Source: Parcubacteria group bacterium GW2011_GWA2_40_143 (GTDB lineage Bacteria > Patescibacteriota > Minisyncoccia > UBA9983). From it: a DNA stretch of 32,971 nt. The translations under genes were made by a program, and so were the position numbers. The notes below the pieces were generated by a model, which was given only the letters and a program-made list of their open reading frames with translations, ran no database searches and was not told where the DNA came from. This document shows positions 1-32,971 of the stretch, piece after piece. How positions within the stretch are numbered: position 1 is the stretch's first letter; each line of letters opens with the position of its first letter. Location of the stretch: positions 1-32,971 of the forward strand of contig LBYH01000008.1 in NCBI GenBank assembly GCA_000996035.1. Reading direction: 5' to 3'.

Positions 1-598
1 TATATTTTGATGCTATATAGATAACTATATCCAATTATATACGAAAGCATCCCAATAAGTCAACTATTTACTATATCAATGTAGTGATATAGAGAACCAC
101 TGGAAGCAAATTATCCCTAAAATAAAGCACTTTTATGGGTATTTACTAAATAGACCATAGTCTCCCTTGGCGTTTCCGTAATATGACAAAAGTGTATTAT
201 TGCGGAAATGCGTACTGCAGGTCACCTTTAAGGTGCTTTCCAGTTTAAATATGCACAACACGCTCTGGCAACAAAGAGTATGTAAAGAGTCGCGCCTCGG
301 TCGCCGTGAGGGCGGAGAAAAGAGCAATCGAAATGTGATAAAATAATGATGCTCTTTTCGAAGACTGAAACGGCGAAGCAAAACCAAAAATTTTCCTTTC
401 CATTTCCTTTTCATTTCTTTTTCCGCTTCGCGGCGGGAGATCAGCTATGAGGAAAAGTCAAGCATTTCGGTAGATTGTTTTGTGCTTTAACATCATCCAG
501 ACAATGTTCACCATTTGCCTGCGTAAGCAGACGGGGAGCTTGCGAAAGTTTAGACAATTTTTGCCAGTTTTTAATACTTAAACCCGAGCGTAACAGAA
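1..598. other. Gene-free stretch at window start
   Basis: No convincing gene is seen. The 93-aa ORF on the minus strand (133-414) has low-complexity, Arg/Ser/Leu-rich translation, no ribosome-binding site and no recognisable family. The first 130 bases are very AT-rich. Bases 270-560 hold GC-richer islets with short inverted repeats, for example around GCCTGCGTAAGCAGAC, which could be part of a structured RNA or a decayed gene. I matched no RNA family, in particular no RNase P or tmRNA signature. Confidence 0.5.
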
Positions 599-1264
599 TT
601 ATAATGACTTATTCAGAGCAAACCACTCACCCTCACTGACTACTTCTTCTTTCCCATCTACAACTTTCAGTGCAGACTGGTCGTCCATTGCGTAGATAAT
701 TGAGGCCATCTCTTTTGTGGCATTTTCTATAAAATTTCTTCGTAGGTTCGGAGACCATTCAGAATTTAAGTGAGGCAAAAAATAAAAATCAACATATTTT
801 AATCCCTCCATTTCTGCTGTTTTACCCAAGTCTTCTCCATAAACTATCTGTGATATTTTTAGAGCCAAGTCAGGGTTGGTAATCATGCTTCCTGCGCTTA
901 CGCCTACATAAACCTTATCTTTCAATAATTCTGGTAGTAAATCTACAAGTCCAGATTTTCTAACCCAATCCATGAGATGATATGTATTGCCACCTTCAAA
1001 AAATAAAACATCGGCATTTCTTAATTTAGGTTCCCAAATTTTTCTATCAACAGCTGATATGTCAGCAATATCTATTTCAGCAAAATTTCTTTTCTGTAGA
1101 TTTACCAAATCGTTTATGAACCAATCTTTGTCACCAACTTCAACATTAGAAGCGGTGGGAATAAAAACAATTTTAGTATCTTCTGGTTTCTTTCCAACTA
1201 ATTCGAACAAGGCATTTGCAATACTGTCGTTAGTTAGACCGCCTGATGTTAATAACAATTTCAT
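599..1264 (-). CDS. Peptidase S51, dipeptidase E-like
   Basis: Predicted cytoplasmic serine peptidase of family S51 (PepE/cyanophycinase superfamily, class-I-glutamine-amidotransferase-like fold), which cleaves small peptides such as Asp-X dipeptides. The 221-aa product shows the family layout: N-terminal MKLLLTSGG, the GGNTYHL loop at about residues 93-99, and the nucleophile elbow GVSAGSM near residue 124, where Ser is the predicted nucleophile. A downstream His (FLPHLNSE) is where the family places the catalytic His. The ORF track starts at a GTG at 1270, but that codon lies between a -10 box and the ATG at 1264. An extended -10 six bases upstream implies a leaderless mRNA starting at 1264. 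Length is normal for the family. The exact substrate is unknown. Confidence 0.88.
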   Translation of the reverse strand: MKLLLTSGGLTNDSIANALFELVGKKPEDTKIVFIPTASNVEVGDKDWFINDLVNLQKRNFAEIDIADISAVDRKIWEPKLRNADVLFFEGGNTYHLMDWVRKSGLVDLLPELLKDKVYVGVSAGSMITNPDLALKISQIVYGEDLGKTAEMEGLKYVDFYFLPHLNSEWSPNLRRNFIENATKEMASIIYAMDDQSALKVVDGKEEVVSEGEWFALNKSL

Positions 1265-1270
1265 AATCAC

Positions 1271-1279
1271 ATTTTAGCA
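1271..1279 (-). promoter_or_regulatory. Extended -10 promoter, leaderless start of peptidase E
   Basis: On the minus strand TGC TAAAAT is followed by exactly six bases (GTGATT) and the ATG at 1264. A start site 7 nt past the -10 would fall on the A of the ATG, so the transcript should be leaderless. No good -35 is visible, as is common for extended -10 promoters. The same layout precedes tyrS. Confidence 0.65.
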
Positions 1280-1336
1280 TAATATCGTTATAATTTCCTC
1301 CGCTCTGGTACCGAGACGAGTTCGTATCTAGTTTCT

Positions 1337-1411
1337 TGGCTCCGCGACCAGGACTCGAACCTGGAACCAACTCCTTAACAGGGAGCTGCTCTACCATTGA
1401 GCTATCGCGGA
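1337..1411 (-). tRNA. tRNA-Asn (GTT)
   Basis: The minus-strand sequence folds as a tRNA. The acceptor arm TCCGCGA pairs with TCGCGGA. The D-arm is GCTCAATGGTAGAGC, the anticodon stem CTCC/GGAG encloses CTGTTAA with anticodon GTT (Asn), and the T-arm is CCAGG-TTCGAGT-CCTGG. The discriminator is G and the CCA tail is encoded. Total length is 75 nt including CCA, with no intron. The ORFs 1230-1493 (-) and 1336-1584 (+) that cross it are artefacts. Confidence 0.96.
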
Positions 1412-1496
1412 ATATATTTATTAAAAACACCTTATATGATACCGAAAATTGCCGAAAATGCAAACATCCACGGCTTGATATCCTCCCAAGCATTTT

Positions 1497-2252
1497 CTAT
1501 GTAGATAAGGCCGAGCTGCTTCTTTGGCGAGCGAACTTTCTTAGTTTTACTTCCTTAAGCGCCGGTTTTTCTTTAAGCTCATAGATGGTGTTCATTATTT
1601 TATCAGTGACTTCTTCCAAAGACATATTTTCAAAAAAATAAATCGGCTTGCCTATTATTACCTTTATTTTATTAAGTCCGAACAAGGTGCTTAATTTTGG
1701 CAAAAAAGGAACGGCTTTACTCATAACATTGTCGTTGCCGATTATTCTTACGGGTAATATGGGAGCGCCGGTTTGTTGGTGAAGAAAGGCTGCGCCAACT
1801 CTAGGTTTTTTTGGTGTTCCATTATTGTTAAAACCGCCTTCCGGATATATCCACACCCTACCTCCTTGCCTTAACAATCCTAAAGGTAAATCCAAAACAC
1901 TATTTAAGTGTTTATTATCCGCGTACTTCACTTTTGCCTTTGATATTTTTACCGCGCCCATTGCTTCCAGAAAAATCCTAATCGGAAATATTTTCCAACT
2001 GAAATATTTATCCATAACCAAAAATTTTACCGGCGCTATTTTTCTGAAGAAACTGCCATTGGTTAACAATACAGCCGCAGAAATACCGCTATCTATGTAG
2101 CTATTATGATTAGAGGTGAAGATAAAAGACTCATTGCCGATTTTTTTAAGATTTTCTTGACCTTTCACATCAAGGCTGTTAAAAATCTTTAATATAAAAT
2201 ATGAAAATATGCAGTAAGAAGTTTGTGATATTTTTATAAAAAATTTTATCAT
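1497..2252 (-). CDS. PlsC-type 1-acylglycerol-phosphate acyltransferase-like protein
   Basis: Predicted membrane-associated acyltransferase of the PlsC/LPLAT family, which transfers an acyl chain to lysophosphatidic acid or a related acceptor. In the 251-aa product, block I is NHNSYID (HX4D, about residues 48-54) and block III is YPEGGF (about 136-141), so both catalytic and acceptor-binding motifs are present. A hydrophobic N-terminus (residues 1-25) suggests membrane association. The start at 2252 is chosen over the track start at 2291 because AAGGGG lies just upstream of that ATG. It follows a 40-aa ORF and a strong promoter, so both are probably co-transcribed. CPR bacteria often lack full phospholipid synthesis, so it may remodel scavenged lipids (inference). 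Confidence 0.85.
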   Translation of the reverse strand: MIKFFIKISQTSYCIFSYFILKIFNSLDVKGQENLKKIGNESFIFTSNHNSYIDSGISAAVLLTNGSFFRKIAPVKFLVMDKYFSWKIFPIRIFLEAMGAVKISKAKVKYADNKHLNSVLDLPLGLLRQGGRVWIYPEGGFNNNGTPKKPRVGAAFLHQQTGAPILPVRIIGNDNVMSKAVPFLPKLSTLFGLNKIKVIIGKPIYFFENMSLEEVTDKIMNTIYELKEKPALKEVKLRKFARQRSSSALST

Positions 2253-2301
2253 ATTCCCCTTTTTACAAAAAAAGCGCCCAATAGGACGCATTTTCCGCTT
2301 T

Positions 2302-2424
2302 TTAAATTAATAAATTAAGACCGATAAAATTGAAAATTATTCCCGCCGGCATCTTCCCGAAACCGGTGAATAAGACTAAAATATCGTTGCTTTCAGTCAT
2401 TTTTTCTTTAAAATTGGCAAACAT
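2302..2424 (-). CDS. Small 40-aa ORF ahead of the acyltransferase
   Basis: A 40-codon minus-strand ORF (MFANFKEKMTESND...) ends in a hydrophobic stretch (IIFNFIGLNLLI). It is too short for the ORF track. Support comes from position: it is the first ORF downstream of a well-formed promoter and precedes the acyltransferase by about 50 nt. No strong Shine-Dalgarno is visible and no family is recognised. It may be a small membrane protein or just leader sequence. Confidence 0.35.
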   Translation of the reverse strand: MFANFKEKMTESNDILVLFTGFGKMPAGIIFNFIGLNLLI

Positions 2425-2450
2425 TGAATTTATCATATATTTGTTTTTGT

Positions 2451-2479
2451 AAGATAGCATATTTAGACAAAAAAGTCAA
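2451..2479 (-). promoter_or_regulatory. Sigma70-type promoter for the acyltransferase unit
   Basis: Minus strand: -35 TTGACT (2474-2479), 17-nt spacer, -10 TATCTT (2451-2456) with an extended TG. The spacing is ideal. It shares the TTGACTTTT -35 region with the island repeats and is a useful in-window reference for them. Confidence 0.7.
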
Positions 2480-2527
2480 ATTAAAATTTCCCATTGCTTT
2501 ACTACAAAAACACGCCATATTACAATT

Positions 2528-2806
2528 TTATACTCCCACTTTTTCTTCTAATATACCTACTCTACTTATTAAATCTGCTTCATTTATTTTTCTAAAATCG
2601 TACCTAATGTTGGTAACTTTATCATCAATAGTATCCAGCCGAACAAATACACGTTCAAATTTCATATCTATTTCCTCAAATTTTTTCTCCATTGTTTCAA
2701 AACGATTCTCCATTGTTTCAAATCTTTTCTCCACTCTTTCAAAACCCTTTGCTACCATTATGGCAAGATCTTCTAAAAGCTGCGACGTTGTTTTTTCATT
2801 TTCCAT
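2528..2806 (-). CDS. Small coiled-coil protein
   Basis: This 92-aa, highly charged protein is nearly all amphipathic helix. Heptad-like repeats such as RFETMENRFETMEKKFEEID (about residues 28-47) predict a parallel coiled coil, and the C-terminus (RVGILEEKVGV) continues the pattern. There is no signal peptide or membrane segment. Similar short coiled-coil proteins are common in Parcubacteria-type genomes, but no function is known to me. It has its own promoter and appears to be leaderless. It might be a structural or oligomerisation factor (inference only). Confidence 0.7.
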   Translation of the reverse strand: MENEKTTSQLLEDLAIMVAKGFERVEKRFETMENRFETMEKKFEEIDMKFERVFVRLDTIDDKVTNIRYDFRKINEADLISRVGILEEKVGV

Positions 2807-2812
2807 ATTTTT

Positions 2813-2840
2813 ATGATAACATACTAAATTATCTTGTAAA
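2813..2840 (-). promoter_or_regulatory. Promoter, leaderless start of coiled-coil gene
   Basis: Minus strand: -35 TTTACA (2835-2840), 16-nt spacer, extended -10 TGT TATCAT (-10 at 2813-2818), then exactly six bases before the ATG at 2806. This is the same leaderless geometry as at the peptidase, tyrS and proS. Confidence 0.6.
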
Positions 2841-2852
2841 CTCTCATCAACT

Positions 2853-4031
2853 TCACATCACTTTTATGAAATATCTTTTGCCTTTTTGAATTATATCGCC
2901 GTTTTTGACTTCTGTCTTTGGGTCGGTTATCACTTGACCGTTTATTTTAATGCCGTTTTGTTCCATATTTCTTCTGGCCTCGGCTTTTGACGTGGCTAAA
3001 CCGCTTTCCGTAAGAACTGAAATTATATCATAAGCGCTCGGCTTAAACTCCGGTATCTCGTCCGGAATTTCCTTCTTGCTGAAAGTTTTTATAAAATAAT
3101 CTTCCGCCTTTTTAGCATCCTCGTCTGAGTGATAGAATTTTACAATCTCGCTTGCCAATTTCATCTTAACATCTCTAGGGTTGGCTCCGTTTTCTATCTC
3201 TTTCCTGTAGCCTTCCACTTCTTCAAGACTGACTCTGGTGGCAAAGATAAAGTATTTGATTATAAGCTCATCGCCGAGAGACATGATTTTGCCGTACATA
3301 TCATTTGGCGTATCAAGCAAGTTTACCGTATTCCCCCAACTGGAACTCATCTTGCGGCCGTCCAAACCTTCTATAAGCGGGTTCATTATTATATCTTGCG
3401 GCTCTTGTCCGTATTGCCTTTGAAGCTCTCTGCCGGCTAAGATATTAAATCTCTGATCGGTGCCGCCTACTTCCACATCGGCCTTAACGTGCACGGAATC
3501 ATAACCTTGCATGAGCGGGTAAAGCACTTCTCTCAACGATACTCTCCTGCCTTCATCAAGTCTCTTTCTGATATTGTCTCTGGAAATAAATTCATTTACG
3601 GAAAAAGCATCCGCCTGCTTGCCTATCTCCTTAAAACCGAGCTGACCGAGCCAATGGCTGTTATAGAGCACTTCGCACTTCTCAATATCTATAATTTTGC
3701 CGGCTTGCTTAACATAATTTTTCATATTCTCTTCCACTTTTTCTTCCGAAAGCATCGGTCTCTCGCTGTCTTTATCCGAGGTGTCGCCGATTATACCGGT
3801 AAAGTCGCCGATTATAAAAACTATTTTATGTCCGAGTTCTTGAAAGTCGCGGAGCTTAAGAAGCGGCACCGTCCGTCCGAGATGGATGTTTGGGCTGGTG
3901 GGATCCACCCCGAATTTTACCCGCAGTTCTTTACCGCTCTCAAGCTTTTTCACGAGACTTTCTTTGTCTATTATCTCGCCGACTCCCCTTTCCAAAATCT
4001 CTTTTATTTTGTTTTTATCTGCCTTTAACAT
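2853..4031 (-). CDS. tyrS: Tyrosine--tRNA ligase
   Basis: Class I aminoacyl-tRNA synthetase that charges tRNA-Tyr in the cytoplasm. The 392-aa product has the HIGH-type signature NIHLGR (about residues 48-53), the tyrosine-pocket region VGGTDQRFNIL, and the KMSKS-type loop GRKMSSSWGN (about 225-234). The C-terminal 60 residues form an S4-type RNA-binding domain (SKAEARRNMEQNGIKING...GDIIQKGKRYF). Length and motifs match the bacterial TyrRS form with a C-terminal S4 domain. The start at 4031 is supported by an extended -10 six bases upstream, implying a leaderless mRNA. A 24-nt segment of its 3' end recurs at 32740. Confidence 0.96.
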   Translation of the reverse strand: MLKADKNKIKEILERGVGEIIDKESLVKKLESGKELRVKFGVDPTSPNIHLGRTVPLLKLRDFQELGHKIVFIIGDFTGIIGDTSDKDSERPMLSEEKVEENMKNYVKQAGKIIDIEKCEVLYNSHWLGQLGFKEIGKQADAFSVNEFISRDNIRKRLDEGRRVSLREVLYPLMQGYDSVHVKADVEVGGTDQRFNILAGRELQRQYGQEPQDIIMNPLIEGLDGRKMSSSWGNTVNLLDTPNDMYGKIMSLGDELIIKYFIFATRVSLEEVEGYRKEIENGANPRDVKMKLASEIVKFYHSDEDAKKAEDYFIKTFSKKEIPDEIPEFKPSAYDIISVLTESGLATSKAEARRNMEQNGIKINGQVITDPKTEVKNGDIIQKGKRYFIKVM

Positions 4032-4037
4032 AATCAG

Positions 4038-4046
4038 ATTTTAGCA
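4038..4046 (-). promoter_or_regulatory. Extended -10 promoter, leaderless start of tyrS
   Basis: Minus strand TGC TAAAAT, six bases (CTGATT), then the ATG at 4031. It is nearly identical to the peptidase E promoter at 1271-1279. Confidence 0.65.
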
Positions 4047-4063
4047 CTATTTCGTAATTCAAA

Positions 4064-7000
4064 CTAGAATTTAATTTCCTTCGTCCAATTAAACGTATCG
4101 GAGAAGTTATTTATAATGAGATCCAAAACGGTGGCCTTTTGCTTTGGCGTAAGCACGGTGAAAGTTTTGGATTGAGCTTCGTTGCCGAAAGCGTCAACGG
4201 ATACCGCCCTGAATTGATATATTACGCCTGGCTCCCATGAGGTGATTACGGCAATATGATTTAACGTAAGATCTTCATTTTCCATAGTACTCTTTGTGAA
4301 TTCGCCATTTTCTTTAATGTTAGCGCCTCTCTCATATACAACTTTGGTGGTAGAAGGCTCATCCGTTTTCCAATATATGATTGTTTGCACTTTATCGGTT
4401 GAGCCGGAAAGAATTGATGATTCCGCTCTCACTTGAACGATCTCCGGCGGAGCTTGATCTTTGGTGACTGAATAGGTGTCCAATTTTTTGGTGACTACAT
4501 TGTTAAAGTGATCAGTAGAACTTATCTCCAGAACGTACACGGTATCCGGCTGCATATTGGTAAGCATCACATTATGATCTTTGGAAAATTCCGGAAGTCC
4601 TTCGGTTTTAGCTTCTTTGGCATTTGGTTTGCCTCCTCTTATCGGCGTATAAATAACGGCGGAATTAGCGGGAATATTTGTCTTCCATGACACCGCTATA
4701 GATGTGTCTCCCACTCTTCTTACCTCTCCGCCAAAAATACTTGGCATTTCGGAATTGGTAGTGAAAGTAAAATCGGAAGAATATGCTTTGGCTCCCGCTT
4801 CCGATTCGGACATTAAGCGATAATGATATTTGGTGAAAGGCGTTAAACCTTTAAGGGTAATGCTGTGATTGATATTGTAATTGCTCGCGTTTTCCACACT
4901 GCCGGTATAAACATCGGGATCACTTGGGCTGTAATATTGGTCTTCAGAATAATAAACAGCGGCGGTGGACGGCTTATCAGTTTCCCATTTGACGGAAGCT
5001 TCGGTGGAAAGCGCGTCCACTCTCGGCTCCGTTTTAAGTTTGGGCGGCGGTATAAGTCTGGTGAGTTGCCTGAGTGAAGTAATGGCCGGCACAAGATCTT
5101 TCTCAAGAGCTGCTATTTGTTCCGGCGTTCTCTCGTTTGAGACAGTGGTTTCGGCATAAGATTCTGAGATATCGGTAAACTTGTTTATCACCATACTTAT
5201 TACATCTACCGGAGAAAAACTTCCGCCATCCGTCAAATCAATTCCTAAAATTTTATTTTTAAGGCTATCCATCTCTTCTTTCAAATCATCCCTTTCTTTT
5301 TTGATTACATCTCTTTCTCTTTTGACATTATTGTACATATCAAGACTAATACCGCCTCCGCTGCCACTGCCGCCTCCCCCGCCGGAAACAATAGTAGTGG
5401 TGTTTATGGTTTGTTGGGAAATATTTATTTGCTGTTCAAGGGTGGTAAATGAGCCTTCGCTGGAAGTAGCGGTATTGCTATTGCCGTCACTTGATACAAC
5501 CTGATAATAATAAGCAGTCTCATAAGATAAACCGCTAAGAGTAACGGAATGGTTTCTGGTAAGCGTTGAATCCGTATCCGTAGATGATGTAAGCGTTCCT
5601 GAAGTTGAGCCGTAATATACTTTGGAATTTGCCGGCTCGTCGGTAATCCATGTAATAACGGCTGTAGTATCGGCCACGGGCGAAGCGGCCACAGTAGAGA
5701 TTGCCGGCGCGGTGGCGTCTCCGGTGGTGAATTGGTAGATTTGCGAAGTGGTGTTGCTACCGATGGCATCTGTAGAACTGGCCCGATAATAATATGTGGT
5801 GCCTTCTGAGAGAGGTGACAATGTAATGGCGTGCGACGTGGCGGCGCTAGACGGTGTAGACGGAAAGAACGCACTGCTTGAAAGATCGGAAAAAGTGGAA
5901 TACTCCACTTGTGAAGTGGCGCTCTCGTTTGTATTCCAAGTAATACTCATGGAAGTATTGCTTACGGTAGAGGCGGTAACATCGGCAATATCAAACGATT
6001 CGGTGGCAAAAGTGTAATTGCTGGAAGTAGCCTGATTGCCGGAAGCGTCCGAAGATATAACCTTAAAGTTATAAGTAGAGGAAGGCAGCAGACTGCTTAA
6101 AGACACGGAATGGGTTCTGGTGAGTGTTGAGTTTAAGGTAGTAGTGGCGCCGTAGGCTGTGGTGGCGCCATAGATGACTTGAGAATCGGCCGTCTCATCG
6201 GTGATCCAAGTAATGGTTGCCGCGCTCCTACTAGTGGTGGAAGCCACGCCGGAAATGGTGGGTGGAGTTATATCAAGAGGCGTGGTTAAAGTATAATAAG
6301 TGGTGGTGCCGTTTGTAATGTTGTAATCGTATCCCCAATTATTATCGGCGTCTTGCGATTTTACGAAGAAATAATACTTCGTGCCGCCGGCTAGAGATGT
6401 CAAACTCACCGTTCTACTGGCGCTTAAAGTGGCCCAACCAGCTTCATTGTCTGACGCGGTAACCGGAGTGGTAGTGGAATAAAAAACATAACCGGAAGCG
6501 GCTTCGTTTGTATTCCATGCGATATCGGCTGATACATTTGAAACATTTATAACGGAAACATTGGATATGGTTGGTCCGTCATTGGTGCTGACAGTATAGC
6601 CGGAAGAAGAAGCGGTATTTGAAGACGCATCAGTGGAAAAAACTTTATAACTATAAGTGGTATTTGGCGTAAGGCCGGAAAGAGTGACGGAATGAGTCGT
6701 AACGTATGAATCTACCGTTGTTTGATTGGTGGTAAAGTCGGAACATGGCGCGACGCAATAACCCACAACTGAATTGGAGAGATTGTCCGTTGTCCATCTT
6801 ATTTCCGATGATTCTGTTTGAGTGCCATTTGACGATACGCTTGATATTACCGGCGGCACACTGCTTGAACCACCGCCTCCTTCTTCGCCGTCTTGAATGC
6901 CATTGGCCGTGCCGCTTACCGAAGAAGACATGTATGAATCATTACCATCGGCATCCACGGTTGCTATTTTATAATAATAAGTGGTGTCAGCTGACGCGGT

Positions 7001-9616
7001 GCTATCGGAGTAGTAATTCGTAGTTCTTGAGCCAATTGTGCTAAGAAGCGTCCACGAGGAATTATCAGTTGATCTGTAAACGTGATATGAACCGAAGCCG
7101 GGGCTCGAATCACTTACCGCTTCCCACGCGATAAAAAGTCTATATTCAGCCGGCGAAGTGCTGGTGTTTGTGGTATCTTGAATCATTACATTTGTGGGAG
7201 TGGCCGGAGTGGCAACGGAAACAATAGCTGATTCATTACCATAAGCATCTTTAAATTTGGCATAAACGGTATCGGGATCCGTACCCAAAGATATCGTTGA
7301 CGATGTATTGTATGACCCCCAGCTCGCTCCCGACAAATCGCTATTTAAAGAAATTTTCATTTGCAAAGAAGAATTATCCGAGGCGGCGAGAGTGAGAGTG
7401 GCAGGAGTAGTGGTGGCTTTTACTAAGATTGAAGTTGATGTGGGAATAGTGGTATCAATGACAAATTCCGCTGATTGTGCGTTTGCGCTGTTATTGGCGG
7501 CTTCGTTATCATTTGCCGTTACTCTGATTTTTGCCGCGCTGTAATACTGACTGCCAATAGTGGTGCTTGCCGTCCAAGTGGTGGAATATGAAGTAAAAGT
7601 GGATTGATTGACGGATTTGGTGGTAGTGGCAAGAGTAGCGAGTCCTGAATCTATCGCCGTCCAAGACGCGCCGTTCCAATATTCAAAAGACGGTGTAATA
7701 TATCCCGGGTTTGCCGTGCCGGAATTAGTATCGCTGTCTCTTGTTTCGTAAGAAATTGTTACCAAGCCGTCAGTCCCTTGGCTTGCTGTTACGGTTTGAA
7801 TCTCTGGCGCGGCATTGACGACATAGGTAAATGTAACATCGGAAAGCGTGGGGGTATTTAATCCCGTGCCCGTCATAAAAACTTTGTATTGAACCCATTG
7901 GTCATTGCCTCCGCTCGTAAAAGCGGACGGTATGGCTTCTCCTCCGGCTGGGTCGGTGAAGTAGGTGTCTGATGTACCATCCGGACCGAGCCATGATGTC
8001 CAAGTTCCGGGCGAACCGGAAGAGTCGGGGGCGGTTCTGAGTTGAAACTTAATATCCGTCGCCGACGGCAAATTTTCCGTCCAAGAAATAGATGCCAGAA
8101 CATTTGCCGCATCGCTGGAGTCATAAGGAGAAGAAGTGAGATCGGTGGAAGTGGCATATTGCTGGTAATTTATGGTGATGTCATCAAGGGAGGGGGTGAA
8201 AGCGCTATCGCTGGATAATAAATCAGCGGCAAAATCCAGAGTGCCGGGAGTAAAGCCACCGGAAGATTCCCATTGGGAAGTGGTGATCGCTTCCAAAGTG
8301 GTGCTGGACATGCCGTTTGTCTGCAAATCATCCAGAGTTGAAGTCGTCCATGCCGAACCATTCCAATACTTCCATGTGGAGCGATTGTCAAAAGATATTA
8401 AATATTTTATGGAAGTATCTGTTGGTGTGGTTTGAGTTATAGAAACGCTAGAAATATTAGCCCAGCCGGAAGTATCCAAATTAGAAGCATCAGCCGTGGT
8501 TACATAATAAGCTTGAGAGGAAGAATATGAACCATAAGGCTTTGACGGAACAGCAAAATTAGATATATGTCTTGCTATACCTTTACTAATTCTGACTTCA
8601 TCTAACCATCCACCGAAAGCTCTAAAACCCTCACCATCTGCGCCTATCTTCAGATTAGCATTAACATTCAACATCGCTGTACTTTGAGATTTTGGCGAGT
8701 CAACTGTAGAACCATTCACAAATAAATACCAATTACTGCCATTTCTATCAATTTCGACATGATACCATGTATTACCTGAAGGTACCCAATTCCAAGTAAT
8801 AATTTTCTCAGTGCCATTAACATACCTAAATATAAAACCAGTTCCAACTTGATTATGCATAAACCATTTAGGTTGCAACCCTCCGCCTTGAGATGTGCCC
8901 ATTATACTCTGAATTTCACTAGGCGTCCCATTCCATCTTATCCAAAAATCTATCGTAAAGTCTGAGTCAAAATACCAATCATTACTATCATTCAGTGAAA
9001 CGTATGAGGAAACTGAATTATTAAACAAAACGCTTGAGTTCCCAAATTTACTCTGAGATGTGCTTATTTGAGCAGCACCATTGGCAGTAACGGTTTTAGG
9101 AGTCATTTCGCTATCAATAAAACTAGTAGATCCATTGGAACCATTTGCGTGTAAAAGCAATTTAGTATATGAATCTATTGCTGTTCCGCTCTCCTCTTGC
9201 AAACTAACAATTCCACTTGCAAAACTTGTACCATTTGTGGCATCTTCTTGAATATAATCGCCTTCAGTATCAAAAGAGACATTGGCGCTTGAAGTACTAA
9301 AAACCATCTGCAAGTCAGCGCCGGAGTTTGCCGTGGTCATACCGGTGGTGCTGGCTGAAAACTGATCCCAACTTGTTTGATTGGTAGGGTGAGCGGCGTT
9401 GTTTGCCGTGGCACCTCCCGCCCAATTGGTCTGGCTGAAAGTATAAGTGGCGGCGGAGGCAGATTGATTATTATTGGTGAAAAACAAATTGCCGGCAAAA
9501 GCGATGATAAGCAAGATAGAAACAAATCTAAATGGCATGAGATAAACTCTCTTTTTTTTCAAAACAACAACCCTTTTTATTTTCCGGATTCGGATGTCTC
9601 TTTGCGTTTTTATCAT
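4064..9616 (-). CDS. Giant secreted Fn3-repeat protein with LamG-like module
   Basis: An 1850-aa predicted extracellular or surface protein. After a basic N-terminus, a signal peptide follows from Met27 (MPFRFVSILLIIAFAGNLFF, then SASAA). A LamG/concanavalin-like module spans about residues 149-359 (YTKLLLHANGSNGSTSF ... DEVRISKGIARH). At least eight Fn3-like or phosphatase-N-like beta domains carry a recurring W-x-T-[DN] signature, for example TITWITDETADSQVIYG, usually ending GLTPxTxYxYKV. A Gly-rich linker and a charged coiled coil (RERDVIKKERDDLKEEMD) lie near residues 1405-1450. No LPXTG or C-terminal membrane anchor is seen. Either 9616 or Met27 (9538) could be the start; a TATAAT promoter supports 9616. 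It is probably an adhesin or carbohydrate-binding surface protein (inference). No enzyme motif is seen. Confidence 0.85.
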   Translation of the reverse strand: MIKTQRDIRIRKIKRVVVLKKKRVYLMPFRFVSILLIIAFAGNLFFTNNNQSASAATYTFSQTNWAGGATANNAAHPTNQTSWDQFSASTTGMTTANSGADLQMVFSTSSANVSFDTEGDYIQEDATNGTSFASGIVSLQEESGTAIDSYTKLLLHANGSNGSTSFIDSEMTPKTVTANGAAQISTSQSKFGNSSVLFNNSVSSYVSLNDSNDWYFDSDFTIDFWIRWNGTPSEIQSIMGTSQGGGLQPKWFMHNQVGTGFIFRYVNGTEKIITWNWVPSGNTWYHVEIDRNGSNWYLFVNGSTVDSPKSQSTAMLNVNANLKIGADGEGFRAFGGWLDEVRISKGIARHISNFAVPSKPYGSYSSSQAYYVTTADASNLDTSGWANISSVSITQTTPTDTSIKYLISFDNRSTWKYWNGSAWTTSTLDDLQTNGMSSTTLEAITTSQWESSGGFTPGTLDFAADLLSSDSAFTPSLDDITINYQQYATSTDLTSSPYDSSDAANVLASISWTENLPSATDIKFQLRTAPDSSGSPGTWTSWLGPDGTSDTYFTDPAGGEAIPSAFTSGGNDQWVQYKVFMTGTGLNTPTLSDVTFTYVVNAAPEIQTVTASQGTDGLVTISYETRDSDTNSGTANPGYITPSFEYWNGASWTAIDSGLATLATTTKSVNQSTFTSYSTTWTASTTIGSQYYSAAKIRVTANDNEAANNSANAQSAEFVIDTTIPTSTSILVKATTTPATLTLAASDNSSLQMKISLNSDLSGASWGSYNTSSTISLGTDPDTVYAKFKDAYGNESAIVSVATPATPTNVMIQDTTNTSTSPAEYRLFIAWEAVSDSSPGFGSYHVYRSTDNSSWTLLSTIGSRTTNYYSDSTASADTTYYYKIATVDADGNDSYMSSSVSGTANGIQDGEEGGGGSSSVPPVISSVSSNGTQTESSEIRWTTDNLSNSVVGYCVAPCSDFTTNQTTVDSYVTTHSVTLSGLTPNTTYSYKVFSTDASSNTASSSGYTVSTNDGPTISNVSVINVSNVSADIAWNTNEAASGYVFYSTTTPVTASDNEAGWATLSASRTVSLTSLAGGTKYYFFVKSQDADNNWGYDYNITNGTTTYYTLTTPLDITPPTISGVASTTSRSAATITWITDETADSQVIYGATTAYGATTTLNSTLTRTHSVSLSSLLPSSTYNFKVISSDASGNQATSSNYTFATESFDIADVTASTVSNTSMSITWNTNESATSQVEYSTFSDLSSSAFFPSTPSSAATSHAITLSPLSEGTTYYYRASSTDAIGSNTTSQIYQFTTGDATAPAISTVAASPVADTTAVITWITDEPANSKVYYGSTSGTLTSSTDTDSTLTRNHSVTLSGLSYETAYYYQVVSSDGNSNTATSSEGSFTTLEQQINISQQTINTTTIVSGGGGGSGSGGGISLDMYNNVKRERDVIKKERDDLKEEMDSLKNKILGIDLTDGGSFSPVDVISMVINKFTDISESYAETTVSNERTPEQIAALEKDLVPAITSLRQLTRLIPPPKLKTEPRVDALSTEASVKWETDKPSTAAVYYSEDQYYSPSDPDVYTGSVENASNYNINHSITLKGLTPFTKYHYRLMSESEAGAKAYSSDFTFTTNSEMPSIFGGEVRRVGDTSIAVSWKTNIPANSAVIYTPIRGGKPNAKEAKTEGLPEFSKDHNVMLTNMQPDTVYVLEISSTDHFNNVVTKKLDTYSVTKDQAPPEIVQVRAESSILSGSTDKVQTIIYWKTDEPSTTKVVYERGANIKENGEFTKSTMENEDLTLNHIAVITSWEPGVIYQFRAVSVDAFGNEAQSKTFTVLTPKQKATVLDLIINNFSDTFNWTKEIKF

Positions 9617-9630
9617 TTTTATTTAGTTCT

Positions 9631-9658
9631 ATTATATTCCTTCTAAAAAGAAATCCAA
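9631..9658 (-). promoter_or_regulatory. Promoter of the giant Fn3 protein gene
   Basis: Minus strand: -35 TTGGAT (9653-9658), 16-nt spacer, perfect -10 TATAAT (9631-9636), with 14 bases to the ATG at 9616. This predicts a 5' UTR of only about 8 nt. Confidence 0.65.
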
Positions 9659-9695
9659 GTTTAAGTTATACACACCAAACAACACTCTTTTGTTT

Positions 9696-10937
9696 CTACA
9701 AAATAATTCCGATTTTTTGCGCGAGATTTCTGGCTGTGTTCCAATTCAAACCGACCCCGCCATCTTTAACAGGCAAATCCAATTGATTCTGAAATTGAAT
9801 CAAACTTGTTTCCCCTTTTATCTTCGCCAGCACCGCGTCTCTTATTTTTCCTTTTTGTTCGTCGCTCAAATTGCCTATATAATCATTTAACAGCCACCCC
9901 GTAAGAGCGGAAGTTTTTTCATTTAAATCTTTTTTATTGCTTACGTCTATATTGCCCAAAAATTTAAAGAGTCTTATCAATATGCTTATCTCTTCGGAAA
10001 GCCTCATCGCCTTTTGCTTATACATACCTAAACCGCCGGCCGTAAAAGGTTTATCAAGGAGCTCTTCAAATTTTTCTTTAGTGATTTTTGAACTTGCGTA
10101 TTCAGCTATGAGACTATCAAACTTAACCCTCTCTTCCACGTCAAGATTGAGATCAAGATACCCCACTAATCTTTCCGTGTTTATATACCAGCCGTGAGAA
10201 ACTTGATCATGCCCAACCACGTGAGAAACTTTATTTCTTTGCTGAGACACGTCTTTGATATTTTTGCCGTCTTTCATATAAATTATTCTGGAGGCATATG
10301 GTAAATATTGGGGCTCGTGAGTTACCAAAATAACGGTCTTCTTTGCATTTACATTTATTTCAGTAAAAATATCCATGGCGTTTATCGCCGATTTTGAGTC
10401 AAGATTGCCGGTTGGCTCGTCGGCTAAAACAATCTCCGTGTCATTTACCAAAGCGCGGGCAATGCCTACTCTTTGCTGTTGTCCGCCGGAAAGCTGACTG
10501 GGGAATTTGTCAGCCAGATCGCTTATGGAAAACCTTTCCATAAGTTCTTTGCCTTTTTTAATTCTATCAGCCTTGGACACACCCCTGAAGACGAGTGGCA
10601 GTGTGATGTTTTCAAAAACATTAACGGTAGGAATAAGATTATAAGCCTGAAAAACCATACCAACGCTTTCTCGGTGAAAGTCCGTGAGTTCTTGCTTATC
10701 CATGGCGCTAAGGTTTTTTCCTCTTATCCAGATGTCTCCGGCCTCTATCCTTCTCTCGGCGCCGCTTAAAGTGTAAAGCAACGTAGATTTGCCACAGCCG
10801 GACGGACCGAAAATTATAATGAACTCCCCCGAATATATCTCTAAATTTATACCTTTCAACGCCATCATTTCCGCCGGAGCGCCTTTATCATATATTACGG
10901 ATAAATTTCTTATTTTTATTAAAGGATTCTGTTGCAT
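9696..10937 (-). CDS. ABC transporter ATP-binding protein (MacB/LolD type) with a repeated C-terminal domain
   Basis: ATPase subunit of a MacB/LolD-type ABC system that drives the permease encoded just upstream. Residues 1-225 are a complete nucleotide-binding domain: Walker [10 protein letters not shown] (44-52), signature LSGGQQQR (near 148), Walker [14 protein letters not shown] and switch His in VTHEP. LolD-type ATPases end near residue 230. This one carries about 180 extra residues holding two related units of the form L-D-x-P-x-x-x-G-G-x-G-x(4)-A-x-x-L, one near [12 protein letters not shown] and one near [12 protein letters not shown], both after a charged helix. The ATG lies one base after the permease stop, so the two are one transcript. 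Such systems export lipoproteins, peptides or drugs; the substrate is unknown. Confidence 0.88.
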
Positions 10938-10938
10938 A

Positions 10939-12177
10939 TTATTTGTATCTTAAAGCGTTTAACGGATCCATCCTTGCCGCCTTTCGGGAAGGGAAAAAAC
11001 CAGTCCCAAGCCCTACCACCGAAGCGAAAAAGATTATAGCAATGATAAACCACGCCGGATAATAAAATAAATTTACCGATTTGCCTCCCAAGGCGTTCGC
11101 CAAAAAAGCAATGCTTAAATTAAAAAATTGAGAGAGAAGAAAACCCATAACGAGTCCGCTTACGCCGCCCAAAAATCCTATTATCGCGGATTCCAACATA
11201 AACAACCTCTGCACGTCTCTTTCCGTGATGCCAAAAATTTTCATGACTCCGATTTCATTTGTTCTCTCAAGCAAAGCTATCGTCATGGTATTTATCATGC
11301 CCACCACCGCCACCACCAGCGCGGCTATACCAAAAAAGGCTAAGATGATTTTAAAAATATTAAATATCTTATTCGCCTGATCTACGGTATCAGCGATAGT
11401 GGATACATTAAATCCCATATCAATCAATAAATCTTTTACTTCCTCCATATCTTTGTCGCTTCTTATAACCACTCTGGCCGAGCTGTATGGCAAACCGGTA
11501 TCGGACATGAAAGAAATAGGGAGATAGACAACGCTTTGATCGCCGTTATCCATTACGTCAATAATTTTAAAATCCCCCTCTTTCTGCATTATTTTGATAC
11601 TTTCCGTGCCGTCTATTATTTCCGGCACATAAAATATTATTTTTGTTTTTTTGTTTGCGAAGCTGCTGCCGACACTTTCCAAGATACGCCCCATGCCGGA
11701 AGATATGATAAGGCCGGCTTCACCTTGTTTTGGATAATTGCCTTTCTGCATAAGATTGACATTTGACTTAAAAAAACTTTCCGTAACGCCGGTAAACAAT
11801 ACTTCAAAAGCGGCATCGCCATCCTGAAAATCCAATTGACCGGGAACGGAAATGACCGAGTCAATTCTTTCCACTTTTTCATTTGCCGCTATTTTGCTTA
11901 TCACCTGATCATTTATGGGAAATATATCTTTGTTTGGCGAAGATATATCTATGGTAAGCAAAGCTTCTTTGGAAGAAATTTGTTTAAGCAGTATGTTTTG
12001 CAAACCATAGCCAAGAGATATGAGAAAAAAGATAGTGGCAAAACTGACTCCGATGCCAAGCACGGTAAGAAGAGTTCTTCCTGTCTTAACTTTAAAATTT
12101 CGGAGAGACAAGAATAGCAGATCTTTCAGTCTGATATTTTCAACTTTATGTTTTTTGTTTTTTGTTCCAAAAAGCAT
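10939..12177 (-). CDS. ABC transporter permease (MacB/FtsX family)
   Basis: Membrane subunit of the MacB-type transporter. The 412-aa product has the expected four-TM layout: TM1 near residues 35-58 (TLLTVLGIGVSFATIFFLISL), a large extracytoplasmic MacB_PCD-like domain (about 60-270), and three TM helices in the C-terminal 140 residues (IILAFFGIAALVVAVVGMIN; IIGFLGGVSGLVMGFLLS; AWFIIAIIFFASVVGLGTGF). The conserved ending FPSRKAARMDPLNALRYK is typical of the family. It is first in a two-gene operon with the ATPase and has its own TATAAT promoter overlapping the end of mrdA. No periplasmic adaptor is seen nearby. Confidence 0.9.
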   Translation of the reverse strand: MLFGTKNKKHKVENIRLKDLLFLSLRNFKVKTGRTLLTVLGIGVSFATIFFLISLGYGLQNILLKQISSKEALLTIDISSPNKDIFPINDQVISKIAANEKVERIDSVISVPGQLDFQDGDAAFEVLFTGVTESFFKSNVNLMQKGNYPKQGEAGLIISSGMGRILESVGSSFANKKTKIIFYVPEIIDGTESIKIMQKEGDFKIIDVMDNGDQSVVYLPISFMSDTGLPYSSARVVIRSDKDMEEVKDLLIDMGFNVSTIADTVDQANKIFNIFKIILAFFGIAALVVAVVGMINTMTIALLERTNEIGVMKIFGITERDVQRLFMLESAIIGFLGGVSGLVMGFLLSQFFNLSIAFLANALGGKSVNLFYYPAWFIIAIIFFASVVGLGTGFFPSRKAARMDPLNALRYK

Positions 12178-12194
12178 GACTTAAATTATTTTTA

Positions 12195-12224
12195 ATTATA
12201 ACATACAGATCATGATTTATTCAA
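12195..12224 (-). promoter_or_regulatory. Promoter of the ABC transporter operon
   Basis: Minus strand: -35 TTGAAT (12219-12224), 18-nt spacer, extended -10 TGT TATAAT (-10 at 12195-12200), and 17 bases to the permease ATG. The -35 overlaps the last codons of mrdA, so the transporter can be transcribed separately from the wall genes. Confidence 0.7.
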
Positions 12225-13890
12225 AATATTCCGGCGCGTTTTTAGCTATCCAGTCCAAGAGACGGCTTGTGGCGTATGGCGCGCCGGTAGTGGTGCCGGC
12301 CGGACCATTCTCTAGTAGCATGGTAAAAATATACTTCGGGTTCTCATAAGGGAAAAAGCCCATAATCCAAGAGTGAATGAAGCGCTTGCCGGCGCCGGTT
12401 TCGGCCGTGCCGGTTTTGGCGGCAATCTTTACTTCCGGTCGGCTCAGCCCTTGGGCAGTGCCGCCAGTTACCGCCATTCTCATGCCTTCTTTTACTATTT
12501 TGAAATATTCATCCGGAATTTTTATTTTCTTACCGTCATATTCAGACAGGTTTTCGTCTTTTACAATTTTTGGCTTAAGCAAGATTCCATTGTTGGCTAT
12601 GGCGGCGGTGTAAACAGCTATCTCAAGAGGAGTGGAAAGAAAATAACCCTGTCCGATGCTTGATATATACGTGTCGCCTATTCGCCAAAGAGGATCGCCC
12701 GGATTATTTTGCTTTTTCACTTCTTGACTTGGCACCACACCAGAAGCTTCGCTTGGCAAATCTATGCCGGTGCCATCTCCAAGCCCAAACATTTTGGCAT
12801 ACTCCTCAAGTTTGTTTATGCCAAGACCTCTTATTTCCTCATAACCGCCACCTATCTCGTAGAAATACACATCGGATGAAACAGCGAGAGCTCTCTTCAT
12901 ATCCACCCAACCATGCGCTTTCCAATCTTTAAACACGCTTTTAATTTCCGGGTAAAAAGGATTTTGCACCGAGATACTGCCGGAGCTGAATATTTGCTTA
13001 TCCGGCGAAATTATTCCTTCGTTTAAAGCAGCGATGGCCACCATGGGTTTTACCACCGAGCCGGGCGCGTATAATCCGGAAATCGCTCTGTTTAAAAATG
13101 GCTTATGATCGTCTGTTAAAAAAGCATTGATCTTATCTGCCGGCTTGCCTCTGGACATAATTTGAGAATCATACTCCGGCCAGCTGGCCATAGAAATTAT
13201 TTCTCCCGTTCGCGCGTCCATAATAATGCCAACTCCACCGGAAAATTTATTGTTTTTAGCGGTATCTCCCAATATCTTATACATCTCGCTCTGAAGTTTG
13301 GCGTCTATGGAAAGATAAATATTGTCTCCGCTTTGAGGATGAGTCTGGACGCTTTCGGAAATAATATTTCCTTGGGAGTCTCTTTCCGCCAAAGCCGTGC
13401 CGACGATTCCTCTTAATTCTTTCTCAAAGTTTTTTTCTACGCCACTTTTACCGATCTCCATATTAAGCAAAATGTCTTTGTCTGATTCAATATCTTCTTT
13501 GGAAGGAAGTCCCACGTAACCCAAGGTATGACTAAGTCCGTCCATGTCGGTATAAAGTCTCTCCTTCTCTCCGTTCCAAGCAAGAATTATATTGTTTCGG
13601 TCATAAATTACTCCTCTCATGGGAGCAAGCGTTTCTTTTCTGAGTTTATTGTTTAAGCTTCTGTTTGCCAGTTCGTCTCCCCGCACAATTTGCAAGTAAA
13701 ACACTTTGGAAGTAAAGAACATGGCTATCAAAAAAAGAGCGGCGGAAAAATACAAAAAAGTTTTTTTGGATATGGCTCTCTCAAACCGGCCTTCAAATTG
13801 GCTGGTTTCAAAGTTTGGCATATTGCGAGAATCTATAAGAATCTCATCGGGAAAAATATTTTGTTTGAATTTTTTTTTCTTGAAAAACAT
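12217..13890 (-). CDS. mrdA: Penicillin-binding protein 2, peptidoglycan transpeptidase of the elongasome
   Basis: Class B PBP that cross-links peptidoglycan during lateral wall growth. The 557-aa product has a short cytoplasmic N-terminus, one TM helix (about residues 44-64, FLYFSAALFLIAMFF), a PBP-dimer domain (RGVIYDRNN) and a transpeptidase domain. Active-site motifs are present: SxxK in APGSVVKP (near 275, Ser nucleophile), SxN-type SSD in AVSSDVYFYE, and KTGT in AAKTGTAE (near 497). It follows mreD by 1 nt in mreB-mreC-mreD-mrdA order, so it is PBP2 and not the septal PBP3. Confidence 0.94.
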   Translation of the reverse strand: MFFKKKKFKQNIFPDEILIDSRNMPNFETSQFEGRFERAISKKTFLYFSAALFLIAMFFTSKVFYLQIVRGDELANRSLNNKLRKETLAPMRGVIYDRNNIILAWNGEKERLYTDMDGLSHTLGYVGLPSKEDIESDKDILLNMEIGKSGVEKNFEKELRGIVGTALAERDSQGNIISESVQTHPQSGDNIYLSIDAKLQSEMYKILGDTAKNNKFSGGVGIIMDARTGEIISMASWPEYDSQIMSRGKPADKINAFLTDDHKPFLNRAISGLYAPGSVVKPMVAIAALNEGIISPDKQIFSSGSISVQNPFYPEIKSVFKDWKAHGWVDMKRALAVSSDVYFYEIGGGYEEIRGLGINKLEEYAKMFGLGDGTGIDLPSEASGVVPSQEVKKQNNPGDPLWRIGDTYISSIGQGYFLSTPLEIAVYTAAIANNGILLKPKIVKDENLSEYDGKKIKIPDEYFKIVKEGMRMAVTGGTAQGLSRPEVKIAAKTGTAETGAGKRFIHSWIMGFFPYENPKYIFTMLLENGPAGTTTGAPYATSRLLDWIAKNAPEYFE

Positions 13891-13891
13891 T

Positions 13892-14191
13892 CTAATTTAA
13901 AACACCCAAGCCGCCCAGCCTGATTTTACTTTTTGCCAGTTTAACAAGAAGAAGCAATAAAACAGCCGAGAAAAAAAATATGCCGAAACGCAAATCAGGC
14001 GAGTTTGATGGCATATAATAAAAAGAATCTATGGCCAAAGCGGCAAAAACACCTTCCCAAAAATTATTAAAAAAGATTATGGAAAAAGCGATAACGGGAG
14101 CGGCGACATACCATGGCAACAGAAATATGAAAAGAAAAAAGATAATATCAAACAAAATCCTTATCGTGTTTTTTTTGGCGAAAAAAGACAT
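13892..14191 (-). CDS. mreD: MreD-like rod-shape membrane protein (short)
   Basis: A 99-aa hydrophobic protein with about three or four predicted TM helices (IRILFDIIFFLFIFLLPWYV; VIAFSIIFFNNFWEGVFAAL; FGIFFFSAVLLLLLVKL). Sequence similarity to MreD is weak and the call rests mainly on its place between mreC and mrdA with 1-nt gaps. It would help connect MreC and the PBP2 complex in the membrane. MreD is usually about 150-170 aa, so this is a shortened version, which fits a reduced CPR genome. Confidence 0.72.
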   Translation of the reverse strand: MSFFAKKNTIRILFDIIFFLFIFLLPWYVAAPVIAFSIIFFNNFWEGVFAALAIDSFYYMPSNSPDLRFGIFFFSAVLLLLLVKLAKSKIRLGGLGVLN

Positions 14192-14192
14192 T

Positions 14193-14984
14193 TTACTCCG
14201 TTAAAATTACGCTCCTTAGATAATTAATATTTATTGGCAAGCGAAAAATAATTTTTTTAAAAGGATTATTCGTATCGGCTTCAATCTTCTCCGCGATACC
14301 GGCCGTATACGGGAATATGCCGGTCGTGATGATGCTTTCGCCAATCGCAACTTCTATTTGACCGGGAATCTGGAGCTCCATATTGCCGCCTCCAGTGCCA
14401 ACAGCTATAGCCGAAATACTGGCATTCTCAAGTATCACGCCAATCTCTTCTTTAGGAAAAGAAAGGAGCTTTACCTTGCTTGAAACTTCAGACACTTCCG
14501 TCACGTAACCTATTAAAATTTCTCCATGAGCAACCGCTTTCATGCCAAGCCTTACGCCTTCTTTCGCGCCGGCATCAAGAACAAGCATATCGTAAGGCGA
14601 TTGCGGCGGCCTCATTATCACCGAAGCAAGCACGACGTTCTTTTCCCTCTCTCTGCCAAACAAAGCTTTGAGTTCAATATTTTCTTCCTTCAGCCTGTCG
14701 GCGGAAAGAGCGACAACTTCAAGCGTTTCATTCTCTTCTGCCAGACGGTCAATTTCCAGATTCATCTTTTTTTTGTTTTTTAATATACCGGCAAAATTAT
14801 GCCATCTTTTGGAAATTATTTGTCCCGTTTTGGCAAACGGATAAAACACCGTTGAAACCGATTTTGCCACTATCTCTCTGGCGCCGCCGCTAAAGATAAC
14901 GAGCAAGAGAAAAACAAGCAAAACAGCCAACGTTGTTCTTTTTTTGAATCCCCTTTTTTTATTTTGGCGGTATTGCTTCCTCAT
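14193..14984 (-). CDS. mreC: Rod shape-determining protein MreC
   Basis: Periplasmic/outer-face scaffold of the elongasome linking MreB to PBP2. The 263-aa product has a Lys/Arg-rich cytoplasmic tail, one TM helix (about residues 20-37), a coiled coil (NKKKMNLEIDRLAEENETLE and onward, about 70-105) and the C-terminal beta-barrel region (VLASVIMRPP... LDAGAKEGVRLGMKAV). The track start at 14990 is a TTG; the ATG at 14984 is preferred. The first 26 nt overlap the end of mreB, so translation is probably coupled. Confidence 0.9.
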   Translation of the reverse strand: MRKQYRQNKKRGFKKRTTLAVLLVFLLLVIFSGGAREIVAKSVSTVFYPFAKTGQIISKRWHNFAGILKNKKKMNLEIDRLAEENETLEVVALSADRLKEENIELKALFGREREKNVVLASVIMRPPQSPYDMLVLDAGAKEGVRLGMKAVAHGEILIGYVTEVSEVSSKVKLLSFPKEEIGVILENASISAIAVGTGGGNMELQIPGQIEVAIGESIITTGIFPYTAGIAEKIEADTNNPFKKIIFRLPININYLRSVILTE

Positions 14985-16035
14985 GATCAAGTAATATGTC
15001 TCCCAAATTTTCTATTTCTTCAAGAATAATGCCGGTGCCTCTCACCACGGCGGTAAGCGGATCTTCCGCCACATACACAGGTATGCCAAGTTCGCTTTCA
15101 AACATTTTAGACAAACCCCTCAAGAAGGCGCCGCCGCCGGCCATTATTATACCACGATGCATAATATCTGAAACAAGCTCCGGCGGTGTTTCTTCCAGCA
15201 CCTCTTTGGTGGCATCCACCAAAGACTCTATGGATTTTATGATAGCTTCTCTTACGTCCGAATCGGTAATCACCACTTCTCTGGGCAAACCAGTGATGAG
15301 ATCTCTCCCTCTTACAGCCGCCTCAAGACCCTCGCCTTTTTTTATAACAGACCCTACGGCAATCTTTAAGTCTTCCGCCGTTTTTTCACCCAAAAGAATT
15401 TTAAATTCGTCTCTTACATATTGGATAATATCCTGATTAAGCTTGTCTCCGGCCACGCGCATGTTTTTGGAAGACACTATGCCGCTTAAAGAAATTACGG
15501 CAATATCGGTGGTGCCGCCACCTATGTCTATGATCATATTGCCTACCGGTTCATGCACCGGCAGTCTTACTCCCACGGCTGCCGCCATCGGCTCTTCCAC
15601 AATCATCACTTCGCCGGCGCCGGCGCTCTTGGCGGCGTCTCTCACCGCCCTCACTTCCACGTTTGTAATGCCAGACGGAACGCCAATCACTACTCTCGGC
15701 CTGGCGAAAATACCTCTGCTGCTTTTCGTAACTTTTTTTATAAAATAAGCGAGCATCTCTTGAGTAACTTCGTAATCGGACACTACGCCGTCCACTAACG
15801 GTCTTATCGCTTTTATGTGAGCCGGTGTTCGGCCAAGCATTCTCTTGGCCTCATTGCCTATAGCCACCACCTGACCGGTTTTCTCGTTTATCGCCACCAC
15901 CGACGGCTCATTTATCACAATACCTTCGCCTTCCACGTACACCAGAGTATTGGCCGTACCAAGATCTATGCCGATTCCGCCCGAGAGAAGCATTCTTTTG
16001 AATTTCCCAAAAATTTTAAAGTTTTTGAATTTCAT
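14959..16035 (-). CDS. mreB: Rod shape-determining protein MreB (actin homologue)
   Basis: Cytoplasmic actin-like ATPase that guides cell-wall elongation. The 358-aa product carries actin-superfamily signatures: phosphate 1 loop GIDLGTANTLVY (about residues 21-32), phosphate 2 loop IDIGGGTTDIAVIS, and adenosine-binding GGGAFLRGL. Length is normal. An amphipathic N-terminus (MKFKNFKIFGKFKRML) may bind the membrane. Its start lies inside the 3' end of proS (20-nt overlap), and its end overlaps mreC, so proS-mreB-mreC-mreD-mrdA looks like one transcript. Confidence 0.96.
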   Translation of the reverse strand: MKFKNFKIFGKFKRMLLSGGIGIDLGTANTLVYVEGEGIVINEPSVVAINEKTGQVVAIGNEAKRMLGRTPAHIKAIRPLVDGVVSDYEVTQEMLAYFIKKVTKSSRGIFARPRVVIGVPSGITNVEVRAVRDAAKSAGAGEVMIVEEPMAAAVGVRLPVHEPVGNMIIDIGGGTTDIAVISLSGIVSSKNMRVAGDKLNQDIIQYVRDEFKILLGEKTAEDLKIAVGSVIKKGEGLEAAVRGRDLITGLPREVVITDSDVREAIIKSIESLVDATKEVLEETPPELVSDIMHRGIIMAGGGAFLRGLSKMFESELGIPVYVAEDPLTAVVRGTGIILEEIENLGDILLDHEEAIPPK

Positions 16036-17272
16036 TTAAGATTTCATTTGTTTTTATAATTTTTCCGGCCGTTTCGTTTCTCAACTTGAGTTCTACTCCA
16101 CCGGAGCTTAGAGTTTTATCGCTCACCACTATTCTATAAGGCAAGCCTATCAGATCGGCTTCGGCAAACTTCTCTCCTGCGCGGACATCGTCTCTGTCGT
16201 CATGCAATGTGTCTATGCCGGCTGCTTCAAACTTGACGCTCAATTCTTCCGCGGCTTTCTTCACGTCATCATTGGTCTTGCCTATCTCCAAAACATGAGC
16301 TTTAAACGGCGCCACTTCCGCCGGCCATCGCATGCCGTTTTCATCACTGAGAATTTCCGTTATCGCGCCCATCAGCCTGCCAAGTCCTATGCCGTAACAA
16401 CCCATAATCATCGGCTTATCCTCGCCCTTATCGTTTGTAAATTTAAGATTAAAAGGACTGGAATATTTGTCTTTAAGCTTAAAGATATTGCCTACTTCCA
16501 CCGACTTCTTCTCTTCCAAATTTTTATTGCCACATTCGGGACAAGCTTTGCCGTTATCATCCGCTATTTCTCTATTCAAAGCCACTGAGCACTTGGGACA
16601 TACGTAAATGATATCTTCTCCGGCTTCGGTGATTGCCTGATACTCGTGGGAATACTTTGAGAAGCTGCCGCCGGAAGCGAAAGTAAGATGTGTTACGTTT
16701 CCTATGCCGCACCGAGCAAAAATATTTTCATAATGCGTTTTCATATTCTCGTAATATTTATCCAAATCTTCTTCACTCGTGTGGAAAGAGTAATAGTCTT
16801 TCATCAAAAATTCTCTTCCTCGCAAAATACCGGACTTGGCGCGCTTTTCGTCTCTGAACTTATTTTGAAATTGGAAGAGGCCAAGCGGCAGATCTTTATA
16901 AGAGAGATTAAACTTTTTAACGAGCGGCGAAATAACTTCTTCGTGAGTGGGACCCAGCGCCAATTCCGTTTCCGAATAAAAGCTGGTAAATTTAAACAGA
17001 TCATCCAAGCTATCCCACCTGCCGGTTATCTGCCAATTCTCCTTTGGATGAAGAGACGGCATGAGCAGCTCCTGTCCGCCGGCCTTTGTCATCTCGTCTC
17101 TTATAACATTCTCTATCTTTTTAAGGGTTCTGAGACCAAGCGGCAAATAGGTATAAACACCGGCCATAAGCTTATCTATAAAGCCGGCGCGAATAAGAAG
17201 TTGAGCGTTTTTTGACACCTCGTCTTTAGGCGCTTCTTTTCTGGCTCGAGGAAAGAGTTTAGACTGTTTCAT
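16016..17272 (-). CDS. proS: Proline--tRNA ligase lacking the editing insertion
   Basis: Class II synthetase that charges tRNA-Pro. The 418-aa protein has motif 2 (FRDEKRAKSGILRGREFLMKD region), motif 3 (GCYGIGLGRLMGA) and a C-terminal anticodon-binding domain (AHVLEIGKTNDD... DDRDDVRAGEKFAEADLIGLP). Typical bacterial ProRS is about 570 aa with a roughly 180-aa INS editing domain between motifs 2 and 3. Here that place holds only a short zinc-ribbon-like CPKC...CPEC segment (about residues 224-248), so cis editing of Ala-tRNA-Pro is absent. The start at 17272 sits 6 nt after a good -10, implying a leaderless mRNA. It heads the mre-mrdA operon. Confidence 0.94.
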   Translation of the reverse strand: MKQSKLFPRARKEAPKDEVSKNAQLLIRAGFIDKLMAGVYTYLPLGLRTLKKIENVIRDEMTKAGGQELLMPSLHPKENWQITGRWDSLDDLFKFTSFYSETELALGPTHEEVISPLVKKFNLSYKDLPLGLFQFQNKFRDEKRAKSGILRGREFLMKDYYSFHTSEEDLDKYYENMKTHYENIFARCGIGNVTHLTFASGGSFSKYSHEYQAITEAGEDIIYVCPKCSVALNREIADDNGKACPECGNKNLEEKKSVEVGNIFKLKDKYSSPFNLKFTNDKGEDKPMIMGCYGIGLGRLMGAITEILSDENGMRWPAEVAPFKAHVLEIGKTNDDVKKAAEELSVKFEAAGIDTLHDDRDDVRAGEKFAEADLIGLPYRIVVSDKTLSSGGVELKLRNETAGKIIKTNEILNEIQKL

Positions 17273-17278
17273 TACTCA

Positions 17279-17307
17279 ATAATAAAGCCAAAATCAACCG
17301 CGGTCAA
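17279..17307 (-). promoter_or_regulatory. Promoter of proS-mre-mrdA, leaderless start
   Basis: Minus strand: -35 TTGACC (17302-17307), 17-nt spacer, -10 TATTAT (17279-17284), then six bases (TGAGTA) and the proS ATG. The predicted start site falls on the A of the ATG. Confidence 0.72.
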
Positions 17308-17328
17308 ATAGCAAAATTTAAATTTTTA

Positions 17329-17709
17329 TCACTTAATCTTATTTTTCTCCAAAAAATCTCTGACTTTTTTAACCACGTCAGGGGGCATTACGACGGTTTT
17401 TTCCCAAAAATATTCAGCTCCAAGTTCCAGCATTTGACTTTGGAATTTCCTTTTGTCCATATTGGTTAAAATGATAACTGGAATATTTTTTGTTTCGGGA
17501 TTTTTTTTAAGCCTTTTGATCACTTCCTCGCCGGACATTTCTTCCATATTCAAATCAAGAATAATCAAATCGGGGTGTTCATTTTTAGCCCTGTCCAAAC
17601 CGATTTTGCCGTCAATAGCGCTTATAATATTAAAACCGTTCATTTTAAAAACAGTATGATAAAGCAATATCTGATCGTTGTCGTCTTCAATTAGCAATAT
17701 TTTTGCCAT
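17329..17709 (-). CDS. Single-domain response regulator (CheY-like receiver)
   Basis: A 126-aa receiver domain without an output domain. Conserved residues are present: acidic pair in IEDD (8-10), phospho-acceptor Asp52 in LDLNM, Thr82 in ILTN, and Lys104 in FWEKT. It should be phosphorylated by a sensor kinase and signal by protein contact, since no DNA-binding region is present. It starts 4 nt after the histidine kinase stop, so the two form a pair in one transcript. Confidence 0.92.
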   Translation of the reverse strand: MAKILLIEDDNDQILLYHTVFKMNGFNIISAIDGKIGLDRAKNEHPDLIILDLNMEEMSGEEVIKRLKKNPETKNIPVIILTNMDKRKFQSQMLELGAEYFWEKTVVMPPDVVKKVRDFLEKNKIK

Positions 17710-17713
17710 AAAA

Positions 17714-19270
17714 TTAAGTTTGAAAAGTTATAATAAATTCCGTTCCTTTATTTTCTTCGCTATTAAATTTTATACTTGCCTCGCTATGAGCGTCTATGAT
17801 TTCCTTTGATATGAAGAGTCCGAGTCCCGAGCCATCCGTATACATATCTCTAGCATTTCTCGCCCGTTCAAACTTTCCGAACATTCTGCTCTTGTCTTCG
17901 TTTGGTATGCCAACCCCCGTGTCTTTAACTTTAACGATAACCTCTTTCTCGTCTTCGTCCAACATAATATCAATCCTGCCAGCTTTCGTATATTTTATAG
18001 CATTATCCACAATGTTTGCAATCGCCTGCGTCAAATAAAATTCATCGGAAATAATCGGCGAAATCTTGGCTCTCGTTTTAATGAAGTTCAATTCCAACCC
18101 TTTCTCGTCGGCTTCTTCTTTGGAATCGTCTTTTATTTTTATGAGTAATTTCTCCAAATCAACCGGTTCCAACCTTCCTTCCGGTAAAGAAAATTTTTCC
18201 GTGTCAAATTCAGACGCCGACAATATATCGCGGACAATGCCGGAAAGCTTAACCGACTTGCGGTAAATGTTTTCCACGAATTTTTTCTGCTGTTCTTTGG
18301 GAAGTTTGCCAATGGATCCTTCCCTAAACATTGAAGCGGTGCCCATAATGACGGATATGGGCGTTTTAAGCTGATGCGACGCGATATCCAAAAATTCCGA
18401 TCTCATCTTCATCAATTTTTCAATATGCTCTCTTTGTCGCACCTCTTTAAAAACGCTTCTGATCAAAAAATAACCGATAAGAATCGCCACCAAAAAAATA
18501 ATTATCTTAAACCACAAGTTATTATCATTAAAGAAAATATTTACAAACAAAATGGAAAGCAATAATCCGACAAGAATTTCTGATGTTATTGTTTTAATAC
18601 CCATCAAATGATGTTTGGTTATGGCGTAAGTTATAGCCACAACCATTATTATTAACGAATATGGGCCAATCCAAACAAATTGATATGTGTAAAAAGGAAG
18701 GAATAAATTAAAAGCAAGAGCAAAAATACTGGCGGTAATTGTTCCAAAAACAATGAACTTTAATTGAGTTTTTTCAATACCGGACACATTTCTAAAACGT
18801 TTGATAATGGCGAAAATGGCATAACCCATATAACTGACAATATGCGTCACGTAGAAAAAATAAGCAGGTCCTAATTTAATACTTTTTCCCCATGGTTCTA
18901 GTGAATAATCTTTTATAAAATGAAAATTAGCAAGCAATATGATTATCGTGATTATGTTCGGCGAATGAATAAGCAAGTGATTTAAAAAATTTATTTTACC
19001 TATATTTTTATTGTCAAAAAATAACGCGAAATATAAAAAATAAGTGATACAAAAGGAAGCGCTTATGTAAAAAAGTGTCGCCCAATATATTCCATTTTCA
19101 AAACTGCTCATTCTGAACATACCAAGACCAAATATCCAAAAAAAGGTGGCAACAAGCGTTAAAAAGAAAAAGAAATTGGCTTTATTTTTTAAGCCACGAA
19201 AAAATATTAACGCCGCCAAACCGCCGTTAAGCAAAGAAATTAAAAGAAGAGTTAATGTTATCATATTCAT
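17714..19270 (-). CDS. Membrane sensor histidine kinase with 7-TM-type N-terminus
   Basis: Sensor kinase of a two-component pair with the adjacent receiver. The 518-aa protein begins with several TM helices over about residues 1-265, in a layout like the 7TM-type sensor region of histidine kinases. HisKA follows, with phospho-acceptor His in FLDIASHQLKTP (near 300), then HATPase_c motifs: N box IVDNAIKYT, G1 DTGVGIPNED, F box MFGKFERA, G2 GSGLGLFISKEI. Its signal is unknown; a 7TM-type region suggests a membrane-soluble or carbohydrate-like ligand (inference). All catalytic boxes are intact. Confidence 0.92.
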   Translation of the reverse strand: MNMITLTLLLISLLNGGLAALIFFRGLKNKANFFFFLTLVATFFWIFGLGMFRMSSFENGIYWATLFYISASFCITYFLYFALFFDNKNIGKINFLNHLLIHSPNIITIIILLANFHFIKDYSLEPWGKSIKLGPAYFFYVTHIVSYMGYAIFAIIKRFRNVSGIEKTQLKFIVFGTITASIFALAFNLFLPFYTYQFVWIGPYSLIIMVVAITYAITKHHLMGIKTITSEILVGLLLSILFVNIFFNDNNLWFKIIIFLVAILIGYFLIRSVFKEVRQREHIEKLMKMRSEFLDIASHQLKTPISVIMGTASMFREGSIGKLPKEQQKKFVENIYRKSVKLSGIVRDILSASEFDTEKFSLPEGRLEPVDLEKLLIKIKDDSKEEADEKGLELNFIKTRAKISPIISDEFYLTQAIANIVDNAIKYTKAGRIDIMLDEDEKEVIVKVKDTGVGIPNEDKSRMFGKFERARNARDMYTDGSGLGLFISKEIIDAHSEASIKFNSEENKGTEFIITFQT

Positions 19271-19300
19271 ATTAATACATTAACATGGACTTAAAAAATT

Positions 19301-20647
19301 TTATATTGGCTTTGCGCATTTTATTATGTTTACTTGCTTGGCCATTGATACTTTATGCGTTATATTAACAAAACCTATCTCCGTAAGAATTTTATCAATT
19401 TCTTCTTTTGCCAAGAAATGATACACGCCTCTGCGTCCTCTCTTTTCTATCTTTAAAGCTTGATTAAGTATCATCGGGCTATAATATATGTTTTTTTTAT
19501 CTTTGAAATCAAAAATATTTTTCCGCGACGCAACAAAAACTTTCCAAAAGCGAACACCCTTTTTAGGACTTGACCAAACAAAACCGCCTCCGGGTTTAAG
19601 TATTTCAAAAATATTTTTTAAAACGTTCTTAAAAGCCGCCAAATTTAAAGCATCATTATGACAAACAATATAAGGCAAAACAAGATTAGCGGTTACGCCG
19701 TCAAAACTGTTTTTTTCAAAATTAATTTGATCTCCCAAATCCAAAAACTCAACTCGTATATTATTTTTTTCTTTAAACCGATTTTTTAACTCTTCTATAA
19801 AATTATGTTCAAAATCAGTCGCTATTATTTCCGCGTTATTACTCGCGCCTTTTTCGTTCAAAATATTGACAATGGCGCCTGAACCGCTTCCAAGATCAAT
19901 CCATCTGCCCTTTACATCGCCAATGCTATTTTTGAAATCTTCAACCAGCTCTTTGTGCGGGTCGGCTTTTTCCAAATAATTATAAAATTTGCTGTAATTG
20001 CCCCAAAATTTTTGTTCCTTTTTCTTTACTATCTCAATCATTCGCGCTCGCGCGTCGCCAAGGGAATCATAAAACACTTTTATCATTTCTTCTTCAGATA
20101 AATGGCCGTTAATATATAAAGGTTTGCCAAAAAAAACCATTACCTTTTTTTGAAATTTAAATATCTTTTTCCAGCTTAAATTTTCCGCTCCGTACAAAAA
20201 AACAGGCACTATCGGGCGCATACTTTCTTTACTGATTAAAGGTATCAACTTATCTACCCTGCGCGCCAAGATCTCTTGTTTGTAGCACCATTCAAAAAAA
20301 ATGATAACTGATTTGCCACCCCACAATAGTTCAAGAGTTTTTCTCATTCCAGAATCTATCCCCTTATTCAATTTTCCGGGAAAAGCGCCCCAAACCTTAG
20401 CAAGTTTTCCAATAGTTGTTTTAAATAAACTATCTTCGGAAAAATAATAAATCGGGTGAAATTTTGAAAACGAAGTAAGGCTCATACTGATAATGGGAGG
20501 GTCAAAATAACTTCCATGATTGCTTGAAAAAATAACCGGTTTTTTTACATTTTTTAAATTCTCTCTGCCGTATATTTCCAAGCCGGCAAAAATCTTAAAG
20601 ATAATTCTAAGCGCCGGCAATGAAATAATGTGCATTATCTTTAACAT
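19301..20647 (-). CDS. Fusion of PlsC-like acyltransferase and SAM methyltransferase
   Basis: A two-domain, 448-aa protein. Residues 1-210 look like a PlsC/LPLAT acyltransferase: HX4D block SNHGSYFDPP (near 43-49) and the late block PIVPVFLYGAE. The usual EGG/FPEG block is replaced by FFEWCYK (near 116), so acceptor binding is altered. Residues 230-448 form a Rossmann methyltransferase with motif I IDLGSGSGAIVNIL (near 250), an acidic post-motif (ATDFEHNF) and LKPGGGFVWSSPKK. The fusion suggests sequential acylation and methylation of a lipid or related molecule (inference). It has no close operon partner; about 250 nt with no clear gene precedes it. Confidence 0.8.
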   Translation of the reverse strand: MLKIMHIISLPALRIIFKIFAGLEIYGRENLKNVKKPVIFSSNHGSYFDPPIISMSLTSFSKFHPIYYFSEDSLFKTTIGKLAKVWGAFPGKLNKGIDSGMRKTLELLWGGKSVIIFFEWCYKQEILARRVDKLIPLISKESMRPIVPVFLYGAENLSWKKIFKFQKKVMVFFGKPLYINGHLSEEEMIKVFYDSLGDARARMIEIVKKKEQKFWGNYSKFYNYLEKADPHKELVEDFKNSIGDVKGRWIDLGSGSGAIVNILNEKGASNNAEIIATDFEHNFIEELKNRFKEKNNIRVEFLDLGDQINFEKNSFDGVTANLVLPYIVCHNDALNLAAFKNVLKNIFEILKPGGGFVWSSPKKGVRFWKVFVASRKNIFDFKDKKNIYYSPMILNQALKIEKRGRRGVYHFLAKEEIDKILTEIGFVNITHKVSMAKQVNIIKCAKPI

Positions 20648-20893
20648 TTTTCAAACTTCAAAAAAACTTTAAAAATTGTCTTGGTGGTTAAAAAGGTTAT
20701 AAAGTGAACGAGTCTGGTCATAATTTACTTACCCCTTTTATACAACAATTCATCTAAAAATGCAACGCATTGTGGTAATGTCCACGCACACGTGACGGTT
20801 TTTACTCCATAAGGTAAAAAAACGCCAAAATCGCCACTTTGGAGAAAAAAGAGAGAGAATTGTTGTTTCCTGCAATAGTAATTTTGCCGCATT

Positions 20894-21574
20894 CTACTGC
20901 TCTATTATACCTTTGACACGCAAAAGAAAATCCTTAAAATCCTTTGTTGAAAAATATACTTCTTTTGTTTCATAAATATGAGTCGCTAGTTTAGGATAGT
21001 TTTGAAGACCGCCACGATCTATAAACCATGGCCAAAATTTTATAAAATCCTCATCATAACTCAGCATTACCCATGCAATAAGTTCAGATATCTCCCAGAG
21101 CTTGTGTTCGGTGTCATTTAAAAAAATATCTCTCAAGTGATTCCACAAATAGGCAATTAATATCTCATGCGCGGTTATTTTACGCATTGTAAAAGGATTT
21201 TCTCTCCACCCTCTAACAACGACATTATTACCCCAGCTCGCCAAGCCATGAAAAAAAGCTGTGACATGACAATCATAAACAGGAAAATGTGAACTAAGCT
21301 TTGTTTTTTTATTTATCAATTCAAAGAATTTATCATTTATTTCGTCCCATGAGTTTTGATACAACTTTGATGTTTTTTCGATAAAATGACCATAAGATTG
21401 ATAGAGCTTGCTTACATATAAATCAATATTTTTGTCGTTAATTTCTCCGTAGTTTTTTTCTATTTCCGGCCATATTGTATCAGCAAGATTTTTTTTATCC
21501 AGGTAGATGCTCTTAAGCAGCTCGGAATCACGCTGCTTATCCGAGAAGAAATTTAATTTAACATTTTTATTCAT
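20894..21574 (-). CDS. Cassette A terminal protein, HExxx protease-fold-like, metal site apparently lost
   Basis: A 226-aa protein of unrecognised family. Its middle shows AHEILIAYLWNHL followed 28 residues later by LWEISELIAWVMLS. This mirrors the HExxH protein of cassette C (FHEVIHFIFFDYC ... YWDLSEIFNVIILN), but the second His of HExxH is Ile here, so zinc binding is unlikely. I infer a divergent, perhaps catalytically dead, relative. There is no signal peptide or TM helix; it is rich in Trp, Tyr and Phe. The ORF track starts at 21616. I prefer ATG 21574 because TTGCAA-17-TATTAT ends six bases before it. It follows the maturase gene after a terminator and so may be expressed separately. 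Confidence 0.55.
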   Translation of the reverse strand: MNKNVKLNFFSDKQRDSELLKSIYLDKKNLADTIWPEIEKNYGEINDKNIDLYVSKLYQSYGHFIEKTSKLYQNSWDEINDKFFELINKKTKLSSHFPVYDCHVTAFFHGLASWGNNVVVRGWRENPFTMRKITAHEILIAYLWNHLRDIFLNDTEHKLWEISELIAWVMLSYDEDFIKFWPWFIDRGGLQNYPKLATHIYETKEVYFSTKDFKDFLLRVKGIIEQ

Positions 21575-21580
21575 GTAATA

Positions 21581-21609
21581 ATAATAAGCAAATGGAGCAT
21601 TTTTTGCAA
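21581..21609 (-). promoter_or_regulatory. Candidate promoter, leaderless start of the HExxx-like gene
   Basis: Minus strand: -35 TTGCAA (21604-21609), 17-nt spacer, -10 TATTAT (21581-21586), six bases (TATTAC), ATG at 21574. It lies directly after the terminator hairpin at 21631-21667. Confidence 0.5.
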
Positions 21610-21630
21610 ATAACAATATTATGTAAATTA

Positions 21631-21667
21631 AAAAGAGGTGCGGGTTTTTTAAACCACACCTCTTTTT
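21631..21667. terminator. Intrinsic terminator after the radical SAM gene (bidirectional form)
   Basis: GAGGTG...CACCTC stem with a further GG/CC and TTT/AAA after one mismatch. It is flanked by A and T runs, giving a T run on either strand. It begins 12 bases past the maturase stop. Confidence 0.7.
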
Positions 21668-21678
21668 TTAAAATTATT

Positions 21679-23043
21679 TTAAACTAAAACAGGTTTCTGT
21701 GCCTTAGCTTTAATGCACAACCACAAATCTCTTATAATCCAATCTATTGTCATTTTGGCATGAACACAAAACCTCTCATCTAGTTCCCATATTGATCCTT
21801 TTGAAATTTCAGCGTCACAAGGACATCCACCACCGCACGTGCCAAGCGCGACGCAAGATTGACATTTTTCCATAGTGATAGGCGAACGTTTTTTCCATTC
21901 TTTGTATGTTGGGGTGTCCTCAACAATCAACTCATTGTCAAATACAGTCCCAACGAAATGCTTGCGCGATCCAATGTAACCATGGCAAATTCCGACTTGA
22001 CCATCTGGAGCAACAACTAATTGCCTACCGCCTCCGGCAGCACAATCGTATGGATGTATTTTCTGCTTTGAAAAAGAATTTATTTTCCGCATAATTCTAT
22101 CTTCATAGATTCCTTTTTCCCTGAAAATCTTATATGCGTTTATTATAAACTCAGCAGCTCTAGTCTCATAATCTTCTCTGAGTTTAATAGAATGTCCGCG
22201 AGCCAATATATTGAAACCTAAACCCTTGACCCCAATCTCATTAATCAAAAACTCGATAGTGCTTTTTTGATTTTTAATCGTTTCTTCGTTGATAGTGCAA
22301 GATATTCCAACAGGAATATCTTTACTTTTCAATAGTTTTATTTTTTTCATCACACGATCAAAAATCGGCTCTCCGTAAAAATCACGACGGTGTAGGTTGG
22401 TTGCAATTTTTTCACCATCAATAGATATTGAAACATTTACCTTTTTCTCGCGTATGAAATCCGCCAATTCAGATGTAAAGAATAGACCATTAGAAACCAT
22501 GTTAATGCTTAATGACTTTGGCAAGGATCCTTTTTCTTTAAGATGCGCAATATATTTTATGGCTTCCATAAAAACTTTTTTATTCATTAGTGGCTCGCCA
22601 CCATAAAATATAATTGTTTTTTTCTTCTCAAAGTAATCTGGATGTCGTTTTATGGCTTCAGCAAAAAAATCAATCGATTTTTTTGCCGTTTCGGTTGACA
22701 TAAAAATTCTACTTTGCTCTTCTGGTATTTGATTTTCTATAAAACAATAATCGCAAGCCAAATTACATGCATCTGTTAAAAGTAAGTACATAACAGAGAC
22801 TGGCGATGGTAAAGACATCAATGATTTTATTGTTTTGTCTAACAAGTTTTTATCTTCATCTTCTGATTTAACTACCATTCCAGCACTATATAACTTATCA
22901 CTATAAGCATCAAGTTTATTCAGTCCTTCTATTTGATTAATTAATTCTCTGGAAACAAATATGACTTTAATGTTTAGAGAATGATATAGTGCCACCATAT
23001 CTTTATCAACCGGTATTGTGTGAACAAATCTAGACAATTTCAT
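21679..23043 (-). CDS. Radical SAM/SPASM peptide maturase
   Basis: Predicted RiPP-modifying enzyme. It uses a 4Fe-4S cluster and S-adenosylmethionine to modify the Cys-rich peptide encoded just upstream. The 454-aa protein has an N-terminal region (about residues 1-80, SRFVHTIPVDKD...) like the peptide-recognition segment of SPASM maturases. The CxxxCxxC motif is CNLACDYC (C93, C97, C100), followed by GGEP (FYGGEPLM). The C-terminal SPASM region carries cysteines in YDCAAGGG, GICHGY, MEKCQSCVALGTCGGGCPCD and ERFCVHAK for auxiliary clusters. The track start at 23148 overlaps the precursor; ATG 23043 has AAGGAGGAT upstream and is chosen. Thioether (sactipeptide/ranthipeptide) formation is the likely reaction, but the bond type cannot be read from sequence. 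Confidence 0.9.
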   Translation of the reverse strand: MKLSRFVHTIPVDKDMVALYHSLNIKVIFVSRELINQIEGLNKLDAYSDKLYSAGMVVKSEDEDKNLLDKTIKSLMSLPSPVSVMYLLLTDACNLACDYCFIENQIPEEQSRIFMSTETAKKSIDFFAEAIKRHPDYFEKKKTIIFYGGEPLMNKKVFMEAIKYIAHLKEKGSLPKSLSINMVSNGLFFTSELADFIREKKVNVSISIDGEKIATNLHRRDFYGEPIFDRVMKKIKLLKSKDIPVGISCTINEETIKNQKSTIEFLINEIGVKGLGFNILARGHSIKLREDYETRAAEFIINAYKIFREKGIYEDRIMRKINSFSKQKIHPYDCAAGGGRQLVVAPDGQVGICHGYIGSRKHFVGTVFDNELIVEDTPTYKEWKKRSPITMEKCQSCVALGTCGGGCPCDAEISKGSIWELDERFCVHAKMTIDWIIRDLWLCIKAKAQKPVLV

Positions 23044-23079
23044 TAGATCCTCCTTATTATCTTTAAAGTTTAAAGAATG

Positions 23080-23113
23080 TGCACGCAAACATAGTACTTC
23101 ATGTTTGCGTGCA
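23080..23113. other. Hairpin between precursor and maturase genes
   Basis: A perfect 13-bp inverted repeat (TGCACGCAAACAT / ATGTTTGCGTGCA) with an 8-nt loop lies 14 nt after the precursor stop. No U-run follows on the minus strand, so it is more likely an mRNA-stabilising or attenuating structure that keeps precursor mRNA in excess over the maturase (inference) than a full terminator. Confidence 0.7.
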
Positions 23114-23126
23114 TTTCCCTGATGGC

Positions 23127-23276
23127 TCATGGATAACATGAACCGCAATCACAAGCACATTGACAATCGCAAGCCGTACAATTTAATCCATCAAATGATT
23201 CCATGTCTAAATTGCTCTTGATTTGAATTAAATCATTTTGATCCGGCTCGTAAAAAATTATCTCAATGTTCCCCAT
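23127..23276 (-). CDS. Cys-rich RiPP precursor peptide (49 aa)
   Basis: Found by reading the sequence upstream of the maturase; too short for the ORF track. The 49-aa peptide starts MGNIEIIFYEPDQND, runs through an acidic/hydrophobic leader, and ends NCTACDCQCACDCGSCYP with seven Cys in its last 17 residues (C33, C36, C38, C40, C42, C44, C47). An excellent ribosome-binding site AAAGGAGG lies 8 nt upstream. It sits 83 nt ahead of the radical SAM/SPASM gene, as precursors normally do. There is no GG cleavage motif at the expected border. The core is unlike the SCIFF pattern I know. It could give thioether crosslinks or a metal-binding peptide. Confidence 0.85.
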   Translation of the reverse strand: MGNIEIIFYEPDQNDLIQIKSNLDMESFDGLNCTACDCQCACDCGSCYP

Positions 23277-23278
23277 TT

Positions 23279-23347
23279 TTAACCTCCTTTCTTTTTTCTA
23301 ACTTTCCAAAAATAAAATACGGTTTGTGTTTTTTCTTTGTCGGTCAT
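23279..23347 (-). CDS. 22-aa leader peptide coupled to the precursor gene
   Basis: ATG at 23347 follows AAGAAAGGAGGT and encodes MTDKEKTQTVFYFWKVRKKKGG, stopping at TAA two bases before the precursor ATG. Its last codons (AAG AAA GGA GGT) are themselves the ribosome-binding site of the precursor, so translation of the two should be coupled. One caveat: the upstream GGAGGT directly abuts the ATG, leaving a very short spacing. The matching frame survives in the repeat copy at 30695-30757, with a two-codon deletion but no start codon. Confidence 0.5.
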   Translation of the reverse strand: MTDKEKTQTVFYFWKVRKKKGG

Positions 23348-23519
23348 ACCTCCTTTCTTGATTTAATGGTTATTTTTATTAATTTTTTAAAGAATCAATC
23401 TATTTTAGAGGCTACCATAGGGGGGGGGTAAAAGTCAATCGTAAGAAAAATTCGCGCTTCTGTTTTTTTACACCTCCGGTAACTCCACGCCCAACGTCAA
23501 ACCCCAATGTCAAGGTTGA
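23282..23519 (-). repeat. Promoter/leader repeat, copy A
   Basis: About 238 bp, homologous to copy C at 30695-30926. The outer 91 bp (23429-23519) are identical in both; the inner part, with promoter and leader, differs by scattered substitutions and short indels. Identity stops abruptly at ...AAGGTTGA on the plus strand, where the 3' end of the M20 peptidase gene begins. The outer end contains two tandem TTGAC[AG]TTGGG units. Confidence 0.85.
23409..23438 (-). promoter_or_regulatory. Poly-C-spacer promoter of cassette A
   Basis: Minus strand: -35 TTGACT (23433-23438), spacer of 18 nt containing nine C, extended -10 TATGG TAGCCT (-10 at 23409-23414). The -35 and extended -10 align with the reference promoter at 2451-2479. 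The homopolymer inside the spacer makes spacing sensitive to slippage. Confidence 0.6.
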
Positions 23520-24556
23520 GTCTCATGCAAACTTTTTTTGCTCACCCATTCATTTGCTTTATGGGCATTAAACGGACCAGGTCCGAGAATAATCATCTTT
23601 GATGCCATTTTTCCAAGAAAAGAGCCGTCAGTAAAATAATTTACTGAACCACTCTTATTGCCGGTGATTTTTTCTATATCAGAAATAAAATTTTCATCAT
23701 CGCATTGTACCGGCAGAACTGAAAATTTTGTTTCCACCCTGGCATTATATTTTTTCGCGATTTTCAAAAAGTTTTCAATTATCTTCTTGTTTTGTTTTTC
23801 TGCAACAGTGCGACATTCCACTTCTAAAACACACTCGGCTGGCACTTTATTAACAGCATCTCCTCCTTTAATTTTTCCAAAATTAATAGTGGTATAATTA
23901 GGAGAAAAAATATCATTTTTATAATCCTTTACGCCAGCAAAATATTCTTGAATTTCTTTAATAAAATCGCAAGCAAGAATTATGGCGTTTAGTCCTTTTT
24001 CCGGTTCGCTTCCGTGACATTCTTTGCCATAAAAATTAATCACAAAAGAAAGAATTCCCTTGGATGCAATCATCGGCTCAAGATTTGTTGGCTCTCCGAC
24101 AATAACATATTCAGTATTTATTTTTTCAGTTTTCATAAAATCAGTTATTCCTTCAAAGTTTGTTTCTTCATCATACGTGAGTAACAGATTGAAACCATTT
24201 TTGCAATTTTTAAAATTTATTTGCGATACTGCCGACAATAAAGAAGCAATCCCGCCCTTCATATCAGAACTGCCAAGCCCATAAATTTTATCTCCATCAA
24301 TTTTCATTGCAAAAGGATCAATCGTCCAGTTTTCCCCAGCAGAAATAGTGTCCGTGTGTCCTAAAAAGGTTAGGGCCGGTTTACTTCCAATTGTGACAAA
24401 TAGGCTTGCTTTGTTTGATTCTTTATTTTCCACTAATTCAATCTTAAAACCTAAAAGACACAGGAAGTTGGCTATCCATTTTACTATTTCATTATTATCC
24501 TTATCCTCAACCGTATTAAATTTTATTAATCTTTCTAAGATCTTTTCAATATTCAT
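23510..24556 (-). CDS. M20 family metallopeptidase/deacylase, C-terminus cut by repeat
   Basis: Member of the ArgE/DapE/CPG2-type M20 family, which uses two metals to hydrolyse amide bonds in peptides or N-acyl amino acids. Metal-site motifs are intact: GHTDT (H67, D69), GSSDMKGG (D98), DEE (E130-E131), GEP and the distal His in GPGPFNAHKANEWV. Residues about 170-290 form the dimerisation lid (HGSEPEKGLNAI). The protein stops at KKSLHETQP, about 15-20 residues earlier than usual, and the last codons and stop lie in the repeat, so the original 3' end has been replaced. Start 24556 has GAAGGA upstream. As the fourth gene of cassette B it may act on a histidine-containing peptide or conjugate (inference). 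Confidence 0.85.
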   Translation of the reverse strand: MNIEKILERLIKFNTVEDKDNNEIVKWIANFLCLLGFKIELVENKESNKASLFVTIGSKPALTFLGHTDTISAGENWTIDPFAMKIDGDKIYGLGSSDMKGGIASLLSAVSQINFKNCKNGFNLLLTYDEETNFEGITDFMKTEKINTEYVIVGEPTNLEPMIASKGILSFVINFYGKECHGSEPEKGLNAIILACDFIKEIQEYFAGVKDYKNDIFSPNYTTINFGKIKGGDAVNKVPAECVLEVECRTVAEKQNKKIIENFLKIAKKYNARVETKFSVLPVQCDDENFISDIEKITGNKSGSVNYFTDGSFLGKMASKMIILGPGPFNAHKANEWVSKKSLHETQP

Positions 24557-24631
24557 ATATTTTTTCCTTCTTCTTTTTCACTTTTTTCTCAAAGCGGATC
24601 TTTTCATGCTTTCGGATTTTAGCGGAAAGGG

Positions 24632-25354
24632 CTAAGACAAAAATTTTTCTTCTATACTTATTATTTCTCCAGAAATAAAAATTTTATTGCTCTTAATAAA
24701 AACCTTAAAAATGGAATTGCTAGGTTGCTTAATCTGAAACTTTTCTATTTTATATTTTGAATACATAAAATATGCTAATGCCATTGTCCCTGAACCACAA
24801 GCAGTTTCTTCAATTAAAGTATCTATATCTTTAACCCATATTATTGGTTTTATTGAAAATATATTTTTATTTTTCTTATAAGAAATTACACCTGATGCAG
24901 GAAAATTATTATAATTTTTTACTAATAGTTTTTTTGCTTCACTTTTTATTATTTCTTTATTCGTTATAAAATACGCAATTCCAGTTAAAAAACATGAATT
25001 TTTTGAACATCTAAAGTTATTTAAAGATAGCTTAATTTCAGAAGTATTATCTTCCACGGTTGCCTCAATAAAATTATCTTGCCCAGAAGATTCAAGTCTG
25101 ATTTTTGTTTTACCCGTATCATTTTTAATTAACATAGCAAGACACCGTAGCGCATTCCCACAAAATTCTCCTCCTGCCATTTCTAATCTCCCGTCGTTAT
25201 TTTTATCTTTTGCGCGCACCCAAAAACCTACCTGCTCAATAGTAGGATCCTTTTTCATTATTATTTTTGATAATTTTATTTTTTCCTTTTGGCTATAATC
25301 GCTTTTAACAATAGCAGTTATATTTCCACCTGGATTTACCTTGTAGTATTTCAT
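24632..25354 (-). CDS. CntK/DapF-like epimerase, probable histidine racemase
   Basis: A 240-aa PLP-independent racemase of the diaminopimelate-epimerase fold. It resembles CntK, the histidine racemase of staphylopine synthesis, more than DapF. Shared features from memory of CntK include N-terminal KxNPxGNxT, EQVGF, M-x-G-x-EFCGNA around the first catalytic Cys (C65), ENSCGSGT versus ETACGSGT around the second (near C184), and a late QP-x-x-SI motif. Both catalytic Cys are present. DapF is normally about 275 aa, so this is on the short side. The neighbouring HisRS makes L-His to D-His the preferred guess, but DapF-like activity on another amino acid cannot be excluded. No Shine-Dalgarno is visible; a hairpin ends 8 nt upstream. 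Confidence 0.75.
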   Translation of the reverse strand: MKYYKVNPGGNITAIVKSDYSQKEKIKLSKIIMKKDPTIEQVGFWVRAKDKNNDGRLEMAGGEFCGNALRCLAMLIKNDTGKTKIRLESSGQDNFIEATVEDNTSEIKLSLNNFRCSKNSCFLTGIAYFITNKEIIKSEAKKLLVKNYNNFPASGVISYKKNKNIFSIKPIIWVKDIDTLIEETACGSGTMALAYFMYSKYKIEKFQIKQPSNSIFKVFIKSNKIFISGEIISIEEKFLS

Positions 25355-25362
25355 AATAATAA

Positions 25363-25390
25363 AATGGGGGTGTTTAAAAACACCCCCATT
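25363..25390. terminator. Hairpin between the 313-aa gene and the racemase gene
   Basis: AATGGGGGTGTTT / AAACACCCCCATT, a perfect 13-bp inverted repeat with a 2-nt loop. It is followed on the minus strand by TTATTATT, so it could act as a weak intrinsic terminator. It ends 8 nt before the racemase ATG. Confidence 0.6.
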
Positions 25391-25405
25391 GATAAATTTG
25401 AAGCG

Positions 25406-26347
25406 TTATAATTCAGATATGAAATGCTTTAGTTTCTCATACCCTCGTTCAAGTACCTCCTTTGCAACCTCGTGTGGTAAAGAAAACTTTTCTACTCCCG
25501 CGAATTCTTGTAAAAGAATCTTGTAATCGCGGAGTATATTTTTTACCTTACCTTGGTTGCTGTCAAGCAATGAACTCAAGAGGCGAAACATTTCATCAAC
25601 ACTGTCTGGTAAATCACAACCAAACACTGGTTCATTTTCGTAACAGTAGTATGTGGGAGGATCGCCAATTTGCGTAAAGATTTGTGTTGATTTCCATTGC
25701 TCATGGAAACCCATCCTTTCAACCATTTGTTGCCGAAATCTATAGAATATTTTTTCTGCTGGACCACCGATCATGATTATGTGTTTATGATTTAAAGACA
25801 TTTCTTTGACCAGTAAACACTCTTTCATATTTGGAACATTGATCGGATCTCTCATGTAAAAAATATGTTCTATCATGTACTGAATTGCGTTCATTCCACC
25901 ACGCTTATCGGCAAATGCTTTAATCTGCTCATCTGATTGATATATTTTCAAAGCGGACGGCATTAGACTTTTAATAACGTTAGTAAACGCAGAGAATGTG
26001 CCACTATCAATTAAGACTTCAAGCTCAATCTGGTAAAAAGTTTTCACATATTTTTGTAAAGCTTTTTTTACTAAATCGCATGAGTTTTGATAGTTGTTAG
26101 AGTTTGCTCTTTCAACACCATGCTTTGCGATATATAGATTTATGGCTGGGTTGCCAAGCTGTGTAGAAAGTCGCATCACTGGTATGGGATAAGCAAGCAA
26201 TCGGATAGGAACTTTTTGATTAAGACCATATCCTTGAGCAAGACAGATTTCTTGATTTCTACTGGGTTTGATTTCTCGAAAGAATTTTCCAATTTTTCCG
26301 CCTTCGTTGTTTAAAAGGTTGGTGATAAGTTCGTCTCTGAATTTCAT
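25406..26347 (-). CDS. Unrecognised 313-aa alpha/beta protein of cassette B
   Basis: I do not recognise a family. The start at 26347 is chosen over the track start at 26389 because GAGGGG precedes that ATG. Predicted strands alternate with helices (IRLLAYPIPVMRLS; NLYIAKHGV; ELEVLIDSG; KHIIMIGGP), suggesting a Rossmann-like fold. A helical C-terminus follows (DEMFRLLSSLLDSN... EVLERGYEKLKHFI). No signal peptide or TM helix is seen. The segment IIMIGGPAEKIFYRFRQQMVERMG vaguely recalls the region of class I synthetases that binds substrate, but no HIGH or KMSKS motif is present. Its place between HisRS and a probable histidine racemase suggests it works on histidine or an activated histidine (inference). 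Confidence 0.7.
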   Translation of the reverse strand: MKFRDELITNLLNNEGGKIGKFFREIKPSRNQEICLAQGYGLNQKVPIRLLAYPIPVMRLSTQLGNPAINLYIAKHGVERANSNNYQNSCDLVKKALQKYVKTFYQIELEVLIDSGTFSAFTNVIKSLMPSALKIYQSDEQIKAFADKRGGMNAIQYMIEHIFYMRDPINVPNMKECLLVKEMSLNHKHIIMIGGPAEKIFYRFRQQMVERMGFHEQWKSTQIFTQIGDPPTYYCYENEPVFGCDLPDSVDEMFRLLSSLLDSNQGKVKNILRDYKILLQEFAGVEKFSLPHEVAKEVLERGYEKLKHFISEL

Positions 26348-26375
26348 TTTTTCCCCTCTTTTTGTAAAAGTAAGC

Positions 26376-26409
26376 GTCGACACTACCAAGCAACCTTGGT
26401 AGTGTCGAC
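26376..26409. other. Perfect 15-bp hairpin after the HisRS gene
   Basis: GTCGACACTACCAAG / CTTGGTAGTGTCGAC with a 4-nt loop, located 13 nt past the HisRS stop. There is no U-run on the minus strand, so it may protect or pause the transcript but is not a canonical terminator. Confidence 0.7.
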
Positions 26410-26422
26410 TTAGAAAATAATT

Positions 26423-27796
26423 TTACCTCACTTCAGCGCAAATATCATCCAAACCTGAAAAACGCTGTTCTCCCGTTTCAAGATTCTTAACCTGAACACC
26501 GTCATTGTTGACTTCATCATTCCCGGCAATAATAGCAAACTTAAATCCCTTCTTACTAGCGTATTTAAGTTGATCGCCTATTCGCTTTGAGTCAAAGAAA
26601 ACTTCTGTTTTAATGCCGCTGTTCCTCAATAAAGTGGCAATCTTGAAATAATAAGACATCAACGATTTATCCATTGAAGTGACTAACACCGGAGCTACAG
26701 TGGCCGGACCAGTTTTCAGTATTCCAGTTTTAAGCAATTGCGAAAAAAGTCTTGTTAATCCTATTGAGATTCCAACGCCTGGCATTTTTTTGTCACCAAA
26801 AAAACTCGTTAAATTGTCGTAGCGGCCGCCGGAACAAATACTTCCAATTTCAGGATAATCAACCAGCGTTGTTTCGTAAATCGTCCCAGTGTAATAATCC
26901 AAACCGCGAACAATACCAAGGTTAACTTTGTAGCTATCTTGAGGAATACCCAAGGTAGCCATGTGTCCAATCACTTGTTCGAGCTCGTCAACTCCTTGCA
27001 AAAACAATTCATTATCTATCTTGCAAGAACGAAGATATTCCATTATTTCATTGATTGGTTTGTTAATGCCGGCAAAATTAATTATGCCGTCAATAATGTC
27101 AGCGCCTATTCCTTTTTCCGCCATTGTTTCTCTTGTTTTGTCTACCCCGACTTTTTCAAGCTTGTCTATCGCATGCATAGCCTCGTTAATGCAATGGTTA
27201 GTTAATCCATAAAAGCTAAAATAGCCCTGAAGTATTTTCCTGTTATTCACTCCGATCATAAACTTCCCAATATTCATTTGTTTGAATATTTGGTAAATTA
27301 CACTCGGCATTTCAGCATCTACCAGAAGAGGCAAATCTTTATCTCCCACAACATCAATATCACATTGATAAAACTCGCGATACCGGCCGGACTGAGGCCT
27401 TTCACCTCTCCAAACTTTTTGAATCTGGTAGCGACGGAATGGAAAATTTAAAAGACTATAGTTTTGTGCGACATAGCGTGCCAACGGCACCGTTAAATCA
27501 AAATGAAGCGCCAAATTTTGGTCATTGTCACCAGAATAATTAGACAGACGCCCCAAAGTGTAGATTTCCCTGTCGTTAGATCCTTTAGCGATAAGCATGG
27601 CCGTTTTTTCAACAGCGCTTGTCTCTATCGGAGAAAATCCGTACTTTTCAAAATTGTCGCGTATGATGTCTAAAATTTTCTGCTCCAAAATTCTTTCTTC
27701 CGGCAACCATTCCGGGAAACATTTACATTGTAGCACATCCTTTCCATTCAATAAAAAGTTCGAAAAAACAGAATTGACAATTTTTGTCGGTTTCAC
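26423..27796 (-). CDS. hisS: Histidine--tRNA ligase (complete, possibly accessory)
   Basis: Class II synthetase for histidine, about 435-457 aa depending on start. Motif 1 region LPEERILEQK, motif 2 with RYQIQKVWRGERPQSGRYRE, the histidine pocket GLDYYTG (near 297), GGRYDNL, and motif 3 (PGVGISIGLTRLF) are intact. A C-terminal HGTP anticodon-binding domain follows (VLVTSMDKSLMS...). So this is a full HisRS and not a HisZ-like remnant. The track start (GTG 27796) sits inside the GGAGGTG ribosome-binding site and is doubtful; the N-terminal 20 codons are repeat-derived, and GTG 27736 is an alternative. It is driven by the poly-C promoter shared with two RiPP cassettes, which is odd for housekeeping. 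Whether the genome has another hisS decides its role. Confidence 0.85.
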   Translation of the reverse strand: MKPTKIVNSVFSNFLLNGKDVLQCKCFPEWLPEERILEQKILDIIRDNFEKYGFSPIETSAVEKTAMLIAKGSNDREIYTLGRLSNYSGDNDQNLALHFDLTVPLARYVAQNYSLLNFPFRRYQIQKVWRGERPQSGRYREFYQCDIDVVGDKDLPLLVDAEMPSVIYQIFKQMNIGKFMIGVNNRKILQGYFSFYGLTNHCINEAMHAIDKLEKVGVDKTRETMAEKGIGADIIDGIINFAGINKPINEIMEYLRSCKIDNELFLQGVDELEQVIGHMATLGIPQDSYKVNLGIVRGLDYYTGTIYETTLVDYPEIGSICSGGRYDNLTSFFGDKKMPGVGISIGLTRLFSQLLKTGILKTGPATVAPVLVTSMDKSLMSYYFKIATLLRNSGIKTEVFFDSKRIGDQLKYASKKGFKFAIIAGNDEVNNDGVQVKNLETGEQRFSGLDDICAEVR

Positions 27797-27880
27797 CTCC
27801 TTTCTTAGCTTTAGTTTCGGTTAATTTTTAAAGAACTTATTTAAGTTAAAGGCTACCATAGGGGGGGGGTAAAAAGTCAA
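27775..27880 (-). repeat. Promoter/leader repeat, copy B (partial)
   Basis: This copy shares the -35/poly-C/extended -10 block, the TTCTTTAAAAA-TTAA stretch and AAGAAAGGAGGTGAAACCGACAAA with copies A and C, but lacks the outer 70-odd bp. After ACCGACAAA it runs into HisRS codons. The leader-peptide frame can still be traced (ETDKNCQFCFFELFIEWKGCATM), but without a start codon. Confidence 0.7.
27850..27880 (-). promoter_or_regulatory. Poly-C-spacer promoter of cassette B
   Basis: Minus strand: -35 TTGACT (27875-27880), 19-nt spacer with nine C, extended -10 TATGG TAGCCT (-10 at 27850-27855). Confidence 0.6.
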
Positions 27881-27895
27881 GCAAAATTGGCTCTT

Positions 27896-28093
27896 TTAAA
27901 TTTTAAATAATTTTCTTGCGTTTTCCGTTGTCTGAGCGGCAATCTCGTCAAATGAAACGCCTCGCAAATCGGCAATTTTCTGAGCCGCGTATTTTACGTA
28001 CGCCCCCCACCAACCCCACGAAAAACCTGCTTCCCTTCTCCTTCTGATTCCGCCTAAATTAAATATTTTAATGAAAGATTTTGCCATTTCCAC
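27896..28093 (-). pseudogene. TatD-family DNase C-terminal remnant
   Basis: The last 35 residues of this 65-aa ORF (AYVKYAAQKIADLRGVSFDE... TTENARKLFKI) match the conserved C-terminus of TatD-family metal-dependent DNases (about 260 aa). The remaining upstream residues do not look like TatD and no metal-binding motif is left. It lies between the HExxH gene (9 nt away) and the promoter of cassette B. The best reading is a truncated remnant left when the island was assembled. It could still be translated. Confidence 0.6.
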
Positions 28094-28101
28094 GAGGATT
28101 T

Positions 28102-28767
28102 TTACGACAACGCAACCAGACTTTCTTTTATAAACTTTTCCATATTACCATCGCTTTCTTGCCATTTTTTTTCAATTATTGAATAAATTTCTTTATGTTT
28201 TGGATAAAATATTTTCTCTTGCTTTTTAATAATTTTTTGAAACGCCAATTGATTTAAAATAATAACATTGAATATTTCCGACAGATCCCAATATTTGCCT
28301 TGATTTTGATCCATGCCGTTTACTATACCGCCAAGATTAGCGCGACAATAATCAAAGAAAATAAAATGAATAACTTCATGAAAAATAACCCTCAATTTAT
28401 CTTGATTGCTTCTTTTGTAATATACTTGAAAAACATTTTTATCCAAATACCTTGGATTGCAATCAAAAATTGACAATGTTCCACAATATTCTTTGCTTGA
28501 AAAATCTTGTTTGAAAATATCTTTCACGGCGTTAAAAAAATCAACTTGCCTTTGTTGCGCTAGATCATTAATTTCCAATAACGATTTTGTTAATTCTTCT
28601 TTGTTTTTATCATAATAATCGTTTATATATTCTTGATAATTGTCTTTACTTACGGTTGGATGACTTTTAATTATTTTTTCACCAAAATCAACACCTCCCG
28701 CTTTTAATTCAAAGAAGTTCAGAAAGGTTTCTTTATCCAAATTTTTATCTAAAGTTATTTTTATCAT
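28102..28767 (-). CDS. Cassette C HExxH putative zinc metalloprotease
   Basis: A 221-aa cytoplasmic protein with FHEVIHFIFFDYC, a classic HExxH zinc motif. The acidic third-ligand candidate is in WDLSEIFNVIILN, 33 residues after the motif Glu, which suits a gluzincin-like site. There is no signal peptide or TM helix. The rest is helical and Lys-rich. No named family is recognised. It is the last intact gene of the graspetide cassette, and the corresponding position in cassette A holds a protein with the same layout but HEILI. A leader peptidase or a resistance/processing protease for the modified peptide is a reasonable guess. The start 28767 has no Shine-Dalgarno but has a -10 nine bases upstream. 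Confidence 0.65.
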   Translation of the reverse strand: MIKITLDKNLDKETFLNFFELKAGGVDFGEKIIKSHPTVSKDNYQEYINDYYDKNKEELTKSLLEINDLAQQRQVDFFNAVKDIFKQDFSSKEYCGTLSIFDCNPRYLDKNVFQVYYKRSNQDKLRVIFHEVIHFIFFDYCRANLGGIVNGMDQNQGKYWDLSEIFNVIILNQLAFQKIIKKQEKIFYPKHKEIYSIIEKKWQESDGNMEKFIKESLVALS

Positions 28768-28776
28768 TATGTGTAA

Positions 28777-28804
28777 ATAATAAGAGCTCCTCTGTAAAAA
28801 TCAA
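28777..28804 (-). promoter_or_regulatory. Candidate promoter of the HExxH gene, embedded in a hairpin
   Basis: Minus strand: -35 TTGATT (28799-28804), 16-nt spacer, -10 TATTAT (28777-28782), nine bases to the ATG. It overlaps the inverted repeat at 28782-28815. Confidence 0.45.
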
Positions 28805-28815
28805 GAGGAGCTCTT
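28782..28815. other. Hairpin between ATP-grasp and HExxH genes
   Basis: AAGAGCTCCTCT / AGAGGAGCTCTT, a perfect 12-bp stem with a 10-nt loop, followed on the minus strand by ATTATTTA. It could terminate transcription weakly or protect the ATP-grasp mRNA end. Confidence 0.65.
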
Positions 28816-28903
28816 TAAGATCTGTTTATAAAGATCCCATTCCCATACTAAGAAATCCATTATTTCTTTTAACTTCGAAATAGTGTCTTTATCAACATAA
28901 TTA

Positions 28904-29896
28904 TTAGAAATGATACTGCTCGGGTGCGACAAGAAGTTCAGCGATAGCTTCCCCAATCGGCAATCCCGTTAAACGTTCAATCCAAAGCCATTGTCCATTG
29001 GGGTTTATCTCGAGAAAAACGTAGTTATTTTGTGGCGTAACAATTACGTCAATGCATCCGAAAGCAAGGCCTAATTGACGTACGAGCGTCCGACATTTTT
29101 CTTCAATCTCTACTGGAAGCTCAAACGATTCATGTGGCGTATTAGCCAAGTCGTAATGTCGCCAATCTTCTCGCGTTCTTTCAGACTTCTGCGAAAAGAT
29201 TGCGCAGGCAAAAACCTTATCACCTACAACTGTAATTCTAATTTCAAACTTTTTCGGTACATATTCCTGTATGATAGTGGGACAATTTTGCAATTGTTTT
29301 AGCATACCTTGAAGATTATCTGCATCCATGCGTTTTGTATACATAATTAGTGAATCAACACCATTGTGTTCCTGAAACTCAATGCTAGGCATACATATAG
29401 TTTTAAGCGCTACTTCGTCAAGGTCGTCAAGAAACTTATATGCCGCCTGCGCTGAGTTTGTAATCAATGTCTTAGGAATATTAAAACCAATAGACTTGGC
29501 TACCAATAATTGATACGATTTTCTTGAAGCTACGCCAATTGCATCAGGGTCACTAAGCCAGAATACCGATGGCGAGAGGATTTGTGGCAATGAATCAAGA
29601 AAAAATTGGGATTCTCTAGTTATATATTCCCTTACATTTTGACTATTTACCCCAATTGGCGGAGAGGGAGCGCCTTTGCGGCGATTCCAAACGCTCTTTA
29701 CATCACGACAGTCAATCAAATTTTGTCCAACAGACAATCGAACAAAATTTGAATCCACAGAGACTTCAAAACTAATGCTACTTTTTTTTGGGTAAGTTGA
29801 AAAATCAAAGAGTAAATGGCACACGCCCTTTCTAGTTAAAATCTCACTCACATATTGGCAATGAGCGTCATCTGGATTTGACAATACAAAGATCAT
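28904..29896 (-). CDS. ATP-grasp RiPP ligase (MvdD/graspetide synthetase type)
   Basis: A 330-aa ATP-grasp enzyme predicted to join side-chain carboxylates of Asp/Glu to Ser/Thr hydroxyls or Lys amines in a precursor peptide, using ATP via acyl-phosphate. It has the marks of MvdD/MvdC-type maturases and not of RimK: the N-terminal SVWNRRKGAP (W70-R73), the central KTLITN and ALKTI strand, the RITVVGDKVFACAIFSQ segment, EDWRHYD, and the Mg/ATP motif FLEINPNGQWLWIE (near 301-314). Its start has a perfect AAAGGAGGT site that overlaps the end of the DUF6624 gene (stop and start nearly adjacent), so the two are translationally coupled. The likely substrate is the 60-aa peptide at 30507-30689. Confidence 0.92.
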   Translation of the reverse strand: MIFVLSNPDDAHCQYVSEILTRKGVCHLLFDFSTYPKKSSISFEVSVDSNFVRLSVGQNLIDCRDVKSVWNRRKGAPSPPIGVNSQNVREYITRESQFFLDSLPQILSPSVFWLSDPDAIGVASRKSYQLLVAKSIGFNIPKTLITNSAQAAYKFLDDLDEVALKTICMPSIEFQEHNGVDSLIMYTKRMDADNLQGMLKQLQNCPTIIQEYVPKKFEIRITVVGDKVFACAIFSQKSERTREDWRHYDLANTPHESFELPVEIEEKCRTLVRQLGLAFGCIDVIVTPQNNYVFLEINPNGQWLWIERLTGLPIGEAIAELLVAPEQYHF

Positions 29897-29897
29897 T

Positions 29898-30440
29898 TTA
29901 GACCTCCTTTATATTTTTTCTTTTGTTTTTTTTATTCAAACCAACATTCAATCTTAACCGTTTCATGTTGACAGTAAACGATTCAAGGCCAGCATTTTTT
30001 CTTCGTCTTGCTAAATTTTTTTTATCTCTAATAAGATAAGGTTTCAAAAGATTTTGTTCTGATTCATAACGAAACTGAGTGCCATAAATCTGCTTTTTCC
30101 TATTTTTAACAAGCATGCGATCAATCAAATAAGCAAGATTTTTTTTACTCGCTTCTCCTATTTTTACTGCTTTTTTTATAAGACACAAACATTTTTCTTG
30201 GAATTTAACATCATGATCAGCATGTTGGGCAATTAACCATGCGGCATCTGCCGCCTTTTCACCAACTAAACTTTTACCAGGCCAACCATATTTATTGATT
30301 ATCTTCTTGAGTTTTTCAGTATTTTTCATATCAACATTTGCATTCCAATTAGACCGTTTTTTCATAAAAAGTTTTCTCATTTTTTGGTCTCTTTCAATCA
30401 TCAACAACAGGGATTCTTTGATTTTTTTATTGGGGACCAT
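29898..30440 (-). CDS. DUF6624-like protein of the graspetide cassette
   Basis: A basic, helical protein of up to 180 aa. It shows a pattern I associate with DUF6624: DQxxR near the N-terminus, L-x-x-I-I-x-x-x-G-W-P (IINKYGWPGKSLVG), AAxAAWLIAQHADHD, then LAYLIDRMLV and QIYGTQ. No enzymatic role is established to my knowledge; conserved His/Asp/Gln suggest a binding or catalytic site. It is wedged between precursor and ligase and coupled to the ligase, which points to a role in peptide maturation. The start is uncertain: ATG 30440 lies inside a hairpin and lacks a Shine-Dalgarno, and ATG 30401 is an alternative that keeps the DQxxR motif. The C-terminus (LNKKNKRKNIKEV) is strongly basic. Confidence 0.75.
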   Translation of the reverse strand: MVPNKKIKESLLLMIERDQKMRKLFMKKRSNWNANVDMKNTEKLKKIINKYGWPGKSLVGEKAADAAWLIAQHADHDVKFQEKCLCLIKKAVKIGEASKKNLAYLIDRMLVKNRKKQIYGTQFRYESEQNLLKPYLIRDKKNLARRRKNAGLESFTVNMKRLRLNVGLNKKNKRKNIKEV

Positions 30441-30487
30441 ATATACTAAATCATACTAGAGTTTGGTTTAGTAGTCTATGGTCCCCA
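30431..30487. other. Two-part hairpin between graspetide precursor and DUF6624 gene
   Basis: TGGGGACCAT / ATGGTCCCCA (10 bp) and, inside it, TACTAAA / TTTAGTA (7 bp) after a small internal loop. On the mRNA the 3' arm covers the putative DUF6624 start codon at 30440, so it may both end or protect precursor mRNA and limit downstream translation. Confidence 0.65.
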
Positions 30488-30506
30488 TTTTTTATGGATG
30501 ATTATT

Positions 30507-30689
30507 TCAATCCGTATCGTATGATCCAGGTCCATCCGGGTGAGACATGCTTTCTTCTCCCGCAAACCTCGTTCCCATATCAATATTATAATTTCCTCGC
30601 TTAGCTGGTTCCCCAAACAAAAACATCAATGGGATCATTTCTAAATTATCACCCGGAAAAAATTCCTTTAAATCATTCATTTTGTTCAT
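30507..30689 (-). CDS. Graspetide-like RiPP precursor peptide (60 aa)
   Basis: A 60-aa peptide with a leader containing PLMFLF, which fits the P-x-x-x-x-F spacing of the microviridin leader helix (PFFARF). The acidic, hydroxyl-rich C-terminus is TRFAGEESMSHPDGPGSYDTD in two parts, TRFAGEESMSH and PDGPGSYDTD. RFAGEE resembles the R-[YF]-A-G-E-[DE] cores of ATP-grasp target peptides. Acceptors (Ser, Thr) and donors (Glu, Asp) are closely spaced for macrolactone formation. The track start at 30698 is a GTG inside the ribosome-binding site; ATG 30689 with GGGAGGTG upstream is the better start. It heads cassette C and precedes the DUF6624 and ATP-grasp genes. Confidence 0.85.
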   Translation of the reverse strand: MNKMNDLKEFFPGDNLEMIPLMFLFGEPAKRGNYNIDMGTRFAGEESMSHPDGPGSYDTD

Positions 30690-30694
30690 TGCTA

Positions 30695-30757
30695 TCACCT
30701 CCCTTTTCTTCCTAAAATTTCCAGAAAATAAAATACGGTCTTTTCTTTGTCGGTCTC
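30695..30757 (-). pseudogene. Degenerate leader-peptide frame in repeat copy C
   Basis: The frame (E)TDKEKTVFYFLEILGRKGR aligns with the 22-aa leader peptide of copy A but has GAG in place of the ATG and a two-codon deletion. Its end again supplies the Shine-Dalgarno of the following precursor. Probably not translated unless an unusual start is used. Confidence 0.45.
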
Positions 30758-30817
30758 ACCTCCTTTCTTGATTAATGGTTATTTTTATTAAATTTTCAAA
30801 GAATCAATCTGTCTTAG

Positions 30818-30845
30818 AGACTACCACGGGGGGGGTAAAAGTCAA
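30818..30845 (-). promoter_or_regulatory. Poly-C-spacer promoter of cassette C
   Basis: Minus strand: -35 TTGACT (30840-30845), 16-nt spacer with eight C, extended -10 GTGG TAGTCT (-10 at 30818-30823). The spacer is 2-3 nt shorter than in copies A and B. Confidence 0.6.
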
Positions 30846-30913
30846 TCGTAAGAAAAATTCGCGCTTCTGTTTTTTTACACCTCCGGTAACTCCACGCCCA
30901 ACGTCAAACCCCA

Positions 30914-31339
30914 ATGTCAAGGTTGACGGCTGGTCGCTCGGTAAATGAGAATTGTGTCAAAGACTTTGAGGCCGTTCTCGCCACCGTAAAATTCACGGAA
31001 TACAATGCTTCTACTCAGACCACAATGCACATACAACTTCTCGGTCTTACCTCGAAAAGTCAAACTGTATTGCCCGTTTTACAATATAGTGTTGACGGAA
31101 ATGTTAGCGGTAACAGCTACGTTAGTATCGTTAGCCAGAGTTCGGGAGCGACAATTTGGACCATGGAGCAAGAACCATCAGGTACGCACGACATTGACCT
31201 AAACACACTTACCGCAATTGGCGGTTCTCCAGTGAAAATTACTAATGGATATATTTCTTGCGAGTTCTGGACAAATTCGCTGATAACACAGGCGACGCTC
31301 TTCTGGAGTGCACCACTCCCAGCAAGTGTGTTGCAGTGA
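30914..31339 (+). CDS. Plus-strand hypothetical protein, probably 5'-truncated
   Basis: A 141-aa ORF, the only plausible plus-strand gene here. Its body (from about residue 15) reads like a beta-rich structural domain (TTMHIQLLGLTSKS; LQYSVDGNVSGNSYVSIVSQSSG; GGSPVKITNGYISCEFWTN). The first codons, ATG TCA AGG TTG A, come from the end of repeat copy C, and no ribosome-binding site precedes them. The natural reading is the 3' part of an older gene whose 5' end was replaced by the repeat. No family is recognised. Composition is less AT-rich than the island. Confidence 0.45.
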   Translation: MSRLTAGRSVNENCVKDFEAVLATVKFTEYNASTQTTMHIQLLGLTSKSQTVLPVLQYSVDGNVSGNSYVSIVSQSSGATIWTMEQEPSGTHDIDLNTLTAIGGSPVKITNGYISCEFWTNSLITQATLFWSAPLPASVLQ

Positions 31340-31450
31340 GCGCTGCGTTCTATGTCGCACATGGTGTAATGGGTAATTAGCATGAATTTGTAAAAGAGAA
31401 GTTGCGTGCATTTCGCGCATGCTCGAAAATATATTTCCTCGAGGGAGAGA

Positions 31451-32611
31451 TTAGAATAAATTGCGTTGTGAAAAATCTATATTGTAGAGTTTTTCAACAG
31501 CAGTTTTTACAGAATTATAAACTGGCGTATTGGGCTTGGCTTCCGTCGGGACAAGCGTTTCTAGCGGCGCTTGATAGACATTGAACGCCGTATATCCTCC
31601 GTCGCCGCTAAGACAAAACATATTCAACATTCCTTGCTCGACTGACACGATTAGCGGCGAACCAAAATCGCCGACAGTATGACAGAAGTTATCTTTATAT
31701 GTGCGAACAATTTTTTCATCTTTTCCAAACAGTACGATTGCTTGTGTTGCTTTGTTTGGGACTTGTCCGTTGTCAAAGTATCCCATTGTCGCCAACTTTG
31801 ACCCGTCCGGCGATTCACAGTAGGAACCCTGCGCGTAGATGAAAGGAATGGTCGGATTTGCCTTGCGATATTGCGTTCCCCAGTACAAAGTCATTAGTTC
31901 ATCAGAACCGACAATGCAACTGAACTCGCTGCTTGCAACGGCTCCAACTTTGATACTACTTGGTAGTTTTATGCGTTCGATTATCTCGCGAAAATCATCC
32001 TTTTTTGCTTTCGTGTTTTCATTTACGCCATTTTTTATGTATAGAACGGCTGTTCCTACCCGAATGAATGCGTCGTCGTATGATTGTGCATTTCCGAAAC
32101 TTGCGAGCACTTCAACGCCGTCCTTACGCTTGTAAGATTCGTATTTTTGAGAACGATATTGATGCTTGAAATAATCGTAGCTTTCCAACCAGCTCTGTAG
32201 ATTTTTATTCGCGGGAATAATATTTGCGGCAGAAACAAAAATACGCACAAGATCGCTAGTACTTTCCTCAAATTCAATATGTGCAATGGGCGCACTTTCG
32301 TTTGAAGTAACTTTTAGATAAGTCGGATACTCAACGACCAAACCCGACGACGCGGACGCGGGGACAGTTTTCCAACCGTTTTGTGGAGCCGCTGGACTTA
32401 TATTTTGACTTGTCTGTGTCGGCGCTGGATTTGCCGTCGTTCCAGTTGTCTGTGATGAAGTTGTTGGGAGAGTGTCCAAATTATTTTCAGAAGGAGTTGG
32501 CGAAAGTGAGTTCTGTTGCATGACAAAATACGCACCCCCACCGACGACAATCAGACCGAGCACTATCGCTATCAAAATTCCTACGCCGATGAATCCTCGT
32601 TGATTGTGCAT
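31451..32611 (-). CDS. Membrane-anchored exported protein with prepilin-like N-terminus
   Basis: The start at 32611 is chosen over 32704 because it places MHNQRGFIGVGILIAIVLGL at the N-terminus: a basic patch, then a single TM helix (about residues 8-30), as in many Parcubacteria surface proteins and reminiscent of type IV prepilins (RGF), although Glu5 of true pilins is missing. A Thr/Ser/Pro/Gln-rich linker (about 35-80) leads to an extracytoplasmic domain with a few Cys (FSCIVGSDE, SYCESPDG, DNFCHTVGD, NMFCLSGDGG) that may form disulfides. No enzyme motif is recognised. Probably a tethered surface protein of 386 aa. It has no operon partner and lies outside the island. Confidence 0.65.
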   Translation of the reverse strand: MHNQRGFIGVGILIAIVLGLIVVGGGAYFVMQQNSLSPTPSENNLDTLPTTSSQTTGTTANPAPTQTSQNISPAAPQNGWKTVPASASSGLVVEYPTYLKVTSNESAPIAHIEFEESTSDLVRIFVSAANIIPANKNLQSWLESYDYFKHQYRSQKYESYKRKDGVEVLASFGNAQSYDDAFIRVGTAVLYIKNGVNENTKAKKDDFREIIERIKLPSSIKVGAVASSEFSCIVGSDELMTLYWGTQYRKANPTIPFIYAQGSYCESPDGSKLATMGYFDNGQVPNKATQAIVLFGKDEKIVRTYKDNFCHTVGDFGSPLIVSVEQGMLNMFCLSGDGGYTAFNVYQAPLETLVPTEAKPNTPVYNSVKTAVEKLYNIDFSQRNLF

Positions 32612-32823
32612 AAATAAAAAGTGGGGAAAACTTATCTTGTATATTTTCTGATCCAGATTTATTGCTATTGGTAATATTTTATCATAAAAATCTCTAAATG
32701 TCAAAAACAGAAGAACGAGAGTGGTCCCTGACTCTCACAAAATATCTTTTGCCTTTTTTGAATTAATTCGCCTCTTTTAATTTTCTTCCTTTTGTGGAAT
32801 TAAACTCCGCAAGTATATCTTTT

Positions 32824-32971
32824 CTATTTATCATAATCTTTAAAAGTCATATGTGGCTTGAAAGATAAACCCTTTGCCAGCCGCCATTCCATGAAAAGAG
32901 TATCAACCGGCTTAACTAAGGCGTTTTTTATGTCAAAGCCTAATTGTTTTGCCGCCTTTTCAATTTCTTCT
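32824..32971 (-). CDS. Partial gene at window edge (C-terminal fragment)
   Basis: An open frame enters from the right edge and stops at TAG (32824-32826), ending LFMEWRLAKGLSFKPHMTFKDYDK. Codon pattern and residue mix look like real protein, but the 48 visible residues do not identify a family. A tiny ORF, MINRKDILAEFNSTKGRKLKEAN, starts overlapping its stop codon and may be a broken downstream gene. Confidence 0.45.
   Translation of the reverse strand, partial: EEIEKAAKQLGFDIKNALVKPVDTLFMEWRLAKGLSFKPHMTFKDYDK

Follow-up and report, generated by a model that had tools for sequence, protein, structure and literature searches.

A probable FibroRumin-type peptide cassette in a Parcubacteria genome and its promoter-like C-tract element, found also before other radical SAM and peptide-like genes

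The described system closest to the locus that we discuss here is the FibroRumin group, in which a radical SAM/SPASM maturase (curated model TIGR04136) has a short, Cys-rich precursor with a C-x-C core (TIGR04135) directly upstream. The family is known and its chemistry is uncharacterised; in a literature search we found no characterised FibroRumin-family product. The closest solved fold, on the other hand, is that of CteB (5wgg), the maturase of the SCIFF ranthipeptides, a thioether-forming SPASM enzyme with an RRE. A third point of comparison is provided by the class III lanthipeptides, the leaders of which are removed by M1 proteases (PMC10885120). These leader peptidases (EryP and AplP) have the M1-type catalytic fold that is predicted for the protein encoded next to our maturase, which differs from them in being a single 226-aa domain without the second His of HEXXH.

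By the window we mean the whole stretch of DNA analysed, i.e., 32,971 nucleotides of contig LBYH01000008.1 of Parcubacteria group bacterium GW2011_GWA2_40_143. Its source is a tiny bacterium from a barely cultured group. All features are collected in Table 1.

Table 1. Positions of the features of the window and what each assignment is based on
Feature	Position	Strand	Basis
M1-like (gluzincin fold) partner, 226 aa, HEILI..E instead of HEXXH..E	20894..21574	-	family adjacency, AlphaFold2 model, structure matches
Radical SAM/SPASM peptide maturase, 454 aa, RRE-like N-terminus	21679..23043	-	TIGR04136, PF04055
Perfect 14-bp stem-loop in the precursor-maturase gap	23080..23113	-	dG -24.6, z -5.0
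Cys-rich precursor peptide, 49 aa	23127..23276	-	ORF with SD, homologous ORFs at the same place, leader motif
Core CTACDCQCACDCGSC	23136..23180	-	ORF translation, core statistics
Leader recognition motif FYEPDQNDLIQIKSNLD, residues 8-24	23205..23255	-	PSSM match
240-bp promoter/5'-UTR duplicate, 89.6% identical to 30697-30926	23282..23519	-	sequence comparison
Shine-Dalgarno GGAGG of the precursor	23283..23287	-	sequence
Promoter-like TTGACT-TTTACCCCCCCCCTATGG-TAGCCT, C9 in the -35/-10 spacer	23409..23438	-	pattern and position
Third window copy of the C-tract promoter, before the second HisRS gene	27854..27880	-	pattern search
Intact HEVIH..E paralogue of the partner	28102..28767	-	sequence comparison with the partner family
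MvdC/MvdD-like ATP-grasp peptide maturase	28904..29896	-	TIGR04187, 228 bits (cut-off of 350 not reached); PF21068
DUF6624 protein	29898..30440	-	PF20329, E 2.7e-21
Candidate graspetide precursor MNKMNDLKEFFPGDNLEMIPLMFLFGEPAKRGNYNIDMGTRFAGEESMSHPDGPGSYDTD	30507..30689	-	ORF with SD; DUF6624 and ATP-grasp genes next to it
Second copy of the 240-bp region, before the graspetide cassette	30697..30926	-	sequence comparison

The initial annotation had pointed to an ORF with a strong ribosome-binding site and a seven-Cys core directly ahead of the radical SAM gene, and had read it as a RiPP-type precursor. This ORF (ATG start, translation MGNIEIIFYEPDQNDLIQIKSNLDMESFDGLNCTACDCQCACDCGSCYP) is real. 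Its Shine-Dalgarno sequence AAAGAAAGGAGG lies 6 nt ahead of the ATG, 83 nt separate it from the maturase start, and the Cys residues stand at C33, 36, 38, 40, 42, 44, and 47, including the single CX3D unit (C33-D37) that had been claimed. With seven Cys in 15 aa it is the densest ORF of the window, in which the runner-up has four; such a density was reached in none of 300 dinucleotide shuffles of the window (shuffle maximum of six).

The maturase most likely starts with the ATG at 23043 (MKLSRFVHTIP...), as its own Shine-Dalgarno sequence (AAGGAGG) and the alignment with homologues suggest, and the TTG at 23148 from which a long ORF can be called is unlikely to be the genuine start. The enzyme matches TIGR04136 (the "FibroRumin" maturase) over its full length with 387.1 bits (E 1.1e-115), which is 13 bits short of the curated cut-off (400 bits), and TIGR04136 is the sole family found at E 1e-60 for all 24 maturases aligned. 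The CX3CX2C motif (C92/C96/C99) and seven SPASM cysteines (C333, C352, C393, C396, C402, C406, and C425) are invariant among the 24 homologues. In the AlphaFold2 model (pLDDT 90.8), residues 6-76 are predicted to follow the beta3-alpha3 order of an RRE, and the closest structures are CteB and TigE (8vpo).

How does this pair relate to the described systems? In a tree, the maturase falls into a clade (support 100/97) with the canonical FibroRumin enzymes of Kosakonia, Lachnospiraceae, and Atopobium, and its peptide combines the leader common to the family with a Cys-rich C-x-C core. Searched at E 0.1, the window peptide matches no family, TIGR04135 included; homologous precursors range from 59 bits down to no match with this model, those of Kosakonia scoring above its cut-off. 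As TIGR04136 is missed narrowly and TIGR04135 fully, the window pair is a divergent member of the FibroRumin family. It also differs in its surroundings, having an M1-like peptidase as a neighbor, whereas the canonical clade has a UvrA-like ATPase (~710 aa, directly downstream of the maturase at six loci, most of which have two precursor types). From SCIFF it is set apart by the maturase, which scores 122 bits with the SCIFF model (cut-off of 425), and by the different Cys pattern of SCIFF precursors. The Cys pattern, correctly described before as unlike those of SCIFF and subtilosin, is nonetheless not new in kind, being that of the FibroRumin group.

The pairing of peptide and maturase recurs in other genomes. 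A Cys-rich ORF was present on the upstream sense strand at 45 of 53 maturase loci, compared with seven on the opposite strand upstream and two and eight in the downstream controls; at a threshold of at least six Cys per 25 aa, 25 loci had such an ORF upstream in sense orientation versus one, zero, and zero in the controls. Removing three duplicate loci and three matches inside a neighboring SPASM gene leaves about 41 positives among 50 distinct loci from many phyla, and two loci scored as misses have three-Cys peptides with a similar leader. A lack of conserved Cys-rich ORFs ahead of homologous maturases, which the initial annotation had named as the outcome that would speak against its proposal, is thus not what the genomes contain. 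Instead, the pairing, together with the shared leader, supports a RiPP-type precursor served by a SPASM maturase. Examples of upstream peptides are found in Okeania (...CNCGGCSCSTCSCGG...), Kosakonia (MARCACVACNSCTCACSCR and QCTGCMCNCRCSC), and Patescibacteria (ARCACVCHNPCACKCNCACLCDC and PCDCTACGSCRCTPC). Maturase homologues occur in 10 of 379 sampled genomes of the phylum and 17 of 383 of the class; many Patescibacteria have them, and they are also present in Cyanobacteria, Bacteroidota, Bacillota, Actinomycetota, Pseudomonadota, Spirochaetota, Thermotogota, and Chloroflexota. Far homologues (about 28% identity) have a different peptide partner and were kept apart from the pairing set; at six such loci the partner has the pattern LCGVxGCCPxxxF...DDFGGxVxLTxxQW.

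The leaders of the family follow the pattern [hydrophobic]-x-[IV]-P-[ST]-x3-[YF]-x2-[VILM]-x-G-x-[IVL], derived from aligned leaders with the window peptide excluded. Against a PSSM that was likewise built without it, the window leader scores 10.1 bits, its own shuffles averaging -6.6 (p=0.001), and it has Ser in place of the conserved Gly, the most conserved position of the motif. Among 44 non-redundant cores, C-x-C is commoner than expected (140 versus 82, z 9), the enrichment is still stronger for C-x-C-x-C (z 13), and C-C is nearly missing (4 observed versus 86 expected, z -13.5). Some cores have just three or four Cys. The worry raised earlier that seven Cys leave an odd one if all pair is right as to the count, but odd numbers are ordinary in this family (24 of the 44 cores). 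This speaks against simple pairing by disulfides and poses no problem for Cys-to-carbon thioethers.

Taken together, we consider it likely that we are dealing with a FibroRumin-type RiPP cassette, in which the 49-aa precursor undergoes leader-guided radical thioether cross-linking by the adjacent SPASM enzyme. The maturase would bind residues 8-24 of the leader through its RRE-like N-terminal domain and, by means of one radical SAM cluster plus two auxiliary iron-sulfur clusters, would join the core Cys sulfurs to carbons of other residues. As a first guess, these could be S-to-Calpha (sactionine-like) links formed with the small residues that separate the Cys. The acceptors of sactipeptides are chemically diverse (PMC8326336), which fits with the small, mixed residues found there. 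SPASM enzymes of the same fold do other chemistry as well, so that both the thioethers and their regiochemistry are put forward here as an inference. The product is probably an exported peptide with an antagonistic or signaling role; no exporter or immunity gene was found adjacent to the cassette.

Could the linkage be a different one? The CX3D unit had prompted an Asp-linked reading, in which a PapB-like enzyme would connect, within C-x3-D units, Cys sulfur to the Asp beta-carbon and yield a ranthipeptide. The window core has one such unit, PapB accepts C-x0-6-D spacing (PMC9413430), and PapB ranks second among the NCBIfam models matched by our maturase. This match (162 bits) is, however, far below the PapB cut-off of 340, many cores are devoid of Asp and Glu, and C-x3-[DE] shows no enrichment among the 44 non-redundant cores (7 observed versus 9.1 expected). 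The Asp-linked reading is therefore unlikely.

The gap between precursor and maturase contains a hairpin, which is a common feature of these loci: 28 of 35 homologous gaps have a fold z below -2 (median z of -3.5). Many of the homologous hairpins end in a T-run, and no T-run follows the stem-loop of the window. In the simplest reading, the hairpin is a leaky terminator or a processing site favoring the precursor mRNA, and as part of the proposed cassette it would keep the precursor transcript in excess. Since in most loci the radical SAM gene is immediately preceded by a hairpin, and this in turn by a short ORF rich in Cys codons, one might also think of a Cys-responsive leader peptide that is not itself a product; stalling at its Cys codons would then govern a terminator hairpin. 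We find this very unlikely, given that the leader motif is conserved at the amino acid level, that many members have conserved tails after the core, and that the distance between Cys codons and hairpin varies. Moreover, two cassettes on contig C11 have the same promoter and a hairpin with peptides of only one Cys, and the curated family model already labels these peptides as RiPP precursors. Alternating C-x-C clusters resemble those of metallothioneins, but a metal-binding peptide, with a maturase that acts elsewhere or only trims it, is highly improbable given that peptide and SPASM maturase occur one-to-one across many phyla, that the leader is shared, and that there are cores with only three or four Cys.

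Next to be considered in the FibroRumin-type cassette is the removal of the leader. Directly downstream of the maturase lies the M1-like partner. About 25 distinct maturase homologues also have a member of its family next to them, in some cases on the other strand; most Patescibacteria loci have a small M1-like HEXXH metallopeptidase. Throughout the family the His-Glu pair is invariant, the later Glu is nearly so, and most members have HEXXH. The window partner retains the His, the Glu, and the third-ligand Glu, with the second zinc-binding His replaced (HEILI), as it is in its four nearest relatives, so that the HEXXH plus downstream Glu by which gluzincins are recognized is incomplete. Its sequence has no firm match in Pfam, NCBIfam, or the PDB, and for one family member there is a weak match to YydH/LiaK, the epipeptide metalloprotease. 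With the AlphaFold2 model (pLDDT 90.2), Foldseek gave no E below 0.001, and only a second aligner returned a coherent list, in which all 50 matches listed are catalytic domains of M1-type peptidases (Z up to 9.6; EryP is among them with Z 8.7). By the aligner's own guidance a Z near 9 is moderate, yet the matches are all of one kind and the active-site motif of the partner fits with them. The family as a whole probably supplies the leader peptidase. As the adjacent partner has a broken HEXXH, the leader might be removed either by this protein or by its intact paralogue, which is part of a candidate graspetide cassette ~6 kb away. The latter cassette spans 28102-30689 (minus strand) and comprises the precursor, DUF6624, ATP-grasp, and peptidase genes; at one homologous locus, too, an ATP-grasp and a DUF6624 gene lie within a few kb of the Cys-rich cassette.

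Other neighbors deserve a short description. Between the two cassettes, an operon-like run (23510-27796, minus strand) encodes a second full-length HisRS, a 314-aa protein, a histidine-racemase-like DapF homologue (which scores higher with the CntK/HisR models than with that of DapF), and an ArgE/DapE-like deacylase; the housekeeping HisRS copy is on contig C7. Downstream of the Cys-rich cassette there is an acyltransferase fused to a class I methyltransferase (19301-20647, minus strand).

What is new here is the region upstream. A promoter/5'-UTR element with a C-tract, TTGACTTTTA-C(6-9)-..TGGTAGCCT with a conserved 5'-UTR behind it, was located by pattern search in about ten copies in the genome, namely at 23409-23438, 27854-27880, and 30822-30845 in the window and in about seven further places on contigs C4 and C11. 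A search of 382 other genomes of the class returned no copy in the strict form. Judging by consensus and position, the element would be a promoter: the C-tract sits between -35-like and extended -10-like boxes, is mostly C6-9 (in one copy broken by a T), and lies in spacers of 14-19 nt. The variation in tract length and spacing suggests slippage-prone, phase-variable promoters. In the 5'-UTR of the precursor, an SD-like AAGGAGGT (23330-23350) lies just 5' of a 22-codon frame (MTDKEKTQTVFYFWKVRKKKGG); this frame is not kept between the 5'-UTR copies and hence probably matters at the RNA level.

Downstream of the copies we find the Cys-rich cassette, the graspetide cassette, the second HisRS operon with its histidine-racemase-like gene, a truncated hisS, a pair of TrpC-like and B12 radical SAM genes, and another three radical SAM genes, as well as a 46-aa peptide (ending GKDGCGY) with hairpin, radical SAM gene, and Peptidase_MA-like protein and a 32-aa peptide (ending NTCSTSGSYK) with hairpin and radical SAM gene. 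The last two are peptide, hairpin, and radical SAM/SPASM cassettes on contig C11 (L129, 1085-3406 and 8380-9643). Of the 12 radical SAM genes of the genome, seven follow a copy at a distance of no more than about 3 kb; the number expected is ~0.25 by estimate, although five of the seven share one contig. The common element before radical SAM genes and peptide-like ORFs suggests one, unexpected, regulon. More tentatively, and with rather less than even confidence, we propose that this 0.73-Mb Patescibacterium genome has a dedicated specialized-metabolite regulon of about ten phase-variable C-tract elements, with at least four RiPP-like cassettes (the Cys-rich FibroRumin type, the graspetide, and the two other peptide and radical SAM pairs), radical SAM genes, and the HisRS/racemase-like operon.

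For the FibroRumin family, the ~45 natural precursors with a defined leader and C-x-C cores make the chemistry directly testable, given that we found no characterised product. The small M1-like metallopeptidases offer a candidate leader protease and, at the same time, a marker for finding more such clusters. For the organism, the retention of several pathways for peptide modification in an ultra-small genome, apparently with a single type of promoter, is relevant to the interactions of Patescibacteria with hosts or rivals. If the proposed regulon is true, phase-variable expression would give different peptide sets among the cells of one clone.
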